Positions 1 through 64,000 of a stretch of 64,000 nucleotides of DNA are shown piece after piece. Where the stretch lies: contig CP022585.1 of NCBI GenBank assembly GCA_002243285.1, positions 3,832,641 to 3,896,640 on the forward strand. The letters are read 5' to 3'. The notes under the pieces are model-generated. The model was given only the letters and a program-made list of their open reading frames with translations, searched no databases and had not been told where the DNA came from. Each line of letters opens with the position of its first letter. Position 1 is the first letter of the stretch. Source of the stretch: Candidatus Fluviicola riflensis (GTDB lineage Bacteria > Bacteroidota > Bacteroidia > Flavobacteriales_D > Crocinitomicaceae). The position numbers and the translations under genes are program-made.

Positions 1-1
1 G

Positions 2-3000
2 GGAAGCGTTGCGCGCGAAATGCGTGGTATTCCCGATGAATTTGACGGAACACAGGATGTTTCCAGGGTTTATAAGGTGCTTGAGGATGAAGTGTGGGAT
101 GGTTTTAAGTATGGTGTCACTTTAGGATTTATGCGTAAAGGGGAAGTAATGAAGCGAAAATCGAAAATTGGAACCGATTTGACCTTGTTATTTGGCGCGT
201 ATACCAATACCTATACAGGCCGGTCGCGAACCTTTGACTTTAATATCGGTGCAAGTTTGTCAACACCTGCAAACGAATCAAAGGATGATGCCTACTATGG
301 GTTAAAAGGTGGATTTGGATATAGCAGCGACAGCAAGAATGGGATTGGACGAAGCAGTTCTGTGGGACTAATAGCTTCTTTCGGAGAAAATGACATAGCA
401 ACAGAGTTTGGGAACGCCGGATTAACATATGGTTCCAACTACCACTCCAGAATGGGGCTTACGCAGAGAAGTATCAATGCAAATGCTGCGTATAGTACAA
501 CTCAAAAAGTTAAAAAGGGAGATTTGGGTTATTCAGGTCTTCCGGTTTCCCTTGGCTCCACATTTACCTGTGGTTCGATTACTTCTGTCCCGCAACTCCA
601 AATGAGTTCAGCCAGTAACAGTACACAGTTTATTACGGATTTCACTTATTCATATTCCAATAGCCCGCTTGCAAAATGGAAATATACCATTGGTTTGGAA
701 ACCCAGGAATATACTTCGAATCAGGATTTTGAGTATAGTAATCCGGGTGCTTTCACGATCAATAATCCGGCATTCGGTTATTTTCATTCTAATGATCGCA
801 AATTTTACAACGGCTGGAAGAAACCGGTGATGGATTTTAACCGTGAGCGCGATGCCGAGTTTTCGGAAGACATGACAAACCTGCCTTTTTCTATTCCTAC
901 TTACGACGTGTTTTATGTAAACGGAATGGGTATGTCGGCCACATTCAGGGGACAACGGAATGATTTGGGAACGTATTATGATGCCACACTAAAAAATGAA
1001 ACTGAAGGTGACATGAATAATGTGTCTGTTGGTTTGGCATCGGTAGGTCCAACGACTTCCGTTACCATCGGTTATGTAAATGGTGATGATGTGGGAGAAG
1101 CCAAATCGGGTAAATGGAGTTATGTGGGCCAGGAGTACTTTCGTTTCGGAGCTGATAACACGGTATATTTTAAAGCCATCGGTGAACCGACTCCAAAAAC
1201 CTGGAAACTCATTACGGAAGTTGGAGGAATTGAAGCCGCCTATCAGAAATTAGCCGGAGTGGAAAGTGGTTTACCCAGCATTCAAAAAACCGATCAGTTA
1301 ATTCATGATAGTGGTCCCACAACGTTAAATGCATCAACCCTGGCAACTTCAATGGGGGCAGATGAAGTAAGAGCCAATGTGTATACGCCTGTTTTGGCAA
1401 CCGAACTGGGAACAACAGACTCCAAACATAAGTTGTATCCTGAGAATGTTTTTGTTACTCCTACAACAAGCAATTTTACACGCATAGACGGAAGCGTGCA
1501 TTACGCTCACCACGTTTCGGCCATTGAAGTACTGGCGACTAATGGAATGCACTACTCATACGCACTTCCGGTTTATTCGGTCAATCAATCGGATGTTACG
1601 TTCTCTACTGATGGCACTGCCGGTGATGCCCAGGGATTGATCAATTGCGGAGGTGAAAATGTAGTTAGCAATACCAGCGGGCGGATGCATTTATATGACA
1701 GAACGACTGTTCCTTCCTATTCCACAGCGTTTTTACTAACGGGAGTTACATCGGGTGATTACATCGATTTGGGTGATGACGGATATACCTTGGATGACAT
1801 TGGTGACTATTACAAGATCAATTACACGCGTGTTTACGACCAATCTAATCCTTATAAATGGCGTTTCCCAATGGGAGGTGATAAAGCCTTTTTTCATGAA
1901 GGATTATTGGCCAGTGAACTAGATAATACCGCCACTTACACCTACGGTGAAAAAGAGATTTGGTATACTCATAGCCTGGAATCGAAGAATCTAGTTGCAG
2001 AGTTTACGCTTGAAGATCGAGATGATGCTGCCAGTGTGACGGAAGCTGGTGTTTTTGAAGGTTCAAAACGTTTGAAACTGCTTAGAAAAATTACGTTATA
2101 CAATCGCAGTGAACGGTTAAGTCAGGGCGCCAGTGCAAAACCACTACAGATTGTGGAGTTTGTATACGATTATCACCTATGTATAGACAATCCGGCGAAT
2201 GTATTTACTGCCTCCAATCCGGGTGGAAGCAATACAGGAAAACTTACTTTGCTGGAAATCCGGGTGTATTCGGGACCAAAATCGGAGGAAACCGCATTGC
2301 AGCCATACCGGTTTACCTATGATACCGAAAATCCTCCTTTTCACTATAAAAATACTGATCGATGGGGAAATTACAAACCGGATAATGTAACAAAACCGTT
2401 GGAGTTATTCCCTTATGCTGAGCAGGATGAAACAACCGCTGCTACGAATGTTACTTCCTGGAAAATGACAAAAATCATTATGCCAAGCGGCTCAGAAATG
2501 GATGTGACTTATGAAGCGGATAGTTATCGTTATGTGCAGAACAAACGTGCAATGACGCATGATGACATTGTGGGTTACACGAATCAACTGGAATTGGCTG
2601 ATTTACTCGATCAAAGTAGCTGGGATGGAAGTACCGGGGTAGATAATAAGTTACATGATGCACTTACTGTGTCCGATATTACTTCCATGACGGGAATGAG
2701 TTCTGGTGCAATTAATACAATCATTTCGGAGGTCGCTATAGGTATGATAACCGGGGTAATTCCTCATAACGGAACTCTTGCACCGTTTTTCAAATTGTCG
2801 CAAGTCCCGAGAAATGTAGTTGTGTTTAAGCTTGACCACGCAATCAGTGCCGGTACTAAAGCCGATGCTGAAGTGCTTTTCAGGGAAAGACACCTAAAAA
2901 CAGATACACTGGCACCAATAGGTCAGGGTTATATTGATGAGGTTTATCTGCGTGATTTTGTGCAGATCAAACAAGGAAGTGCGTTTGAGTTGATTCCTAC

Positions 3001-5941
3001 GTTTGCAAAGATTTACAAGGGAGATTTGGACTATAGCGTCTTTGGTTATGGAACTATCAAGTCGACCGGTTTGATGCCAGTAGACGTTAGCACTCCGGGA
3101 TCTTATGAATATGGTTACATCGTTTTGGAGAATGTCCTTTCTTCCGATAACAGTAAGTTTGCCGTAGCCATGAGTCCTGTTCAAAAGACAGCTTTGGAGT
3201 TTGCCAAACTAAACCTTACGGACATCGTTTACGGTTCCTGTGAAGATTGTGATGAAGAATTGACCATAGATAAAAAAGCATTCTGGAGTGGGGATATTTA
3301 CAAGGAAATGGCCAAGGCCGACTACTGTAAATCGATCAGTACAGACATACCATCTCAAATTCGCTTGTTTGACGACGACAACAAAAAAATAGGTGGTAAT
3401 GCCCGCGTTAGCAGAATCACAATCAATGATAAATGGAATGTTATTTCTGATGAAACACAGAATGCTGTTTATTACTGGGACTATGAGTATGACCGAACCA
3501 GTTACGGTGTGGCAGCTTATGAACCAATGAGTGGTAATGATGAAAATCCGTATTACAGATGGGACCGTTATACCAACAAAGCTGTCTCATTCCCTGATCA
3601 GTCACGGTTTACCGTAACTCCGATTGGAGAAATACTTTATCCTTCTGCAGTTGTTGGCTATAAAACCGTTACCGTTTCAATCAGTGGAGCATCTGTTGGC
3701 GTATACAATGGCCTCGGTATTAGTAAAGCTACTTTCATGACAGCACGTGAGCATCCTACAATCTCTTCTTCTACGACCTTGCAAAAAGTGGATGCAAAGA
3801 AAAAAACACCGTTGGGCGAAGATATCAGCTTATATGGTTTCTCACAGGGACACAGTATCATCACAAACGATTTTCACGGTAAACCTTATGACTATCGTGT
3901 ATACAGTGCGCAAGGAGATTTACAAGCCAGAACAACCTATTATTACAAAGGTTTGGGAGAGACAGTTCCGATGCTGGAGAAAACCGGCCAAATGAGTAAT
4001 GAAATTATTGCTACAGAGTATGATCTATATGCCGATTCACGTCTCGTAACCAGTAGAATTGGTTCTTACCAGGTTGGGCTGACATTATCGTTTCCTTTGA
4101 TTCCGACTCCGCTTCCCATTCCTAATGGTATTAGTCCCATCATTTCAGGAAGTGAACGTGAGGTTGGTTTCTACGCGCAAACATTCAATAAGCACATTAA
4201 TTACTCGGCCATTGTTGACCGTATAGAAACAGAAACCCTGGGTTCAGTAAATACAGCCAAAGATTTGGTTTATGATCGTCAATCAGGGGTTGCATTATTG
4301 ACAAGTTTGACGGATGAATACAACGAACCACTTTATTCATTCAGCTATCCGGCGCATTGGTATTATACGTTATTCCGAAATCCGCTTGACCAACCCACGG
4401 CCAGTATTTCAGGTACATTGTCGAGTGGATTATTTACAGCATCTTCTTCACTGGTTGATAAACTAACAGTAGGAGATGTGGTCAATCTTACGGGTACAAG
4501 TACCGTTTCGGCCTACGTTCTAAAGGTTTCGGGAAGTACAGTGCAGCTGATCAAAACTACAGCACCATTTACTACAACTGCTATCACAAATGGCAGTTAC
4601 ACACTTACACTTGCCAAAAGCGGGAGAAAAAACACGCTAGCGATAATGATGCAAAGTGTTGTAACCAAGCGTAACCCGGTGAGCGGACCAACAACATTTA
4701 ACTTTCCAGCAGACGATATCATCGAAGCTTCTGCGGTGACGTTCAGGCCAAGGATGAATCTCAGATGCCATATTTCCGATGAACAGGCACCTCCTATTTC
4801 TGTTCCGGTAGGTGCCGTCATTAACCCATTCAGCCGCGGTGTATTGAATAATTTGCTCAAAGAACACGCCTATGTCCCGCAATTGGAACGCAGCTCTACT
4901 GAAGTACAGGGAATTCGCTACAACGGTGCTTATATAGCGTATTATCCATTCTACGATCAGAAAACGAATGATGAATGGGCGCAGATTGACGAAACGGGTC
5001 ATCCGAACATTGATGCAACGAACCTCAAAAATTGGCGGCCTATGGGGCAAATTACGGAACTAGATGAATACGGAAAACCATTGGAAAGTACCGATCAGAT
5101 CGATGTGCCTTCTGCTGTTTTGTACGGCTATAACCGAATGAACCGATTAGTGCCCGTTGCGCAAGCCGTCAACGCGCAGCAGCGTGAAATTGCGTACGAT
5201 TCTTTTGATGATTATAGTTATCATTCGGCCCAAATACCTGCTTATCTAGAAGGGCATTTTGATTTCGCGCAGGCAATATCTGGTAATCCTACCAATGTTA
5301 CATTGAGTTCAACAGTACGCCACAGTGGCGTCAGCAGCTTATCCGTTAATATGGGAGTTACGGCGTCCGTACTTCGTGTTGCAAGTGACATTGATTGCAG
5401 ATCAGTAGACTCTTTTTCTGACAATGAATTCGAGGTAGATGAATGTATGTGTATCAAAAACTTCCAACCTACCTCCGGTAATGAATACCTGATTAGTTTG
5501 TGGGTGAAGGGCAGCGCTATTGATGCAAACAATAACTATTCTGACTGCTCGGTTACTATTTCGTATGTCGGTTCAGGAACCGTTGCAACATTTGTTCCTA
5601 CAGGTCAAATGCTCGATGGCTGGCAACGCATTGAAGGAACGTTTATCATACCTGGTGGAGCTACCGCCATCTCCGTAAATCTCAAAAATCTATCAGCGAT
5701 CAGCAACACAAAAGTCTATTTTGATGATATCCGGCTTCACCCGATACTTGCCGGAATGACAACCACCGTTTATGACCCTGAAACCCTGTTGCCCATGGCG
5801 ACGCATGACGGGTATAACTTTACTACCTTCTACGGCTATGATGAAAACCTGATGCCGGTAAGAACACGTGTAGAAACCATTAACGGGATTCAAACAATCA
5901 GCGAATCGGAAGGAAGTACTATTAAAGACGACAAACAATAA
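2..5941 (+). CDS. Giant Rhs-partner surface protein, 5' end outside window
   Basis: The frame is open from base 2 through the first ATG at 20, so the true start probably lies left of the window and the 1973 residues counted from that ATG are a minimum. The protein is rich in Ser, Thr, Tyr and Gly. Near the C-terminus (about residues 1745-1915) is a jelly-roll carbohydrate-binding-like module ending in a YFDDIRLHP motif, followed by a YD-repeat-like tail (YDPETLLPMATHDG, FYGYDENLMP). The rest has no domain I recognise. It ends 5 bp before the Rhs gene, so the two are almost certainly cotranscribed. In Bacteroidota, large unclassified proteins of this kind often precede Rhs genes; I infer a structural or delivery partner of the Rhs shell. 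The exact function is unknown. Confidence 0.8.
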   Translation, partial: GSVAREMRGIPDEFDGTQDVSRVYKVLEDEVWDGFKYGVTLGFMRKGEVMKRKSKIGTDLTLLFGAYTNTYTGRSRTFDFNIGASLSTPANESKDDAYYGLKGGFGYSSDSKNGIGRSSSVGLIASFGENDIATEFGNAGLTYGSNYHSRMGLTQRSINANAAYSTTQKVKKGDLGYSGLPVSLGSTFTCGSITSVPQLQMSSASNSTQFITDFTYSYSNSPLAKWKYTIGLETQEYTSNQDFEYSNPGAFTINNPAFGYFHSNDRKFYNGWKKPVMDFNRERDAEFSEDMTNLPFSIPTYDVFYVNGMGMSATFRGQRNDLGTYYDATLKNETEGDMNNVSVGLASVGPTTSVTIGYVNGDDVGEAKSGKWSYVGQEYFRFGADNTVYFKAIGEPTPKTWKLITEVGGIEAAYQKLAGVESGLPSIQKTDQLIHDSGPTTLNASTLATSMGADEVRANVYTPVLATELGTTDSKHKLYPENVFVTPTTSNFTRIDGSVHYAHHVSAIEVLATNGMHYSYALPVYSVNQSDVTFSTDGTAGDAQGLINCGGENVVSNTSGRMHLYDRTTVPSYSTAFLLTGVTSGDYIDLGDDGYTLDDIGDYYKINYTRVYDQSNPYKWRFPMGGDKAFFHEGLLASELDNTATYTYGEKEIWYTHSLESKNLVAEFTLEDRDDAASVTEAGVFEGSKRLKLLRKITLYNRSERLSQGASAKPLQIVEFVYDYHLCIDNPANVFTASNPGGSNTGKLTLLEIRVYSGPKSEETALQPYRFTYDTENPPFHYKNTDRWGNYKPDNVTKPLELFPYAEQDETTAATNVTSWKMTKIIMPSGSEMDVTYEADSYRYVQNKRAMTHDDIVGYTNQLELADLLDQSSWDGSTGVDNKLHDALTVSDITSMTGMSSGAINTIISEVAIGMITGVIPHNGTLAPFFKLSQVPRNVVVFKLDHAISAGTKADAEVLFRERHLKTDTLAPIGQGYIDEVYLRDFVQIKQGSAFELIPTFAKIYKGDLDYSVFGYGTIKSTGLMPVDVSTPGSYEYGYIVLENVLSSDNSKFAVAMSPVQKTALEFAKLNLTDIVYGSCEDCDEELTIDKKAFWSGDIYKEMAKADYCKSISTDIPSQIRLFDDDNKKIGGNARVSRITINDKWNVISDETQNAVYYWDYEYDRTSYGVAAYEPMSGNDENPYYRWDRYTNKAVSFPDQSRFTVTPIGEILYPSAVVGYKTVTVSISGASVGVYNGLGISKATFMTAREHPTISSSTTLQKVDAKKKTPLGEDISLYGFSQGHSIITNDFHGKPYDYRVYSAQGDLQARTTYYYKGLGETVPMLEKTGQMSNEIIATEYDLYADSRLVTSRIGSYQVGLTLSFPLIPTPLPIPNGISPIISGSEREVGFYAQTFNKHINYSAIVDRIETETLGSVNTAKDLVYDRQSGVALLTSLTDEYNEPLYSFSYPAHWYYTLFRNPLDQPTASISGTLSSGLFTASSSLVDKLTVGDVVNLTGTSTVSAYVLKVSGSTVQLIKTTAPFTTTAITNGSYTLTLAKSGRKNTLAIMMQSVVTKRNPVSGPTTFNFPADDIIEASAVTFRPRMNLRCHISDEQAPPISVPVGAVINPFSRGVLNNLLKEHAYVPQLERSSTEVQGIRYNGAYIAYYPFYDQKTNDEWAQIDETGHPNIDATNLKNWRPMGQITELDEYGKPLESTDQIDVPSAVLYGYNRMNRLVPVAQAVNAQQREIAYDSFDDYSYHSAQIPAYLEGHFDFAQAISGNPTNVTLSSTVRHSGVSSLSVNMGVTASVLRVASDIDCRSVDSFSDNEFEVDECMCIKNFQPTSGNEYLISLWVKGSAIDANNNYSDCSVTISYVGSGTVATFVPTGQMLDGWQRIEGTFIIPGGATAISVNLKNLSAISNTKVYFDDIRLHPILAGMTTTVYDPETLLPMATHDGYNFTTFYGYDENLMPVRTRVETINGIQTISESEGSTIKDDKQ

Positions 5942-5946
5942 CCGCT

Positions 5947-8900
5947 ATGAAATCAACCATTATTCTGCTTTTAGCGATATTCCTGTTACCTCTGTATTCA
6001 AGTGCAGCGGTAGAAACGGCGGTTAATCGCATCGAGAGTGCCCAGATTACGACATCAGGTTCGCCACAGTTGACAGTATTTGACAATAAATACGTGACCA
6101 TGGCTACTAACAGCAGTTGGGCAACTTTGTTTACCAACTATCGGATTACCAATAAAATTCGTTTAGCAATAAATCCGGAAGTGCTGCAAACCAACAACCT
6201 TTCGGGAGGTGTAACCATTACAATCAAGTACTGGAAATGGGACATCGGCACTAGCGCTTTCGTTACCAGTACCGAATCGAAAACACTGACCATTGATTAT
6301 AATACAACCGCTACCAATATTATCAATGACCTATCAACCTATGTAACCTCCGATGCATTACGAATAGAGGTTTCCATTACATCGGTTAATGGTGGATTAG
6401 ACATAGATGACGCTTACCTGGAAGCGGAAATAGAAACAGAACGCTATTACGCTTTTGACGGAAGTGCACCAACCTCACACACAGTTGCTAAAACAAGTGA
6501 TTATGTCAACTTTGAGTGGACACAAGTTACCGGTGCCGAATACTATGAGCTGGAATGGGTACATGTTAATGATTACAAAGCCAATGATCTTACGAACGCC
6601 TTCGCAACAAGTGACCTGACCTATAATTTCTACCGCAACTCGACTCGGGTGATCATCAAAACACCGTATTATACCATTCCAAGAGTTTTCGACAGAGGGT
6701 ATATCGTGTTTCGCGTCAGGGCAATCGGCGTGGCCGGAACGGGATTTAACTTACGAAAGGAAGGTAGCTGGAGTTTGGGTGAAACCGGATTGATATCAGC
6801 TGCAACTGTGAATACCAATTATGTCTATATCGATACCGAATTTGATACCCAAATGAATTGGGGGCACCAGGTGATGTACGCCGAAGACGGAAAACGATTT
6901 GAAGGGGTTTCCTATGCAGACGGAATCGGAAGAATGCGGCAAAGTGTAGGAAGTAATACCGAAACCGGGCAGGCAATTGTCTCGAATATTTACTATGACG
7001 CGTTCGGGAGGCCCACTATCACCGATTTACCCACACCCGACGATGATGGCCGAATGATTCACCGTCCGGACTTTAATGTGGCGGCGGGTGATACATATTA
7101 TGGGCCTGAGCATTTTGAACAGGTATTTATTGAAGATAACCCGTCGTGTTCGTTTGAAACCACTCCGTTTAGTTCCAGTTACGGTGCAGGAAAGTATTAC
7201 TCGCCCAACAACCCCGACCAGGATGGTGAGAATGTGCGCATTCCCGATGCAGAGCAGTATCCGTTTGCTCGCGTGGAATATATGGACGATCACACCGGAA
7301 GAATCAGAAGGGCCGGTGGTATCGGGCCGGATTTCCAGATTGGTTCCGGGCATGAAACAGAGTTTTTTTACAGTACACCTTCGCAAGAAGAACTTGATCG
7401 TTTATTTGGTTCGGAAGTCGGGTACGCACCCCATTATCAGCGACGGATTACCGTTGATGCCAATGAACAGTTCTATATCGAATATTTCGATATGGCAGGC
7501 AGAGTAGTCGCCAGCGGACTGGCAGGAGCAACACCTGCTAACCTCGATGCGCTGGATAATAACGCAACCTTTACCTTAACCCAAACTATTACACAAGGTG
7601 TAAATGGTGATGTCACACCAACATCCATGACGCTTACCAAACCTCTGACCATTTTTGAAGACGAAGATTATTCGTTTTCCTATGAGTTGGATCCGGGGGA
7701 GTTTACCGACGAAATCTGTGCCCCTGAACTGTGTCTCGATTGCAGGTATGTTCTCACGATCGAAATCACAAAAGAAGAATGTGATGACCTTCCGGTATTT
7801 TCCGAAACAATGTACATCAATGGCGGCGAATACGATGCTATGTGCAACGAAGATATTCCTTTCGATTATGATACAACCATTACACTACTGAAAAACAACT
7901 ATATCCTTACCAAAACATTGACTGTTGATCAGGATGCGATTAATGGTTACTGGTGCACGTACCTCGAAAATAACACATGCGTACCAACGTTTCAGGAACT
8001 GTACAACGAAGCATACGCAAATGCCGATTTCAGCAGCTGCGACATCGAAGAGGAATTTGACGAAGACGACTATTCATGCGATGTCATGCGCGCTATTATG
8101 CTCAACGATGTTTCACCGGGCGGGCAATATGCAGAGTATACTGTTTCGGGGAGTACTTACTCGGCTGCCAATACCATCTCCGTTTTGTATACCGGCGGCT
8201 CACCTGATTTATCCGGTGACTGGCGTACACCATCGGGCGGCATGTACGAAGATGAACTTGGAGCTCAGGCCTGGGTAGAAGTGCAATTGATTAGTGTAGG
8301 CGTTTACGCACCACCGGTTGAAATCACAGCTGTTCCCGTTCTTGTAGATGCTGATAATAATATTTACAAAGTAAAACCCGAAGAACTGGCCGACCTGGCC
8401 GATTTTGTGGTCGGGTTTCAGAATAGCTGGGCAGAAGCATTATTGCCGTACCATCCGGAATTCTGTTATCTCGAGTATTGTGAGGCTAATGAAGCTTCAC
8501 ATGCTTACGATGCTGCGATGGGCAGTATCACCTCCTTTTCGGAGGCGTGCGCTGGTGGTTATTTTGCTCCGTTGGGTTTTATTGATTTGACGGTGAATTA
8601 CGACACTCCGGAGATCTATTCGGGCTGTGCTGATACTGGTGCCATCGATCCGTTTTTTGAGCCGTTAGATATTTTAAATCCGCTATATGTGGAAATGGAA
8701 GATCGAATGACAAACTACATCACGATCAGCGGTGTATCGGTTTCCATGTGGGAATATGCCGCCATGCTGGTGCATTGTGAAGAACCATATATTACATTTT
8801 CGGGAACCACTCCTATCTCTTGCCTGGAAAATTATCAGCCGGGAGAGTGTGATCTTGACATGATCTGGATTACTTTCCGTGATTTGTATCTCGCCGAAAA

Positions 8901-11900
8901 AGCCCGGATCTATGCTGAAGCCGAATCGGCATTTATAGCAGGTGAAGCCTGTGCCACACTTACTGCCACCATTGGTGATGAAGATCCTGGCAATCCGTTT
9001 GGCGAGGCCATTCCGCGCTGGGGATTTTATGACGACATGATTGCGACTTATACCAGTACAACTGATATCCAGAACGAGTTCGACGCCCAAAGCGAAGCCG
9101 CTTGCGAAACGGCATGTACGGCCTATGCCAAAGACTGGATGCTGCTGCTTTCAGGATGCGACATTGACCCTGCCGATACAGCAGATTTACGTCTTGATTT
9201 ACAAGCATTGTGTGAATTTGGCTGTGGTGATGATCATCCCGCAGGTGCAACCACATTACCTGCTTCTATTCCGGGCGGCACTTATGCTTTGCCAAGCGGT
9301 ATCGGAAGTGTGGGCAATGGAGCAACAATCAACGATGTTCTGGCGCTTTATGGTTATTCGGAAAGTGATCTTTGTACGGAATTGCTTATCAGTGATCCGG
9401 GCCCTTACCAGGAATCACTTGTGGAAGATCTTTACCTGGATGAATGCGGATGCGAATTGCTGTTGACCACCAAAGACCAGTTTGAAAATGGAGTGGTTCC
9501 TGCCGGAATTGTAACAGTGGAACAATTACTGGAATACAATACAGGCCTCTCGATGGAAGACATCGATGCACTAATTTGCGCTTGTGATGATGCTACCGGC
9601 AACGAATGGAATCCGGGAGGGTATGAATGGTCTGGTGGCGAAATTGAAACCATACTCGGTTGGGAAGAAGTGGTGCCACAGCAACTTACCTGCGATGCCT
9701 GCGTGCAATGCGAGGATGTGGCTACCGGTGTTACTGATCTGGAAACCCGTTTCGGTTCCGAAATTGACGAATCCCCGAATTACGAAGTTATTTTGACTAA
9801 TTACTTAAACGGATTGTTTGATTTTGACCTGACATACAGCTATTATGCCGAGTTTATCCTGAAATGCAATGCAACCAGCCTGAACCCGATCTGTGAACCG
9901 ACTCCCGAATTGCTTGCATGGAGAGACGTGATGAACTTACTGGCCCATCGCGGTCAACTGAATGTGGGAGATACATTGAACCTGCTTACCGAAAACATCG
10001 TGTACAAAGAAAGTGAACTGTATGAATACCTGCTTGCAACCGGTTATTATGCGGAAATTGATGGAAATACGTTGCATCAGACTTTTGTAAAAAACGAAAC
10101 AGGATTGGCGTGTACTACTTCCCTCACGCTTCCGATAGAAGCAGATTTTACCTTTGACGACATTGTAGCCTTCGGGAACATCGTACCTGAAAACACCGGA
10201 TGCGAAGAAGTAGCCGAAAACTTTACCGTTGAAGTAAGTTATTATGCGTGCGGGATTTTAAAAACGGCTACCTTGACAGGACAGACCGACTGTTTCCCGA
10301 TTCAAACCTGTTATTGTGGTGGTGATTTGATGCTTTGCAACGAAACGGTAAACGAACAACTGGCTGATGAAACACCGTGTTACGAACCCATACTTTCGCA
10401 GCTTTACCAGGATGTAACCGAACTGTACGAAGAAACCATTGCTGCAGCCAAACAGGAATTCGTGGCAGCGTACAATACACAATGTGCAACTGCTTTTGAA
10501 ACGGAACTATTGGAATATACAGGGCCATTTAATCAATACCAGTATACGCTGTTTTATTATGATCAGGCCGGAAATCTGGTCAAAACCGTAGCGCCGAATG
10601 GTGTGTCACCGCTTGTTTCTACCGCAACGGTAGTTACCAGCCGCGATGCTACCACGGACCTTGATAACCAGGACCCGGCTGTAGTACCAACGCACGGTTT
10701 CGAAACCGAATATACTTACAACTCATACAGCCAGTTGGTGGAAACCACCAACCCCGATCAAACAGGAGCGACTAACTTTTTCTACGACCGCTATGGCCGT
10801 ATGGTAGCCTCTCAGAATCCGGTGCAGGCAGATGAACATAAGTACAGCTACGTCTTGTATGATGTGCAGGGAAGGCCTGTGGAAGTGGGCCAGATTGATA
10901 TAGATGTAACGCCAACGCCGATTGCAGCTCTCTCCGAAAGTTTGCACCTGAAGGTGAATGACCTCGGGGCCGCATTTAAAACATGGGTCTACAGCGGGCT
11001 TCGCACCGAAGTGACTTTTACGGTTTACGATAAGTCCATGTCTGTGACCGTGGCCGGCAAATTTGCCACCGGAACCCAGCAAAACCTACGTCTGCGTGTA
11101 GCCAGCGTGGTGTATTTTGATGCAGTCAGTGCCGGCACCATGCCCACAACCGGTTATGTTTCGGCAACGCATTATTCGTATGACTTGCACGGAAATGTGA
11201 TTGAAAGCCTACAGGATGTGCCGGAACTTTCGCCGGTGCAGCAGGATATTAAATCGACCCAATACCAGTTTGAACTATTGAGCGGCAACGTGAAAAAAGT
11301 AGAATACCAGAAAGGGGAACGCGATCGCATGACCCACGAGTATGTCTATGACAAACTCAACCGCCTCACCGAAGTGTTTACGTCTACCGATGCAGAAGTG
11401 CACAAAAGCCGCGAAGCGCATTACCGTTATTTCGATTACGGACCGTTGGCACGGGTTGAGATTGGCCAGCACAAAGTGCAGGGCAATGATTTTACCTATA
11501 CGATCCAGGGATGGCTCAAAGGTATGAACAGCACCACGCTCGACCGCACCCGCGATGCGGGCAAAGACGGCGGCACCGATTACCTTGCTTCCAACCCGGA
11601 AGCAAACACCTGGTTTGCCCGCGATGTCACCGGTTACATGATGGGTTATTACACCGACGATTACAAAAGTATCGGTACCACTACTTTTGAAGCGGCCATC
11701 GGCACCAGCAACCCGCTGAGCAGTGCCATCAAATCGCTGTACAACGGCAATATTGCCTACACCACCACGGCTATTGACGGCTATGATATACAGGCAGGTG
11801 TATACACCTACGACCAGCTGCAGCGTCTCAAGGCGATGAATGTCTACCGCTCCGCCACGATCCAGAGTGACAATGACTGGTCTAACTCTGCCAATACCAC

Positions 11901-14181
11901 CGAATACGAGTCGAAGTATACCTATGATCCCAATGGCAATCTCCAAACACTCGTCCGGAACGGTATTCCGGGTTCGGGAATGGGGATCAGTATGGATGAT
12001 TTTACCTACAATTATACATCGGGGACCAACCGTTTGCACCAGGTAACTGACGCCGTTACGGCAGCCAGTACCACTGCTTATACGGAGGATATCAACGACG
12101 GACAGGGCACCAATAATTACGTCTACGACAAACTTGGGCAGCTCGTTGCTGATAACACTTCCTTAGAAGAACAGGATTATGAGTGGCGATTTGGTGATAA
12201 AAAACTCAACTTGCAACGCAGTTCAACACAACAATTGGAATTCGTATACAATCCATTAGGACAACGGGTATTAAAAATCGTGAAACCGGTTTCAGGCGGT
12301 GTACCGCTACATCAGAGTGCTTCAGTGAGCTGGGATTATACCTATTATGCGTATGATGCCAATGGACAGGTAATGGCCATCTATGATGTGACCATGAACA
12401 ATTATGATCCGGACGATGAGATCAACATAGCTGAAAACTCCGAACAGATCATTTACGGTGCTGGCAGAATCGGTGTGATCAAACCTGACAAGGTTACGTA
12501 TACCAACCAAATGAGTTTAGCACCCGAAGGCCCGATTTGGGAGAATGAATTGGGTAGAAAAAACTACGAACTCACCAACCATCTGGGCAACGTAAATGCT
12601 GTAATCACCGACCGCAAAACGGTCAACGGTTCTTATACCGGCTTCTCGTTTGCAAGCAGTGTTGAAGGATGGGCGGCAGGTGCTGATGCTTCAGTGAGCC
12701 AGAGTGGTGGTTTACTCAATGTATCTACCACACCAGGTTCCAATAACAGTGCTTACAAAGTGATGACCACCACAGTGGGTGAGCATTACATTGTAACGGT
12801 CAAAGCCAATAAGGGCACGACAACCGGCTTAAAACTCTACCTGTTTGGTATCAGCACAACAACCCTGGCAGACGGCGAGGCCAGTACGATTTCGTTTACA
12901 GCCATTTCAACCAGCACGGCCTTGATCATACAACCCCTGCTGACAACAGGTTCGCATACGTTCAGTATCGATACAGTTGGTTTTACTCCTAAATCGGTTT
13001 ACGAGGCAACGGTGATCATGAAAAGTGATTATTATCCGTTCGGTATGCAAATGCCGGGACGTTTTTCCAATACTGGAGACTACCGTTTCGGCTACAACGG
13101 TATGGAAAAAGACCCCGAAATGAAAGGCGATGGGAATTCTTACACTACCGAGTTCAGGCAGTATGATCCGAGGTTGGGGAGATGGATGAGTCTTGATCCG
13201 TTGATGCTAATGTTCCCTGAACAATCACCATATTGTGCATTTGATAATAATCCTGTTTTATTTATTGATCCTTATGGATTGAGTGCCACTAATGGAGAAG
13301 GTGAACCACCAACGTTGAACGGTACTGAAACCGAAGGGCAACTATCAGATGATGGAGAGTGGATTATTAACGTAGACCCTAGTAGTGGCAAACTTGTTTG
13401 GCAAAAATTCTCAACACTTGAAGAAGTCGTAATACTTACAACAGGTCCTTGTACTCTGAATCTGTTGTTAGATATGAAAGCTTTAATGAAGGATTATCAC
13501 CATAATACGAAAGATTATTATCGCTTTGGTACTCTTGGCGCTCCTGCAAAGGATGTGTTTTATGAGGCGTACAAGATTTGGGATGAATGGTCTTCGTGCA
13601 TGGGACTTAAGATTACCATGGAGGATATTCATGAAGCTTTAGCTATACTAGGTAATCTTCCGGTTGTTGGTGAAATGTTTGATGCTGCTAATGCAATTCT
13701 TTATGTTGCTGAGGGCGATTATGAAAATGCTCTTTGGTGTGCTTCTTCAATGATTATTCCCGGAGGATCCGCACCTATTTTTGCCAAAAAAATGGCAAAA
13801 GATGCAATTCAAGATACTGGTGAAAAGGTTGGAAGAGAAGTTGGACAGGAAATTGCTGATGGCGCAACAAAACCCTATACTACAAGTCGCCCTAGTTATG
13901 GCAAGAATCAGGTTGAGGAAGTTTGGGAAAATGCGAAACATAGTGATGGAAATGTTTATGATCCTAATACTGGGGAGATAATTCATTGGGACAGGTCAAA
14001 ACCAAGAAACGGACAATGGGATATGGGACATAAGAAGAATCATGAATATAGAACGTTAAAGCAAGATTATTTAAGTGGAAAGATATCTAAAGAAGAGTTT
14101 TTGAAAGAGTATCGTGATCCAAATAATTACCAACCAGAGTTGCCAAAGAATAATAGAAGTCATAAATTTGAAAAAAAGTAA
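5947..14181 (+). CDS. Rhs polymorphic toxin with GH-E-type HNH/Endo VII nuclease tip
   Basis: 2744 aa. An N-terminal signal peptide (MKSTIILLLAIFLLPLYSSA) is followed by an FN3-like segment (about 160-280). Then come YD repeats, a long acidic Cys-rich insert (about 590-1540), more YD repeats, and the Rhs core near 2400-2440 (DPRLGRWMSLDP, then NPVLFIDPYGL). Everything after the core is the variable tip. The last ~90 residues contain WDMGHKKNHEY and PELPKNNRSH, matching the GH-E family of HNH/Endo VII nucleases, so the predicted activity is DNA cleavage in a competitor. The DNA becomes clearly more AT-rich from about 13200, as expected for an exchanged tip. The ankyrin gene 8 bp downstream is the likely immunity gene. 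Rhs identity is certain; the nuclease class is strongly supported by motif; the delivery route is not visible here. Confidence 0.93.
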   Translation: MKSTIILLLAIFLLPLYSSAAVETAVNRIESAQITTSGSPQLTVFDNKYVTMATNSSWATLFTNYRITNKIRLAINPEVLQTNNLSGGVTITIKYWKWDIGTSAFVTSTESKTLTIDYNTTATNIINDLSTYVTSDALRIEVSITSVNGGLDIDDAYLEAEIETERYYAFDGSAPTSHTVAKTSDYVNFEWTQVTGAEYYELEWVHVNDYKANDLTNAFATSDLTYNFYRNSTRVIIKTPYYTIPRVFDRGYIVFRVRAIGVAGTGFNLRKEGSWSLGETGLISAATVNTNYVYIDTEFDTQMNWGHQVMYAEDGKRFEGVSYADGIGRMRQSVGSNTETGQAIVSNIYYDAFGRPTITDLPTPDDDGRMIHRPDFNVAAGDTYYGPEHFEQVFIEDNPSCSFETTPFSSSYGAGKYYSPNNPDQDGENVRIPDAEQYPFARVEYMDDHTGRIRRAGGIGPDFQIGSGHETEFFYSTPSQEELDRLFGSEVGYAPHYQRRITVDANEQFYIEYFDMAGRVVASGLAGATPANLDALDNNATFTLTQTITQGVNGDVTPTSMTLTKPLTIFEDEDYSFSYELDPGEFTDEICAPELCLDCRYVLTIEITKEECDDLPVFSETMYINGGEYDAMCNEDIPFDYDTTITLLKNNYILTKTLTVDQDAINGYWCTYLENNTCVPTFQELYNEAYANADFSSCDIEEEFDEDDYSCDVMRAIMLNDVSPGGQYAEYTVSGSTYSAANTISVLYTGGSPDLSGDWRTPSGGMYEDELGAQAWVEVQLISVGVYAPPVEITAVPVLVDADNNIYKVKPEELADLADFVVGFQNSWAEALLPYHPEFCYLEYCEANEASHAYDAAMGSITSFSEACAGGYFAPLGFIDLTVNYDTPEIYSGCADTGAIDPFFEPLDILNPLYVEMEDRMTNYITISGVSVSMWEYAAMLVHCEEPYITFSGTTPISCLENYQPGECDLDMIWITFRDLYLAEKARIYAEAESAFIAGEACATLTATIGDEDPGNPFGEAIPRWGFYDDMIATYTSTTDIQNEFDAQSEAACETACTAYAKDWMLLLSGCDIDPADTADLRLDLQALCEFGCGDDHPAGATTLPASIPGGTYALPSGIGSVGNGATINDVLALYGYSESDLCTELLISDPGPYQESLVEDLYLDECGCELLLTTKDQFENGVVPAGIVTVEQLLEYNTGLSMEDIDALICACDDATGNEWNPGGYEWSGGEIETILGWEEVVPQQLTCDACVQCEDVATGVTDLETRFGSEIDESPNYEVILTNYLNGLFDFDLTYSYYAEFILKCNATSLNPICEPTPELLAWRDVMNLLAHRGQLNVGDTLNLLTENIVYKESELYEYLLATGYYAEIDGNTLHQTFVKNETGLACTTSLTLPIEADFTFDDIVAFGNIVPENTGCEEVAENFTVEVSYYACGILKTATLTGQTDCFPIQTCYCGGDLMLCNETVNEQLADETPCYEPILSQLYQDVTELYEETIAAAKQEFVAAYNTQCATAFETELLEYTGPFNQYQYTLFYYDQAGNLVKTVAPNGVSPLVSTATVVTSRDATTDLDNQDPAVVPTHGFETEYTYNSYSQLVETTNPDQTGATNFFYDRYGRMVASQNPVQADEHKYSYVLYDVQGRPVEVGQIDIDVTPTPIAALSESLHLKVNDLGAAFKTWVYSGLRTEVTFTVYDKSMSVTVAGKFATGTQQNLRLRVASVVYFDAVSAGTMPTTGYVSATHYSYDLHGNVIESLQDVPELSPVQQDIKSTQYQFELLSGNVKKVEYQKGERDRMTHEYVYDKLNRLTEVFTSTDAEVHKSREAHYRYFDYGPLARVEIGQHKVQGNDFTYTIQGWLKGMNSTTLDRTRDAGKDGGTDYLASNPEANTWFARDVTGYMMGYYTDDYKSIGTTTFEAAIGTSNPLSSAIKSLYNGNIAYTTTAIDGYDIQAGVYTYDQLQRLKAMNVYRSATIQSDNDWSNSANTTEYESKYTYDPNGNLQTLVRNGIPGSGMGISMDDFTYNYTSGTNRLHQVTDAVTAASTTAYTEDINDGQGTNNYVYDKLGQLVADNTSLEEQDYEWRFGDKKLNLQRSSTQQLEFVYNPLGQRVLKIVKPVSGGVPLHQSASVSWDYTYYAYDANGQVMAIYDVTMNNYDPDDEINIAENSEQIIYGAGRIGVIKPDKVTYTNQMSLAPEGPIWENELGRKNYELTNHLGNVNAVITDRKTVNGSYTGFSFASSVEGWAAGADASVSQSGGLLNVSTTPGSNNSAYKVMTTTVGEHYIVTVKANKGTTTGLKLYLFGISTTTLADGEASTISFTAISTSTALIIQPLLTTGSHTFSIDTVGFTPKSVYEATVIMKSDYYPFGMQMPGRFSNTGDYRFGYNGMEKDPEMKGDGNSYTTEFRQYDPRLGRWMSLDPLMLMFPEQSPYCAFDNNPVLFIDPYGLSATNGEGEPPTLNGTETEGQLSDDGEWIINVDPSSGKLVWQKFSTLEEVVILTTGPCTLNLLLDMKALMKDYHHNTKDYYRFGTLGAPAKDVFYEAYKIWDEWSSCMGLKITMEDIHEALAILGNLPVVGEMFDAANAILYVAEGDYENALWCASSMIIPGGSAPIFAKKMAKDAIQDTGEKVGREVGQEIADGATKPYTTSRPSYGKNQVEEVWENAKHSDGNVYDPNTGEIIHWDRSKPRNGQWDMGHKKNHEYRTLKQDYLSGKISKEEFLKEYRDPNNYQPELPKNNRSHKFEKK

Positions 14182-14189
14182 TAAAAGTT

Positions 14190-14666
14190 ATGGAAGTAAA
14201 TATTGATGATCTTTTTCAAGTCGTAAGACTTAAAGAGAATGAAGCGTATTTTAAGTTGAAGAAATCCATAGACATGAATGTAAAAAATTCTTCAGGTCGA
14301 TCTTTACTGCATGAGGCGGTAGCTTATCATAATAATGCTGTTGTTAGTGATTTGATTAAAAGCGGTATAAATGTTAATTGCACTGATAAGGAAGGTCAAA
14401 CAGCGCTTCACTATTCGGCTGCTATTACGAATATTCCGGCTGCGAAATTAATTCTTGAATCAGGCGGTGACGTCAATATAGTCGATGTTTATGGAAATAA
14501 TGCTATGTGGACCGCTGTTTTCAACTCAAGAGGAAATTATGAGATGGTTAAACTGTTTAAGGAGTATTCAGGGGATCATTTACATAGTAATAATAACTCT
14601 AAATCTGCATATGATTTTGCAAATCAAATAAATGATTTAGAGTTAGTTAAAATTCTAAAATCATAA
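14190..14666 (+). CDS. Ankyrin-repeat protein, predicted immunity to the Rhs nuclease
   Basis: 158 aa with about three ankyrin repeats. Visible signatures are SGRSLLHEAVAYHNNAV, EGQTALHYSAAITNIPAAK and YGNNAMWTAVFNSRG, with the usual LLI..G.DVN-type helix ends. There is no signal peptide, so it should be cytoplasmic. It starts 8 bp after the Rhs stop and shares its AT-rich composition. Ankyrin proteins are known as immunity proteins in polymorphic toxin loci, particularly beside HNH/Endo VII-type nucleases, so neutralising the GH-E tip is the natural assignment. That role is inferred from position and family. Confidence 0.85.
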   Translation: MEVNIDDLFQVVRLKENEAYFKLKKSIDMNVKNSSGRSLLHEAVAYHNNAVVSDLIKSGINVNCTDKEGQTALHYSAAITNIPAAKLILESGGDVNIVDVYGNNAMWTAVFNSRGNYEMVKLFKEYSGDHLHSNNNSKSAYDFANQINDLELVKILKS

Positions 14667-14670
14667 GTTC

Positions 14671-15480
14671 ATGAGGCTCTTTTTTTGTGTCGTTTTTTTG
14701 ATTCCTACAAAATATTTTTGTCAATCTTATCCGGTAGGTGCTAAGCATACTAAAACAATTTATACTACAATATTTGATAATAATGACACGGTAGAACATA
14801 ACATAGTGCTAACTTATTATGATAGCCTTTGGCAAGAAGTTATAAGCGAAAATACATTGAAATCAGCTTTGAATAAAGGATCTTACTCAGTAACATTAAC
14901 TCAAACACCTCAAAAGTTTGTTTCAGCCTCGATTTCTCCAAATGGTGATACATCAAATACGACTGTTTATTTGTATAATGAACAAGGTAAGCAAGTCTAC
15001 CATTATGAAATAAAGGGTCTGGATACGACAATAAGTCAAAAGAGGAAGTACGATTCAAATGGGAATAATACGGAATTGTATAATAAAAAGAACGGCGTTT
15101 ATTTCTTATTCATGGAATTTGAATACGATCAGAATAATGAGATTTCTTCCAAGAAGATGTATAATAATGCTGGTGGATTAGTGAAATTTGAAAAGTATGA
15201 AAGGAAACGGAATGGTGAAATTATAGATCATTATGAATATCTTAACGGTTTTGGATGGACATTAAGATCAAGAGCCGAAAAAACATCGTTACATAAAGTT
15301 AAAACTAATTATTACTACGATTGGGAGGGTGTTAACTACGGAATCACATTAAAATATGTTAAGGGTGGGTATTCTATCACTGAGAATTCAAACAATAATA
15401 ATCTAGTAAGATTAGAGATTTATGATCAATCAAATAATCTCACAACTTCTGTTTTTGTTGAATATACGGATATAGAATAG
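14671..15480 (+). CDS. Predicted exported protein of the Rhs locus, unknown function
   Basis: 269 aa, starting 4 bp after the ankyrin gene. The N-terminus (MRLFFCVVFLIPTKYFCQS) looks like a signal peptide or, less likely, a lipoprotein signal. The body has short YD-like units such as KYDSNGNNTELY, EYDQNNEISSKKMY and IYDQSNNLTTS, resembling degenerate Rhs/YD or MORN-like beta repeats. It is AT-rich like the immunity genes around it. It could be a periplasmic accessory or second immunity protein, or part of a displaced module. I do not recognise a named family. Confidence 0.7.
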   Translation: MRLFFCVVFLIPTKYFCQSYPVGAKHTKTIYTTIFDNNDTVEHNIVLTYYDSLWQEVISENTLKSALNKGSYSVTLTQTPQKFVSASISPNGDTSNTTVYLYNEQGKQVYHYEIKGLDTTISQKRKYDSNGNNTELYNKKNGVYFLFMEFEYDQNNEISSKKMYNNAGGLVKFEKYERKRNGEIIDHYEYLNGFGWTLRSRAEKTSLHKVKTNYYYDWEGVNYGITLKYVKGGYSITENSNNNNLVRLEIYDQSNNLTTSVFVEYTDIE

Positions 15481-15494
15481 GGTAATGTTGGTAA

Positions 15495-15523
15495 TGTGGA
15501 GATTCCGGAGTAACTGACCATCT
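15495..15523 (-). repeat. Solo inverted right end of the IS21-like element
   Basis: The plus strand reads TGTGGAGATTCCGGAG and then TAACTGACCATCT. This is the reverse complement of the right end of the complete elements at 16819 and 19577, with a few substitutions. It is therefore a solitary end in the opposite orientation to all other copies. Nothing of the rest of the element is next to it. Confidence 0.7.
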
Positions 15524-15694
15524 CATTCGGTAATGTTCGAAGTGTGTTGATAGCTAGACGTTTTGGATTTAATCATCACATAAACAACTATTTAACAAAA
15601 TAAAAACAACGCGTATAAGGGGATGTTAAACTTCCCCTTTGTAGTTGAAAGGGTTTTAAACGATCTGAAATGAGCTCAAATCAGACCACGTGTT
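15524..15694. repeat. Degenerate intergenic repeat B, copy 1
   Basis: No gene seen. It shares CATTCGGTAATGTTC and GCGTATAAGGGGATGTTAA with 17517-17665 (CATTCGGGTAATGTTC, GCGTATCAGGGGATATTTAA), in the same order and at similar spacing. A short hairpin AAGGGGA/TCCCCTT lies at 15617-15639. It is probably a relic of a mobile-element end that accompanies the immunity cassettes. Confidence 0.5.
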
Positions 15695-15804
15695 TGTATA
15701 TTCCAGTCGTGTTGACCACCCATTTCCGGAATACATTGACCACCTGCTGATTTGTTTAGACGGTAGGATTGTGTTGGATTGTAGTAGTTTTTAGTGGTGG
15801 TCAA
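15695..15804 (+). repeat. IS21-end MITE copy 1, right end missing
   Basis: It begins TGTATATTCCAGTCGTGTTG and matches the complete copies for about 110 bp, including the core with TTTGTTTAGACGGTAGGATT. It breaks off after GTGGTGGTCAA, and the right-end motifs present in other copies are absent. Sequence immediately to the right encodes the tail of an HNH nuclease, so a recombination or deletion joined the element core to toxin DNA. Confidence 0.85.
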
Positions 15805-15864
15805 ACAACATTGCAAAACGGTGTGGCTCTTTGTAAAAAATGTCATAAAGAAATACACAAATAA
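15805..15864 (+). pseudogene. C-terminal remnant of an HNH nuclease toxin
   Basis: The frame reads TTLQNGVALCKKCHKEIHK then stop (862-864). NGVALCKKCHKEIH is the classic end of HNH endonucleases, with the CxxC zinc pair and final catalytic/metal His. There is no start and the N-terminal part is replaced by the MITE. The stop is 3 bp before the DUF4262 gene, exactly the toxin-immunity spacing expected. It reads as the tip of a displaced Rhs-type toxin. Confidence 0.8.
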
Positions 15865-15867
15865 GAA

Positions 15868-16593
15868 ATGGGCGATAATAAATTTTTAGACTTAATTAAA
15901 GCTAACATAACAAAACATGGTTATCACGTAACCATTGTGAATAGTGATACTGATCCTAGGTATTGTTACACCATTGGATTAAACGAGTCATTAGGTTTTG
16001 AATTAGTTATTGCAGGAGGGTACTTTTATCTAAAAGATGACTTATTGTACATTTTAGATTTATTAGTTTCCAATTTGAAAAAAGATGGTAGTCTGATTAA
16101 TTCTCATATTCAAACCTCGAAATTTGGGAGTTTTACATTCATTAGGATTCATGATTCTTGGAATGACTTAATGCTTTTGGGTGTTTCTGACTACTATAAG
16201 ACCGATACGATTAAATCTTTTCAGATAATCCCTGATGGTGAACATTTTACTCTTGAGATTCCAGATATGTCTAAAAAAATTAATGGTGAATCATTCCCGA
16301 TATGGAAATGGTTGATTCATGAATGGGATTTAAAAGTACCTGAAACATCTAAAGCCATCACGAATTTAGCAGCGCTAAAGGGAGAGAAAATAACGGAAGT
16401 AATGAGATGGGAAGTAGATAATTGGGAGATGTTTGCAGGTTCTGGTCCTGATATAGACGAAAATGATATAAGAGTAGTACCTATCGGGATGATTTTGGGG
16501 ATTGATAAGACTATTAATGACGCATTAGACTTAAAAATTGAAAAAGGTTTTTGGAGAAAAAATGATGATCTTGTATTGCATGATTGGGGATAA
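15868..16593 (+). CDS. DUF4262 protein, orphan immunity candidate
   Basis: 241 aa. The first ~115 residues match DUF4262: HGYHVTIVNSDTDPRYCYTIGL, then GFELVIAGGY. The C-terminal half contains a second conserved-looking stretch (WEMFAGSGPDIDENDIRVVP). There is no signal peptide. DUF4262 proteins are found beside polymorphic toxins, and here the gene sits 3 bp after the tail of an HNH nuclease, so it is most likely that toxin's immunity protein retained after the toxin was lost. The ATG at 15868 is fixed by this junction. Confidence 0.85.
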   Translation: MGDNKFLDLIKANITKHGYHVTIVNSDTDPRYCYTIGLNESLGFELVIAGGYFYLKDDLLYILDLLVSNLKKDGSLINSHIQTSKFGSFTFIRIHDSWNDLMLLGVSDYYKTDTIKSFQIIPDGEHFTLEIPDMSKKINGESFPIWKWLIHEWDLKVPETSKAITNLAALKGEKITEVMRWEVDNWEMFAGSGPDIDENDIRVVPIGMILGIDKTINDALDLKIEKGFWRKNDDLVLHDWG

Positions 16594-16733
16594 GATCAAT
16601 TAGTATATATCTGCGCGCGCAGATGCGCATACTCGTTTGCACATCTGCACACACCAACTGATTCCAAAACAAAACCGCCCGAATATCCGTCTGTGCATAC
16701 CATGGGCAATAGATTATCGGTAGTTACTTTCTA
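16594..16733. other. Intergenic stretch with GC-rich palindrome
   Basis: No gene seen. A perfect 16-bp palindrome, ATCTGCGCGCGCAGAT, lies at 16609-16624, 16 bp after the DUF4262 stop. It could end transcription or be a repeat scar, but there is no T-tract next to it. Confidence 0.4.
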
Positions 16734-16818
16734 AGTAAAGCTGTTTAAGTCCACTTCAAAATATTTTGCTAAACTGCAAAGCGTCGTAAATGCAATATCA
16801 CGCTTGCCCTGTTCTATT
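16731..16818 (-). pseudogene. Truncated XRE-type HTH regulator, C-terminal end only
   Basis: Read on the minus strand up to the stop at 16731 the frame gives QIEQGKRDIAFTTLCSLA and then KYFEVDLNSFT. The IEqGKrd..f.tL..LAk.fev pattern is the end of a Cro/C1-type HTH domain. The N-terminal part is gone and the break coincides exactly with the outer base of the MITE at 16819. It is a gene fragment cut by insertion or by recombination at the element end. Confidence 0.75.
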
Positions 16819-16971
16819 TGTATATTCCGGTGGTGTTGACCACCCAATTCCGGAATACATTGACCACCTGCTGATTTGTTTAGACGGTAGGATTGTGTTG
16901 GATTATAGTAGTTTTTAGTGGTGGTCAATCGAAACCGGAGCGAGGTGGTCAGTGGCTCCGGAATCTCCACA
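16819..16971 (+). mobile_element. IS21-end MITE copy 2, complete
   Basis: 153 bp. The left end TGTATATTCCGGTGGTGTTG/ACCACC is followed by an inner copy AATTCCGGAATACATTGACC/ACC. The right end, read inward on the minus strand, is TGTGGAGATTCCGGAGCCAC/TGACCAC, followed by an inner motif ending TTGACCACC. Paired outer and inner copies of TTCCGG-N-TGACCACC at both ends are typical of IS21-family termini. There is no room for istA or istB. No clear target duplication was seen. Confidence 0.82.
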
Positions 16972-17001
16972 TACTGGAAAAAACAATACCCAAAAAAGTA
17001 A
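16972..17001 (+). pseudogene. Possible toxin C-terminal relic
   Basis: Immediately right of the MITE the frame reads YWKKQYPKK then stop at 16999-17001, ending 9 bp before the SUKH gene. Position and basic/aromatic composition suit the last residues of a toxin, as at 15805, but nine residues cannot prove it. Confidence 0.35.
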
Positions 17002-17010
17002 CTTTGCGAT

Positions 17011-17508
17011 ATGATAACAATTGAAAAAACAATTAAAGAGCTTTCAAAGTTCTCAAATCAAATACTAGAATTCAATAAGCCTGTTGAGCCTGTGCTCATA
17101 AAAGAATTTGAGAATAAATATGGTTTAACTCTTCCAAATGATTATAAATTTCTTTTGGAAACGACAAATGGATTTTCTTTAATTGGCACTAGGGTTCTTG
17201 GGTTGCATGGAAACGAGAATATTGATTCATTAGAGATGGTTTATAAATTTGAACATTTTGAAGTGATTAATCCGCAACCTACTTATTTAATCCCATTCTG
17301 TAATGACGGTAGAGGAAATTTTTATTGTTTTGATACACTAAAGCAATCAAAAGATGGAAACTCATGTTCAATTGTTTTTTGGCAATCCGATATTGATTAT
17401 TCTAATCAAGAACCAGAAATTGTTAACGAAAACTTGTCAGATTGGATCGACGAAGTTGTAATACAATGGACTCTCGAAGATTATGATTATGATGGCAACG
17501 AAAAATAA
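17011..17508 (+). CDS. SUKH (SMI1/KNR4) family immunity protein
   Basis: 165 aa. The SUKH fold signature is clear: KEFENKYGLTLPNDYKFLLE, then TNGFS and, later, LIPFCNDGRGNFYCFD and SDWIDEVV. There is no signal peptide. SUKH proteins are the commonest immunity family for polymorphic nuclease toxins. The gene stands alone behind a MITE and a nine-residue possible toxin tail, so it looks like an orphan immunity gene. Its AT-richness matches the rest of the cassette and differs from polA. Confidence 0.88.
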   Translation: MITIEKTIKELSKFSNQILEFNKPVEPVLIKEFENKYGLTLPNDYKFLLETTNGFSLIGTRVLGLHGNENIDSLEMVYKFEHFEVINPQPTYLIPFCNDGRGNFYCFDTLKQSKDGNSCSIVFWQSDIDYSNQEPEIVNENLSDWIDEVVIQWTLEDYDYDGNEK

Positions 17509-17516
17509 GGTTACAC

Positions 17517-17664
17517 ATTCGGGTAATGTTCCAGTAGCGGGTAGTGTTTCAGAGTAGTTGATGGAGGCTCTCTTTTAATTCAAAGCGCCTTGTTTTCAAT
17601 CAGATAACGTTTTGTGTAAAAGTGCGTATCAGGGGATATTTAAGTATCACTGAAGTGTAGAAAG
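17517..17664. repeat. Degenerate intergenic repeat B, copy 2
   Basis: It shares CATTCGGGTAATGTTC and GCGTATCAGGGGATATTTAA with 15524-15694. The part around 17536-17562 (GTGTTTCAGAGTAGTTGATGG) also looks like a decayed form of the inverted right end seen at 15495. No gene is seen before the small ORF at 17665. Confidence 0.45.
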
Positions 17665-17802
17665 ATGCCACAATCAAAAATAAAGACCACAAATGAAACC
17701 TCGTGTTTCAGGGTTGTTGATGGACACGGAAATCAATGCGAATGCGGTAAAGCGTTGATTAAAAATGGAAAGACATTAAAAATCAAGTATGGTTATTTAT
17801 AA
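17665..17802 (+). CDS. Small ORF, possible toxin tail before an immunity gene
   Basis: 45 aa from ATG, open back to 17644. It contains DGHGNQCECGKALIKNG, a CxC with an adjacent His, and ends in a basic/aromatic tail (KIKYGYL). Its stop overlaps the next gene by 14 bp, the coupling expected between a toxin and its immunity gene. I do not recognise the family. It could be a toxin C-terminal relic with a fortuitous ATG or a small gene of its own. Confidence 0.4.
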   Translation: MPQSKIKTTNETSCFRVVDGHGNQCECGKALIKNGKTLKIKYGYL

Positions 17803-18259
17803 GATAACATTGGATTTATTTGGAGACAATTTTTCTCCGAATAAAATTTTAGACCAAATAGAACTCAACCCTTTAATAGTTGATTCTAGTGAACGTGGTG
17901 ATAAGATATGGCCCGGGCAAGATGAAGAGATTGATTTTGGAAAGATCTCAGTACTTAATCCCTGTACATATGGATTACAACATGATAATTGGGAATATGA
18001 AGAGTGGTATGTTCAGTTTATTGAAAAAAATCATACGCTTCTCAAACTTCATGGGGTTGATGAGATACATTTTTTTATTGATGTATTCTATTCTGGGGAT
18101 CAATGTAATATTGAAGTATTCAATAAAGAAATATTTAAGCGTTTAAATAAACATATAACATTTTCGATACCATTAAGTGTGTATCACTTAAAACAAAAGG
18201 AAATTAAAGAAATGCTTTTAGAAGTGGGATTTACTAAAAAGGAAATAAGCAGTTTATAG
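17789..18259 (+). CDS. DUF4279-like orphan immunity candidate
   Basis: 156 aa. The N-terminus (IYKITLDLFGDNFSPNKI) and the following LNPLIVDSSERGDK resemble the start of DUF4279 proteins (Y.l.l.Gd.l.P..i...L...P......Gd). The middle carries WEYEEWYVQFIEK. No signal peptide is present. It overlaps a small ORF upstream and is followed 7 bp later by MITE copy 3. Its place in the cassette suggests immunity; the family assignment is a weak visual match. Confidence 0.65.
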   Translation: MVIYKITLDLFGDNFSPNKILDQIELNPLIVDSSERGDKIWPGQDEEIDFGKISVLNPCTYGLQHDNWEYEEWYVQFIEKNHTLLKLHGVDEIHFFIDVFYSGDQCNIEVFNKEIFKRLNKHITFSIPLSVYHLKQKEIKEMLLEVGFTKKEISSL

Positions 18260-18266
18260 GGTAGTG

Positions 18267-18419
18267 TGTATATTCCAGTCGTGTTGACCACCCAATTACG
18301 GAATACATTGACCACCTGCTGATTTGTTTAGACGGTAGGATTGTGTTGGATTGTAGTAGTTTTTAGTGGTGGTCAATCGAAACCGGAGCGAAGTGGTCAG
18401 TGGCTCCGGAATCTCCAAA
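18267..18419 (+). mobile_element. IS21-end MITE copy 3, complete
   Basis: 153 bp, same orientation and architecture as the copy at 16819. It starts TGTATATTCCAGTCGTGTTG. The terminal CTCCACA is changed to CTCCAAA. It lies 7 bp after the preceding stop codon. No transposase gene. Confidence 0.82.
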
Positions 18420-18534
18420 TAACACAAGAAAGTTTAAATAAAAAAGCATTTATTTTCTAAAAACGCTGAGCTAGCCAATGATAGAGCATTGGAGATTAAT
18501 TTTATTATTAAGGCAATAGAAAAAATTATTAGAC

Positions 18535-18981
18535 ATGATATTAAAAATAGAAGATGTATTAAAATTTGGAGATGTTCTTTCGCTGAAGTTAAATGTATCC
18601 ACTCAAGAACAAGTTTTAGATTTATTGGGGAATTGCGATGAAATAGATGAAAACGATTATTCGATAGATTATTATTGGGACAATGTTTGTTTTTCATTTG
18701 ATATAAAACAAAAGACGCTTTTAAAAGTCAAGATCAAATTTGAAGATGATACAAAATATAAGGTAGATTTTTTGTCTGAGGAATTGTGTTTTCAGAAAGA
18801 GATTAAGTTGGAAAGTATATTTCTTTTTTTAAATCATCTTCAAATCAATTTTCATTGTGTGAATTCAGAAATTGATTTCGATTATTTATTTATTAATACA
18901 ATTGATAATATTAGAATTACTTATTATTTACCTTGGTCATCATTAATTGATATATCATTGGTGGATGGTATATCAGGTTAG
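18535..18981 (+). CDS. Unrecognised orphan immunity candidate
   Basis: 148 aa, very AT-rich, acidic, no signal peptide or membrane segment. Visible features are VLKFGDVLSLKLNVSTQEQV, then LLGNCDEIDENDYSIDYYWD and a C-terminal PWSSLIDISLV. I cannot assign it to a named family. It sits between a complete MITE (18267) and a solo MITE end (19002), the same arrangement as the recognised immunity genes, so immunity is inferred from context only. Confidence 0.6.
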   Translation: MILKIEDVLKFGDVLSLKLNVSTQEQVLDLLGNCDEIDENDYSIDYYWDNVCFSFDIKQKTLLKVKIKFEDDTKYKVDFLSEELCFQKEIKLESIFLFLNHLQINFHCVNSEIDFDYLFINTIDNIRITYYLPWSSLIDISLVDGISG

Positions 18982-19001
18982 CGTGGTAAGTAATCAATTA
19001 C

Positions 19002-19027
19002 TGTATATTCCGGTCGTGTTGACCACC
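19002..19027 (+). repeat. Solo left end of the IS21-like element
   Basis: TGTATATTCCGGTCGTGTTG followed by ACCACC is identical to the first 26 bp of copy 5 at 19577. The match then stops abruptly. The following bases read KYKARF-stop ending 3 bp before the Imm26 ATG, conceivably the last residues of another lost toxin. Confidence 0.75.
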
Positions 19028-19053
19028 CAAAGTATAAAGCAAGATTTTGATTT

Positions 19054-19518
19054 ATGGCTAAGAAGGTAAAATCGAAAAGTGGTGATGTTTTTAAAATCCC
19101 ACTATTAAATGGAGAAGTTTGTTATGGTCAGGTGTTAGATTTTATGATGCCAAATATCATACGGATTGCTCTTTTTGAAGGAACGTATGGTGCAAATGAA
19201 CTAATTGATCCTAATCAGGTCGTTCGTCTTAAGGCTTATTCAAGAATAGCAACAGATAAGCATTTCATCAATGCTGGTGAGTGGCCTATTATTGGTAATG
19301 TCGAAATTTTGATACCGATTTCATCTTTTCCAAATGAAGAATTTAGAAAAGATGATTGGGTTGGAGCAGTTCACTATTCTGCAACACTAGTTGAATCCTT
19401 TGTTAATGCTTATTATGGTTTAAAAGCTTGGGATATGTATTATGAACCTAATTATTTAGATAAATTTCTAGTAAATCCAAACGAGAAACCTAATAATGTA
19501 ATTTACGAGAAACTGTAG
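19054..19518 (+). CDS. Imm26 family immunity protein
   Basis: 154 aa. The N-terminus (KSGDVFKIPLLNGEVCYGQV) has the Imm26 pattern of a basic start, GDvf.iPL.dG and a Y/G-rich strand. IINaGEWPIIG-like (FINAGEWPIIG) and DDWVGAVHY follow. There is no signal peptide. Imm26 proteins are immunity partners in polymorphic toxin systems. No intact toxin precedes it, only the solo MITE end, so it is an orphan. Confidence 0.8.
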   Translation: MAKKVKSKSGDVFKIPLLNGEVCYGQVLDFMMPNIIRIALFEGTYGANELIDPNQVVRLKAYSRIATDKHFINAGEWPIIGNVEILIPISSFPNEEFRKDDWVGAVHYSATLVESFVNAYYGLKAWDMYYEPNYLDKFLVNPNEKPNNVIYEKL

Positions 19519-19576
19519 TTTATCAGATCATTAGGTGTTTTTGTAAGTAACTAAAAACGTGTGTTTTTTGGTAGCG

Positions 19577-19729
19577 TGTATATTCCGGTCGTGTTGACCA
19601 CCCAATTCCGGAATACATTGACCACCTGCTGATTTGTTTAGACGGTAGGATTGTGTTGGATTGTAGTCGTTTTTAGTGGTGGTCAATCGAAACTGGAGCG
19701 AGGTGGTCAGTGGCTCCGGAATCTCCACT
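19577..19729 (+). mobile_element. IS21-end MITE copy 5, complete
   Basis: 153 bp. It starts TGTATATTCCGGTCGTGTTG and ends GGCTCCGGAATCTCCACT. The internal core is nearly identical to copies 2 and 3 (one T-to-C change in the TAGTAGTTT segment). This is the last copy before the cassette gives way to polA. Confidence 0.82.
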
Positions 19730-19895
19730 GATGACACAAACTCCTGAAATCTCCGAAGCGAATCTCCCACGCTAGGGATTGGAGCAAGCTACCGTGTAGC
19801 GTGGAAAGCCCGGCCCTGATAAAATGCATGAAGAATGAATGGATTTTGCCAGGGAAGCGCCCAACATAAAATCGTAGTCATCCCCTGCCAACTAA
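19730..19895. other. Stretch between cassette and polA with nested inverted repeats
   Basis: No gene seen. CCACGCTA (19767-19774) pairs with TAGCGTGG (19797-19804), and GCTAC-CGT-GTAGC (19788-19800) offers an alternative hairpin. The following GTGGAAAGCCCG resembles sequence often found behind flavobacterial genes (recalled, not searched). It may be the 3' end signal of polA read on the minus strand. Confidence 0.4.
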
Positions 19896-22700
19896 CTAGT
19901 GCGCATCCAACCAATTATCCGCCAATTCCATTTCCACTTCCATCGGAACGGCCAACTGAATGGCACCTTCCATCGCGGTTTTTACCAGTTTTTTCATGAC
20001 TTCTTCTTCGCCTTTGAGAATATCGAACACCAACTCATCGTGTACCTGTAAGATCATTTTGGATTGTACGTTGGCTTCTGTCATCGCTTTGTCGACTGCT
20101 ACCATCGCCAGTTTCACGATATCAGCTGCCGAGCCCTGAATGGGTGCATTAATGGCATTTCGTTCGGCAAAACCACGTACCACTGCATTGGCAGAGTTAA
20201 TGTCAGGAAGGTAACGGCGGCGCTGCATGATCGTTTCCACATAACCGTTTTCGCGCGCGTTTTTCACTGCGTTGTCCATGTAACCTTTGATGGTGGAATA
20301 TTGTGCAAAATAGCTGTCGATGATTTGTTTGGCTTCGGTGCGACTGATTCCCAGGTTTTGTGACAACCCGAAAGCCGATTGACCGTAAATAATTCCGAAG
20401 TTCACCGCTTTGGCCGCACTTCGTTGCTCTTTAGTCACTTCTTCCAACGGCGTATGGAATACTTTCGAAGCGGTTGCTTTGTGAATATCGACACCATCTT
20501 TAAACGCCTGAATCATTGATGTATCGTTGCTCAACGCCGCAATTACACGCAATTCGATCTGGGAATAATCGGCCGACATCAGTTGATGATTGGTATCACG
20601 GGCAATAAATGCACGACGGATTTCCTTTCCGCGGTCGGTGCGAATCGGAATATTCTGCAAATTGGGATTGTTGGAACTCAAACGTCCGGTTGCCGTAACG
20701 GTTTGCATAAAACTCGTGTGAACGCGGCCGTCTACCCGATCCAGCATCGTAGGAAGCGGATCTACATACGTCGATTTCAGCTTACGCATCTGGCGGTAAT
20801 CGAGGATCATTCCGATAATCGGATGATCGCTTTTATGCTGTTGCAAAATATCTTCTGAGGTGGCGTATTGACCTGTCTTCGTCTTCTTCGCTTTCGACGA
20901 AATCTTCATGTGATCAAACAATACTTCGCCCAGTTGTTTCGGAGAATCGAGGTTGAAATCCATTCCGGCTTCGGCTTTGATGCTCGTTTCCAGTTCGCCG
21001 GTTTCCATTTCCAATTGTTTGGAATAGTTTTTCAAATGATCCACATCAATGGCCACACCTTCGTTTTCCATTTTCGCCAACACGGTCACCAACGGCATTT
21101 CAATCGTGTGGAACAAATGACGCAGGTGATCTTTCTCGATTTGCGGTGCAAACAATTGTTTCAGCTGGAACGTAATATCGGCATCTTCACAGGCGTAATC
21201 CACAATTTGTTCCTGCGGTAAATCGCCCATATTTCCCTGGTTTTTGCCTTTCTTCCCTATCAGTGTTTCGATACTAACCGGCTGGTATTGCAAGTAATAT
21301 TGCGCCAGGAAATCCATTCCCTGCTTGGCTTCGGGTTGAATGAGGTAATGCGCAACCATCGTATCGAACAACGGTCCGTCTAACTGCAAATCGTACCGCA
21401 TCAACACTTTCATGTCGTATTTCAGGTTGTGCGCGATTTTCTCAATGGTTTTCGACTGAAAAAACGGTGCAAACTCGTGAATGATTTTTTTAGCGGCATC
21501 GAACTCTTTCGGGAACGAAACATAATAGGCTTCGCGCTCTTTAAAACAGAAGGAAGCTCCTACCAAATCGGCATGCATTGCTTCGATATCAGTTGTTTCC
21601 GTATCAAAACACACGGAAGTTTGCTTCATCAGTTTTGCCAGTAATTCCGCACGTTCTTCCGGCAGCGAAACATGGTGGTAGCTTGGTTTTTCGGTCGCGA
21701 TGGTCTTGTAACCGGCGGTTGGAGAAGCTTGCTGCACCTCCACCAGGCTTTGCGTACCAAACAGATCCAACTGGCCGTTTTCTCCGTTAGCAGACGAGGT
21801 CACCACGATTTCTTCTCCGATTACGCGTTTTGCGAGATTACGGAATTCGAGTTCGGTAAAAATTTCCTTTACTTTTTCGGTATCGGGTTTGTCCAGACGC
21901 AGATCAAGCGGATCAAACGGCACCGGAACATCTACAATAATGGTAGCCAGCATTTTGGAAAGTCGTCCCTGTTCTTCGAACGCGATCACGTTTTCCTTCA
22001 TTTTTCCTTTCAGGTCGTCCGTGTTTTTGAACAATTCTTCCATGGAACCGTAATCCTGGATGAGCTTTTTGGCTGTTTTTTCACCGACTCCGGGAATTCC
22101 AGGAATATTATCGACCGCATCGCCCCACAAACCGAGAATATCGATAACTTGCATCGGGTTGCTGACTTCGAATTTCTCGCAGACTTCCTTCACGCCCATT
22201 ACCGAAGCAGGATCACCGCCCCGGCCCGGTTTGTAGATAAAAATATTTTCACTGACCAACTGACCGAAATCTTTATCGGGCGTCATCATATAAGTGATAA
22301 AACCTTCTTCTTCGGCGCGTTTGGCTAATGTTCCGATAATATCATCCGCTTCAAACCCTTCGAGCAATAATACCGGAATGTGGAATGCTTCCAAAATGCG
22401 TTTGATCGGTTCGATCATGGAACGGATATCTTCGGGCATTTCGTCGCGATTGGCTTTGTAATGCTCGTAATCTGCCGTTCTGTTGGTTGCTCCGCCCGGT
22501 GCGTCGAATACCACAGCCAAATGCGTAGGTTGTTCTTTTTGAATTACATCGATCAATGCATTGGTAAAACCGAATGCCGCAGAAGTGTTCTGGCCTTTTG
22601 AGTTGACCCGTGGATTTTTGGCAAATGCAAAATAAGCGCGGTAAATCAAGGCGAAGGCGTCTAATAAAAAGAGTTTTTTTTCTGCAACCGGAGTAAGCAT
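19896..22700 (-). CDS. polA: DNA polymerase I
   Basis: 934 aa, full length for the family. An N-terminal 5' nuclease (LFLLDAFALIYRAYFAF; GFEADDIIG; GVGEKTAKKLI) is followed by a 3'-5' exonuclease and an A-family polymerase. The proofreading site is intact: FDTETT near 367, AHNLKYDMK, and YACEDADITF. Polymerase motifs are SADYSQIELR (A, ~707), RSAAKAVNFGIIYGQS (B, ~765) and VHDEL (C, ~885). Function is Okazaki-fragment processing and repair synthesis. It is transcribed towards the immunity cassette and shows the higher GC of the core genome. Confidence 0.98.
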   Translation of the reverse strand: MLTPVAEKKLFLLDAFALIYRAYFAFAKNPRVNSKGQNTSAAFGFTNALIDVIQKEQPTHLAVVFDAPGGATNRTADYEHYKANRDEMPEDIRSMIEPIKRILEAFHIPVLLLEGFEADDIIGTLAKRAEEEGFITYMMTPDKDFGQLVSENIFIYKPGRGGDPASVMGVKEVCEKFEVSNPMQVIDILGLWGDAVDNIPGIPGVGEKTAKKLIQDYGSMEELFKNTDDLKGKMKENVIAFEEQGRLSKMLATIIVDVPVPFDPLDLRLDKPDTEKVKEIFTELEFRNLAKRVIGEEIVVTSSANGENGQLDLFGTQSLVEVQQASPTAGYKTIATEKPSYHHVSLPEERAELLAKLMKQTSVCFDTETTDIEAMHADLVGASFCFKEREAYYVSFPKEFDAAKKIIHEFAPFFQSKTIEKIAHNLKYDMKVLMRYDLQLDGPLFDTMVAHYLIQPEAKQGMDFLAQYYLQYQPVSIETLIGKKGKNQGNMGDLPQEQIVDYACEDADITFQLKQLFAPQIEKDHLRHLFHTIEMPLVTVLAKMENEGVAIDVDHLKNYSKQLEMETGELETSIKAEAGMDFNLDSPKQLGEVLFDHMKISSKAKKTKTGQYATSEDILQQHKSDHPIIGMILDYRQMRKLKSTYVDPLPTMLDRVDGRVHTSFMQTVTATGRLSSNNPNLQNIPIRTDRGKEIRRAFIARDTNHQLMSADYSQIELRVIAALSNDTSMIQAFKDGVDIHKATASKVFHTPLEEVTKEQRSAAKAVNFGIIYGQSAFGLSQNLGISRTEAKQIIDSYFAQYSTIKGYMDNAVKNARENGYVETIMQRRRYLPDINSANAVVRGFAERNAINAPIQGSAADIVKLAMVAVDKAMTEANVQSKMILQVHDELVFDILKGEEEVMKKLVKTAMEGAIQLAVPMEVEMELADNWLDAH

Positions 22701-22786
22701 AACCGAATTTTGAAGTGAGATACAAGTTTAAGGAAAAAAGTAGGATCGGTGACATTTAAACCGAACTCCAATTTCAAAACTTCCCC

Positions 22787-22890
22787 CCACAGATGCACAG
22801 ATTTTAGCTCGGCTAACACCCTCGCCGGAATAGTGATAAACAAATATGCGCTGCCGTTAGGAGCGCAAAAAAAATCTGTGCATCTATGGG
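22787..22890 (+). repeat. Palindromic intergenic repeat, CAGAT subfamily, copy I
   Basis: The left arm CCACAGATGCACAGATT pairs with the right arm AATCTGTGCATCTATGG. The interior contains GCTCGGCTAACACCCTCGCC and GGAGCGCAAAA. The element lies between polA and the sigma factor gene. Related elements are at 32915, 39145 and 41449. Confidence 0.8.
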
Positions 22891-22995
22891 AAAACACAAA
22901 CTATAGCTAGCCAATATGGAAATATCATGTGATAAAAAAACCGGTTCGCGCAAGTTTTTTAACTTCAAGACATCTAAACCATAAATAGCGAATCA

Positions 22996-23574
22996 TTGAT
23001 CGATGTGGTAAGTGTTGCGGCATTACAAACAGGGAGCCCTGAAGCTTTCGGCTTGCTCGTGGACCAATATTCGGATAAAATTTACAGGTTGGTTTTTGGC
23101 ATTGTACAACGGCAGGAAGAAGCGGAAGACATTACACAAGAAGTCTTTACAACTGTTTTTACCTCTGTTGCCCGTTTCAAAGGCGACTCGTTGATTTCGA
23201 CCTGGATGTACCGGATTGCGGTGAACAAATGCCAGGAATTCCTGAGGAAACAATCGCGCGGAAAACGTTCCGGCAAACATGTTACCTACGAACAGGTTCA
23301 GGGAACGTCGCAGCAAATGAGCTCGACCTACATGCATCCGGGAAATGAACTCGAAAATCAGGAACGCGGGATCATTTTGCTGAATGCGATGAACCAATTA
23401 ACAGAACAGCAGCGAATTGCCTTCACCATGAACAAGCAGGAAGGTTTTTCTTACGAGGAGATTGCGCAGGCAATGAACTTGTCAAAATCGTCAATCGAAT
23501 CGCTGATTTTCAGGGCCAAAAAGCACTTACAGGTATTGCTGGCGGCTTATTATGATGAACACATTAACCGATAA
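22996..23574 (+). CDS. ECF-type RNA polymerase sigma factor
   Basis: 192 aa. Region 2 is clear (AFGLLVDQYSDKIYRLVFGI; AEDITQEVFTTVF; STWMYRIAVNKCQEFLRK) and region 4 has LTEQQRIAFTMNKQEGFSYEEIAQAM with a following HTH. The frame opens after a stop at 22975, with TTG at 22996 or GTG at 23005 as possible starts and no ATG, so the exact start is uncertain. A small membrane protein follows 12 bp later and is the probable anti-sigma factor. Sigma, anti-sigma and a CpxP/Spy-like protein together suggest an envelope or metal stress response. Confidence 0.93.
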   Translation: MIDVVSVAALQTGSPEAFGLLVDQYSDKIYRLVFGIVQRQEEAEDITQEVFTTVFTSVARFKGDSLISTWMYRIAVNKCQEFLRKQSRGKRSGKHVTYEQVQGTSQQMSSTYMHPGNELENQERGIILLNAMNQLTEQQRIAFTMNKQEGFSYEEIAQAMNLSKSSIESLIFRAKKHLQVLLAAYYDEHINR

Positions 23575-23586
23575 TTTTTTTGCGTC

Positions 23587-23868
23587 ATGGAACCAAAAGA
23601 ACAATGGATAGAAGAAACACTCAATAGCCTCAACGGGTTGAAGCAGGTAACTGCATCCGGGGCGTTGAAAAACCGATTGAAAAGCATTCCGATTAACATT
23701 AGTCCGGGAATCCGGGTGATGGTGCCCAAGCGTTCGGTCTGGCTGGCGGCGGCGAGTATTGTGCTCATCATCGGCATCAACATTACAGCGATATACGCAA
23801 CGCAGCAGCAAACCACGGATACAGAAACGGTTGAAGCAGATTATTTCACCTACCTCAATCAATTGTGA
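23587..23868 (+). CDS. Small membrane protein, probable anti-sigma factor
   Basis: 93 aa. A hydrophilic N-terminal half (about 1-50) is followed by one membrane segment (SVWLAAASIVLIIGINITAI) and a short acidic external tail. Size, topology and its place directly after an ECF sigma gene fit a minimal anti-sigma factor that holds the sigma factor at the membrane. No zinc-binding HxxxCxxC motif is present, so it is not a ZAS-type protein. The stop codon overlaps the next start by 1 bp. Confidence 0.7.
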   Translation: MEPKEQWIEETLNSLNGLKQVTASGALKNRLKSIPINISPGIRVMVPKRSVWLAAASIVLIIGINITAIYATQQQTTDTETVEADYFTYLNQL

Positions 23869-24353
23869 TGGAAAAAACGCGATTTTATAAATTGGTGATT
23901 TTGGTATTGGTACTGGTGAATTTAACGACGCTGTACTTTTACTGGAATGGCTGTTCGACGGAAGAACACCGTCACCATCATGGTCCACCACCCCGAAAAA
24001 GCCTTGTAACGTTACTTTCATTGACCGGAACGGCAAAACAACGCGTTCAGGCGTTGGAAAAGGATCATTTCCGGGTAAAGGATTCATTGATCAATGTCAG
24101 TCGACAGCTTCACGAAGACTTGTTTGTGTCGTTTAAAGATCCTTCCAAAGACAGCGCTTCGATTCAACAACTGATCGACCACATCGTGGAAAATCAGCGT
24201 GAGACCGAACAAATGACCTTTGATTATTTTAAGGAAGTCGAAAAATTCTGTACGCCATCGCAAAAAAAGAAATTACAAAAAGCGATTCACGGTGCACTTT
24301 TAAGAGTCAATCCACCACCACCGCCACCTCACGGGCGAAGAGAGCATCCTTAA
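23868..24353 (+). CDS. Membrane-anchored Spy/CnrX-like His-rich sensor protein
   Basis: About 161 aa from the ATG at 23868, which overlaps the upstream stop; a GTG at 23865 is also possible. An N-terminal membrane anchor (LVILVLVLVNLTTLYFYW) is followed by a His-rich segment (EEHRHHHGPPP), a long helical region with periodic charged residues (about 50-145), and a Pro-rich basic tail. Helical periplasmic proteins of this shape next to ECF sigma/anti-sigma pairs include CnrX-type metal sensors and Spy/CpxP chaperones. The His cluster favours metal sensing, but this is inference. Confidence 0.65.
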   Translation: MEKTRFYKLVILVLVLVNLTTLYFYWNGCSTEEHRHHHGPPPRKSLVTLLSLTGTAKQRVQALEKDHFRVKDSLINVSRQLHEDLFVSFKDPSKDSASIQQLIDHIVENQRETEQMTFDYFKEVEKFCTPSQKKKLQKAIHGALLRVNPPPPPPHGRREHP

Positions 24354-24390
24354 TGAATTAAATTCTCCAATACTCTATAAAAACTAAACT

Positions 24391-25734
24391 ATGAAAAAAA
24401 CATGCCTTGGAATTGCTTTGGCTTTCTCCGCCATGAGCAACGCGCAAAGTCCGGCCATTACGTCCTGGCTCATTAACACAACAAACGCCACCGGAAGCCA
24501 TTATGTTTCGGGTAACGGCACTCCGATTTCTGACGCCACATTGGCCAATGTGCAAACGGTACAGTATTCGGCAAACTGGGTGTACGTTTCCACAAAAGGA
24601 ATTCCGACCTATCCAACCGGGCCATTTTTAGATGGCAATCCGTCACTGGCGACTTCCCAAAATGCCATTTTCAAATTCCCGCTTTCTCCGGTGGAAAACA
24701 CGGGTACGCCCACTGCAACTACTATGGGAAACATTGGTGTTTTCATCAATGGCGTTGCCTTATTCGATTACCGCGACGGTGTTTCATGGAAAAATTCGAC
24801 CGGTGCTTTGGCCGGTGGACCTTTAGGTGGAACAGGTGACGGTGTATGGAACCGCGACGCCGTTGTTGCCGAAATGGAAGGGTTCGACTGTTCGAAAGGT
24901 CATCCGGCAATGGGGAATTATCATCATCACCAAAATCCGAGTGCTTACAACCTTGATCTTACCGTCATTTCAGACATTTGCGATATTTATGCCGCCGACG
25001 GTTTATATGCGATCAATGGGTCTGTTCATTCTCCGCTGATCGGTTTCGCCTACGACGGATTCCCTATTTACGGTGCTTACGGATTCAAAAATACCGATGG
25101 AACAGGTGGAATTGTACTTATCAATTCGGGCTACCAATTGCGGAATATTACCACAAGAACCGTTTATGCAGATGGCACCGATGTCACAGATGGTCCACCG
25201 GTAAATGCCACTTATCCGCTCGGTTTATTCCGCGAAGATTATGAATTTGTCACGCATGTGGAACCGGAATACCTGGATGAGCACAACGGCCGGTTCTGTG
25301 TAACTCCCGAATACCCGCTTGGTACGTATTGTTATTTCGCCACAGTTGACGAAAACTGGAATTCGGCCTATCCGTATGCAGTCGGCCCGACATTTTATGG
25401 TGTAAAAACTGCCGCTAAAGTTCCTTCAATTTCAGAAACTGTTACCACATACGATCCCTCTGCAGCAGGTTTGGATGAAAATGTAAGTGTTTCATTTAAT
25501 GTCTTCCCGAATCCGTCGGCAGATGTTGTCATTGTGCAGGCTTTCGGTGCGCACAGCAGCGATATTGCTGTTGAATTGTGGGACATGAACGGTAAGTTGA
25601 TCCAGACACAAACCATTCTCCAGGGAAGTACGATTTGTTATTTCCCGGTTGCTGAGCTTCAAAGCGGAAGGTATATCATTCATGTACAGGGAAATATTGC
25701 AGCGAAAGACTATTCGATTGTGATTGCTGAATAA
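24391..25734 (+). CDS. YHYH domain protein with T9SS sorting signal
   Basis: 447 aa. Signal peptide (MKKTCLGIALAFSAMSNAQS), then a YHYH-type domain (about 50-360) with the His cluster GNYHHHQNP, and FAYDGFPIYGAYG and a Cys-containing YPLGTYCYFATVD near its end. The final ~80 residues (FNVFPNPSADVVIVQAFG; WDMNGKLIQTQ; LQSGRYIIHV) form a T9SS sorting domain, so the protein is predicted to be secreted or surface-attached. The His-rich site suggests metal binding; the family's activity is not established. It follows the sigma cluster by 37 bp and may be its target or part of the same transcript. Confidence 0.85.
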   Translation: MKKTCLGIALAFSAMSNAQSPAITSWLINTTNATGSHYVSGNGTPISDATLANVQTVQYSANWVYVSTKGIPTYPTGPFLDGNPSLATSQNAIFKFPLSPVENTGTPTATTMGNIGVFINGVALFDYRDGVSWKNSTGALAGGPLGGTGDGVWNRDAVVAEMEGFDCSKGHPAMGNYHHHQNPSAYNLDLTVISDICDIYAADGLYAINGSVHSPLIGFAYDGFPIYGAYGFKNTDGTGGIVLINSGYQLRNITTRTVYADGTDVTDGPPVNATYPLGLFREDYEFVTHVEPEYLDEHNGRFCVTPEYPLGTYCYFATVDENWNSAYPYAVGPTFYGVKTAAKVPSISETVTTYDPSAAGLDENVSVSFNVFPNPSADVVIVQAFGAHSSDIAVELWDMNGKLIQTQTILQGSTICYFPVAELQSGRYIIHVQGNIAAKDYSIVIAE

Positions 25735-25751
25735 AATAAGTAGTACAAGTA

Positions 25752-25790
25752 AACAGGCGTGGGTTGTAACTTGCTCACGCCTGTTTTTGT
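25752..25790 (+). terminator. Rho-independent terminator after the YHYH gene
   Basis: The arm AACAGGCGTG (25752-25761) begins a stem with CACGCCTGTT across the loop GGTTGTAACTTGCT, followed by a T-rich tract (TTTTGTTTT). It lies 18 bp after the stop codon. Confidence 0.85.
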
Positions 25791-26100
25791 TTTAGGTCGC
25801 TCTGTAGGCCGGTGTTTCCGGACTTCTTTGAAATGTTTAAAATTGTAAAATTTGCCAATTCTAAACATCTACACTTTTAAAATTTTAGAATTTTCTCGCG
25901 AAAATCTCACCTGCAAATTTCCAAATTTACCATATGGGCAATTGGACATTTGGCAAATTTGGAAATTTTCCACTTTACCCCTGAAAATCCGGCGATTCCC
26001 AAAAATCTGAAAACCTCACCCCTTCTGTCTATTATCTCCACCGTGTTAACACCTCCACGCTAATAACTCCCTCTCACTGCGCGTATTCGCGACTTATTTT
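25791..26100. other. AT-rich intergenic region with an inverted repeat
   Basis: No gene seen. AAATTTCCAAATTT at 25915-25928 is the inverse of AAATTTGGAAATTT at 25955-25968, with a 26-bp spacer. Neighbouring runs (AAAATTTTAGAATTTT) are also self-complementary. It could be a multi-hairpin repeat or a regulatory site for the GTG-started gene at 26118. Confidence 0.45.
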
Positions 26101-26117
26101 GACCTTACCTTCGCTTT

Positions 26118-27728
26118 GTGAAAAAGGCCATCATCATTATCCTCAGTTATTCGCTCGTTTTTGTTGTGGGGTATCTCACAGTGGGAATTATCCTGCATTT
26201 TGCGAAACCGGAGGTAAAAATGTTACCTGCATTTATCGAGGATGCCTTGCCTGAAGTTGAAAGCGAAGCCCAATTATCACTGCAACAACAATCACTCGAA
26301 GGAATGGATTACCGCTTGCTGACTCCGGCCGATTTCGATACCACCGTTCCGATTTACTTCAGTGAAGATTACAACGAAACAAACGGCATTTTTTGTTTCC
26401 GGGGAAATGCACAACGTAACCATCCGACTCGCGGTACTATTGCCGGAAAACCTTCAACAATAGAACTTGACTGGGTTTTTGAAACAGCCTATGATTCCCG
26501 CATGACCGATTTCGGAGTTTGGGGCGGTGGAAGTGGCTGGACAGGCCAACCCCTGGTGATCCGCTGGCCCGAAGAACAACGCCGGAAATTGTTTGAACTT
26601 GACCCCGAATTTTTAACACAGGAACACTTTAAAGAAGTGATCGTGGGATCGCTTTCGGGTAATATCTATTTCCTGGATTTTGAAACCGGAAAAGCCACAC
26701 GACCGCACCTGAGTATCGGCAATCCGATCAAGGGAACGGTTTCGGTTGACCCGCGCATGAATGGACTCATGACGGTTGGCCAGGGAATTCCGAATGGCGA
26801 CCGGTTCGGAGCGTATTTGTTTGATCTGTTTGCTGGAAAAGAAGTCGATTACCGCGCAGGAATGGATCCTGCATCCCGCAGATTGTGGGGCGCGCATGAT
26901 AGCAATCCGTTGTTTGATGCCGAAACCGGATCGTTGTTCTGGCCGGCAGAAAACGGGCAAATCTACAAAACGATCCTTTCGCCCGACCGGACGTTTGGTG
27001 CGGTACAGAAATTCAACTATGGCGTGCGACAGCGACCCGACCTTGGATTAGAGGCAAGCATGGGCGCTTATAAAAATCTGGGCTTTTTCGGTGATAACGG
27101 CGGAAATGTATTTTGCCTGAACCTCACCACAATGCGCCCGGTTTGGTTATTCGACAATATCGATGACACCGATGCAAGTATGGTTATTGAAACAGAAGGA
27201 AAAACACCTTTCCTGTACCTGGGCAATGAAGTCGATAAACAAGGCCCGACCGGAACAGCATTTATCCGGAAAATCAACGCATTAACCGGCAAAGAACAAT
27301 GGCATTTCAGTAGGCCTTGCAGCGGTTCGAATGTAGGTGGAAAAGCCAATAGTGGCGGCGTACTGGCGACCATACTTCCCGGAAAAGAAAAAGCAAAAGG
27401 GTTGGTTTTTGGCATTTTCTCACGCACAAACGAAAGCATGAAGGGCGAATTTGTAGCCATCGACAAACAAACGGGTAAAGAACGTTATTCCATACCGATG
27501 GATGCTTATTCGTGGGCTTCGCCAATTGATCTCTATGACAAAAAAGGTAACTGCTACATTTTCTTCACCGACGTTTACGGTACCATTTACCTGATTGATG
27601 GGGTTACCGGAACCATTATTCACAAGGAAAAAACGAGTTACGTGTTCGAATCGTCGCCCGTTGCCTGGGGCAACCGCATTGTGGTAGGAACCCGCGGAAA
27701 AACAATCCTGAGTTTTTTGGTTTTGTAG
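26118..27728 (+). CDS. Membrane-anchored PQQ-type beta-propeller protein
   Basis: 536 aa with a GTG start. One N-terminal membrane segment (IIIILSYSLVFVVGYLTVGI) precedes a periplasmic or surface domain with repeated propeller blades: FRGNAQRNHPTRG, VIVGSLSGNIYFLDFETGK, FLYLGNEVD, AIDKQTGKERYSIP, YGTIYLIDGVTGTI and RIVVGTRGKTILSFL. The FRGN..R...G entry motif is common in outer-membrane PQQ-like repeat proteins. It resembles the non-enzymatic PQQ_2 group (BamB-like) rather than a quinoprotein dehydrogenase, as I see no dehydrogenase motifs. Function unknown. Confidence 0.8.
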   Translation: MKKAIIIILSYSLVFVVGYLTVGIILHFAKPEVKMLPAFIEDALPEVESEAQLSLQQQSLEGMDYRLLTPADFDTTVPIYFSEDYNETNGIFCFRGNAQRNHPTRGTIAGKPSTIELDWVFETAYDSRMTDFGVWGGGSGWTGQPLVIRWPEEQRRKLFELDPEFLTQEHFKEVIVGSLSGNIYFLDFETGKATRPHLSIGNPIKGTVSVDPRMNGLMTVGQGIPNGDRFGAYLFDLFAGKEVDYRAGMDPASRRLWGAHDSNPLFDAETGSLFWPAENGQIYKTILSPDRTFGAVQKFNYGVRQRPDLGLEASMGAYKNLGFFGDNGGNVFCLNLTTMRPVWLFDNIDDTDASMVIETEGKTPFLYLGNEVDKQGPTGTAFIRKINALTGKEQWHFSRPCSGSNVGGKANSGGVLATILPGKEKAKGLVFGIFSRTNESMKGEFVAIDKQTGKERYSIPMDAYSWASPIDLYDKKGNCYIFFTDVYGTIYLIDGVTGTIIHKEKTSYVFESSPVAWGNRIVVGTRGKTILSFLVL

Positions 27729-27748
27729 GCGCGGGACGCATCCCGCGC
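27729..27748. repeat. Perfect GC-rich hairpin directly after the stop codon
   Basis: GCGCGGGA-CGCA-TCCCGCGC starts at the base after the TAG of the propeller gene. CCCGCGCAATGA recurs about 40 bp later. There is no T-tract, so it is either a 3'-end stabiliser or a repeat relic. Confidence 0.55.
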
Positions 27749-27833
27749 AATGACACCCGACACACGATGCAATGACACCGGTATCCCGCGCAATGATACA
27801 GACACACACGGTACAATAATACCAAAACAGGGT

Positions 27834-27868
27834 AAAAAAATAAGCGGCCCTTGGGTTAGGAGGGCCGC
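27834..27868 (-). terminator. Terminator-like hairpin for minus-strand transcripts
   Basis: GCGGCCC (27844-27850) pairs with GGGCCGC (27862-27868). On the minus strand the stem is followed by TTA and seven T. A second short GC stem with flanking A and T runs lies at 27993-28020. The DUF3606 gene, transcribed this way, ends at 28043. No gene is seen between 27749 and 28042. Confidence 0.6.
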
Positions 27869-28042
27869 TCGGGAAGTGAATAGTGATCTGTATTTTTAAT
27901 TCATTCAGATCGTTTAAAAAACAGCAGACTGCCCTACGTGAACAGTGGTGAAAATCGTGGGTTACCCGTCGAAGACATAGGGTCAAATGTCTTAAAAAAG
28001 CAGCCTGCCGTTTTATTTTTGTTTCCAGTGGTTAGCTTCACC

Positions 28043-28264
28043 TTATCTTTCGTTCCAAATAAGATGAAAAAATTTCCTTAGTCTATCCTGGTTCATCTGC
28101 CAGAAGTTTTCTACCGCTCCTGGCGAATTACCAACTTTCATTATACAATATGCCAACTGATTCTTGTCACAGTTTAATTGCTGACACCAATAATCAACAT
28201 CTTGCATGCTATGCAGGTCTATTTTACCCGGAGCAGAAGTTAATATGTTGATCGTTGTTGACAT
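28043..28264 (-). CDS. DUF3606-like small protein
   Basis: 73 aa from the ATG at 28264 (a GTG sits just before it). The core DVDYWCQQLNCDKNQLAYCI followed by KVGNSPGAVENF matches the DUF3606 pattern, in which a short W-containing helix is followed by a VGns...V motif. No signal peptide. It is divergent from the 28531 operon and shares its structured promoter region. Function of the family is unknown. Confidence 0.7.
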   Translation of the reverse strand: MSTTINILTSAPGKIDLHSMQDVDYWCQQLNCDKNQLAYCIMKVGNSPGAVENFWQMNQDRLRKFFHLIWNER

Positions 28265-28323
28265 CACTCTAGTAATTCAGTTGTTCATTAAGACAAATGT
28301 AGGCGACCAATACATACCAAACA

Positions 28324-28380
28324 ACCGTATTTATACGGTATTTTTAATGCGGGAAACCGCAGTGATTTTTGCGGGAAACC
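28324..28380. promoter_or_regulatory. Operator-like palindrome plus two direct repeats
   Basis: ACCGTATTTATACGGT is a perfect 7-2-7 palindrome at 28324-28339. TGCGGGAAACC occurs at 28348 and again at 28370, exactly 22 bp apart (two helical turns). The region lies between the divergent DUF3606 gene and the operon that ends with a NarL-type response regulator, so it is a plausible binding site for that regulator. Confidence 0.55.
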
Positions 28381-28530
28381 ACATTTTTCAAAAGGCTCGA
28401 ACCCATTAAAAAGCTGATAAATAGCGGATTGTGTGTTTTTTAACAAATGAATTGTTATGTTTACAAAATGGGCGTGGATTGCGGTATGCCAAAATCGCTA
28501 ATATTGATCTGAACTAAAAAATCTATTATT

Positions 28531-28842
28531 ATGGCGTTTAACGGAACAGAAGGAGGAGCTATTACCCTCGAAGTGGCAGCAGCAATGACAGCATCTTACA
28601 GAAAATTAAACCCGGGTCAAACGGAAGCACATTTTATGGGAAAAGACAACTTTTTGGCATTATTGAACCAAACAGGTTGTGTTGGAATAAGGGTGTATCA
28701 CGGGCATAAATCTGATGGAGGAAAAGAAGTTATCTTTGTAGGTGTAGATGCCAATGAAAATGATATGCTGGAGTTGATTATGGATTTGTCAATATGTTGT
28801 CCTCCCACTTGTTCTAATGGGAACGCTTTAAATGGCAGGTGA
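28531..28842 (+). CDS. Conserved small Bacteroidota protein, unknown function
   Basis: 103 aa, soluble. It begins MAFNGTEGGAITLEVAAAMT and ends in a Cys-containing tail (CCPPTCSNGNALNGR). The middle has HFMGKDNFLALLNQ and GCVGIRVYHGHK. From memory this belongs to a widespread but unnamed Bacteroidota family with the same start (MAFNGTEG) and CPP.C end. It is the first gene of a tightly overlapping operon with a membrane protein, histidine kinase and response regulator, so it may be their input or a reporter of their state. Confidence 0.8.
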   Translation: MAFNGTEGGAITLEVAAAMTASYRKLNPGQTEAHFMGKDNFLALLNQTGCVGIRVYHGHKSDGGKEVIFVGVDANENDMLELIMDLSICCPPTCSNGNALNGR

Positions 28843-29501
28843 TCGGTCTTACTGAAATATCTTTATATTCCATCCTGCTTCCAAGTGGGATGGTTTTTTA
28901 TAATTGGAAACGATCCAATCCACCTATTCTTTATATTTCTATAATTATTCTGATTACGCTTTTTCTAGACGCGTTCAACATATATTACATATCAGACTAC
29001 TATAAATCTGATCACCCCAAAAACAATTTGTTTGTTCTTCACATATTCACCATTTGCGAGGGCATCCTTTTGATACTTTATTTTCGTTCTTTCTTCAATA
29101 AGTATTGGGTTAAGAACTCTTTTGTTGCATTGCTTATCGGATTTGTAGGTTTAGCATTATCAAACATCATATTTTGGGAATCTTTAGATGAGTTTCCTGC
29201 CATTACCCGTACGATTGAGTGTACTATCATTATGATTTTAAGCATTTTCTTTTTTATAAACCTCTTCCAACAATCGTCGGTTTCCAATTTGATCCAGTAC
29301 AATCATTTTTGGTTAGCTTCTGGTTTGTTATTGTTCTTCGCTGGTACATTCTTCATGAATATTGTTGGAAGTTTGGTTATTCACAAAAACAACCTCGGCT
29401 TTAACATTTACGACATTCATTCTTTCCTGAACATATTTCTCAATATTATTTATACCATTGCACTATGGATAAGCAGCAGACGCTTGATCTCGGCACAGTA
29501 G
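28839..29501 (+). CDS. Polytopic membrane protein of the two-component operon
   Basis: 220 aa with about six or seven predicted membrane segments (for example PILYISIIILITLFLDAF, NSFVALLIGFVGLALSNIIF, IIMILSIFFFINLF, HFWLASGLLLFFAGTFFM). The GTG start overlaps the preceding stop by 4 bp, and its 3' end overlaps the kinase gene by 37 bp. I recognise no enzyme motif. Its coupling to a kinase that has only one membrane segment suggests it serves as the sensory module. Confidence 0.8.
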   Translation: MIGLTEISLYSILLPSGMVFYNWKRSNPPILYISIIILITLFLDAFNIYYISDYYKSDHPKNNLFVLHIFTICEGILLILYFRSFFNKYWVKNSFVALLIGFVGLALSNIIFWESLDEFPAITRTIECTIIMILSIFFFINLFQQSSVSNLIQYNHFWLASGLLLFFAGTFFMNIVGSLVIHKNNLGFNIYDIHSFLNIFLNIIYTIALWISSRRLISAQ

Positions 29502-30247
29502 TTATCCTCGGTACAATGGGTATGATCATTCTCGCGATGGGAGTGGTCGTATTCTTTTTTATCTATCAGCGCCGGATGACGGCCAAACAAAATGAGTTGA
29601 CAATGCTTGATTTGCAACACCAGAAAGAATTGATGGGCGCGGTGATCCAGACCAAGGAATTGGAACAGCGCCGCATTGCGCTCGAACTGCACGATGATGT
29701 GGGTTCAACGCTGACTGCCATTAAATTTTCAGTTTCCAGCTTTACGATTGACGAAAAAGACAAAGAACTGCTCAACCTCAATCTTGCCGACGCGATTCAA
29801 AAAGTGCGCCGGATCTCTAACGACTTATTACCTTCCATCCTGGAAGAACTCGGTTTGATTACTGCTGTAAAAAGCCTGATCAAAACACTCAACGATAATA
29901 AAACCATCAATTACGTTTTTGAAGCATTCGGTGAACAGATCCGCCATCCGAAGGATGTGGAACTGGCCTGTTACCGCGTGTTGCAGGAATTACTCAACAA
30001 TATTCTGAAATATGCACATGCGGTAGAGGTGCGCGTTGAAATCGTTTTAAGCCAATCGGGATTGCTGATTATCGTAACCGATGATGGCGATGGTTTTGTT
30101 CCGGAAGAACATACCGATCACGAACGCCCTTCTCTCGGATTGAAAAACATAGAAAGCCGCATTCAACAGATAAAAGGAGAAATTACCTACGAAAAGCGCT
30201 CACCTAGCGGAACAAAAGTACTTATCGATTGGAAACGCCATGAATGA
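29465..30247 (+). CDS. Sensor histidine kinase, HisKA_3 type
   Basis: 260 aa. One membrane segment (about 10-34) is followed by a coiled linker, the dimerisation/phosphoacceptor helix RRIALELHDDVGSTLT with His76, and an HATPase_c domain (ELLNNILKYAHA as N box, VTDDGDGF as G1, LGLKNIESR as G2). There is no separate sensor domain, so input must come from the membrane helix or from the protein encoded just upstream. It pairs with the response regulator that overlaps its stop by 8 bp. Confidence 0.95.
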   Translation: MDKQQTLDLGTVVILGTMGMIILAMGVVVFFFIYQRRMTAKQNELTMLDLQHQKELMGAVIQTKELEQRRIALELHDDVGSTLTAIKFSVSSFTIDEKDKELLNLNLADAIQKVRRISNDLLPSILEELGLITAVKSLIKTLNDNKTINYVFEAFGEQIRHPKDVELACYRVLQELLNNILKYAHAVEVRVEIVLSQSGLLIIVTDDGDGFVPEEHTDHERPSLGLKNIESRIQQIKGEITYEKRSPSGTKVLIDWKRHE

Positions 30248-30896
30248 GATTACAGTAGCGATTGCAGATGATCAGTCTATTTTTAGACAAGGATTGGTAA
30301 ACCTCGTGGGAGGTTTTGAAAATATACGGGTGTTGTTTTCCGCTGAAAATGGCCGCGAAATGATGGAAAAAATTCCGGACAACAAACCAGACTTGGTTTT
30401 GCTCGACTTCCGGATGCCCGAACTCAATGGTTTGGAAACCGCCAAGCTGATCCGTGATCAGTTTTCGGGAGTAAAGGTATTGATCCTTTCCATGTACGAC
30501 GACCAGGAATTTGTGGAGACAGCCATGGAAAACGGAGCGCACGGTTATTTGTCGAAAGACGATGAACCCGAAGAGATCGAACGCGCTATTCTGAGTACGA
30601 TCGAAACCGGTTATTACCTCAATGACCGCACGTCGAAAATGCTCATCGGTAAACTCATCAACCAGGGCACAATGAAACCCGAGTTTAAAACGCCTCCGGT
30701 TGAATTTACACCGATAGAAATACAAATTCTGCAACTGATTTGTGCCGAATGTACCACGCAGGAAATTGCCGACAAATTGTGCAAAAGCAAACGCACCATC
30801 GAAAGCAGCCGCACACTGATGATGCAGAAAATCAATGCCCGCAATGTCGTTGGTTTGGTGATGTATGCGGTGAAGAATAATTTGGCGGGGAGTTAA
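30240..30896 (+). CDS. NarL/FixJ-family response regulator
   Basis: 218 aa. Receiver domain with the acidic pocket D10/D11, phosphoacceptor Asp56 (DLVLLDFRMPE) and the conserved Lys in GYLSKDDEP, followed by a LuxR-type HTH (FTPIEIQILQLICAECTTQE and IADKLCKSKRTIESSR). It is the cognate partner of the overlapping HisKA_3 kinase and likely controls its own operon through the site at 28324-28380. Confidence 0.95.
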   Translation: MNEITVAIADDQSIFRQGLVNLVGGFENIRVLFSAENGREMMEKIPDNKPDLVLLDFRMPELNGLETAKLIRDQFSGVKVLILSMYDDQEFVETAMENGAHGYLSKDDEPEEIERAILSTIETGYYLNDRTSKMLIGKLINQGTMKPEFKTPPVEFTPIEIQILQLICAECTTQEIADKLCKSKRTIESSRTLMMQKINARNVVGLVMYAVKNNLAGS

Positions 30897-30977
30897 GGAA
30901 TCGAAAAATCTTTTCCAACCGTTAAAAGAAGTTTGTATCAGGTGGTAGAACTGCTTTTCAAAGCACATGAATTTTTT

Positions 30978-31586
30978 ATGAACCAACTCCATCTCAATCG
31001 CTTCATCATGCAACTTCTGTTTGGTTGCATTTTTCTCAGCTTCAATGATTTATCACGGGCGCAGGGATTGAACCGAATCTACGGCAACGCTGCATTCGGT
31101 TATTCACATCACAAAGAAGCTGGGCTTTACGTTCATTTTCTGGATCATTTTTCGGCAGGAATAGGTACAGGTACCACGAAGGTGAAAACCGGACCTTCTT
31201 ATTACACCCCAAGTAGCACAGGTCTTTTTGGCACCAATCGCCGGTTGAAGGATACATATATTTGCAATCAATTTTTTCTTGGTATTACCACACATACCAT
31301 GGACCGGGTGGATATGCACCTGATGGCAGGCCCATCTTGGGTCAATGCCACGATATTGAGCGATTTTGAGCTCAAGGAGAACGAATACAGTCATGCGGAA
31401 TGGGTGGAATACACTGCCAATGAATATAAAACGGTGGGTTTCGTTTTACGAGGCGAGGTATTGATCGAATTCAGCAAATTTGCAGGGCTTAATCTAAGCG
31501 TTCAACAAAATTGGAACAACATTCGTGATGAGTTTTCGGTGATAGTAGGTTTTAATATCGGACTTGTTCAGGATAGGTATTACTAG
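30978..31586 (+). CDS. Exported protein, possible small outer-membrane barrel
   Basis: About 202 aa from ATG 30978, or 192 from ATG 31008; the frame itself is open further upstream. A hydrophobic stretch (MQLLFGCIFLSFNDLSRAQG) looks like a signal peptide, favouring 31008. Alternating strands such as GNAAFGYSHHKEAGLYVHF, FFLGITTHTMDRVDMHLMAG and FSVIVGFNIGLVQDRYY, ending in an aromatic residue, suggest a small beta-barrel. No family recognised. Confidence 0.6.
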   Translation: MNQLHLNRFIMQLLFGCIFLSFNDLSRAQGLNRIYGNAAFGYSHHKEAGLYVHFLDHFSAGIGTGTTKVKTGPSYYTPSSTGLFGTNRRLKDTYICNQFFLGITTHTMDRVDMHLMAGPSWVNATILSDFELKENEYSHAEWVEYTANEYKTVGFVLRGEVLIEFSKFAGLNLSVQQNWNNIRDEFSVIVGFNIGLVQDRYY

Positions 31587-31668
31587 AATAAAAACAGGAA
31601 GAATCGTTCACCTAAAGGAACTGTTTCAACAGCTCAGTTAGTTGTTCAGTAATCAGCATTCATAAAAC

Positions 31669-31704
31669 AGCAGGGATGGAAATACTTCATCCCTGCTTTA
31701 TTTC
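31669..31704 (+). terminator. Rho-independent terminator
   Basis: AGCAGGGATG (31669-31678) pairs with CATCCCTGCT (31688-31697) around a 9-nt loop, followed by TTATTT. It ends the transcript of the barrel-like gene. Confidence 0.8.
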
Positions 31705-31780
31705 AACTTCTCAAAACACTCATTTAGCGGGCGTTAGGCCGGTCTCGTCTCAATAATATGGTTGAATGACTTTTTATAGC

Positions 31781-31790
31781 TATCTTGCGG
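31781..31790 (+). promoter_or_regulatory. Likely -7 box for the desaturase gene
   Basis: TATCTTGCGG resembles the Bacteroidota TAnnTTTG -7 box, with TTGAATGAC about 20 bp upstream as a weak -33 element. It is 22-31 bp before the ATG at 31812. Confidence 0.35.
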
Positions 31791-31811
31791 CCACAAATTA
31801 TATATTATTCC

Positions 31812-32900
31812 ATGGGTGAAATAGGCTCAGTAAAGTGGGTTAAAAAAGATGCAGCACATTTTTTCCCTACTTTGAAAAAACGCGTTGACGGATATTTTTC
31901 AAGTCACCAAATCAAAAAACAAGGCAACAGCCGTTTGTACATAAAAGCAGCAATCTTGCTGACTACCTACATTACTCCTTTCGTTGTAATGCTCACGGTG
32001 CCTTTGTCGGGCGGAATTCAATTGGCCCTGTGGTCATTGATGGGTTTTGCGTTGGCGGGAATCGGGATGAGTGTAATGCACGATGCCAATCACGGGGCGT
32101 TTTCCAAAAACAAGTTCATCAACAATATGATGGGTTATACCCTTAACATGTTGGGCGGATCGGTTTCTAACTGGAAAATGCAGCACAATGTTCTGCACCA
32201 TACGTATACCAACGTAGCAGAAATGGACGAAGACATCGACGATAAGCTGATGATGCGTTTTTGCCCGCATTCTGAGCGTAAACCGTATCACCGTTTTCAG
32301 TTTATTTATGTCGTTTTCTTCTATTCGATCCTGACGCTTTACTGGGTAACCCTGAAAGATTTCGTGCAGTTTTTCCAATACCGTAAACACCACGCTTCTT
32401 CCGAAGACAAACGCAGCCATACACAAAAACTGATTCAGATCATTCTGATGAAAATCGGTTATTTCTTTGTGTTTTTCTGGCTTCCGATCGGTATTGCAGG
32501 TTTACCTGTTGGTATTACCATTTGGGGATTTGTGATCATGCAAGCAATCGCAGGATTCATCCTGGCACTTATTTTCCAATTGGCACACACCGTTGAAGGC
32601 ACTTCTCACCCGCTTCCGAATGAGATCGGTGTGATTGAGAACGACTGGGCAATGCACCAATTGCAGACAACAGCCAATTTCTCGCGCAAAAATCGTTTCT
32701 TGTCATGGTATGTCGGCGGATTGAATTTCCAGGTAGAACATCACCTGTTTCCTTACATTTCGCACGTACATTACCCGCAAATCTCTGAGATTGTGCGTGC
32801 CACTGCCGAAGAACACGGTGTTCCTTATTTGGAAAACAAAACGTTTTTTGGTGCGGTAAGCTCCCATTTCCGATTCTTGTACCAGTTGGGGAAAGCCTAG
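31812..32900 (+). CDS. Membrane fatty acid desaturase
   Basis: 362 aa from ATG 31812. The reading frame could begin at a TTG at 31785, but that lies in the promoter. Three His boxes are present: HDANH (~89), HNVLHH (~121) and QVEHH (~307), with four hydrophobic segments between. The QxxHH third box is that of acyl-lipid/front-end type desaturases. There is no fused cytochrome b5 domain, so electrons must come from a separate ferredoxin or cytochrome. It introduces double bonds into membrane acyl chains; regiospecificity cannot be read from sequence. Confidence 0.92.
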   Translation: MGEIGSVKWVKKDAAHFFPTLKKRVDGYFSSHQIKKQGNSRLYIKAAILLTTYITPFVVMLTVPLSGGIQLALWSLMGFALAGIGMSVMHDANHGAFSKNKFINNMMGYTLNMLGGSVSNWKMQHNVLHHTYTNVAEMDEDIDDKLMMRFCPHSERKPYHRFQFIYVVFFYSILTLYWVTLKDFVQFFQYRKHHASSEDKRSHTQKLIQIILMKIGYFFVFFWLPIGIAGLPVGITIWGFVIMQAIAGFILALIFQLAHTVEGTSHPLPNEIGVIENDWAMHQLQTTANFSRKNRFLSWYVGGLNFQVEHHLFPYISHVHYPQISEIVRATAEEHGVPYLENKTFFGAVSSHFRFLYQLGKA

Positions 32901-32914
32901 TCTCAAAAGGTCTA

Positions 32915-33030
32915 CCACAGATACAGATTGGGCTCGGCTAACGCCCTCGCTAAATTGTGAATACTATACTGGAAAATCCTTGTGCGCTGTCAGCCTGAGG
33001 CTGGAGCGCAAAAATCTGCGCATCTGTGGG
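32915..33030 (+). repeat. Palindromic intergenic repeat, CAGAT subfamily, copy II
   Basis: Left arm CCACAGATACAGATT (shortened by two bases), interior GGGCTCGGCTAACGCCCTCG, right arm AATCTGCGCATCTGTGG preceded by GGAGCGCAAA. Same orientation as the copy at 22787. An internal hairpin CAGCCTGAGGCTG is present. Confidence 0.78.
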
Positions 33031-33043
33031 AGAAAAAGGCCTT

Positions 33044-33898
33044 TCATTTCTTGCTAACCCGGGCTACCAAGCCGAAATACAACCGTTTTCCGGAAGTACT
33101 TTCCATCCACAACTCTTTGGCTTCGCCGGAAAACTCACGTGGTAATTGATGAAGCATCCGGTTCAGGTCCTTTAGCTCGATTTTAGGTGAATAGGTATTG
33201 ATAATCAGCGTTCCTTTTGATGACAATAAAGCGCTGGCTTCTTCAATCAGCGACGGCAATAAATCTTCAATGCGCCATTTTTCACCCTTTGCTCCCAATC
33301 CCCAAGCTGGCGGATCCATCTGAATTAAATCGTAGCGATTTCCGCGTTTCAGTTCACGGTTCACAAATTTCCGGGCATCTTCCAACACCCAGCGAATATC
33401 ATTGAGTCCGCTTGTTTCCATGTTCAGACGCGCCCAATCGAGCATCGTTCTTACGGCATCTACATGCGTCACTTCGGCTCCGGTGGTTCTTCCCACCAGC
33501 GAAGCAACTCCGGTATAGGCAAAAAGGTTCAGGAACCGTTGCTGCGGAAGTAATGTTTCAGCGATAAATTGCCAGTTGTAATATTGTTCTGGGAAAATGC
33601 CGAGGTGTTTGTTGGAGGTCAATTCCAGCTGCGCATGAATGTTACCACTGTGGAAGGTCCACGATTTGGGCACCGGAGGTTTCAGTGCTTTCCATTTGCC
33701 ATTGAGGCTTGCCGGAGTATCTGAAACAAATTCCCAATGCGCCAATGCTTTCCACTCCTGTGGTTTTAATCCTGCGGGAAAATAGGCCTGGTGTTCCGGC
33801 CGAATGGTAATCAACTCGCCCCAACGTTCCAGTTTTTTTCCTCCGCCTGCGTCTATCAGCTCGTAATTTTCAGGAAAAGGACAATAAACCTGGCTCAT
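33044..33898 (-). CDS. Class I SAM-dependent methyltransferase (RlmI/COG1092-like)
   Basis: 284 aa. The SAM-binding loop is FLNLFAYTGVASLVG, followed by the acidic strand end VTHVDAVRTML and the catalytic-type motif LIQMDPPAWGLG. FPEQYYNWQFI corresponds to the region before motif I in RlmI-type rRNA cytosine-5 methyltransferases. It lacks the N-terminal PUA domain of RlmI, so the substrate may differ. It is 3 bp from the upstream TPR gene on the same strand and is probably cotranscribed with it and ridA. Confidence 0.88.
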   Translation of the reverse strand: MSQVYCPFPENYELIDAGGGKKLERWGELITIRPEHQAYFPAGLKPQEWKALAHWEFVSDTPASLNGKWKALKPPVPKSWTFHSGNIHAQLELTSNKHLGIFPEQYYNWQFIAETLLPQQRFLNLFAYTGVASLVGRTTGAEVTHVDAVRTMLDWARLNMETSGLNDIRWVLEDARKFVNRELKRGNRYDLIQMDPPAWGLGAKGEKWRIEDLLPSLIEEASALLSSKGTLIINTYSPKIELKDLNRMLHQLPREFSGEAKELWMESTSGKRLYFGLVARVSKK

Positions 33899-33901
33899 CG
33901 G

Positions 33902-34483
33902 TTAACGCATACGCGGCGTTTTTTTGCGGCCACCCATCATTTGGGCCATGCGCATCTGGTTTTTAGAAGGAGCATTCTGCAATTGTGATTGCATCATTTT
34001 GATCTGCTCTTTCATCATACCGGTATTGTCGAGTTTTTTGGCTTCAGCAAGCAAGGTCAATGCTTCGGCTTTACGGCCTGTTTGCGCACAAACTCCGGCA
34101 AGGTGCAAACGCGCCATCGCTTTGTCATGCCCGCGACGTAAACCAATTGCCAATGCCTGGCGCAATAATGTTTCACTTTTGGCAAAGCCGATATCCTGCG
34201 AATTAAACATCGCCTGCAAGTAAATTACGTAAGCACGCTGACGTCTTGGCAAAAACTGCGGATGCGTAATTTTATTGATATAATGTTTGGCTTTGTCCTG
34301 GTTTCCCGTACGCATGTGGTTGAGAGAAAAGGCTAAGTTTTCGTTGTAAATGAAGGTAGCTCCAACAATGGCAGTCAATAAAATCAACACGATTCCCCAA
34401 CCCCAGTAACCGGTGTAGAAGGAAAAAACGGTTAAAAACAACAATCCTGCTGCGAGGATACTTCGAATGGCAAAAGCGATCAT
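33902..34483 (-). CDS. Membrane protein with TPR-like repeats
   Basis: 193 aa. Two N-terminal membrane segments (AIRSILAAGLLFLTVFSFYT; GWGIVLILLTAIVGATFI) are followed by helical repeats typical of TPRs (NLAFSLNHMRTGNQDKAKHY, ETLLRQALAIGLRRGHDKAM, LHLAGVCAQTGRKAEALTLL) and a Met/Arg-rich basic tail. It sits 3 bp after ridA and 3 bp before the methyltransferase gene. A scaffolding role is usual for such proteins but nothing specific is visible. Confidence 0.75.
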   Translation of the reverse strand: MIAFAIRSILAAGLLFLTVFSFYTGYWGWGIVLILLTAIVGATFIYNENLAFSLNHMRTGNQDKAKHYINKITHPQFLPRRQRAYVIYLQAMFNSQDIGFAKSETLLRQALAIGLRRGHDKAMARLHLAGVCAQTGRKAEALTLLAEAKKLDNTGMMKEQIKMMQSQLQNAPSKNQMRMAQMMGGRKKTPRMR

Positions 34484-34486
34484 AAT

Positions 34487-34921
34487 TTATTCAATAGTTG
34501 CGATACATTTCAATTCAATAGCGATAGGCGTCGGAAGCGAGTTAATTTCTACCGTAGTTCTGCACGGAAGGTTGTCCTTGAAATACTCGGCATAAATGCG
34601 GTTGTATGTATGGAAATCACGCTTCATGTTTACCAGGAACACGGTAACATCTACCAATTGATCCCAGCTTGAGCCCGATTCTTCCAGGATCACGCGAACA
34701 TTATCAAACACGCTGCGACACTGCGCTTCAAAATCAAAAGCGATGAAATTCCCGTTCTTGTCCAACTCCAATCCCGGAACGGCCGAATCAGTCGCATCGG
34801 AACCCGCAACACGCGGACCAACACCTGACAGAAACAACAAATTACCCACGCGACGGGCGTGAGGATATAAACCAACCGGTTTTGGCGCTTTGGATGTAGA
34901 AATACGAGAAGAATCAGACAT
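34487..34921 (-). CDS. RidA/YjgF family deaminase
   Basis: 144 aa. RidA hallmarks are VGNLLFLSGVGPR, the pre-C-terminal Arg in LPCRTTVEINSLP, and IAIELKCIATIE at the end. The start KPVGLYPHARRVG is closer to the 2-aminomuconate deaminase subgroup than to canonical RidA. It hydrolyses enamine/imine intermediates. It is the first gene of a three-gene minus-strand run. Confidence 0.9.
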   Translation of the reverse strand: MSDSSRISTSKAPKPVGLYPHARRVGNLLFLSGVGPRVAGSDATDSAVPGLELDKNGNFIAFDFEAQCRSVFDNVRVILEESGSSWDQLVDVTVFLVNMKRDFHTYNRIYAEYFKDNLPCRTTVEINSLPTPIAIELKCIATIE

Positions 34922-35096
34922 ACCCTGAAATTTGTGGGCAAAGATACGGTATTTCCCGTTTGGAACGAAGGATTCTGAGGTAAGATTAAGCGGGACACCA
35001 TTAAAAAAACGAATTATGAGTTAATTGGTCCTGAAGGGTCCATTTAAACAGTTATTGAATTGGTTAAAGCACTGTTTTTAAACAAAAAACTTTTTA

Positions 35097-35136
35097 GTGT
35101 TCGCAATATTGCGAACACTCGAATTCGCGAATTCGA
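35097..35136. repeat. Two abutting perfect palindromes
   Basis: A 22-bp perfect palindrome (35097-35118, centre GTTCGCAATATTGCGAAC) is immediately followed by an 18-bp one, TCGAATTCGCGAATTCGA (35119-35136), then a T-run on the plus strand. It lies about 175 bp upstream of ridA and 48 bp past the end of the adhesin-like gene, both on the minus strand. It may be a terminator pair or an operator for ridA. Confidence 0.6.
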
Positions 35137-35183
35137 TTTTTTGATTTTTGAACCCTCACGAAAAAAGCTCGGCTGAATTGACA

Positions 35184-37136
35184 CTATTCTTTCACCAATC
35201 GCAGGATTTTCTCCTGTTTTTCAATAGTTGTAACACGCAACAAATAAACCCCATTTTGCAAATCCGAAAGATCAATCTGCTGAAAGTTTAGCGTTTCCTC
35301 CAACAGCTTTTTCCCGGAAAGATCAACCAACTCCAGTTTCACAAGCGGAACTGATGAAGACAAATAAAACAAACCGCCGGAAGGATTCGGAAACGCATAG
35401 ATCACCGTATTCTCTGCCAATTCGTTTACACCAACTGCAAATACATTAACGCAAGCCGACGTATCCGAGCAACCATTTTCGGTAACAATTACAGCATAAT
35501 TGCCATTTACTGACGGGAAAAAAGTTTGAGTTATAGCCCCCGGAATAACAGCCATCGTAGCACAATTGATCCATTGATACGTTCCTGAGGAATTGTTGGC
35601 CATAATACTCGCACCGTTTACATCCACAGTAGCAGTTGCATTCAAATCACTAATCACCATCACATCAAACGCACAAACAGCTGAATTTCCGTTTTCATCA
35701 ACAAACGTATAAGTAACAGGTGTTGTTCCCAATGGAAAAATTGCTCCCGGGTTATGGCTTGCTGTAATACCAGGACTTGCCACACAATTGTCTGTAACCG
35801 AAGGCGGTGTCCATGAAACTACCGCGCTGCAGTTAGCTGAATTAACGGTTTCGGTAATGGTTGCTGGACAATTGGAAACAACCGGATCAATGGTATCTGT
35901 TAAAGTCACGTCTTGTGTTGCGGTTGCGGTATTTCCGTTTCCGTCGTCGAACAGCCAGGTAACGGTAGTTGTACCTTGTGTCGTGATCGGAAAAACGGTT
36001 GATGTTGTTCCGGTAATAACTCCTGCACAATTGTCGGTAGTTACAGGAGGAAGAAGTGTTTCTGAACATTCACCCGTAACATTGGCAAGCGTTGGGATTG
36101 CCGGTGATGTTGTATCAGCAATGGTAATCGTTTGAGTCGCCGTGCTCGAATTGCCGTTACCGTCGTTGAACGTCCAGGTAACAACGGTTGTTCCCTGGGT
36201 AGTTACAGGAAAAACAGTGGAAGTAGTTCCTGAAACAGCTCCCGCACAATTATCCGTGGCTGTGGGAACCGAAAGTGTCACCGAACATTCATCTGTAACA
36301 GTTGCCAACGTGGGCGCGACCGGGCCGGTTGCATCAGCTTGTCCGTTTGTTTGAATCGCAAAATCATAAACAGCCTCACTGCAATCATTGTTGGCGATGT
36401 TCACGGTTGCCAAACGATTTCCGGTTCCCGACGGATCGGAAGTTACGGTGAAGGTTGTGTTTCCACCCGCGGAAATGCTCGCAGGAAGTGAAATTCCGCC
36501 AATAGTATAATCGAACGCGTGGGTTCCTGTTAGTGTAATTCCGCCTGCATCAATCACAAGATTACCCGTTCCGCTGTTTGAAATCGTATATGTGCGTGTA
36601 ACCGTACCGATGCATTCCAAAACAGGGCCGAAACCTGTATGATTGGAACCTGAGGGAGTCGGATTGCCGTCATTGATCGTGTTGCCATTTCCGGTGATCG
36701 TTATTTCAGGATCAGTAGCCGTTCCCTGGATGGCAAAATCGTAAGCAGCTTCATCACTGTCATCGTTGTTGATGGTAATTACTGCGCTTTTTAAACCGAC
36801 AGAAGATGGATCAAACGCAATCTGAAACGTTGTCGTTCCTCCCGGAGCAACGTTGGAGGCTGGTAACAAAACAACACTAAACTCACCAGCATCAACACCA
36901 CTGATCATTATTGAACCAACAGACAACGGATCAGGTCCCATATTTTCAATAGTGAATGTCAACGTTGTGATTCCTGCACAAATACTTTGGTTCCCGAAAT
37001 CAGTGAAATCGGCCAAATCAGGAGTAAGATCCCCATCTGTAATTGTGATACTGTTTCCGGTCACATTGATTTCCGGTGCTGCAACAAGCGAAAAGCTGCC
37101 TGTAAACAAGAGTAGAGCAAGTAAAAGGTAATTCAT
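35184..37136 (-). CDS. Secreted Ig-like repeat surface protein with T9SS signal
   Basis: 650 aa. Signal peptide (MNYLLLALLLFTGSFSLVAA), then two choice-of-anchor D domains (about 45-260: LTFTIENMGPDPLSV, FQIAFDPSSVGLKSAVI, FAIQGTATDPEI), then three HYR-like domains with repeated VTDNCAG..GTTSTVFP and TTVTW.F.DGNGN (about 275-510), and a T9SS sorting domain at the end (YAFPNPSGGLFYLSS; DLSGKKLLEETL). It is predicted to be an adhesive or matrix surface protein. It starts only 11 bp after acs on the same strand. Confidence 0.88.
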   Translation of the reverse strand: MNYLLLALLLFTGSFSLVAAPEINVTGNSITITDGDLTPDLADFTDFGNQSICAGITTLTFTIENMGPDPLSVGSIMISGVDAGEFSVVLLPASNVAPGGTTTFQIAFDPSSVGLKSAVITINNDDSDEAAYDFAIQGTATDPEITITGNGNTINDGNPTPSGSNHTGFGPVLECIGTVTRTYTISNSGTGNLVIDAGGITLTGTHAFDYTIGGISLPASISAGGNTTFTVTSDPSGTGNRLATVNIANNDCSEAVYDFAIQTNGQADATGPVAPTLATVTDECSVTLSVPTATDNCAGAVSGTTSTVFPVTTQGTTVVTWTFNDGNGNSSTATQTITIADTTSPAIPTLANVTGECSETLLPPVTTDNCAGVITGTTSTVFPITTQGTTTVTWLFDDGNGNTATATQDVTLTDTIDPVVSNCPATITETVNSANCSAVVSWTPPSVTDNCVASPGITASHNPGAIFPLGTTPVTYTFVDENGNSAVCAFDVMVISDLNATATVDVNGASIMANNSSGTYQWINCATMAVIPGAITQTFFPSVNGNYAVIVTENGCSDTSACVNVFAVGVNELAENTVIYAFPNPSGGLFYLSSSVPLVKLELVDLSGKKLLEETLNFQQIDLSDLQNGVYLLRVTTIEKQEKILRLVKE

Positions 37137-37147
37137 AAAATGATAAT

Positions 37148-39052
37148 TTAAAGCTGTATTGATTTTGAAATGATTTCATCTACAATTCCCGGGTCGAGCA
37201 AGGTGGAAGTGTCGCCCAAACTATTGGTTTCGCCTTCGGCTACTTTCCGTAGGATGCGACGCATGATCTTTCCGGAGCGGGTTTTTGGCAAGCCGGTGAC
37301 GAACATGATTTTTTCCGGAGCGGCGATTTTCCCGATTTCCTTTCCTACGGTTTCAATGATCGATTTCCGGGCAGAAAACTCATCTTCCGGCAATTCTTCA
37401 CCTACTACAAACGCATAAATCGATTGCCCTTTTACCGGATGTGGATAACCAACCACAGCCGATTCAATGACGTGTTCATTGGCGTTGATCGCGTTTTCAA
37501 TCTCGGCCGTTCCAAACCGGTGCCCGGAAACGTTGATCACATCGTCAATTCTTCCGATAATGCGGTACATACCGTTTTCATCGCGTTTGGCGCCATCACC
37601 GGTAAAATAATAACCGTCGTAATGTGAAAAATAGGTTACGCGGCAACGCTCATGATCGCCATACGTCGTCCGCAAAATCGACGGCCACGGCGCTTTGATG
37701 CATAAATAACCTTCTACGTTCGCTTCTTCAATTTCTTTTCCTTCCTGGTTTAGCAAAACCGGTTGAATTCCCGGTAGCGGATAACCCGCAAAAGTCGGTT
37801 TCAATGGCGAAAGTGCCCCGATTCCTGAAATCATAATTCCCCCGGTTTCAGTTTGCCACCAGTTGTCGACAATCGCGCATTTTTCTTTACCGATTTCCTT
37901 GTAGTACCATTGCCACGCTTCTTCATTGATCGGTTCGCCAACGGTACCCAATATTTTAAGTGAACTCAAATCATACGGCTTTACATGGTCCGTGCCATGA
38001 GCCATTAACGATCGAATAGCCGTCGGAGCTGTAAGAAACTGCGTGACCTTGTATTTTTCAACGATTTGCCAGAATCTTCCGGCATCCGGATAAGTCGGAA
38101 TTCCTTCAAACAAAATGGATGTCGCACCACTCAGAAGCGGTCCGTAAACGATGTATGAATGCCCGGTAATCCAACCTATATCGGCTGTGCACCAGTAAAT
38201 ATCGTTCGGTTCGTATTGGTAAACGTTTTGGAAGGTATACGTAGTATATACCATGTAACCGCCGCAGGTATGCACCACTCCTTTCGGTTTACCGGTTGAA
38301 CCTGAAGTATATAAAATAAACAGCGGATCTTCGGCATCCATTGGTTCCGGAGTACAATGTTCCGGTTGGTGTGCAATCGCATCGTGCCACCAATGATCAC
38401 GGCCGGCAACCATGTTACATTCCCATCCCAAACAATTGTAAACAATCACATTGCTAATGGAAGAACAAGTTGCTAACGCCTCATCTACTATTTCTTTTAA
38501 CGCTATCGATTTTGCACCGCGGCTGAGTCCGTCAGAGGTTATGACCATTGTTGCCTCAGCGTCAGTAATACGATCCGCCAAAGCATTTGCAGAAAAACCG
38601 GCAAATACCACTGAATGAATCGCTCCAATCCGTGCGCAAGCCAAAACAGCAATGGCCAATTCGGGAATCATGGGCATGTAAATACAAATACGATCACCTT
38701 TTTTAATTCCTTTTGCTTTCAACGCATTGGCAAAACGACAAACTTCTTTATGCAATTGGGTATACGTATAAGTTGTTGTTTCTGCTGAAGGATCGTTAGG
38801 TTCCCAATGAAAAGCTATTTTGTCACCATTCTCAGCTAAATGTCTGTCCAGCGCATTTTCGGTAATATTCAATTGCCCGCCTTTGAACCATTCCACTTTT
38901 GGTTCCTGAAAATTCCATTCCAGGGTTTGGTCCCATGGTTTGGTCCATTGAAAAGTCTGTGCAATTTCACTCCAGAATGCTGCCGGATCGGCAATACTTT
39001 GTGCGTACTTTTCACGGTATTCCTCAAATGTGCGGATAGCGAGCGATTTCAT
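37148..39052 (-). CDS. acs: Acetyl-CoA synthetase
   Basis: 634 aa from the ATG at 39052 (MKSLAIRTFEEYREKYAQ); an upstream in-frame Met at 39070 would add six residues. Motifs: P-loop YTSGSTGKPKGVVHT, ADIGWITGHSY, the adenylate site DNWWQTETGG, and near the C-terminus TRSGKIMRRILRK with the lysine whose acetylation regulates the family. It converts acetate, ATP and CoA to acetyl-CoA. The length is normal for the family. Confidence 0.97.
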   Translation of the reverse strand: MKSLAIRTFEEYREKYAQSIADPAAFWSEIAQTFQWTKPWDQTLEWNFQEPKVEWFKGGQLNITENALDRHLAENGDKIAFHWEPNDPSAETTTYTYTQLHKEVCRFANALKAKGIKKGDRICIYMPMIPELAIAVLACARIGAIHSVVFAGFSANALADRITDAEATMVITSDGLSRGAKSIALKEIVDEALATCSSISNVIVYNCLGWECNMVAGRDHWWHDAIAHQPEHCTPEPMDAEDPLFILYTSGSTGKPKGVVHTCGGYMVYTTYTFQNVYQYEPNDIYWCTADIGWITGHSYIVYGPLLSGATSILFEGIPTYPDAGRFWQIVEKYKVTQFLTAPTAIRSLMAHGTDHVKPYDLSSLKILGTVGEPINEEAWQWYYKEIGKEKCAIVDNWWQTETGGIMISGIGALSPLKPTFAGYPLPGIQPVLLNQEGKEIEEANVEGYLCIKAPWPSILRTTYGDHERCRVTYFSHYDGYYFTGDGAKRDENGMYRIIGRIDDVINVSGHRFGTAEIENAINANEHVIESAVVGYPHPVKGQSIYAFVVGEELPEDEFSARKSIIETVGKEIGKIAAPEKIMFVTGLPKTRSGKIMRRILRKVAEGETNSLGDTSTLLDPGIVDEIISKSIQL

Positions 39053-39144
39053 AGCTTGAATTCTTAGCAAGTTTCTTGCTGCTAAAGGTAATGTCTTGTA
39101 CCAAAATTTAGCTAATTATGTGAAGAAGATGCTAAAAAGGATTC

Positions 39145-39237
39145 CCACGAATGCACGAATTACAGCTCGGCTAACGCACTCGCCAATACATAATTAAAGC
39201 GTGTCCGTTAGGCACGCAAAAATTCGTGCATTCGTGG
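39145..39237 (+). repeat. Palindromic intergenic repeat, CGAAT subfamily, copy III
   Basis: The left arm CCACGAATGCACGAATT pairs with the right arm AATTCGTGCATTCGTGG, a perfect match. The interior keeps GCTCGGCTAACGCACTCGCC. Compared with copy I the arms carry different bases that still pair. Confidence 0.85.
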
Positions 39238-39273
39238 TGAAAAGTACATCGGCTCGCCGATGCAGATAGATTC

Positions 39274-40572
39274 TTACTTTACAACTGCAATCCGTTGCTG
39301 AACAGCAATTCCGGTAGAATGACGAATGATTACGTTATACATTCCCGCTTCAAAAGTCTGTAAACCGATTGTGGTTTTTGTGCCGTTAACCACAGTTTTA
39401 AGCAATGATTTTCCGTTCAGGTCAACGACTTCGATTGTTTCCATTGATCCGTCGGAAACAACTGTCACCAGCTCATTAGCCGGATTTGGGAAGCAGGAAA
39501 CATTCACTGTAAGTTCTTCCAAACCTGCAGGATTGTTGTGAACCAGGTCATATCGTTGATTTTCCAACACGCCATGCATTAACGCTGCTTGTTGCTCTGT
39601 GAATGAATTCTGACAGGTTTCGGCCGAATAATCCATGAAATTTTCGATCATATCATGCAAATCACCATGTCCATCAACATCTGCGTTACAGGAATTACTA
39701 TTTTGGTTACAATCCTGCTGAGAAGCTTCGGTTGCATCAGGCGTGTCATTAATTCCGTCATCCATCGTGCAATCACCATCACCCCAAATGTGACGCAAAC
39801 CAAGGTAATGACCTACTTCGTGAACAGCGGTTCTTCCCAATACATCATAATTGGCGATTCCCAAATCATTCGGGTTGTTGGAACCAACACATTGGTATTG
39901 CAATACGACTCCGTCGCCTAAATTATCCGGTGTAGAACCCGCAGGCCAATTCGGAAGGTTGGCAGGTGGTGTGGCATATCCAAGTAAAAATGCCTGACCG
40001 TTGATCGACATATCGCAAATCCAGATATTGAGGTAACGCGTTTGATCCCAGGCATCATGACCACCATTAGCAGTTGATTTCACCTTTTCCAGATCGGCAA
40101 AATCACCAAAAATGACGTTAAATGACCCGAAACTTGTGGTAGCAGAACTTGTGCGTGTAATTCCATTGGTAGGATTTCCCTGCGGATCGATCCCTGCCAT
40201 CATAAACTGAATTTGGGTAGCTCCGGAAACGGGCAGAAACTCAGCACGCATGTTCGATGTATCTGCATTCATACGTGCGTAATCTTCATTCAATCGCGTG
40301 AGTTGGTTCCAGATCACCGAATCGGGAATGTTTTCTTCGGGTGTATTGTACACCACGTGAAAAACCACCGGAATGGTGTATGTTGAACGGGTCGGCCCGT
40401 TTTCATGTGACCATTGTTTGGCGATTTCAAATTGCTGATCAACCGTTTCGGCAAAACCGGGAGTTAAACTGTTCTGATAAGAAATGGCTTCTTTGGAGTA
40501 GCATTTGTGAAGCATTTGAGCTTGCAGGCCGAATGAACAGCCAACTGTAAGGAGAAGTAGTGTTTTTTTCAT
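39274..40572 (-). CDS. Secreted M43 (pappalysin/cytophagalysin) metalloprotease, T9SS
   Basis: 432 aa. A signal peptide (MKKTLLLLTVGCSFGLQAQ) precedes the catalytic domain. The zinc motif is HEVGHYLGLRHIWGDGDC near residue 250, the extended HExxHxxGxxH of metzincins, with Cys-rich CNQNSNSCNAD downstream and MIENFMDYS supplying the Met-turn. The last ~80 residues (VSCFPNPANELVTVVSDG; VVDLNGKSLLK) form a T9SS sorting domain. It is an extracellular protease of nutrient or matrix degradation type. Confidence 0.94.
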   Translation of the reverse strand: MKKTLLLLTVGCSFGLQAQMLHKCYSKEAISYQNSLTPGFAETVDQQFEIAKQWSHENGPTRSTYTIPVVFHVVYNTPEENIPDSVIWNQLTRLNEDYARMNADTSNMRAEFLPVSGATQIQFMMAGIDPQGNPTNGITRTSSATTSFGSFNVIFGDFADLEKVKSTANGGHDAWDQTRYLNIWICDMSINGQAFLLGYATPPANLPNWPAGSTPDNLGDGVVLQYQCVGSNNPNDLGIANYDVLGRTAVHEVGHYLGLRHIWGDGDCTMDDGINDTPDATEASQQDCNQNSNSCNADVDGHGDLHDMIENFMDYSAETCQNSFTEQQAALMHGVLENQRYDLVHNNPAGLEELTVNVSCFPNPANELVTVVSDGSMETIEVVDLNGKSLLKTVVNGTKTTIGLQTFEAGMYNVIIRHSTGIAVQQRIAVVK

Positions 40573-40750
40573 CGATTAAAAATATGAAGTGAAAAATAAC
40601 CGAAACGAAGCGAAGGGCCTTCTTTTTTTAGATGATTGGTCAAATACGACGTTTCGATGGTTACGTTATTCCTTGTTAAAGTTTCTAAAAGCGGTAAAAC
40701 CAACTCTGCTAATGTCGAACTTAATGGCAACGGATTAAAAACAAATAGCT

Positions 40751-41410
40751 ATGAGCCTTTACCGAGTTCGCATCTATCCCAATTCGAAATCGCCACGCAT
40801 ATTCAATAACCGATTTCTCGAATTACTAACCAAAACTCATCCCCTTATAATCACTATACTGTACCTCGGACTCGGAGTATTCATGCTTTGGTGGTATGTT
40901 CAATTGCACCCAAGAACTTCATTCATCAGAATGCTGGTAATTGTATTGTCAGGCTTCTTTTCATGGACGCTTGCCGAGTATCTCATGCACCGTTTTTTAT
41001 ATCACAAAGCAGGTGACGGATCTTACAATTCGCCTTTCAAATATATATTCCACGGGATTCATCACGAATATCCCAATGATCATGACCGGTTGGTGCTTCC
41101 ACCTGTTCCATCAATGCTAATTGCCGCCATTTTGCTTGGTTTCTTCTACCTGTTTATGGGAACATGGGCATTGGTATTCGGCACCGGATTTCTGTGGGGA
41201 TACCTTTCGTACATGAATGTTCATTACATCGTTCATCGTTATGCGCCGCCGAAAAGATTCTCGTTTTGGTGGAAGTACCACATGATTCATCATTTTCAGC
41301 AGCATGACCGCGCTTTTGGTGTTACCTCTCCCCTTTGGGATTATATTTTCGGCACTCGCCCCGAAGCACAACGAAAAACGGTGGAGCTGGAGATCGTGAA
41401 AAAGAATTAA
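40751..41410 (+). CDS. Fatty acid 2-hydroxylase/sterol desaturase superfamily enzyme
   Basis: 219 aa with four membrane segments. The di-iron His clusters are present: EYLMHRFLYHK, HGIHHEYPNDHDR, HYIVHRY and HMIHHFQQHDRAFG, ending in SPLWDYIFGT. This arrangement is that of the fatty acid hydroxylase superfamily; the HGiHHe.PnD.dRLV stretch is closest to fatty acid 2-hydroxylases of the FA2H/Scs7 type, which modify sphingolipid acyl chains. Bacteroidota make sphingolipids, so that role is plausible. Confidence 0.9.
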   Translation: MSLYRVRIYPNSKSPRIFNNRFLELLTKTHPLIITILYLGLGVFMLWWYVQLHPRTSFIRMLVIVLSGFFSWTLAEYLMHRFLYHKAGDGSYNSPFKYIFHGIHHEYPNDHDRLVLPPVPSMLIAAILLGFFYLFMGTWALVFGTGFLWGYLSYMNVHYIVHRYAPPKRFSFWWKYHMIHHFQQHDRAFGVTSPLWDYIFGTRPEAQRKTVELEIVKKN

Positions 41411-41448
41411 CACTAGAGTTTTTAACAGATGCTACGAATTTTTTTATT

Positions 41449-41583
41449 CCCACGAATACACGAATTTTTACGCGCCTAACGGACACGTCTGTTAGTAATC
41501 GTTGGTATTATCAAGCAAATCATATATAACAATGCTTGCGCAAAGCGAGTGCGGTAGCCGAGCCCAAATTCGTGCATTCGTGG
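41449..41583 (-). repeat. Palindromic intergenic repeat, CGAAT subfamily, copy IV
   Basis: The arms are CCACGAATACACGAATT and AATTCGTGCATTCGTGG. The interior conserved block (GGGCTCGGCTACCGCACTCG) reads on the minus strand, so this copy is inverted relative to the others. The other half contains CGCGCCTAACGGACACG, matching the CGTGTCCGTTAGGCACG block of copy III in inverse. Confidence 0.8.
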
Positions 41584-41689
41584 AAAATGAAGCATTTCAT
41601 CGACTAGTCGATGACCATGATAACTGCTTGAATTTTCGTGGAAAGCTTTCCAAAGGCATGCGCCGCGGTTAAGCGAATCAATAAATCGC

Positions 41690-41697
41690 TATTTTTG
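41690..41697 (+). promoter_or_regulatory. -7 box upstream of the gpsA-like gene
   Basis: TATTTTTG matches TAnnTTTG exactly and lies 11 bp before the ATG, implying a very short leader. No convincing -33 element was found. Confidence 0.4.
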
Positions 41698-41708
41698 TTG
41701 CTTCGGAT

Positions 41709-42710
41709 ATGGAAAAAAGGGTTAAAAAAGTAGCGGTTATCGGAGGCGGAAGTTGGGCTACTGCATTGGTTAAAATCCTGTGTAATAACCTCGATTCAGT
41801 GAATTGGTACTTGCGCAGCGAAACAGCGGTGGGCCATATTCTGAAATACCGTCACAATCCAACATACCTGCAATCAGTTGAATTTGACCTTCGAAAAATC
41901 AATGTCAGTACCGATTTGGAAGAAATAATCCGTCCCGCGGATATTGTTATCATTGCGACACCTTCAGCCTTTTTGGTGAAGTTATTTGAGCATACCAAAC
42001 CGGAATTGTTTCACGGCAAAAAAGTATTTTCGGCTGTGAAAGGAATTGTGCCCGAATACAACGCAATTCCTGCCCGGTTTATTCACAAGACATTCGGAAC
42101 GCCTTACAATGCTATCGGTATTATCAGTGGTCCGTGTCACGCGGAAGAAGTCGCTTTGGAACGTTTGTCTTACCTGACAATTGCCTGTCAGAATGAACAA
42201 ACCGCTACCGAAATGGCCAACCTGCTTGCGTGTCGTTATATCAAAACAGCTATTTCGGATGATTTATTCGGAACGGAATTATCGGCGGTGCTCAAAAACG
42301 TTTACGCATTGGCATCGGGAATCTGCTCAGGATTGGGTTATGGCGACAATTTTCAGTCGGTACTTATTTCCAATGCTATCCAGGAAATCGAAAACTTCAT
42401 CGACGAAGTGAGTCCGATTCACCGTGACGTGAAATCGAGCGCTTATTTGGGTGATTTACTCGTGACGGCTTATTCCAAATTTTCGCGCAACCGCACCTTC
42501 GGTTTCATGATCGGGAAAGGGTATTCGGTGAAAACGGCACAGCTGGAAATGGACATGATCGCCGAAGGTTACTACGCCACCAAATGCGTGCATGAGATCA
42601 ACAAAAAGTTCCAGGTAGAAATGCCGATCCTGGAAGCCGTTTACAACATTCTTTACGAGAAAATTTCGCCGGTGATCGAAATGAAAATCCTGAGTGACCG
42701 TTTGAGCTAA
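41709..42710 (+). CDS. gpsA: NAD(P)H-dependent glycerol-3-phosphate dehydrogenase
   Basis: 333 aa. N-terminal Rossmann motif VAVIGGGSWATALVKIL (usual GaGsWGTALA, with the second G altered), FSAVKGI and IISGPCHAEEVA. The C-terminal domain has the catalytic-type Lys in ELSAVLKNVYALASGI and SSAYLGDLLVTAYSKFSRNR. It reduces dihydroxyacetone phosphate to sn-glycerol-3-phosphate for phospholipid synthesis. Length is normal. Confidence 0.92.
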   Translation: MEKRVKKVAVIGGGSWATALVKILCNNLDSVNWYLRSETAVGHILKYRHNPTYLQSVEFDLRKINVSTDLEEIIRPADIVIIATPSAFLVKLFEHTKPELFHGKKVFSAVKGIVPEYNAIPARFIHKTFGTPYNAIGIISGPCHAEEVALERLSYLTIACQNEQTATEMANLLACRYIKTAISDDLFGTELSAVLKNVYALASGICSGLGYGDNFQSVLISNAIQEIENFIDEVSPIHRDVKSSAYLGDLLVTAYSKFSRNRTFGFMIGKGYSVKTAQLEMDMIAEGYYATKCVHEINKKFQVEMPILEAVYNILYEKISPVIEMKILSDRLS

Positions 42711-42720
42711 GCCTAACTGA

Positions 42721-43596
42721 TCAGTGATAACGCCGCAAAAATACCCGCGGACTTTCGCCGCAATACTGCTTAAACAATCGTGAAAAATAGGCGTATTCTT
42801 CGTAACCCAATTCGCGCGCAATTTCATTCAGATTCTTTGAACCACCACTTAATAGACGCTTAGCTTCGAGCAACACGCGTTCAGCAATGACTTCCGTACT
42901 AGTTTTTCCAGTGATTTCCTTGCAAATCCTGTTGAGGTGTTTGGTGGTAATATGCAACTGTGAAGCATAATACATGGCCGATTTTTCTGTTTTGAAATCA
43001 CGGTTCAGCATTTCTTCAAATGCCTTGAATCGTTCGGCGTAAGGTTGAGAATGAATCACCTTTTGAGGTTCTTCAACAGCATATCTCCTGCTGAGATCAA
43101 TATACAAACAATGTAGCAAACTCCCGATTTTGGGGTAACGATACGACAAATCGGAATAAAATTCAGTCAGAATTCCGGTAAATTGACGCGAAATCTCTAT
43201 CACTTCAGAATCATTTAAGTGCAAAAACGGTTTATTCCTTCTGGAGAAATAAAACGGGAAATCGCTTAATTGGCTATTGGGGAATTGCCATTGGTAATAA
43301 GCCATTGAATGAAAGAAAATCACACCTTCCACATCGGGTGAAAACTCCCAATAATGTGTTTGTCCGGGCTGCATAAAAAAGACCGATCCGGGTTTTACTT
43401 CGTAACGTTCAAAATCAATTTCATGAAAACCCGAACCTTTTGTAATCAGCACCACCAGGTAAAAATTATGTTTGTGCGGATGGGTGATCCGGGTGTGATG
43501 CCGTTGCAAGTGATCTGAAAAATAATTCACATACAATTCATGCTCTATGCCTGTTGTATCGAATTGATGAATGGACAAAACGGGAAAATCAGCCAT
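42721..43596 (-). CDS. AraC-family transcriptional regulator
   Basis: 291 aa from the ATG at 43596 (MADFPVLSIHQFD); an upstream in-frame Met at 43644 would add 16 residues reaching into the divergent promoter. An N-terminal cupin-type sensing domain (HPHKHNFYLVVLITKG; VFFMQPGQTHYWEF) is followed by two AraC HTH motifs, ending in GYEEYAYFSRLFKQYCGESP. It is divergent from the DUF983 gene. The effector is unknown. Confidence 0.93.
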   Translation of the reverse strand: MADFPVLSIHQFDTTGIEHELYVNYFSDHLQRHHTRITHPHKHNFYLVVLITKGSGFHEIDFERYEVKPGSVFFMQPGQTHYWEFSPDVEGVIFFHSMAYYQWQFPNSQLSDFPFYFSRRNKPFLHLNDSEVIEISRQFTGILTEFYSDLSYRYPKIGSLLHCLYIDLSRRYAVEEPQKVIHSQPYAERFKAFEEMLNRDFKTEKSAMYYASQLHITTKHLNRICKEITGKTSTEVIAERVLLEAKRLLSGGSKNLNEIARELGYEEYAYFSRLFKQYCGESPRVFLRRYH

Positions 43597-43673
43597 GTGT
43601 AATAATATATATAATGTCGGAATAATGCAAATTTTTGCAACCATCTAATAATGATCGTGACAATCTGATGCTT

Positions 43674-43681
43674 TACCTTTG
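43674..43681 (+). promoter_or_regulatory. -7 box upstream of the DUF983 gene
   Basis: TACCTTTG fits TAnnTTTG exactly, 12 bp before the ATG at 43693, within the region shared with the divergent AraC gene. Confidence 0.4.
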
Positions 43682-43692
43682 CTAAAAAAACA

Positions 43693-44034
43693 ATGGCTTC
43701 TTTTCGTTCTACCATAAAAGGAAAATGTCCCAACTGTGAAAAAGGAGACATTTTTGAATCAAAGGGAAATATCTTTCTGCTGCGGGTGCCAAAAATGCAT
43801 CATCACTGTACAGAATGTGGTTACCGTTTTGAGAAAGAACCTGGTTATTTCCTGGGCGCTATGTATGTAAGTTACGGGCTTACCATCCTGGAAATGTTCG
43901 TCGTGTTTTTTGCCTCTTTTTGGTTCGTTCCGCTTTGGGTCTTTTTCACGTTGATCTTAACAACGCTCGTGATATTCAGTTTGTTTAACTTTCGCTGGTC
44001 GCGGATTATTTGGATTAACCTTTTTCCCTATTAG
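43693..44034 (+). CDS. DUF983 membrane protein with zinc-ribbon start
   Basis: 113 aa. Two CxxC pairs (CPNCEKGDIF and HHCTECGYRF) form a likely zinc ribbon, followed by two membrane segments (ILEMFVVFFASFWFVPLWVF; LILTTLVIFSLFNF). This is the standard DUF983 layout, including EKEPGYFLGAMYVSY. In many bacteria DUF983 lies beside cytochrome oxidase genes; here it stands alone opposite an AraC regulator. Function unknown. Confidence 0.9.
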   Translation: MASFRSTIKGKCPNCEKGDIFESKGNIFLLRVPKMHHHCTECGYRFEKEPGYFLGAMYVSYGLTILEMFVVFFASFWFVPLWVFFTLILTTLVIFSLFNFRWSRIIWINLFPY

Positions 44035-44201
44035 TTTTTGAGTTTGACAGTTTTTTGAGTTACTAAGTTCGTTGCGTTTCTGAGTTATCTATTTCCACTT
44101 AAAAAAATTATAAACTCAAGAACTTATAAAACTGGCCAACTCAAATGTTAAATCTTTGATTACTAAATCTTTTTAGTTGAAACAACCAGTTTTCAGGCCT
44201 C

Positions 44202-44219
44202 TATTTTTGCCTACATTTG
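44202..44219 (+). promoter_or_regulatory. Two overlapping-range -7 boxes for the amidase gene
   Basis: TATTTTTG (44202-44209) and TACATTTG (44212-44219) both match TAnnTTTG exactly. TTGA at 44177-44180 sits 21 bp before the first and may serve as the -33 element. The ATG is at 44236. Confidence 0.5.
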
Positions 44220-44235
44220 AGTAAAATTTACTACT

Positions 44236-47223
44236 ATGTTGAGTCGCATACTTGTGGGATTGCTCCTTTGTATTCCTGTTTCTTTTTTCGCACAATCTTC
44301 CTCTTTTCAATCGTATTGTAACGAAGCTTACGCAGCCAATCCGGAAGTTCCGGGAGGTTTGCTGGAGGCAGTTTCGTTTGTGCAAACCCGTATGACGCTG
44401 CTTCACGCATCCGTTCAGGAATCATGTACAGGAATGCCGCGCGCCTGGGGATATATGGGCTTAATCGCCGATGGTGAAGGTTATTTCAACAACAATCTTT
44501 CGCTTGTTTCAGCTAAGTCGGGAATTCCTGCAGTTTCCATTCTTGCGGATCCTGCGGCGGAGATACTTGCTTATGCGACGGCTTACAATGCAATTTCAAT
44601 GGAAAAATCGGATCTTGTTCATAGTAAAATAAACGCCGCATTTATCAAAACCATCTTGTTGGAACTTTCCTTTATTCCTGATTCGGGAGCGGTAAACGAC
44701 TTTGCGCGTAACAGTGAAGTGTACGAAGTGTTTAAATTCCTCAACAATCCTGAATACCAGGTGCAATATGGATTCCCGAATTACAATTTCGATTTGCGGA
44801 GCCTATTCGGATCAGATAATTATAAGGTACTTTCTTCACCGAAAATCGTGTTTACGGAAACGGCTATTTCAACTCCGGGAGGCATTCAATACCGACCAAA
44901 AGTAAGTATTGCGAAATCAACTCAATACGGCCCCGCAATTTTTAATCCGGCAGCCACTTGTAACTTTAGCTCACGCAATGGGATTGCCGTTTCGGCCATT
45001 ACCATTCACACGATCCAGGGAACATACGCTGGAGCTATTTCGTGGGCACAAAACTGTAGCTCGAGTGTTTCGTACCACTACGTTATCCGTTCTTCCGATG
45101 GCCAGATTACCCAAATGGTACTGGAAGAAGACAAAGCATGGCATGTGGGTTCCGAAAATCCGTATACAATCGGTTACGAGCACGAAGGTTATGTCACCCA
45201 GCCACAATGGTACACCGAAGCTATGTACAATGCTTCTGCCGATCTGAGTCGCGACATAGTCAATTCAGGCTATGGAATACCGGCTGTGCGCACTTATTAT
45301 GGCGCTTCGAGCGACGCGACACAAACATTGGGCGGATGTACCAAGATCAAAGGTCATCAGCACTATCCCAACCAATCACATACCGATCCGGGAATCAACT
45401 GGGACTGGGAAAAATATTACCGCCTGATCAATAACAATCCGACGGTCACTACACTTACGACCAGTTCGGGTTCATCCTATGATTCAGGAGGTGCCGCCGG
45501 CAATTATACCGACGACGAGCGCCTGATCTGGGTCATTGAACCGACAAATGTTTCCTCGGTTTCGATCAATTTCACACAGTTTTCTGTAGAACAGGGTTAC
45601 GACAAACTCTTCATTTATGACGGTAATTCCATTGATGCCAACCTGATCGGCGCGTATACGGGAACAACCTCACCGGGAACGATCAATGCTTCTGGCGGAG
45701 CGCTTACGCTGGAATTTCGTTCAGACTGCGCAACTGCCGGAACAGGCTGGGTGGCCAATTGGACCAGTACAAGTTTGGATACGGAACCGCCTTCTTCGGT
45801 GGTAGAAATCATTCCGGATTACCAAACCACCAACTTTACCGTACATTTTACCGATTCGGATATAGGGGCCGGAGTTGCCAAACAATATGCCCGTGTTTCG
45901 GATAAAGTTAATGCTTCAGCCGATTGGCACGGAAATGCTGATTACGGATACCTCGATGAATCATTCGATTCAGAAGCCACAGCCTGGTCGGAAGTAACCG
46001 GTGACTGGAACCAGGTGAATCAATCATACGAAATGACCGATATAACGCAAAGCAATTCCAATGCTGCCATTCCCATAATGCAGGACAGTTTGCACGAATA
46101 CCTGTATCACTGGAAACAAACCATTACTTCGTCAGGGGTCAGTCAGCGTGCCGGAGCTCACTTTTTCTGTGACAACACGTCATTGCCCAATCGGGGAAAT
46201 TCCTACTTCGTTTACCTGCGGGAAGGAACCAATGTGGCGCAGATTTACGAAGTCATCAATGATACCTGGACGCTTCAGGCAGAAGATACAGTGGTGGTTA
46301 ACGAAAATATCACCTATGATCTGAAAGTAACATACGATCCGGAAGGCGGATCTATACAAGTGTACGTCGACGATGCATTTGTGGTGGAATGGATCGACCC
46401 CGATCCGTTGAAAATTGCTAACGGGTTCAGCTTGCGTTCGGGTGGTTGTGGTGTTCGCTACGATGAAGTAAGTGTCTATCAATCACGCTACAACCAGCTT
46501 GATTTGTCGATCGGGACCGATTCCATGATCCGTTATCAAAGTGACAATGGCGCTGCTGCCGCAAAAGTCGCAACACTGGTAGTCGATTATTTGGGAAACT
46601 GGTCGTCGGTTGCTGATGAAGAATACCTCATCGACTGGACTTCTCCGGAATTGATTTCCATAAACGACGGAATTTCCGGGGTAGATATCGATACCATTTA
46701 TGCACCGGTGGTTTCGGCTAACTGGAATTTCACTGATCTGCATTCAAGCATCAATCACTACAGTTTTGCGGTTGGTACATCTGCCGCAACACAGGATATT
46801 CTGCCCTGGACCAATGCCGGAATGGTCAATTCGATTAATCATGTATTGCCAAATCCTGTTCTTGGAACAACATACTTTGTACATGTCCGCGCCGAAAATG
46901 AAGCCGGATTACAAAGTGAATTTGTGAGCGACGGGCAGATTTTACTGGAAGAACCACCTTCAACGGCAGGTTTATCTGAAAACGAACTGCACATGAGTAT
47001 TTATCCTCAACCGGCAAGTGATAACCTGCATATTGTCGGAAACTGGAATCATGCAACGCTTCAATTGGTGGATTTATCGGGAAAATTGGTACGTGAACTA
47101 ATCATTGATACTCAGGAAGGAAATATGACACTTAATGGTCTTGCTTCAGGTTATTACCAATTGGTGATCGGAAGCGATAATGGCTTCAGCTCACAAAGAA
47201 TATTGATACATCAGGAAAATTAA
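44236..47223 (+). CDS. Secreted N-acetylmuramoyl-L-alanine amidase with CUB and T9SS domains
   Basis: 995 aa. Signal peptide (MLSRILVGLLLCIPVSFFAQ). After an N-terminal helical region (about 20-200) comes an Amidase_2 domain (about 255-395) with zinc-site residues in ITIHTIQGTYAGAI, SYHYVIRSSDG and GCTKIKGHQHYPNQSHTDPG. A CUB domain follows (about 415-515: GYDKLFIYDGNS; LTLEFRSDCATAGTGW), then a lectin/LamG-like region (about 580-760), an FN3-like region and a T9SS sorting domain (SIYPQPASDNLHIVGN). It cuts the amide bond between MurNAc and the stem peptide and, being exported by T9SS, probably acts on other cells' or shed peptidoglycan. Confidence 0.93.
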   Translation: MLSRILVGLLLCIPVSFFAQSSSFQSYCNEAYAANPEVPGGLLEAVSFVQTRMTLLHASVQESCTGMPRAWGYMGLIADGEGYFNNNLSLVSAKSGIPAVSILADPAAEILAYATAYNAISMEKSDLVHSKINAAFIKTILLELSFIPDSGAVNDFARNSEVYEVFKFLNNPEYQVQYGFPNYNFDLRSLFGSDNYKVLSSPKIVFTETAISTPGGIQYRPKVSIAKSTQYGPAIFNPAATCNFSSRNGIAVSAITIHTIQGTYAGAISWAQNCSSSVSYHYVIRSSDGQITQMVLEEDKAWHVGSENPYTIGYEHEGYVTQPQWYTEAMYNASADLSRDIVNSGYGIPAVRTYYGASSDATQTLGGCTKIKGHQHYPNQSHTDPGINWDWEKYYRLINNNPTVTTLTTSSGSSYDSGGAAGNYTDDERLIWVIEPTNVSSVSINFTQFSVEQGYDKLFIYDGNSIDANLIGAYTGTTSPGTINASGGALTLEFRSDCATAGTGWVANWTSTSLDTEPPSSVVEIIPDYQTTNFTVHFTDSDIGAGVAKQYARVSDKVNASADWHGNADYGYLDESFDSEATAWSEVTGDWNQVNQSYEMTDITQSNSNAAIPIMQDSLHEYLYHWKQTITSSGVSQRAGAHFFCDNTSLPNRGNSYFVYLREGTNVAQIYEVINDTWTLQAEDTVVVNENITYDLKVTYDPEGGSIQVYVDDAFVVEWIDPDPLKIANGFSLRSGGCGVRYDEVSVYQSRYNQLDLSIGTDSMIRYQSDNGAAAAKVATLVVDYLGNWSSVADEEYLIDWTSPELISINDGISGVDIDTIYAPVVSANWNFTDLHSSINHYSFAVGTSAATQDILPWTNAGMVNSINHVLPNPVLGTTYFVHVRAENEAGLQSEFVSDGQILLEEPPSTAGLSENELHMSIYPQPASDNLHIVGNWNHATLQLVDLSGKLVRELIIDTQEGNMTLNGLASGYYQLVIGSDNGFSSQRILIHQEN

Positions 47224-47365
47224 AAATGCTATAAATGACATTTCAGCGAATCAAAAGTGTCGTTTAGAAAATATGACAGGGGGAATAAGGAAGAAAGTAT
47301 CACCTTTACAGGAGCAAAGAGAAAAAATAGCTTTGTAAGATATTTTCCTCTACCTAAAATCATTA

Positions 47366-47396
47366 AAACCCGATCTAACGATTGGGTTTTTTTCTT
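47366..47396 (+). terminator. Rho-independent terminator
   Basis: A 10-bp stem (AAACCCGATC with GATTGGGTTT, one mismatch or wobble) around TAAC, followed by a run of T. It lies about 140 bp after the amidase stop; nothing else is seen between. Confidence 0.8.
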
Positions 47397-47464
47397 TTTG
47401 TAAAAACGTAAAAAATATAAGCAGATCCTACTCCACCAACGAATTTCGATTTTTGCTATCACAG

Positions 47465-47633
47465 CAGTCCCGTAGGGACGAAATAGGGTAGATAAAAGAT
47501 GATTCGATTGTCATTTTATCCGCCTTAGGCGGAGTAAGACCACATCCGATATAGCATGTAAATATCTCACCCCTATGGGGTGATAGGATGGTTATACGTT
47601 TTCATTGTTACCATATTTCGTCCCTATGGGACT
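47465..47633. repeat. Complex palindromic intergenic element
   Basis: The outer arms AGTCCCGTAGGGACGAAAT and ATTTCGTCCCTATGGGACT are inverted repeats at the two ends. Inside are two further hairpins: TCCGCCTTAGGCGGA (47519-47533) and TCACCCCTATGGGGTGA (47567-47583). This multi-hairpin form is familiar from Bacteroidota intergenic regions and may be REP-like, mobilised by a REP-associated tyrosine transposase elsewhere (inference). A half arm of the CAGAT repeat (AAATCTGTGCCATCTGTGG) follows at about 47672. Confidence 0.8.
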
Positions 47634-47726
47634 TACATGGACAACCAAATTTACCGTCAAACTATCCTTGAAAATCTGTGCCATCTGTGGCAAAAATTCA
47701 TCAGCAATCAATGATATTTGTCGATA

Positions 47727-48905
47727 TCATTCTCCAAAAACCTTCGGCCGCTGGCTAAAAAATTGCTGTTCCAATTGGTTCACCACTTTTACGCCGGGAA
47801 AGTAATAGAGTAAAATCTGCCGGTAACTGTATCCATATCTAGCCATTTTCATGGCACCTTCCTGGCATAAACCCACACCATGCCCGTAGCCGCGACCACG
47901 TAGTACCACGTCCGTTCCTTCGGGATAACAATTAAAGAAAGTTGATTTCAGATTGAATTTGGTGCGGATGTCGCGCAACGGAATTCCAAGCCAAGGATAT
48001 TGAAAAAAGGCCGCCCGTTCGGGTTGATTAAACGTAAAGATCATCGGCCCCAATACCGAATCATTGATCGGATAGTTGTATTGATTCACAAGGAATTCGG
48101 TCCAATTCTGCTGCGGAATGCGTTTTTCCCAGGTTGCCTGTTTGGTGTAAATACAAAACGTGTCTTTGAAAGTATTCAGATAAGATACTTTGTTGTTCCA
48201 GACGTAATCCGGTTCGCTGGTTTGTCCGCCGCAGTTTGCATGAAAATAAGCATCAACGAGCTGACTCCGGTTGTCTGTCATCACGACACCTTTTGTTTGC
48301 CGAACTGCCGTATCGATCAATGGCGTAAACCGCAACTGGTAATGATACGCCTGGCAATGAACACGGTCGCACAATCCAAAACCTTCTTTAATATGCCGGT
48401 CTTTGTACTTTAAGGCATACGTCCGGCTCATCACAGTCTGCACTTTGTAATATTCCAAATCGCGCCCACCGCCACCTTCCGATTCAACCACACCGCCCAG
48501 GTAATACGACATATCCACCAGGTTCACGATTGTGAGTGAACTGCCCACACCGGTTATTTCAACATCTTCACGGTATTTGCGTTCTTTCACTTGCGGCGTG
48601 CGGGTACTGTACGTGATCGAATTGCCCAGTTTGGTCGCCACCAGGATCACTTTCTCATACGATCCCGATTCAACCGTTCCGATCTTTACCGATACTTTAT
48701 TGTCTTCGGTGATTGACAAATCAACAAATTCGTTGGGGAGTATTGTTCCGAGTTCCGTGGTATCGCCGATGATATTGTAACTGCCTTCATCGTAAGCAAA
48801 CACGATACGCTTGATTTCATAATCGCGCAAAACCCCGATCCTCATTTGTTGGGCAACAAAAAAGAACGGCAATAAAATCATACAACATGTGAGTATGCGC
48901 GTCAC
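47727..48905 (-). CDS. SpoIID/LytB domain protein
   Basis: 392 aa. Signal peptide (MTRILTCCMILLPFFFVAQQ), then the SpoIID domain with VQTVMSRTYALKYKDRH, ADAYFHANCGGQTSEPDYVW-like (VDAYFHANCGGQTSEPDYVW) and the C-terminal RGYGHGVGLCQEGAMKMARYG. SpoIID homologues are lytic transglycosylases acting on denuded glycan strands, or amidase activators (LytB). It lies 43 bp downstream of lpxB in the same direction, so it is probably part of that operon and acts in the cell wall. Confidence 0.9.
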   Translation of the reverse strand: MTRILTCCMILLPFFFVAQQMRIGVLRDYEIKRIVFAYDEGSYNIIGDTTELGTILPNEFVDLSITEDNKVSVKIGTVESGSYEKVILVATKLGNSITYSTRTPQVKERKYREDVEITGVGSSLTIVNLVDMSYYLGGVVESEGGGGRDLEYYKVQTVMSRTYALKYKDRHIKEGFGLCDRVHCQAYHYQLRFTPLIDTAVRQTKGVVMTDNRSQLVDAYFHANCGGQTSEPDYVWNNKVSYLNTFKDTFCIYTKQATWEKRIPQQNWTEFLVNQYNYPINDSVLGPMIFTFNQPERAAFFQYPWLGIPLRDIRTKFNLKSTFFNCYPEGTDVVLRGRGYGHGVGLCQEGAMKMARYGYSYRQILLYYFPGVKVVNQLEQQFFSQRPKVFGE

Positions 48906-48948
48906 AACAACAAAGTTAACGGTGACCGACCTGCTTAAAATCCGACGG

Positions 48949-50061
48949 CTAAATAGTTTTCAACAAGGATTGTGCAACTTTTTCAGAAGCACCACCTTTA
49001 CCAAGCATTGCCTTGATCTTCGCATAGCCTTCTTCGATCGTTGCGCGCTTGGGCTGGCCTTTCAGAATCAGGGAAAGTTCTTTCTTCAATCGTTCAGGAT
49101 TACAGTCGTTTTGGATGAGTTCCGTCACGATTTCTTCGTCCAGAATAAGGTTAATGAGCGAGATGTATTTCACATTTACCAAACGCTTGGCGATCCAGAA
49201 AGAAATCGGATTCCCCATATAGCACACGACCTGAGGGATGCCAAAAAGCCCGGTTTCCAGCGTGGCAGTTCCTGAAGTCACCACAGCCGCTTCCGACTGT
49301 TGCAGCAATGCGTAGGTTTGACCGAAAACCACCGAAACATTGTGTTTCCCGATGAGTTGATCGTAGATTTCTTTCGACATATTGGGTGCTCCGGCAATCA
49401 CAAACCGGTAAGCAGGAAATGCGTCTACGAGTGTGAGCATGACAGGAAGTTTTTTCTTCAGTTCCATCACCCGGCTTCCGGGAAGTACGGCAATAATCGG
49501 TCGCGGATCATCCGGGATGGAAAGCGGTTCTACCGGTTGTTCGTTGTATTGTTCAATAGCGTCGAGCAACGGATGCCCCACATATTCGACTTCGTAATTG
49601 TGTTTGGCGTAGAACGGTTTTTCGAAAGGCAGGATCACAAAAAGCTGAAACACGTCCCTACGGATTTTTTCCACTCGTTTTTCTTTCCAGGCCCAAACCG
49701 TAGGTGAAATGTAAAAATAGACTTTGATTCCGCGTTTTTTCGCCCACTCGGCAATTCGCATGTTGAATCCCGGATAATCGATGAGTAACAATGCATCCGG
49801 TTGAAACGCTTCAATGTCTTCTTTGCAGAAGTGAATGTTGCGCAAAATAGTGCGAATATTCATCAGCACTTCCACAAAACCCATGTAGGCCAGCTTGCGA
49901 ATATGCATCGCCATGGTTCCGCCAACGGCTTCCATTTTATCGCCGCCCCAAAAACGGATATCCATATCGGGTTCGGAACGAAACAATTCTTTCATGACAT
50001 TGCTGCCATGCAGATCACCAGAGGCTTCTCCGGCAATGATATACAATTTTTTTGCGGCCAT
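48949..50061 (-). CDS. lpxB: Lipid-A-disaccharide synthase
   Basis: 370 aa from the ATG at 50061 (MAAKKLYIIAGEASGDLHGS); the open frame extends to 50208 but the family begins at this motif. Conserved features are GEASGD, MGFVEVL, LIDYPGFN, SPTVWAWKEKR, VGHPLLD, LPGSR and the acceptor-site ATLETGLFGIPQVVCY. A GT19 glycosyltransferase, it joins UDP-diacylglucosamine and lipid X in lipid A synthesis. The start overlaps the preceding stop by 1 bp. Confidence 0.96.
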   Translation of the reverse strand: MAAKKLYIIAGEASGDLHGSNVMKELFRSEPDMDIRFWGGDKMEAVGGTMAMHIRKLAYMGFVEVLMNIRTILRNIHFCKEDIEAFQPDALLLIDYPGFNMRIAEWAKKRGIKVYFYISPTVWAWKEKRVEKIRRDVFQLFVILPFEKPFYAKHNYEVEYVGHPLLDAIEQYNEQPVEPLSIPDDPRPIIAVLPGSRVMELKKKLPVMLTLVDAFPAYRFVIAGAPNMSKEIYDQLIGKHNVSVVFGQTYALLQQSEAAVVTSGTATLETGLFGIPQVVCYMGNPISFWIAKRLVNVKYISLINLILDEEIVTELIQNDCNPERLKKELSLILKGQPKRATIEEGYAKIKAMLGKGGASEKVAQSLLKTI

Positions 50062-50372
50062 TAGCGTATAAAAACAACGTACACAATATACGGAATAAAA
50101 GCCGCACATCCGATGATGACTCCACGTGCCAGATCGTAACGCTCTTTGTTGAGGAAGAGGTAGAACCAACCCAGGTTCGGGATGCACGCCAATGAAAGAA
50201 ACTTGCATTGTACCATACTGTCAATGGTAAATTTATGCCACAACTGCGAAAAATAGAAATCCTGCGTTACGGCAAGAATCCATATTACCAATGGTACGGA
50301 AAGGGCCGGCGTTAAAAGGCCGATGAAGAATCCGACGGTAACGCGGATGTTCCAGGTGAATTTACGTTTCAT
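50061..50372 (-). CDS. Small membrane protein between surE and lpxB
   Basis: 103 aa with three probable membrane segments (VTVGFFIGLLTPALSVPLVIW, FLSLACIPNLGWFYLFL, VIIGCAAFIPYIVYVVF) and basic termini. It overlaps surE by 4 bp and lpxB by 1 bp, so translation is coupled. No named family is recognised. Its place in a lipid A operon suggests an envelope role. Confidence 0.8.
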   Translation of the reverse strand: MKRKFTWNIRVTVGFFIGLLTPALSVPLVIWILAVTQDFYFSQLWHKFTIDSMVQCKFLSLACIPNLGWFYLFLNKERYDLARGVIIGCAAFIPYIVYVVFIR

Positions 50373-51133
50373 GAAAACTGTTCGTTAAGACTGTTGATGG
50401 CGGAATACGCCGTTAAATCAAATTGTGTGGGAACTATCGTTGCATATCCGTTGGCGAGGAAATACAAATCGGTATCGGTCGATTCTTCCTGCACGTCGAA
50501 GGTTCCGGTAAGCCAATAATACGTTTTTCCGAACGGATCCTGGCGCTTATCGAAACGATCTTCCCAAAAAGCATACGCCTGACGACACACTTTGATGCCT
50601 TTCAGATCGTCAGGAAGCACATTCGGGATGTTTACATTGAGGCAAACACCGGTTGGCAAACCATTCTTTAGAACGTTACTTATTACTTTAGATGCCACTA
50701 TTTTTGCCGCTGAAAAATCAGCATCGTGATCAAAATTATCCAATGAGAATCCGACACTCGGGATGTGTTCCATCGCTCCTTCCACTGCTGCTGACATCGT
50801 ACCCGAATAAAGAATATTGGTAGAGGCATTGCAACCATGATTAATGCCTGAAAGCAGCAAATCTGGTTTGCGGTGTAAAATTTCGTAGACGCCCAGTTTC
50901 ACGCAATCTACAGGAGTTCCGGTACAGGAATAGGCTTCAATTCCTTCAAATAACTGTTCCGGATTCAAGCGCAGCGGATCGTGAATCGTAATGGCGTGTC
51001 CCATTCCCGATTGCGGTTTGTCCGGAGCGATCACCACAATATCGCCAAACGGCAATGCGACTTCTACCAACGAGGCAATTCCCTTGGAGAGCAGGCTATC
51101 ATCATTGGTTATAAATATCAGCGGACGGCTCAT
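50369..51133 (-). CDS. surE: 5'/3'-nucleotidase SurE
   Basis: 254 aa. SurE features: FITNDDSLLSKGIASL, VVIAPDKPQSGMGHAITI, CTGTPVDCVKLGV and LLLSGINHGCNASTNILYSGTMSAAVEGA. The usual NDDG metal motif reads NDDS; the two metal-binding Asp residues are intact, so activity is expected. It removes phosphate from nucleoside monophosphates. First gene of the surE-membrane protein-lpxB-SpoIID run. Confidence 0.96.
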   Translation of the reverse strand: MSRPLIFITNDDSLLSKGIASLVEVALPFGDIVVIAPDKPQSGMGHAITIHDPLRLNPEQLFEGIEAYSCTGTPVDCVKLGVYEILHRKPDLLLSGINHGCNASTNILYSGTMSAAVEGAMEHIPSVGFSLDNFDHDADFSAAKIVASKVISNVLKNGLPTGVCLNVNIPNVLPDDLKGIKVCRQAYAFWEDRFDKRQDPFGKTYYWLTGTFDVQEESTDTDLYFLANGYATIVPTQFDLTAYSAINSLNEQFS

Positions 51134-51232
51134 GGATCAATTTTGCGTAAAGATACGGTTTCAAACAAAAACCGGTCATGAGAAGAATGTGGAAGGGGAG
51201 AAAAGTAACAAGTGATCAGGAAGTAATGAATG

Positions 51233-51574
51233 CTATTGAATATTTAATAATTCCAAGCAAGCCAACTCATCATCAATAGCAAAATCAATTATACTGGTAT
51301 AATGCCTTCTCAATAAATGCTCTATTTCAGTAGAGGTTTGATTTCGTGATCGAATCCAAATGATTTTTGGCGGATGCCCCCAAATCAACGAAAAATCGTA
51401 AAAATCAGCATCGAATGTTGCTATTGTATACGCTTCTTTCTTCGCATATTCCCAAATTTCACGATCCGTTGAGTTCTCGATTCCCAGTTCTCTTACTTGT
51501 TTGGCTTCGGGATAAAGGTCAAGAACACGTTGTACGAGTCTGTGCGAGATATTTTGATCGAAAAGAATTTTCAT
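51233..51574 (-). CDS. DUF5615 PIN-like toxin
   Basis: 113 aa from the ATG at 51574 (MKILFDQNISHRLV). The LFDqNis..L start and TIATFDADFYDF (second acidic cluster) and KIIWIRSRNQT are typical of the DUF5615/Mut7-C PIN-like nucleases. Three or more Asp positions of the PIN site are visible. The start overlaps the DUF433 stop by 4 bp. Predicted RNase toxin of a type II-like pair. Confidence 0.88.
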   Translation of the reverse strand: MKILFDQNISHRLVQRVLDLYPEAKQVRELGIENSTDREIWEYAKKEAYTIATFDADFYDFSLIWGHPPKIIWIRSRNQTSTEIEHLLRRHYTSIIDFAIDDELACLELLNIQ

Positions 51575-51792
51575 GAAGCAATTCCAAGATGCCCTTCCCT
51601 GGAAGCGGCAAAGAACAAACAAGCACTAATGCTTTCTTCAGACAATTGCGGAAAATCAATGATAATTTCCTCTTTGGTCATACCATTAGCGAGCCAACCC
51701 AATACATCAGCAACGGAAATGCGTGTCCCTATCAAAATGGGTTTACCGAATCGCTTTTCAGGGTCAATTGTTATGAAGTCATTCAAATTCAT
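51571..51792 (-). CDS. DUF433 antitoxin
   Basis: 73 aa. FITIDPEKRFGKPILIGTRI followed by SVADVLGWLANGMTKEEII and DFPQLSEESISACLFFAAS is the DUF433 pattern, a winged-helix-like DNA-binding protein. It pairs with the overlapping DUF5615 gene; DUF433/DUF5615 pairs are a recognised toxin-antitoxin arrangement, so it likely neutralises the toxin and represses the pair. Confidence 0.88.
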   Translation of the reverse strand: MNLNDFITIDPEKRFGKPILIGTRISVADVLGWLANGMTKEEIIIDFPQLSEESISACLFFAASREGHLGIAS

Positions 51793-51926
51793 AGGTTAAA
51801 GGTCGGAAATTATTTTTAGATGTCCTATCCTACTTAAAGATCTCGCAACATTAGAAAGTACATAGACGGGAAAAAGCACCCTAAAAAAGGAGGAAATCAA
51901 TCCCTTTACCGCAAGTAACCTCTACT

Positions 51927-52130
51927 ATGATTATAACATTGAAAAAAGGCACAACCAAGAAATCTATCAAGAAATTACTTGATAGAGTTTCCAAGGAAAT
52001 GCGCCAAAATAGTGTGGGATGCAGAAATAATACTGCGGAACGATCAAATTAAAAGTAGATGGATTACAATCCAAAAGCAATTACGTGATGAATGAGTATA
52101 AACTGTTCTTAGATTCCAACGTATCCTTTT
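51927..52130 (+). pseudogene. Decayed antitoxin and PIN toxin pair
   Basis: From the ATG at 51927 the frame reads MIITLKKGTTKKSIKKLLDR, the start of a common Bacteroidota antitoxin. After about 29 codons the match continues in another frame (CGTIKLKVDGLQ) and then a third (QKQLRDE-stop). The stop overlaps an ATG at 52092, and one frame later LFLDSNVSF appears, the start of a PIN-domain toxin, breaking off at the next gene. At least two frameshifts are needed, so the pair is dead. Confidence 0.7.
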
Positions 52131-52134
52131 ACAA

Positions 52135-52575
52135 TCAAAAAACCTCCTTCCCTTTACCCGTTGTAATCAAACTGAACAAACTTTGATGGATCAGCATGCT
52201 CCAGCCGTTTGAGCAATCATCGAAACATTCAAATTGAGGAACCAATCCTAAGTGCGTGAACAGGAGTTGCGTTTTATCATCCTTTCGGGAGATTTCAAAA
52301 CTGATGGTTGTTCCCGTCCATTCTGTTTTATGATTCACAAAACTGAGTTCACTGTCGGTCACAAGCCACACGACTTTTTGGTCGGGAATAACTTCCACTA
52401 CCCGCTGTTTTGACATGTGAACGTCACCGAAACGATACGTAAACTCGTCATGGAGCTTCTTTGTGTTTCCTTCAATTTCTCCCGACCACCAATGGCTCAC
52501 GTTCATAATGGCGTTGAATACTTCTGCCGGAGTTTGATCTAACAAAAGCGTTGTTGTAAAATCCTGGTTGTTCAT
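52135..52575 (-). CDS. SRPBCC (START/AHSA1-like) protein
   Basis: 146 aa. FTTTLLLDQTPAEVFNAIMNVSHWWSGEI is a typical AHSA1-type start (shown here as FTTTLLLDQTPAEVFNAI, then HWWSG), followed by RVVEVIPDQKVVWLV, TGTTISFEI and a C-terminal helix NGWSMLIHQSLFSLI. It is a ligand-binding helix-grip protein; the ligand is unknown. It lies 21 bp after the DinB-like gene in the same direction. Confidence 0.85.
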   Translation of the reverse strand: MNNQDFTTTLLLDQTPAEVFNAIMNVSHWWSGEIEGNTKKLHDEFTYRFGDVHMSKQRVVEVIPDQKVVWLVTDSELSFVNHKTEWTGTTISFEISRKDDKTQLLFTHLGLVPQFECFDDCSNGWSMLIHQSLFSLITTGKGKEVF

Positions 52576-52596
52576 GTTGGTTCGTTTTGTGTTTTG

Positions 52597-53076
52597 TTAT
52601 TTAAGTAAAATCAATTGTCCCATGTGATACCCCAAATGGCTCGCGCGGGTAAGGATGATGTTTAATTTGTTGCGGTGTGGTTCTACCACGAATTCTTCGG
52701 CAGAAACAGCGGTATGTTTTTGAAACCATTCATCCGTCGATATACTGTCAAATTTTTCGGCCAGAAATGCCATTTGTTTACTCCATAAAGCTCTTAACTC
52801 CGTTACCGAAGGAAGATCAGAAATCGTTTTATCCGGAGAAGCAATAAATGGTTCAAATAATTCCGGGTACAATTTATCACCAAGATCCAATAGAGGAATC
52901 ATGCTATCATGCACCGCAATGAGATGTCCCAACAGGTAAATTCCACGATTTTTGCCTGGCGCAATTTCGTTTTGCAATTGCTCATCTGTAAGAGAAGAAA
53001 AAAGTGTGTCTGCTTGTTTCATTAATGCATTCCATCTGTCGAATGTCATTTTGACCATTGTTTGATTCGCGTTCAT
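52597..53076 (-). CDS. DinB-like superfamily protein
   Basis: 159 aa from the ATG at 53076 (MNANQTMVKMTFDRWN); an earlier in-frame Met at 53178 lies in the shared promoter. It has the four-helix DinB/YfiT look: FDRWNALMKQADTLFSSLTD, YLLGHLIAVHDSMIPLL, LWSKQMAFLAEKFDSIS and ASHLGYHMGQLILLK. His residues in HLIAVHD and SHLGYH could bind metal. Divergent from the GlxA-type regulator, which may control it with the SRPBCC gene. Confidence 0.82.
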   Translation of the reverse strand: MNANQTMVKMTFDRWNALMKQADTLFSSLTDEQLQNEIAPGKNRGIYLLGHLIAVHDSMIPLLDLGDKLYPELFEPFIASPDKTISDLPSVTELRALWSKQMAFLAEKFDSISTDEWFQKHTAVSAEEFVVEPHRNKLNIILTRASHLGYHMGQLILLK

Positions 53077-53207
53077 GTCTTTGTTTTGAGTTTGGATTTT
53101 TACCTGAGACAAATGTATTGTCTTAAACGTGAACCGAAAGGGTGTGAAAAAGACATTACAATGGGTTGATTTGGACAAAGTGAATTTTTATCTTTGCTCA
53201 AAAAATC

Positions 53208-54188
53208 ATGCGGCATTTGACCATCCTCGTTCCTGACGGACAGAATAAACTCAGCAGCATTATCTGTACCTATAAAGTGTTTACGAAAGCCAATGCTTAC
53301 TGGAAAGGAATTCATGGTGATGATTTGTTTAACATCCAACTGGCGGGAAGTTCCGACGAAATCACCTTTTACGAAGGTTTGTTTTCGGTAAAACCGCACA
53401 CGAATATTTCAGCAATCACAAAAACCGATCTTATCATTGTTTCGGCGTTGCATCCCAATTACCAGGAAGCGATTGAACAAAACACGCCAATGATCGATTG
53501 GATTGCGCAACGATACAACGAAGGATCTGAAGTCGCCTCGATGTGCACAGGCGCTTTTCTGCTTGCCGCATCGGGTTTGCTGGACGGAAAAAGTTGTGCC
53601 ACACATTGGGCTGCAGACCAACCCTTCAGGACTATGTTTCCGAAAGTGAATCTGCAGACCGATCAATTGATTACAGATGAAAATGGCATTTATACAAACG
53701 GTGGTGCTTTTTCATTCCTGAACCTGATTATTTATCTCGTAGAAAAATATTATGACCGGCAAACGGCTATTTATTGTTCCAAGCTTTTTCAGATCGAACC
53801 CGACAGGAATAGTCAGTCGCCGTTTACTATTTTCATCGGACAGAAATCGCACGACGATGAAGTGGTACAACAGGCGCAAGCGTACATCGAAAACAATCTG
53901 AATGGAAAAATATCGATCGAACAACTGGCGGAAAAATTTGCTGTCGGAAGACGAAGTTTTGACCGGAGATTTATCAAAGCCACCGGAAATACGCCACTTG
54001 AATATGCTCAACGGGTAAAAATAGAATCGGCAAAAAAGGCCTTTGAAACCAGCCGAAAAACGATCAATGAAGTCATGTATGAAGTCGGTTATTCCGATGT
54101 GAAAGCATTTCGTGAAGTGTTCCGCAAAATCACCGGGATGTCACCGTTGGAATACAGAAGTAAATACAATAAAGAGGCGCTGGTTTAA
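53208..54188 (+). CDS. GlxA-family AraC regulator with DJ-1/PfpI domain
   Basis: 326 aa. The N-terminal DJ-1/PfpI domain (about 1-190) contains the nucleophile-elbow Cys in EVASMCTGAFLLAASGLLDG, followed by CATHWA. The C-terminal AraC DNA-binding domain (about 225-320) has ISIEQLAEKFAVGRRSFDRRF and NEVMYEVGYSDVKAFREVF. It is transcribed away from the DinB/SRPBCC pair across a 131-bp gap, a typical regulator-target layout. Confidence 0.94.
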   Translation: MRHLTILVPDGQNKLSSIICTYKVFTKANAYWKGIHGDDLFNIQLAGSSDEITFYEGLFSVKPHTNISAITKTDLIIVSALHPNYQEAIEQNTPMIDWIAQRYNEGSEVASMCTGAFLLAASGLLDGKSCATHWAADQPFRTMFPKVNLQTDQLITDENGIYTNGGAFSFLNLIIYLVEKYYDRQTAIYCSKLFQIEPDRNSQSPFTIFIGQKSHDDEVVQQAQAYIENNLNGKISIEQLAEKFAVGRRSFDRRFIKATGNTPLEYAQRVKIESAKKAFETSRKTINEVMYEVGYSDVKAFREVFRKITGMSPLEYRSKYNKEALV

Positions 54189-54485
54189 AAATTCTGATGT
54201 CAAAGCCAATACCTCTAAAATTCCAAAATCGTTAGGATAGCTTCTGCTATCAGAAGGAATCTTCTATTCGGCCTTACGTCTGTCGCGTAAAAGAACAAAC
54301 TGAATGTAACGCAACCGAACCCCTGTTTGAGTTAAGCCATCGGGTTCTTTTGAAAAAAGAATCCGTGAATGGCGTTTGCGAGTTGGGGTGCAGGTAGTGA
54401 AATGAGGTTTAGTTCTTAAGCGACGGATGTACAGCCTTGACTTTTTTGCTTCTTTTTTGTGTCAAGACAAAAAGAAGGAGAGAAA
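54189..54485. repeat. Intergenic region with nested inverted repeats
   Basis: No gene seen. GAACCC (54317) pairs with GGGTTC (54342). Near the end CTTGAC (54436) pairs with GTCAAG (54461), and CTTCTTTTT (54449) pairs with AAAAAGAAG (54469). It looks like a dispersed repeat of a type common in this phylum; the last hairpin lies just past the ygiQ stop and may end its transcript. Confidence 0.45.
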
Positions 54486-56447
54486 TCACCGTTTCTTATC
54501 CTTTTTCCTCCGTTCTTCCAGCCATTTCGGAGCCGGTTTACTGCCTTTGGAAGCCTGATTTGACGGAGCATTCGACCGGCGGGAAGAACCAAAAGCTTCT
54601 TTGCTTTCAACACGATCACCTAACAATTGCGTGATCAATTCCGGACGATTGGCTTTTTGTAGACGCTCGCGGATCCAAGGTTGATTTTCGCGCTTGTACC
54701 AGAAGAAAAAGCGGTTTTGATTTTGTTTTTCTTCTTTCGTTTTAGCCGTTTTGATCGGTCTGAGCGTATACGGATGCACGCCGGTGTAATAAATCACTTC
54801 GGCTACCGTCATCGGTGTTGGCGTAAAATCCTGCACCTGCTCCAGCTGAAAACCCATTTCTTTAGTCTCAGCAGCCAGATTGGCCATATCGGCTTCTTCA
54901 CAACCCGGGTGCGACGAAATAAAGTACGGAATCAACGGCTGATTGAGGTTGTGCTTTTTCGATAAGACGTCGTATTTTTCCTTGAACTTATGGAAATACT
55001 TAAACGATGGTTTCCGCATGACGCGTAAAGTCGCATCGGAAGTATGTTCGGGCGCCACTTTCAAGCGGCCGCTGACGTGACGAGTAATGAGTTGTTCGAT
55101 GTACTCATCGTGATTACCGTCTTCGTTGTTCTTATTGAAATCATCGACCAATAAATCGTAGCGAATTCCTGAACCAACAAACGCTTTTTTGATCTTTGGA
55201 TGCGCATCGATTTTACGATAAATATCGATCATGGAACGGTGCGACGTATCAAGGTTGTTGCAGATCACCGGGTGAATGCAACTCGGACTGGAACAACGCT
55301 CGCAAATCGATTCGTCTTTCCCTTTCATGCGATACATGTTCGCTGACGGCCCGCCGATATCCGATAAATACCCTTTGAATTCGGGATGCTGCACCACCTC
55401 ATCAATTTCTTTCATGATGCTGCTTTCACTGCGCGAAGCAATGAATTTGCCTTGATGTGCCGAAATGGTGCAAAAACTGCAGCCACCGAAACAACCACGG
55501 TGCATATTCACCGAAAACTTGATCATGTCGTAGGCCGGAATGGCGCCACGTTTCTTGTATTTCGGATGCGGCAAGCGCGTATATGGCAAATCAAACGACT
55601 GGTCCATTTCCTTTTCGGTCATGGTTTTGTAAGGTGGATTGATCACCAGCGTTTTATCGCCGATGCGCTGCATAATGCGGTTGGCGTTGAGTTTGTTCGA
55701 CTCTACTTCCACCACTTTAAAATTGGCCGCGTAAGCCAGTTTATCTTCCAGGCACTTTTCGTGGCTCGACAATTCAACGGTTTCCCATTGTTTGTTTTTC
55801 GGCAATTCTTTGGAACCGTCCTGCAAAAACGCAACCTGGTTCACGGTAGTCAATGAGGAAAACGGAACACCTTTTTTGATCAATCGTAAGACATCGCGCA
55901 AAGGCTGTTCACCCATTCCATAAACCAGCAAATCGGCTTTGGAATCTACCAAAACAGAAGGCATCAATTCATCTTTCCAATAATCGTAGTGCGAAACACG
56001 ACGCAAACTAGCTTCGATTCCACCGATCAGTACCGGAGTATCCGGATACAATTCTTTCAGGATCGTGGAATAAACCGTGGTAGCGTAATCGGGACGAAAA
56101 CCTGCTTCGCCACCGGGTGTATACGCATCGGTAGAACGCAAACGTTTTCCGGCGGTGTAATGATTCACCATCGAGTCCATGCAACCTGCCGTAACTCCAA
56201 AGAAATATTTTGGTTTGCCCAGTTTTTTGAAATCGCGTAAATCATCGCGCCAATTGGGTTGTGCAATAATACCGACCTTGAAACCTTCCGATTCCATGAT
56301 GCGGCCAATTACAGCCGTTCCGAATGCAGGATGATCAACGTACGCATCACCGGAAATGAGAATGACATCTAATTCATCCCATCCTCTTTTTTCCACCTCT
56401 TTTTTTGTAAGCGGTAACCAATCCGTTATCGGTCTTTCTTCCTGCAT
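54486..56447 (-). CDS. ygiQ: YgiQ-family radical SAM protein
   Basis: 653 aa from the ATG at 56447 (MQEERPITDWLPLTKKEVEK); the frame is open to 56552 but the family begins here. Conserved stretches: DVILISGDAYVDHPAFGTAV, PDTPVLIGGIEASLRR, and the radical SAM cluster HRGCFGGCSFCTISAHQG (CxxxCxxC). A second Cys group, CERCSSPSCIHP, follows. The tail is basic. The family is large and conserved but has no assigned reaction. Confidence 0.93.
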   Translation of the reverse strand: MQEERPITDWLPLTKKEVEKRGWDELDVILISGDAYVDHPAFGTAVIGRIMESEGFKVGIIAQPNWRDDLRDFKKLGKPKYFFGVTAGCMDSMVNHYTAGKRLRSTDAYTPGGEAGFRPDYATTVYSTILKELYPDTPVLIGGIEASLRRVSHYDYWKDELMPSVLVDSKADLLVYGMGEQPLRDVLRLIKKGVPFSSLTTVNQVAFLQDGSKELPKNKQWETVELSSHEKCLEDKLAYAANFKVVEVESNKLNANRIMQRIGDKTLVINPPYKTMTEKEMDQSFDLPYTRLPHPKYKKRGAIPAYDMIKFSVNMHRGCFGGCSFCTISAHQGKFIASRSESSIMKEIDEVVQHPEFKGYLSDIGGPSANMYRMKGKDESICERCSSPSCIHPVICNNLDTSHRSMIDIYRKIDAHPKIKKAFVGSGIRYDLLVDDFNKNNEDGNHDEYIEQLITRHVSGRLKVAPEHTSDATLRVMRKPSFKYFHKFKEKYDVLSKKHNLNQPLIPYFISSHPGCEEADMANLAAETKEMGFQLEQVQDFTPTPMTVAEVIYYTGVHPYTLRPIKTAKTKEEKQNQNRFFFWYKRENQPWIRERLQKANRPELITQLLGDRVESKEAFGSSRRSNAPSNQASKGSKPAPKWLEERRKKDKKR

Positions 56448-56672
56448 GGTGCAAAGGTAGTGAAAAGTGATGCAATGTAGGCAAATCGTTGAAATACGGT
56501 TGATTCGGGCAGAAAGTCGACGGCTAAAAAACAAACAATTCTGTGCACACATTCTGTTTAAAAACGGTTAAAATAAGTTCCGGTTGATGCGTTTTTGTTT
56601 CCACAAAACAGACCTCAAACAAATCTTCAAAATCCGGTGCGTTCAAACCAATTAAAAAGTATTTTTATCGCT

Positions 56673-57638
56673 ATGAGTAAACATGTTATGATTGCCGGTT
56701 GTTTCCTGCTGTTGCTGTGTGCCTGCAGCGGAAAAAACAGTGTCAAAAAAGTGACCACTGTGGTACAACCTTCTATCATTCATCCATTGTTTTTCCAGGA
56801 GGAAATTGCCGCTCACCTGAACTTTCCGTTTTGGTTCAACGATTCCATTATCCGAAAACAAGGCATTCAATCGTTTACATGGCGCGTTTACCGAAGCACG
56901 CAACTCGATGATGAGAGCAACGGGCAACCGATCTCTGACTTGAAAATCAAAGTGATTTATACCTTCAACGAAGCGGGAAAACTGATCTCCGTTGAACGCA
57001 ACGAATATTCGGAAGGACTGAAGATCTCGGAACGCAAATACGCCTTGATCCCAACTGTGTTTCCTTCATTCTTCCAGGACAAACCTTTGCAACCGATGGT
57101 TTCCAACGGCGACGAGTCGACCGAAGCTTATGTGTGCCTTGTGAAAAACAAACCCCGGAAACGTGTGGATCAGTACGAAGACAATTACAACCATTTGCGG
57201 TACCATTTTTTTCCCGACAAAAAATACTGGGGTCCTCTTTCGATTGATTCGATTGGCCGTCCCGGCGAAAATGACTGGGTAATCAGAGGAACACCTGACA
57301 AACCAAAAAAACGCTACCAGGTACACAATACTGTAACCGAACGCAATGTAACGCATTACGATTATTACAACGACAATTACCCGCACATGATTCGCTGGAC
57401 AGATTATCCGTTTACACAGCACCGTCATTTTAACTATTCCAAAAACGGAGTATTCACCGGTTTTATCGATTCCACCTTTGTTGATCAGGCTTTTGTAACA
57501 CGCAACGTAAGTGTATTCGACTTCGACGCTCTGCAACGGCCCATTCGCATTACGCATAAAAAAGCGCACGCCGATGGCGATAAACATTATCAAACCATCG
57601 AAACAATTGACTACATCCTTTTCCCAACAAAACAATAA
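56673..57638 (+). CDS. Lipoprotein of unknown function
   Basis: 321 aa from the ATG at 56673 (MSKHVMIAGCFLLLLCACSG), with the lipobox LLCAC giving a lipid-modified Cys; an upstream TTG-initiated extension has no signal. The body is rich in Tyr, Asn and charged residues with RNEYSEGLKISERKY and YDYYNDNYPHMIRW, suggestive of beta strands. It is 3 bp before the first giant MORN-like gene and probably in the same operon. No family recognised. Confidence 0.75.
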   Translation: MSKHVMIAGCFLLLLCACSGKNSVKKVTTVVQPSIIHPLFFQEEIAAHLNFPFWFNDSIIRKQGIQSFTWRVYRSTQLDDESNGQPISDLKIKVIYTFNEAGKLISVERNEYSEGLKISERKYALIPTVFPSFFQDKPLQPMVSNGDESTEAYVCLVKNKPRKRVDQYEDNYNHLRYHFFPDKKYWGPLSIDSIGRPGENDWVIRGTPDKPKKRYQVHNTVTERNVTHYDYYNDNYPHMIRWTDYPFTQHRHFNYSKNGVFTGFIDSTFVDQAFVTRNVSVFDFDALQRPIRITHKKAHADGDKHYQTIETIDYILFPTKQ

Positions 57639-57641
57639 CAC

Positions 57642-60600
57642 ATGAAACAACTGATCACCTTACTCCTCCTAACCATCGCCGGTGCAGCAACAGCTCAGCA
57701 AGAAACACACGTCCTGAACGGAAAAACCTACCACGTATATCCGTATCAACAGGAAATCAATTACAGCATGCGAACGTTTAAGTACGGCGTAAAACAGGAA
57801 GAAATCATTCACCGCGATTCGCTTAACCGTTCGATTGTTTCCACCGAAGTGAAAGACGTAAAACGGTTCCTCAAATTTCCAAAGGGAAAAGAATTCAGAA
57901 AACACAAGAAAACCTTTATTGAACTTCGGACGAATCATCCCGGCACGTTGCTTAATTTCCGCATTCCGCTGGAGCAGGATATTACGCCAACCCTGGAACC
58001 GCTTCCTGACGGAGAATACGTCCAGTTTTACCGCGATATTCCCTACGTGGACAAAGAAAATATCTTACGCTATAAAAACAACGAAGTCGCGGCTGTTTTT
58101 TCACTCAAAAACAATCAGCTCAACGGTTACGCCTGCTGGCTAACCACGTTGGGAGATACGATCAAAGCAGGCTATTTTCTTGACGGACTCAAAACCGGAA
58201 AATGGTTTTACAACGAGTTCGAGTTCAACACATACTTTCTCGGAAAACCGGAAGTCGCAAAGTATCTCGACGGCACGTACAAAGACACCAACACGATGAT
58301 TGTTCATTATAACAATGGTTTATTAAACGGGGCTTACACCAATATCATCGGCGGTGAAATCCTGGAAACCGGGAATTATACCAACGGCGAGGCAAGCGGT
58401 GAATGGTATGAATACGGTTACAAAGTAACACACGTAGGCTATAAAACTACCTGGACAGGCGAAGTAATCGTGAAACGACATTATTTTATTCCTGAAAAGG
58501 AAATCATCGGGAAAAGTGTTATTGTGCGGAACCAGATTCTCGACCTCTCCAACATTGACCGTAATGAATTTGAGTTTGAAAGCGACAATCTGAATAATTT
58601 CCAGGCGTTTTCATATGCTTATCATCTTTACGAACCAAAAGAAGAGGAAGGGCTGGAATTACCCGAAGAAAAACTAAATTCCTACCCAGGACAGGATTAC
58701 AGCGAAGGAATGATTTACGGCGATTACGGACCAAGCACGATGAGCAACCTTGATTTCTCGTATAGCCGAAACGACCGGATGTACCTCATCAACGATAAAT
58801 ATTATACACGTAGCCAGCTCATCGATTCGGTTGGTTATGTGTTTAACTACGATAAAATTTACGAGGAATACCACGATAACGGACAACTGAAAATGCGCTA
58901 CGAGATCAAAGACGGTCATTTGGTAAATGAAGACACCATTTTCTGGGATAACGGAAATCCGGTAAGCGTGATCAACTACCTGCCCGAGACCAATCAATAC
59001 GAGGAAAAGACCTTTGATTACCTTAATAAACTCATTTACGTGAATCTCTACGATTCGATCGGTAGTTTTGTCAAAACAGTAAATCAACCGCCACCAAAAA
59101 ACAAATACCGTATCAATAACCGCATTTATACGGCCAACAACTACGAATCGTTTTTCTCTTACGACAACATGGATACGCTGGAAGTTCCCCTGGTAAATCC
59201 GGAAACACTGACCGAATCATTGTGGCGTTTCGATACCACGCAGGCAACGGTTACTGTTTTTGATCCGGCCAGCAGAACCATGACTACCGATTATTATGCG
59301 CTCAACAAAAACCTCGTTGATCATTCTATCGCAACGTTCAGTGAAGACTATGAAAGCGTGATCGCCAATGAAGAATACAACGTGGGCGATTTGTCGTCGA
59401 GAACGCTCATTAACGGTTCGTATCATCACAATCCGATGCAAAAAATGTTTCCGGGCAAAAGTTTGTCGGATACCGTATTGAACAGTCGCGTTAAATACTG
59501 GCTGCGTTCGTACGAAACCACTTCGGATAATACCTTGTATTACAAAAACCAACCGTATAGCGGAACATTTACCATCAATACGCATGCGTCTGACTTTAAG
59601 CTCAAAATGTCTTCCGAAAGCATCATTTTCAATTACGCAGCCGGAAAAAAACATGCGAAAGCGGTCGAAAAAACATTCAAAGTCTACAAGAAAAAACGCA
59701 AGGAAAAGTACCTGGCGCAATTCATGACTCCGGGCACCATTTACAATTCCAATGTTTCACAAAGCTTCAACTACAATGTGATTCCTTTTGCCGGTTTTGT
59801 ATACAGTCCGGTAGATGAAGGCCATTTCTATGAAAATGATAATGAATACAATTACAACGATAGAAAATCCAAAAAACTGAGCGAGAAAAAAGCAGAATCA
59901 TTTGACAAAGTCGTCAACGGGCAATTCCTCAACGGGAAACCTTCAGGCGAATGGATCACCAAAGATCAGTTCGGTAACATTACCGCCAAAGTACCCTTTA
60001 CCAATGGCGAAGTGGATGGAACGGTCTATTATTATTCCATCGAATATCCTGAGAAAGAATCAGAATACCGACCTTACGAAATACAGGTAAATGACTTATT
60101 AAAAGACAGTTTTCCTGCAAAACCGGTGTATTACCTGGCGAAAATTTGTCATTACAAAAACGGAATTCTGAACGGTGCGTTTTATGAAATGAACTGGATG
60201 GGCGACACCATCACACAGTGGAATTACCAGGACGGACACCTGGAAGGCCCGAGCCTTGAACGTACCAAAATTGCGTTTACGAAATCCAATTACGAATACG
60301 GTGACATGGATGGTATTATGCAAACGTACCTCACGCTTCCGGGAAGAGATACCACGTTGCTGTTCGATCTCAATTTCCAAAACGGGGCATTGCAGGGCGA
60401 ATCAAAAGCTTATCACCTCAACGGCAATATGGCCAAACACGGTTTCTTCCTCTCGGGCCAGCCGATAGACGATTTTGAAGCGTTCGACACACTCGGTTTC
60501 AAATATCAGTACGTGAAATTCCAGTACAATCAGCCGATTGAAGAAAAAATCTGGGAAGAAAACCAGTTGAGCGTTCGTTATGAATTCGACTGGAAAGATT

Positions 60601-61487
60601 CCATCTACTTCAATACGCGCGATATTGCCGGTTCTACTAGTCTGGATCGCATGCTGTATCAATTGGGATTGGTCGGAAACGAATACGAAGAACCCTATAT
60701 GGGAAGGCCGAGCCTAGTTGACAAAACCGGTATTGATTACACCATGACGAAGTATTATCCGAATGACACCGTTGCGCGAATGGGGAAAATTTCTTCCGGT
60801 AAAAAAACCGGTCACTGGACGTTCTTCAGCTACGAAGGCCGCAAGTTGTATGAAGTCAATTATTTTGATTCCCTTCTGCAAATCAACGACAGCGTTCGTT
60901 TTAAATCGAAAGGCATCATGACCTTGCTCGATTCAACCGGCAAGGCGATCTGCAAAAGTTACATCGTTGAAAAGATCGAGAAATACGATTGCTCGCATAC
61001 CGATCATCACGAGATCAGAATGTTGTACACGTTTTGGGAACGCAGCGCGAATGAACACCGCATCAACGGATATGTGAAAAACTATTACGACAATGGTGTA
61101 CTCATGAATGAAGGAAACGTAAAAGATGGATTGGCAACGGGTGTTTGGAAATTCTACGACCCATACGGAAGTTTGAACCTTGTGGGTGAATACGTCCTTG
61201 GTAAACGCAACGGACGCTGGTTGAGCGGTGATTTGGCACAGGTGAAATACATGGGTGATATCTGTCTCAATCCGAACCTCCCGAACCTCGACGAAATCAT
61301 GGGTTACCAGGAAAAACTATTGGATATTTCGGTGATCTATTACCAGATGACAGCCGTAAAAAAACGCGAATACTATGGTGTGAACATGAACGCCGAAGGT
61401 CCACCGGAAGGTTATTTCGGCGAAGAAGGTTACTATGACGAAGAAATGTATTATGATGATGAAATGTATTACAACGTGGGATTCTGA
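57642..61487 (+). CDS. Giant exported MORN/YwqK-repeat protein, paralogue 1
   Basis: 1281 aa. Signal peptide (MKQLITLLLLTIAGAATAQ), then ~1250 residues with scattered MORN_2/YwqK-type repeats: NNQLNGYACWLTTLGDTIKAG, NGEASGEWYEYG, HDNGQLKMRYEIKDGHL, NGKPSGEWITKDQFGN, DGLATGVWKFYDPYGS and KRNGRWLSG (longest quoted piece trimmed by repeats). The C-terminus is acidic and Tyr-rich (EEGYYDEEMYYDDEMYY). The N-terminal ~150 residues are closely shared with the next gene. MORN-type beta repeats are structural; the role is unknown and the scale is unusual. Confidence 0.82.
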   Translation: MKQLITLLLLTIAGAATAQQETHVLNGKTYHVYPYQQEINYSMRTFKYGVKQEEIIHRDSLNRSIVSTEVKDVKRFLKFPKGKEFRKHKKTFIELRTNHPGTLLNFRIPLEQDITPTLEPLPDGEYVQFYRDIPYVDKENILRYKNNEVAAVFSLKNNQLNGYACWLTTLGDTIKAGYFLDGLKTGKWFYNEFEFNTYFLGKPEVAKYLDGTYKDTNTMIVHYNNGLLNGAYTNIIGGEILETGNYTNGEASGEWYEYGYKVTHVGYKTTWTGEVIVKRHYFIPEKEIIGKSVIVRNQILDLSNIDRNEFEFESDNLNNFQAFSYAYHLYEPKEEEGLELPEEKLNSYPGQDYSEGMIYGDYGPSTMSNLDFSYSRNDRMYLINDKYYTRSQLIDSVGYVFNYDKIYEEYHDNGQLKMRYEIKDGHLVNEDTIFWDNGNPVSVINYLPETNQYEEKTFDYLNKLIYVNLYDSIGSFVKTVNQPPPKNKYRINNRIYTANNYESFFSYDNMDTLEVPLVNPETLTESLWRFDTTQATVTVFDPASRTMTTDYYALNKNLVDHSIATFSEDYESVIANEEYNVGDLSSRTLINGSYHHNPMQKMFPGKSLSDTVLNSRVKYWLRSYETTSDNTLYYKNQPYSGTFTINTHASDFKLKMSSESIIFNYAAGKKHAKAVEKTFKVYKKKRKEKYLAQFMTPGTIYNSNVSQSFNYNVIPFAGFVYSPVDEGHFYENDNEYNYNDRKSKKLSEKKAESFDKVVNGQFLNGKPSGEWITKDQFGNITAKVPFTNGEVDGTVYYYSIEYPEKESEYRPYEIQVNDLLKDSFPAKPVYYLAKICHYKNGILNGAFYEMNWMGDTITQWNYQDGHLEGPSLERTKIAFTKSNYEYGDMDGIMQTYLTLPGRDTTLLFDLNFQNGALQGESKAYHLNGNMAKHGFFLSGQPIDDFEAFDTLGFKYQYVKFQYNQPIEEKIWEENQLSVRYEFDWKDSIYFNTRDIAGSTSLDRMLYQLGLVGNEYEEPYMGRPSLVDKTGIDYTMTKYYPNDTVARMGKISSGKKTGHWTFFSYEGRKLYEVNYFDSLLQINDSVRFKSKGIMTLLDSTGKAICKSYIVEKIEKYDCSHTDHHEIRMLYTFWERSANEHRINGYVKNYYDNGVLMNEGNVKDGLATGVWKFYDPYGSLNLVGEYVLGKRNGRWLSGDLAQVKYMGDICLNPNLPNLDEIMGYQEKLLDISVIYYQMTAVKKREYYGVNMNAEGPPEGYFGEEGYYDEEMYYDDEMYYNVGF

Positions 61488-61637
61488 TCATGGGATTTAA
61501 CGTTTACACAAATCAGGTGTACAATTGTTTATTATGGAATGGGCAAAATTATCAAAAGCGAGTACTACGGAATTAGCCGAAACGCTGACGCTGGTAATTT
61601 GAACTTTCTTCCTGAAAGATTGGTTCTAAAATTGTAG

Positions 61638-61645
61638 TACTTTTG
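61638..61645 (+). promoter_or_regulatory. -7 box for the second giant paralogue
   Basis: TACTTTTG matches TAnnTTTG exactly, 24 bp before the ATG at 61670. Its presence suggests that the second paralogue has its own promoter. Confidence 0.45.
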
Positions 61646-61669
61646 ATCTAATACCGTGAAAAAATAATC

Positions 61670-64000
61670 ATGAAACATTTCCTCTTAATCGTTGCCATTC
61701 TTTTACTGGCAAGCAAAGGGTTTGCCCAAACCGAAACCACCGTTTGGAACGGAAAAACCTATTATGTTTACCCGCATCAGCTGGAGTTACAAAACAACAT
61801 GTATATCTTCATGCAGTACGCCGAGTTCAGAGAAGTACTCAAACGCGATGACAACAATCAGAAAGTAATCCGCACCGAGATTAAAAAAATCGAGGAGGAA
61901 GACAAGGTTGACATGTATGGATACGGCATGAAACGAAAAATGACCAAAGAGCAAAAACAGCAGGAAAAGATGCTCCGTGAATTACTGGAAAAAAAACCAG
62001 ATCTGTTTTACCAATACGGTTCCAACTTATCACTAGATATAACACCTTCGCTTACAACTATTCCTGACGGTGAATACATTCAGTATTATCGTGATCTTCC
62101 TTACCTGGACGAAAACATTTTGCGTTTTAAAAACGATGTGGTAGCCGGCGTCTTCACCGTTAAAAACAACCAGCTTCATGGAACGGGAACATGGTATACC
62201 GTAAACGGAATGGTGATCAAATCGGGTGATTTTTCGCAGGGATCACGCCAGGGAAGCTGGTTTTTTAATTCCTATACACCCAAACGTTATCAAAGCGAAC
62301 TGGACCTGAAACCGGAAAAGGCCATGGAATTCCTGCTTAATAACGGTATGAAATACGATACAACCATGGAGCGTTACGATTACCATTTAGGGCTTCGAAA
62401 CGGTTCTTATATTCAAAAATACAACGACTTCACCTTAGCCACAGGCTCTTACAAAGACGATACAGAATCGGGCACCTGGGATTTTTTCGACTTTAGTTAC
62501 GTTCCTCTGCCTGATGGTACATTTCGAATTACAGATACACTTGTCAATACCAAACACCTGACTTACTCCGACAAAAAAGTTCGTGGTAAAGGTCCTATTC
62601 TGCGCGATGAAGTGGTAGCACAGGAATTCATGTATGGCGACTACAACTATTACGGCGACGAAGAAGAATCGGATATTGATACCAGCCTCGTTCTTTACAA
62701 CACCCACAGTTCCAACGGTTACTTTGAATCTTTCAGTTCGTTTTATTCGATTCTCGAACAAGAAGATGCCAATGAAGAAGGATTGGAGTTACCCGAAGAA
62801 GGCAGCAGCAGTTATGAAGGCGAAGAATATGAAGGCATGCCTTATCCGGGTTACGACGATTATTATCCGGAATACGGTTACGGCGAAGATTATCCTTTGG
62901 AAGGATCATATGACTACAGCCAGCAGGGAAGCCAGTTTATCAACGGTAAATTTTACACCCGCAACCAACTCATCGATTCTGTTGGATATGAGTTCTTTTA
63001 CGATGGTCTTTACGAAGAACACTACGGAAACGGCCAGTTGAAATTCCGCTTCGAGATCAAAGACGGAAACCTGGTTTCGGAAGATACCGTGTTTTGGGAA
63101 AATGGTCAGGCGGCCAATACCATTGCGTTTGACGAAGCAACCCGTCAGTACACGCAACATTTCTTCGATTACAAAGGAAAACTCTACAAAACAGTGTTGT
63201 TTGACGAAAAGGGTGATGAAATTCGTGATGCCGAATCGGAAGACGATGGTGCTATTATCATCGACGGTTTACCGTACTACAGCGAAGAATATGAGATGAC
63301 GTCGAATGTAGCATACTACAACGCCAGAAAACTGATCGAAGACACGTTGCTCACCGAACGTACGTTGATCCAGGCCGGTCGTTGGCTGCGCGATTCAACC
63401 TTGTGCATGACAGGTTACCTGGATCCTGAAACCCGCGTACTCGACTTCACCGAATACAATATCATGGGGATGCCATACGTAATGCAAAAGGTAACTTTTG
63501 GCGAAGAATATGACAACGTAAACGCTTTAACGAATACCACCATTGGTAAATTGCGCCTGGAAACATTAACCAGCGGATCATTGTATGATTTCAGCCTCTA
63601 TCCGTATATGTACAACCCAAAGGGCGACAGCGTGCTTCCGCAAGCTAATGCGCTTTACTGGCAGGGAAACTACGAGACCACGAGCGATGAAATGCTGTAC
63701 GTAAACAATCAGCCGTTTAGCGGAGCGTTTTCGGTACAAGCCGCTGCTTCAAAATATGGTTTTTCTGTTAGCGATAAAGCCATTAGCCTGAAACTTCCGG
63801 AAACAGCAACGATGCAGAAAAAAATGCGCAAAGCATTGAAGAAATTTTATAAAAAAGGAAAACGAAACGACTTGCTCGAATTGTATAACAGCGATGTGCA
63901 ATACGGCGGAACAGATGGCGTATTCTACTCTCTTTTCCCTTCCATGAGCTATATTTTCTCACTGACCAACTACAATCCTTACGGTGATTATGGCTATAGT
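61670..64000 (+). CDS. Giant exported MORN/YwqK-repeat protein, paralogue 2, 3' end outside window
   Basis: The frame is open from ATG 61670 to the right edge (777 codons, no stop). Signal peptide (MKHFLLIVAILLLASKGFAQ). It aligns along its length with the gene at 57642: WNGKTYYVYPHQLELQNNMY with LNGKTYHVYPYQQEINYSMR; PDGEYIQYYRDLPYLDENIL; TRNQLIDSVGYEF; EEHYGNGQLKFRFEIKDGNL. It differs by an Asp/Glu/Tyr-rich insert (about residues 365-425). It is clearly a tandem duplicate; the C-terminal part cannot be judged. Confidence 0.85.
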   Translation, partial: MKHFLLIVAILLLASKGFAQTETTVWNGKTYYVYPHQLELQNNMYIFMQYAEFREVLKRDDNNQKVIRTEIKKIEEEDKVDMYGYGMKRKMTKEQKQQEKMLRELLEKKPDLFYQYGSNLSLDITPSLTTIPDGEYIQYYRDLPYLDENILRFKNDVVAGVFTVKNNQLHGTGTWYTVNGMVIKSGDFSQGSRQGSWFFNSYTPKRYQSELDLKPEKAMEFLLNNGMKYDTTMERYDYHLGLRNGSYIQKYNDFTLATGSYKDDTESGTWDFFDFSYVPLPDGTFRITDTLVNTKHLTYSDKKVRGKGPILRDEVVAQEFMYGDYNYYGDEEESDIDTSLVLYNTHSSNGYFESFSSFYSILEQEDANEEGLELPEEGSSSYEGEEYEGMPYPGYDDYYPEYGYGEDYPLEGSYDYSQQGSQFINGKFYTRNQLIDSVGYEFFYDGLYEEHYGNGQLKFRFEIKDGNLVSEDTVFWENGQAANTIAFDEATRQYTQHFFDYKGKLYKTVLFDEKGDEIRDAESEDDGAIIIDGLPYYSEEYEMTSNVAYYNARKLIEDTLLTERTLIQAGRWLRDSTLCMTGYLDPETRVLDFTEYNIMGMPYVMQKVTFGEEYDNVNALTNTTIGKLRLETLTSGSLYDFSLYPYMYNPKGDSVLPQANALYWQGNYETTSDEMLYVNNQPFSGAFSVQAAASKYGFSVSDKAISLKLPETATMQKKMRKALKKFYKKGKRNDLLELYNSDVQYGGTDGVFYSLFPSMSYIFSLTNYNPYGDYGYS

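What the first reader, a model, noticed from the sequence alone, without database searches (positions are those of the whole stretch)
16819..16971. A transposase-less element built from two IS21-family ends
Each end carries an outer and inner copy of TTCCGG-N-TGACCACC, the multi-repeat structure of IS21 termini, and only ~50 bp separate the ends. Three copies are nearly identical, so movement or recombination was recent. IS21-type MITEs are rarely described.
Basis: partly seen in the sequence, partly recalled or inferred. Interest (0 to 1): 0.6.

Follow-up and report, generated by a model that had tools for sequence, protein, structure and literature searches.

The report
IS21-derived mini-transposon in immunity-gene arrays
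A 151-base mobile-DNA remnant with both ends of an IS21 transposon but no transposase has been copied between toxin-immunity genes of this bacterium, where it may help reshuffle its stock of antidotes.

Summary
The feature at 16819-16969 is 151 bp, runs 5'-TG...CA-3', and has two TCCGG/TGACCACC repeats per end, 23 bp apart, as published for IS21 ends. A scan of one genome for each of 84,980 species found the same end in 26 stretches, all Bacteroidota; two carry inverted ends 2.6 kb apart around istA and istB. The own genome shows no istA/istB. It has seven two-ended copies and six fragments: two clusters and one lone copy. The two subfamilies are 71-74% alike, yet their transposase-binding boxes are 92% alike, so the element probably spread as a MITE. 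None of the seven has a target duplication, but 13 of 17 full relatives lack one too. Two of four cassettes have duplication-like repeats facing inward, hinting at cassette entry by recombination at the elements (post hoc). The strict mini form was seen only in this genome. New variant of a known kind.

The parts
16819..16969 (+). two-ended 151-bp mini-element, reference copy (L1-L2, 51 bp, R2-R1)
16819..16868 (+). left terminal repeat pair L1-L2 (TCCGG boxes 23 bp apart, each followed by TGACCACC)
16920..16969 (-). right terminal repeat pair R1-R2, same spacing on the - strand
18267..18417 (+). two-ended copy, 96.7% identical to the reference
19577..19727 (+). two-ended copy, 97.4% identical to the reference
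15695..15804 (+). truncated copy: left end plus middle, right end lost after the first GTGGTCAA
15497..15524 (+). solo outer right repeat (R1 only)
19002..19030 (+). solo outer left repeat (L1 only)
5947..14181 (+). Rhs/YD-repeat toxin gene with C-terminal GH-E (HNH/EndoVII) nuclease, heading the array
14190..14666 (+). ankyrin-repeat ORF, likely immunity gene of the Rhs toxin (inference)
15868..16593 (+). DUF4262 ORF, array cassette
16734..16818 (-). HTH_3-like remnant cut off at the element's left end (weak match, E 0.003, below cut-off)
17011..17508 (+). SUKH-family immunity ORF
17789..18259 (+). 156-aa ORF, no Pfam match, array cassette
18535..18981 (+). 148-aa ORF, no Pfam match, array cassette
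19054..19518 (+). Imm26 immunity ORF

Best explanation
It is a miniature, transposase-less IS21-family element (an IS21 MITE) of 151 bp. It keeps complete double-repeat left and right ends (L1-L2, R1-R2) around a 51-bp middle and lacks istA/istB. Most likely an IS21 element once present supplied IstA and IstB in trans and spread it, mainly into the AT-rich arrays of immunity-type genes behind two Rhs toxin loci. Insertion-linked deletions and recombination between copies then removed target duplications and left fragments. Shown: end anatomy, identity with ends of real istA/istB elements, near-constant length, sharp TG/CA borders with unrelated flanks, no istA/istB found in this genome. Inferred: mobilisation in trans, deletion-linked loss of duplications, and the present role as dispersed homology in the arrays.
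For: Same paired ends in 26 stretches of a collection with one genome for each of 84,980 species, all titled as Bacteroidota groups. In L074 and L077 inverted ends bound stretches of 2618 and 2620 bp; the L074 ORFs match IstA (PF22483 3.8e-14, rve) and IstB (PF01695 2.6e-69); L077 istA is broken. IS21 ends are published as two direct repeats, each with two GC-rich boxes, 23 bp apart, and IstA needs both (PMC10122671, passages). The mini-element has this spacing at both ends. Seven two-ended copies, six of 151 bp and one of 152. Between the two subfamilies the boxes agree at 48 of 52 positions, end spacers at 35 of 48, the middle at 29 of 51; Fisher p 0.00016 for boxes against the rest. Flanks of the copies are unrelated up to the TG/CA borders. 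13 of 17 distinct full IS21 relatives also lack a duplication; 4 of 17 have 6-7 bp. ISPve1 (IS21) gave deletions in 16% and simple insertions in 7% of clones (PMC3281130 section 22).
Against: No target duplication in 7 of 7 two-ended copies. No empty site found: for the lone copy, congener matches stop inside the neighbouring gene. No istA/istB found in this genome, so no current source of transposase. No full IS21 with exactly the TGTATATTCC / TGGAGATTCC end pair was found, so the parent is not identified. Local spread could partly be gene conversion or recombination instead of transposition.
Confidence: 0.78

Rival explanations
1. The element now works as, or was spread as, a recombination joint: immunity cassettes enter as circles or tandem pieces by homologous recombination at resident copies, so the repeats form a crude, recombinase-free cassette platform.
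For: Of 4 adjacent element pairs around one cassette, 2 have matching flanks that face inward (ATCAA exact at L035 13739/14201; AATTAC/AATAAC at window 19002/18417); random pairings reach 2 of 4 in 71 of 20,000 draws. A mixed copy at L035 13623-13739 carries a window-type inner repeat. Co-oriented, AT-rich array.
Against: The flank test was chosen after seeing the data; 90 pairings gave 3 hits and the other 2 adjacent pairs gave none. Copies sit between unrelated genes, and the lone copy has no partner nearby.
Confidence: 0.25
2. Independent internal deletions of a full IS21 left several remnants; there is no mini-family that spread as such.
For: The own genome has no full IS21, and fragments exist.
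Against: Six two-ended copies of 151 bp and one of 152 share the same arrangement and a recognisably related middle, which separate deletions would not give.
Confidence: 0.05
3. The repeats are RNA or DNA hairpins (terminators, REP-like structures or attC-like sites) selected for structure and not for transposase binding.
For: Strong folds: z -4.1 and -4.3 against shuffles.
Against: Any element with long inverted ends folds so. No Rfam match; no terminator-like site inside a copy. Box positions and 23-bp spacing equal those of IS21 ends, including elements with istA/istB.
Confidence: 0.05
4. It is the intergenic repeat of a rAID-type (tyrosine-recombinase) orphan-immunity system.
For: Co-oriented short AT-rich genes, including SUKH, separated by conserved intergenic sequence, as described for rAID (PMC12247911 passages).
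Against: No tyrosine recombinase among the array ORFs scanned; the repeat is explained by IS21 ends. The rAID intergenic motif itself could not be compared.
Confidence: 0.05

Closest known systems
IS21 family insertion sequences (IS21, IS5376, ISPve1)
   Same: Two direct repeats per end, two GC-rich boxes per repeat, 23-bp period, terminal CA (PMC10122671 passages)
   Different: No istA/istB; 151 bp instead of about 2.6 kb; no 5-8 bp target duplication in 7 of 7 copies
Bacterial MITEs (for example MITEPsy1, 100 nt, related to ISPsy2)
   Same: Short, IS-type ends, several near-identical copies (PMC3189936 passages)
   Different: MITEPsy1 gave 4-nt duplications in all insertions seen there; here none. 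The ends are IS21 double repeats; no IS21 MITE was seen in the listings
Polyimmunity loci of polymorphic toxin systems
   Same: Tandem co-oriented, structurally unrelated immunity genes including SUKH (PMC3482391 section 39)
   Different: Those loci are said to have small intergenic distances and sometimes adjacent XerC/D genes; here 151-bp IS21-derived elements lie between genes and the array follows a Rhs toxin gene
rAID orphan-immunity arrays of Bacteroidales
   Same: Co-oriented short immunity genes with conserved intergenic sequence (PMC12247911 passages)
   Different: No tyrosine recombinase seen; repeat has IS21 ends
H-repeats at E. coli rhs loci (recalled, not looked up)
   Same: IS-type DNA associated with Rhs loci
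   Different: H-repeats carry a transposase-like ORF of another IS family (recalled)

Membership tests
IS21 family (ends) | two direct repeats per end, each with two GC-rich boxes, about 23 bp apart | tested here: met
   published description
IS21 family (ends) | same ends found flanking istA and istB | tested here: met
   L074, L077:
IS21 family (autonomous element) | carries istA and istB | tested here: not met
   151 bp; no istA/istB found in own genome
IS21 family | 4-8 bp target-site duplication | tested here: not met
   0 of 7 two-ended copies; 4 of 17 full relatives have one
MITE | short, two transposase-type ends, no transposase | tested here: met
MITE | several copies of fixed length at unrelated sites | tested here: met
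   7 two-ended copies, six of 151 bp, one of 152; flanks unrelated
MITE | moved in trans by a related transposase | not testable with these tools
   needs an IstA/IstB assay
Polyimmunity locus | four or more tandem co-oriented immunity genes | tested here: inconclusive
   SUKH, Imm26, DUF4262 and unassigned ORFs, all on +; only two have established immunity families
rAID | tyrosine recombinase next to the array | tested here: inconclusive
   none among the ORFs scanned; not every ORF of the neighbourhood was scanned

The most novel reading that the evidence does not exclude
IS21-derived mini-elements act as exchangeable joints of a Rhs-linked immunity-gene bank: new antidote cassettes are captured or lost by recombination at, or IS21-type deletions next to, these elements, giving an integron-like platform without an integrase.
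Probability: 0.2. Interest if true: 0.7.

Novelty: new variant of a known kind. Interest (0 to 1): 0.45.

Why it matters
IS21 ends are well studied in structure, but I saw no IS21-type MITE in five literature searches of the held library. How a rAID array gains a second copy of an immunity gene is called not yet clear in a 2025 preprint (passage). A mobile repeat at many cassette borders gives a concrete, testable route: recombination or IS21-type deletion at shared elements.

Tried and rejected
Empty-site search for the lone copy in the genus: 12 of 14 genomes (own included) have a match, but none runs across the insertion point. The strict mini pattern in other genomes: own genome only, 1 of 399 (order) and 1 of 395 (phylum) (sets overlap). 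No similar stretch in plasmids or phages. Rfam: nothing. Terminators: none inside copies. Target duplications of the copies themselves: none. An earlier end scan used a too narrow expression and missed most ends; it is superseded. The three PF01695 hits (open frames of 481, 390 and 846 aa, partial matches; the first is over the cut-off) were read as other AAA+ proteins, not IstB, from frame length and partial match; they were not scanned further. For the full-IS21 duplication count I dropped one duplicate row (L121 is taken as the same record stretch as L077: equal contig length and flanks), leaving 17 of 18; borders were set by motif, so 4 of 17 is a lower bound. Three further copies in G301 have 6-8 bp duplications but unrelated ends and are left out of the 17.

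Full report
Observation. The window holds three 151-bp copies (16819-16969, 18267-18417, 19577-19727; 96.7-97.4% identical) and three fragments: 15695-15804, 15497-15524 (outer right repeat only) and 19002-19030 (outer left repeat only). Each end has an outer repeat TCCGG-N6-TGACCACC and an inner one TCCGG-N7-TGACCACC, 23 bp apart, and each end begins 5'-TG. Against a consensus of 20 distinct IS21 ends the ends of the four main copies score 35-38 of 51; the best of 20 mononucleotide shuffles of the window reaches 29. The own genome has 16 matches to the outer motif at up to 1 mismatch and 0 to the reversed control.

Where else. The own genome (4,551,443 bases, one contig) has a second cluster at 1.041-1.046 Mb (three two-ended copies and three fragments, L035) and a lone two-ended copy at 1.669 Mb (152 bp, L036). 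Copies of the two clusters are 70.9-73.5% identical to each other; within clusters identity is 96.7-98.0%. PF20041 finds three large Rhs-type loci; two of the three carry a cluster, and the third (3.673 Mb) shows no match.

What the ends are. An exact scan of genome contigs with the double-repeat pattern gave 26 stretches, all titled as Bacteroidota groups. Many lie at contig ends, as repeats do. L074 and L077 have both ends, inverted, bounding 2618 and 2620 bp, around IstA and IstB (L077 istA is interrupted). Further istA/istB matches lie in other stretches with such ends. IstA relatives occur in 38 of 396 class genomes at E 1e-60, not in the own genome; PF01695 gives three partial hits there, read as other AAA+ proteins, and PF22483 none. 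Published structure work describes this anatomy: L1/L2 and R1/R2 repeats, two GC-rich boxes each, repeats 23 bp apart, IstA needing two complete repeats (PMC10122671, passages seen). It follows that the two-ended window copies keep what IstA needs, and the solo outer repeats do not (inference).

Why a MITE and not scattered remnants. All seven two-ended copies share one arrangement, a related middle and one length (six 151, one 152). Between the two subfamilies the transposase boxes agree at 48 of 52 positions, the end spacers at 35 of 48, the middle at 29 of 51 (Fisher p 0.015 boxes against spacers, 0.00016 boxes against all else). The ends were thus kept while the rest drifted. The four changed box positions are all in the right end of the second cluster. 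Flanking DNA is unrelated right up to the borders, so copies did not spread by duplication together with their neighbours.

Target duplications. None of seven two-ended copies has one. Of 17 distinct full IS21 relatives read at motif-defined borders, 4 have 6-7 bp (CTTAAAC, GGCTAC, GTATAT, AGCTTGT) and 13 have none. Absence is therefore common in this group. A studied IS21 element, ISPve1, gave insertions with unidirectional deletions of 0.5-4.5 kb in 16% of clones against simple insertion in 7% (PMC3281130 section 22, read in full). An adjacent remnant fits this: an HTH_3-like piece ends at 16818 (E 0.003, below cut-off). Two short open pieces next to L035 12974 and 14225 look like toxin tips only by eye and have no Pfam match.

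Setting. The window cluster lies between an Rhs toxin gene with a GH-E nuclease tip (5947-14181) and polA (19896-22700, recognised by eye from the translation). The genes between are co-oriented: ankyrin, DUF4262, SUKH, Imm26 and unassigned ORFs. The stretch 14-20 kb is AT-rich (29-40% G+C per kb, against 37-51% and mostly 41-48% in the rest of the window). Such arrays are known as polyimmunity loci (PMC3482391 section 39) and resemble rAID arrays (PMC12247911 passages). In the second cluster most array genes have no Pfam match, so their immunity role is inferred from position.

A hint of cassette entry. If a circle carrying a gene and an inserted element recombined with a resident element, the duplication would face inward around the gene. 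Of four adjacent pairs, two show this: ATCAA exact (L035 13739/14201) and AATTAC/AATAAC (window 19002/18417). Random pairings reach two of four in 71 of 20,000 draws; chance per pair is 0.013. This was noticed after the fact and may be chance. A mixed copy at L035 13623-13739 with a window-type inner repeat, and a window-type piece at 13559-13590, point to exchange between the two subfamilies.

Alternatives. The copies fold well (z -4.1, -4.3), as any long inverted repeat does; there is no Rfam match and no terminator inside a copy. The strict mini form was found only in the own genome (1 of 399 and 1 of 395 genomes, overlapping sets) and not in plasmids or phages. The double-repeat end pattern with up to two mismatches occurs in 5 of 240 family genomes, the own genome included, and in none of the 13 congeners.

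Verdict. A real, well-defined IS21-derived mini-element, now orphaned, concentrated in Rhs-linked arrays.

Noticed in passing
window 17540-17563; L035 13500-13523: A second repeat (GGTAGTGTTTCAGGGTAGTTGATG) is shared by the two Rhs arrays and found nowhere else in the genome at up to 3 mismatches.
   Followed up: partly
L035 9527-10816: A single-ORF rve/rve_3 transposase gene lies between the second Rhs gene and its array.
   Followed up: no
L036 10001-10080: A stretch of about 80 bp is repeated many times in the own genome and in several congeners, REP-like or IS-like.
   Followed up: no
L137 2917-5387: A viral contig (IMG/VR) carries istA and istB with the same double-repeat end.
   Followed up: partly
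L037 1494-1590: In a same-family genome a multi-repeat IS21-type end without detectable istA/istB cuts an AAA+ (DnaC-like by eye) ORF and is followed by an orphan ORF.
   Followed up: partly
G000:C1:3673116: A third large Rhs-type locus has no copy of the element.
   Followed up: no

Follow-up and report, generated by a model that had tools for sequence, protein, structure and literature searches.

A four-gene sigma factor locus of Candidatus Fluviicola riflensis as the probable regulatory half of a two-locus, copper-linked regulon

The four genes at positions 22996-25734 of the 64,000-nt stretch of DNA analysed here (the window; Candidatus Fluviicola riflensis, contig CP022585.1, GCA_002243285.1) encode an ECF sigma factor, a putative anti-sigma factor, a Spy/CnrX-like putative sensor and a YHYH protein, and we consider it fairly probable that they make up the regulatory half of a regulon linked to copper, the other half of which lies at a second locus. 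The set recurs in relatives together with mbnP and mbnH, in this genome it is split, and its two halves share a promoter motif that is otherwise absent from the genome. At the locus itself, the sigma factor is probably released by a membrane sensor to switch on the secreted YHYH protein.

All four open reading frames of the run proposed by the first-pass annotation are present, and its description of the first three genes as nearly touching holds, with a gap of 12 nt between sigma and anti-sigma gene and a TGATG overlap between anti-sigma and sensor gene. A further 37 nt separate the sensor gene from the YHYH gene. The features are as follows.

22949-22977, + strand: predicted ECF-type promoter (CGCAAG at 22949-22954, 16-nt spacer, CATCTAA at 22971-22977)
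22996-23574, + strand: ECF sigma factor, 192 aa, first start codon TTG, domains Sigma70_r2 and Sigma70_r4_2
23587-23868, + strand: putative single-TM anti-sigma factor, 93 aa, resembling CnrY in size and location
23868-24353, + strand: Spy/CnrX-like putative membrane-anchored sensor, 161 aa, start ATG at 23868 with GTG at 23865 as alternative
24391-25734, + strand: YHYH protein, 447 aa
24670-25362, + strand: YHYH domain PF14240 (aa 94-324)
25501-25698, + strand: T9SS type A C-terminal sorting domain (aa 371-436), by Pfam and NCBIfam
25751-25786, + strand: predicted intrinsic terminator with a 14-bp stem and a T-rich tail

Regions 2 and 4 of the sigma factor are both there (Pfam; Sigma70_r2, E 1.1e-15; Sigma70_r4_2, E 3.6e-18). 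The putative anti-sigma protein has a single hydrophobic stretch and matches no Pfam or NCBIfam model above cut-off (best Pfam E 0.0054); in 48 of 83 loci a profile relative precedes YHYH. The four genes look like one transcription unit, bracketed by a predicted promoter and a predicted terminator. As a terminator scan found 6 sites overall and thus stayed near the level of shuffled sequences (4.3), it is only the long stem and the position that favour the site at 25751-25786, and the scan for sigma-70 promoters was uninformative (7 found, 5.8 in shuffles).

Linkage of the YHYH gene to the sigma cluster in relatives had been set beforehand as a test, and it holds: among the 83 loci whose YHYH gene has 3.6 kb or more of sequence before it, a sigma gene lies upstream in 51. 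The genes for sigma factor, anti-sigma factor, CnrX/Spy-like sensor, MbnP and MbnH all precede YHYH in 46 of these loci, and mbnP-mbnH, which encodes a copper protein paired with a di-haem enzyme, is upstream in 66. Where sigma and sensor gene occur together (50 loci), mbnP and mbnH are present as well in 48, usually between sensor and YHYH gene, and only the window and its sibling (L039) lack them. As mbnP and mbnH accompany the sigma cassette in most loci, the span 22996-25734 holds only half of the system. The YHYH gene might alternatively be a mere passenger, placed behind the cassette by local arrangement without a functional link, as could be argued from the 15 of 83 YHYH loci in which none of the five partner genes occurs within 6 kb upstream. 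We regard this as very improbable, because the neighbourhood recurs in distant Bacteroidota, with two types of YHYH locus, and because the four genes stand together between one predicted promoter and one predicted terminator.

In the window genome and in its sibling the sigma locus lacks mbnP-mbnH, and the operon stands elsewhere, preceded by the same predicted ECF promoter; in the window genome this second operon, mbnP-mbnH-YHYH, is located at C1:52.5-55.6 kb. Its MbnP matches PF20243 with 156.8 bits (cut-off 27) and its MbnH the di-haem enzyme family PF03150 with 177.7 bits (cut-off 25.6). Both proteins fall below the NCBIfam equivalog cut-offs (TIGR04052, 43.3 bits of 140; TIGR04039, 207.5 bits of 362.85), which by sequence places them in the wider family, outside the narrow NCBIfam models; the best NCBIfam model for MbnP, itself below cut-off, is described as copper-binding. 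Both Trp residues of the WxW motif and His178 are conserved in 70 of 70 aligned MbnP sequences, and all 82 aligned MbnH sequences have two CxxCH motifs and Tyr300. In MauG and MbnH an axial Tyr takes the place of the Met of bCcP, a feature that Tyr300 shares. Tyr300 is paired with a Tyr in the alignment with 6e1c, which is among the closest solved relatives of this MbnH and which we take to be the MbnH of M. trichosporium, whereas the alignments with bCcP stop shortly ahead of it. A sequence search of the PDB gave no match for the MbnP.

The motif CGCAAG-N14-18-CATCTAA occurs exactly twice in the 4.55-Mb genome, once before each half, while the reversed-pattern control gave 0 matches. The sibling genome likewise contains exactly two exact copies, one per half, and an exact copy also precedes the sigma gene in a six-gene operon (L069) and in one further locus (L042). 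We infer that the motif is a promoter used by this sigma factor. With two mismatches allowed, the search of the own genome is swamped by chance (37+28 matches, 50+46 in the control), so that the genome-wide statement relies on exact matches only. With up to 2 mismatches and a 16-nt spacer the motif was found in 0 of 21 other mbnP upstream regions, and control in trans is thus seen only in this species pair; by the same measure it is missing from 35 of the 53 sigma loci scanned, the sibling locus being among them only through its ORF start. The first ATG of the second-locus MbnP lies 6 nt past the -10 box, and translation may therefore begin at a later codon.

A plain break of one operon into two is too simple an account of this split, as the window sigma factor and YHYH protein branch elsewhere in the trees. 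The window sigma factor falls into another clade than the other Fluviicola sigma factors (support 97), and the window YHYH protein branches apart from the other Fluviicola YHYH proteins (85 for its own placement, not starred); a sister relationship of the window YHYH protein to the second YHYH protein of other Fluviicola is not supported by the tree. The YHYH protein and the MbnH of the second operon group with copies from other genomes of the genus, which stand directly behind a sigma cassette. The mbnP-mbnH-YHYH half therefore seems to be the one resident in the genus, and the sigma half may have been replaced or separately inherited.

A second line of evidence on the metal comes from a shorter YHYH type in other Bacteroidota, which adjoins genes for SCO1/SenC copper chaperones in 12 of 20 loci. 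These YHYH genes stand before SCO1/SenC, in two cases (L295, L312) with the same sigma cassette ahead of them; the short type is absent from the window genome with its two PF14240 genes, and no SCO1 gene belongs to the window unit, which sets it apart from the SCO1/SenC chaperone operons. SCO1 supplies copper to cytochrome oxidase. Because mbnP-mbnH precedes YHYH in 66 of 83 loci and SCO1/SenC is near in 12 of 20, copper is the likely metal of the system, a reading that draws on gene neighbours only. According to a 2013 paper, no data then tied close MbnP homologues to copper (PMC3621798), and a literature search on YHYH and copper returned no related paper, judged by title.

The conserved residues of the sensor do not single out copper. 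The sensor matches the Pfam family Metal_resist (PF13801) with E 1.6e-5 and 25.5 bits, below the cut-off of 29.2; 13 of 34 members match at E <= 0.01, and one relative (L207) exceeds the cut-off with 34.2 bits. Profile matches in the PDB were VirG-like 5ihf (E 0.0031), Spy 3oeo (E 0.0039) and NccX 4clv (E 0.077). The His-rich stretch EEHRHHHG, which had been put forward as the sensing feature, is not conserved and was for this reason rejected as the metal site. Conserved are His67, Glu/Asp114, His/Tyr120 and Cys128, and these H/E/H/C residues are kept also where the same sigma cassette precedes other genes, as it does in many Bacteroidota, so that the conserved His and Cys were likewise discarded as a mark of copper. 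The use of the cassette before other genes, together with the Spy-like similarity of the sensor (3oeo as above; LTXXQ in 3 of 34 members), could mean that it answers general envelope or protein-folding stress, with the copper genes as part of a broad stress set and YHYH as a secreted metal-dependent (zinc) hydrolase, in line with a published prediction of a Zn site formed by a His triad and an Asp, and of a hydrolase role, for phage YHYH (PMC7824862). Such a system would hardly account for two separate copper neighbourhoods, mbnP-mbnH and SCO1/SenC, nor for just two exact promoter copies in the genome, and we judge it unlikely.

The locus resembles CnrYXH of Cupriavidus metallidurans and NccYXH, where an ECF sigma factor, a small membrane anti-sigma factor and a periplasmic sensor are encoded together, as are here the sigma factor and its putative anti-sigma factor and sensor, but here the sigma gene comes first. 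The metal-binding Met123 of CnrX lies four residues after the ligand His119. In the weak alignment with NccX 4clv (E 0.08) the NccX His pairs with H/Y120 of the sensor, and the position four residues on is Ile/Val in place of the Met of CnrX/NccX, with Cys128 conserved instead. CnrYXH controls an RND pump, whereas the predicted targets here are the secreted YHYH protein and mbnP-mbnH; no RND or other efflux pump is encoded among the four genes or adjoining the second operon, and the only two exact motif copies precede these units, though degenerate copies may lie elsewhere. Of the CnrYXH-type circuit suggested earlier, CnrYXH-like sensing tied to a secreted YHYH protein thus stands, while the absence of the Met ligand, and of a pump among the four genes, places the system outside CnrYXH proper.

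In CnrX-type sensing, the binding of metal frees the sigma factor, and the circuit confers resistance through control of an efflux pump (PMC7689651); by analogy the system might serve copper detoxification, a metal-loaded sensor freeing the sigma factor at excess copper and YHYH and MbnP soaking up copper outside the inner membrane. We see this as possible but somewhat unlikely, as no pump is encoded among the four genes or next to the second operon. The part played by SCO1 points to copper supply instead. So does the repression of MopE and CorA by copper (PMC3912023; for CorA/CorB also PMC3621798), an argument that is weak because MopE and CorA are described as not markedly similar to MbnP (PMC3621798). 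The MbnP/MbnH pairs of methanobactin operons, MopE/SACCP and CorA/CorB of methanotrophs likewise have a di-haem MauG-like enzyme beside a WxW protein. They differ in their FecIR-like regulation, which is CnrX-like here, and in that the pair is coupled here to a T9SS-exported YHYH protein; some Methylosinus MbnP/MbnH pairs are reported near ECF regulators (PMC3621798).

The YHYH protein matches PF14240 with E 8.9e-55 and 186.1 bits (gathering cut-off 25), and His171, His178, His180 and His213 are present in 82 of 82 aligned sequences. Its residues 1-19 look like a signal peptide, and the type A sorting domain exceeds the cut-offs of both Pfam (Por_Secre_tail PF18962, E 3.4e-9, 37.3 bits, cut-off 27) and NCBIfam (TIGR04183, 31.5 bits, cut-off 23), in agreement with the earlier assignment as a T9SS-type secreted protein. 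PF14240 was found in bacteria, phages and giant viruses, and YHYH is named in a diatom paper (PMC11992049). Phage virion proteins carry the same domain (phrog_2885, baseplate wedge, E 2.3e-40), often several times per long frame and as part of structural proteins, in contrast to the separate secreted protein behind a sigma cassette seen here. A first structural model, built with 62 close relatives, was unusable (pLDDT 43.7). A second used 25 bacterial sequences and 21 of 23 distinct viral YHYH domains, omitting two long ones, and its predicted fold is fairly confident (pLDDT 80.6, pTM 0.84). Foldseek found no match to this model in the PDB with E <= 0.001, and in a second look the best Z was 2.3; for a predicted fold such a missing match is no proof of novelty. 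By sequence, no solved structure was found either, as the profile gave no match in the PDB and the sequence search only repeat-driven beta-propeller matches to part of the sorting domain, plus one match with E 0.97.

In the mechanism that we infer, the small anti-sigma protein would keep the ECF sigma factor at the membrane in the resting state, and the Spy/CnrX-like sensor would read periplasmic copper, or a copper-dependent redox state, via its conserved His and Cys residues. On a signal the sigma factor would be released and transcribe from the two CGCAAG-N16-CATCTAA promoters, its own giving sigma factor, anti-sigma factor, sensor and the T9SS-exported YHYH protein, and the second, elsewhere on the chromosome, MbnP, MbnH and the second YHYH protein. 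MbnH, as a MauG-like di-haem enzyme, would then oxidise the WxW motif of MbnP at its first Trp and thereby enable MbnP to hold Cu(I); work on MbnP from 2021 reportedly describes a kynurenine. The YHYH proteins may act with MbnP outside the cell in the binding or transfer of metal, presumably copper, at the surface. A bolder extension, which we put forward tentatively and hold to be doubtful, would make YHYH a new extracellular copper protein family with its own fold. In Bacteroidota its members would be secreted to carry copper, as protein counterparts of methanobactin, with MbnP/MbnH or SCO1 loading or relaying them. They would be switched on by a CnrX-type sigma circuit, the regulon of this species being split over two loci under one unique motif, and the virions of phages would contain this metal-binding module too.

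If the proposed regulon is correct, it would show how Bacteroidota control MbnP/MbnH, which the papers cited here treat for methanotrophs. The copper-gene neighbours of YHYH relatives are a new hint of the role of the enigmatic YHYH domain (PF14240), and together with a dedicated sigma cassette they suggest a second function, unlike the published zinc-hydrolase proposal.

The four genes that the first-pass annotation had placed at window positions 22996-25734 were borne out by open reading frames (ORFs) and by Pfam/NCBIfam, and the features of the region are as follows.

22949-22977, + strand: predicted promoter CGCAAG-N16-CATCTAA, upstream of the sigma gene; the same motif lies upstream of mbnP at the second locus of this genome
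22996-23574, + strand: ECF sigma factor (ORF and Pfam/NCBIfam)
23587-23868, + strand: putative anti-sigma factor, 93 aa (ORF)
23868-24353, + strand: Spy/CnrX-like protein, the putative sensor (ORF and Pfam/NCBIfam comparison)
24391-25734, + strand: YHYH protein with a T9SS tail (ORF and Pfam/NCBIfam)
25751-25786, + strand: predicted terminator, a 14-bp stem with a T-rich tail, 3' of the YHYH gene

The sigma and anti-sigma genes are separated by 12 nt, the anti-sigma and sensor genes overlap in TGATG, and 37 nt lie between sensor and YHYH; terminator-like sites number 6 in the region versus 4.3 in shuffles. The window spans positions 3832641-3896640 of a genome in a single contig. The closest relative in the named genome collection is a sibling Fluviicola MAG (L039), with 92% YHYH identity. 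By mechanical ORF calling the first possible start codon of the sigma gene is TTG in two species (window 22996 and L041 2900), a rare start that may keep sigma levels low. The earlier reading, a CnrYXH-like metal- or envelope-stress circuit with a His-rich sensor and a secreted YHYH effector, is supported in part and sharpened: the link between the CnrX-like cassette (sigma, anti-sigma and sensor) and YHYH stands, and the His-rich stretch is lost as a feature, the HRHHHG of the window not being conserved in the sensor alignment.

The linkage of sigma and YHYH genes extends to relatives, for which we used the best 80 of 559 YHYH matches from genome contigs, those closest to the window, and 59 related genomes, flanks being taken from 20 of the latter plus two more. 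Partner-gene profiles were built from genes of the window, L041 and the second locus of the same genome (L009), and 105 loci were counted (the window, 80 genome-contig loci, 20 related-genome loci, L009, L151, L152 and L154, but neither L153 nor short duplicates of loci already included). Partners were scored on the same strand within 6 kb in the 83 loci with at least 3.6 kb upstream of YHYH, giving sigma and sensor in 51 each, anti-sigma in 48, and mbnP and mbnH in 66 each. All five occurred in 46. The counted loci are not independent of one another, two coming from the own genome and three from the sibling, and they stem from a search favouring close relatives. The pair mbnP-mbnH stood without other partners in 16 and none of the five was found in 15, while only anti-sigma was missing in two, anti-sigma and sensor in one, and sigma and anti-sigma in one. 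The cassette without mbnP-mbnH was confined to two loci, the window and its sibling; among the 22 loci with shorter upstream DNA, one, L086, likewise has YHYH following anti-sigma and sensor without an intervening mbnP-mbnH. MbnH lay more than 300 nt from YHYH in 9 of 66 loci, and the genome-contig loci alone (61 of 80 with enough upstream DNA) had all five partners in 39.

The own genome carries a second YHYH gene on the same contig (C1:54.3-55.6 kb), 38% identical to that of the window and directly 3' of genes for MbnP (PF20243, 156.8 bits) and a MauG-type di-haem enzyme, MbnH (PF03150, 177.7 bits). In quick trees this YHYH clusters with L151, L154, L128 and L130 (SH-aLRT 100), and its MbnH falls into a six-row set (support 99), the closest members of which all belong to the genus of the own genome. 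Counterparts of both genes stand directly behind the sigma cassette in L128, L130 and L154, and in L128 and L130 a further YHYH, closer to that of the window, comes next. A simple break of one such operon does not by itself explain the split: the window sigma belongs to a different clade from the sigma of those three genomes (support 97) and the window YHYH does not branch with the second copy of L128/L130. Elsewhere in the own genome, at C1:470000-482000, 766000-777000 and 2025000-2035000, there are another three genes for MbnP together with additional di-haem enzyme genes; the stretches examined there contain neither the promoter motif nor YHYH.

The two loci share the promoter motif. With spacers of 14-18 the exact motif has two copies in the whole 4,551,443-base genome, at those sites only (reversed-pattern control: 0), and the sibling has two at the corresponding sites. 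As the motif was first spotted at these sites, recovering both is by construction; the informative points are the lack of a third exact copy, the equal spacing and the identical spacer-16 pattern at the sigma gene of two six-gene loci, L042 and L069. We take these points as good evidence that one sigma would drive both loci, a regulon of two promoters seen in this pair of species. Scanning 53 loci with sigma and sensor (spacer 16, at most 2 mismatches, 200 single-letter shuffles each) revealed the motif in 18 including the window (shuffle fractions 0 to 0.025), L077 (spacer 18, 142 nt away) not being counted and the remaining 34 lacking it at these settings. The sibling, outside the 18 owing to the ORF-start setting, carries the exact motif, and 18 of the resulting 19 loci belong to one 23-row sigma clade (support 97). 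The sequences upstream of 21 further mbnP genes, including three in the own genome, all lacked the motif at spacer 16 with up to 2 mismatches; in L133 it occurs at spacer 15 with 2 mismatches. The first ATG of the second-locus MbnP lies 6 nt downstream of the -10 box, so the real start is probably further downstream. By eye, the sigma upstream regions of L128, L129, L130, L131 and L154, of the same genus, share a different string, AAACTTTT..GTATCATT..CTTAAG, which may be the promoter used by that sigma clade.

The proposed link to copper comes first from MbnP and MbnH. In M. trichosporium, MbnH reportedly (2021 work) oxidises the first Trp of the MbnP WxW to kynurenine, enabling Cu(I) binding. 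Both Trp and His178 were present in 70/70 aligned MbnP proteins (of 82 matches, those passing length and score limits), and both haem motifs and a Tyr, which we take to be the MauG/MbnH axial residue, in 82/82 MbnH proteins (of 93 matches); 6e1c has the same Tyr at the aligned position. The NCBIfam model TIGR04052 bears the name 'MbnP family copper-binding protein', and the second-locus MbnP scores below its cut-off. The Cu(I) site of CorA includes kynurenine, and CorA is copper-repressed (PMC3912023).

A second line for copper, independent of MbnP/MbnH, is the SCO1/SenC neighbourhood. Among 296 genomes sampled from the phylum, 34 contained PF14240, and flanks were taken for 40 of about 51 places, 20 matching mainly over the first part of the domain and 20 others. 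Of the former, 12 had SCO1/SenC within 5 kb (Pfam-confirmed in 6/6 proteins tested), lying next to a repeat protein named MORN-like by its look; this protein occurs in 13 of the 20, and both examples tested lacked Pfam matches at E 0.001. Most of the longer YHYH proteins in this set belong to the 8 loci lacking SCO1. The 20 others had mbnH in 7, mbnP in 6 and SCO1 in none. The order in L295 and L312 is sigma, anti-sigma, sensor, YHYH, MORN-like, SCO1, showing, alongside the mbnP-mbnH loci, the same cassette joined to YHYH in two distinct copper neighbourhoods; L310 has sigma, sensor and YHYH and no SCO1. The trio of YHYH, MORN-like and SCO1/SenC recurs in other Bacteroidota (L295-L303, L306, L312, L314).

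The sensor family is broad, with matches in 140/296 genomes, and sigma adjoins it in 30/30 sensor loci listed; in 8 of these YHYH, mbnP-mbnH or SCO1 (one a fragment) follows within a short flank, and in L342 a YHYH match lies upstream. In the other loci the genes that follow resemble MscS channels or Spy-like proteins, names given by the look of the sequence or by our profile for Spy. His67, Glu/Asp114, His/Tyr120 and Cys128 are mostly retained before such other genes too, so these residues do not tell the metal, and conserved His/Cys was rejected as a copper mark. For CnrX and CnrY see PMC7689651 and PMC7406223, respectively. NccX, of the CnrX type, has a Met ligand, whereas the window sensor family has Ile/Val there in a weak alignment. 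L340 (G210) has a sigma cassette followed by an 86-aa SCO1-like fragment, maybe a decayed operon.

In the YHYH alignment (n=82) His171, His178, His180, His213 and Cys303 are invariant, and Cys167, Cys197, His179 and His298 occur in 81. The domain is also found in environmental viral contigs (80 of 184 loci taken), often several per frame, and the window's copy has matches among baseplate and virion PHROGs. In 46 sequences from bacteria and viruses (alignment numbering equals core numbers plus 19) His213, Asp222, Asp283, Asp296 and Asn299 are invariant and the YHYH-motif His vary in some viral copies. In viral contigs L215-L294 domains are often repeated in very long frames and the motif His can be replaced (YRYR, YNYV), which suggests from sequence that some viral copies lost the metal site. 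The fold predicted from the 46 sequences (pLDDT 80.6, pTM 0.84) had no PDB match at E <= 0.001 (best Z 2.3 in a second look) and 14 BFVD matches at E <= 0.001, the seven named ones being five YHYH, one structural protein and one baseplate wedge initiator. For YHYH a published note predicts a hydrolase with a zinc site made of a His triad plus Asp (PMC7824862), and another source lists the domain with carbohydrate-binding and host-recognition domains (PMC7029224); the passages on YHYH in these two sources address neither copper nor the bacterial operons. In a genome of the same family, two stop codons lie within a YHYH-like stretch (L033, G030:C33:100486-100794), perhaps a decaying gene.

Searches on YHYH/PF14240, YHYH-copper and MbnP-Bacteroidetes-copper, with subscription papers mostly outside, returned no description of the combination, which is one of known parts in a new arrangement. 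In the mechanism that we consider most likely, sensor and anti-sigma would hold sigma at the membrane until a copper-related periplasmic signal frees it, upon which the two promoters would fire, MbnP would be matured by MbnH, and the exported YHYH proteins would bind metal or hand it on at the cell surface. Given the MopE/CorA precedent and SCO1, supply under shortage would seem somewhat more probable than detoxification, but CnrX fires on metal binding.
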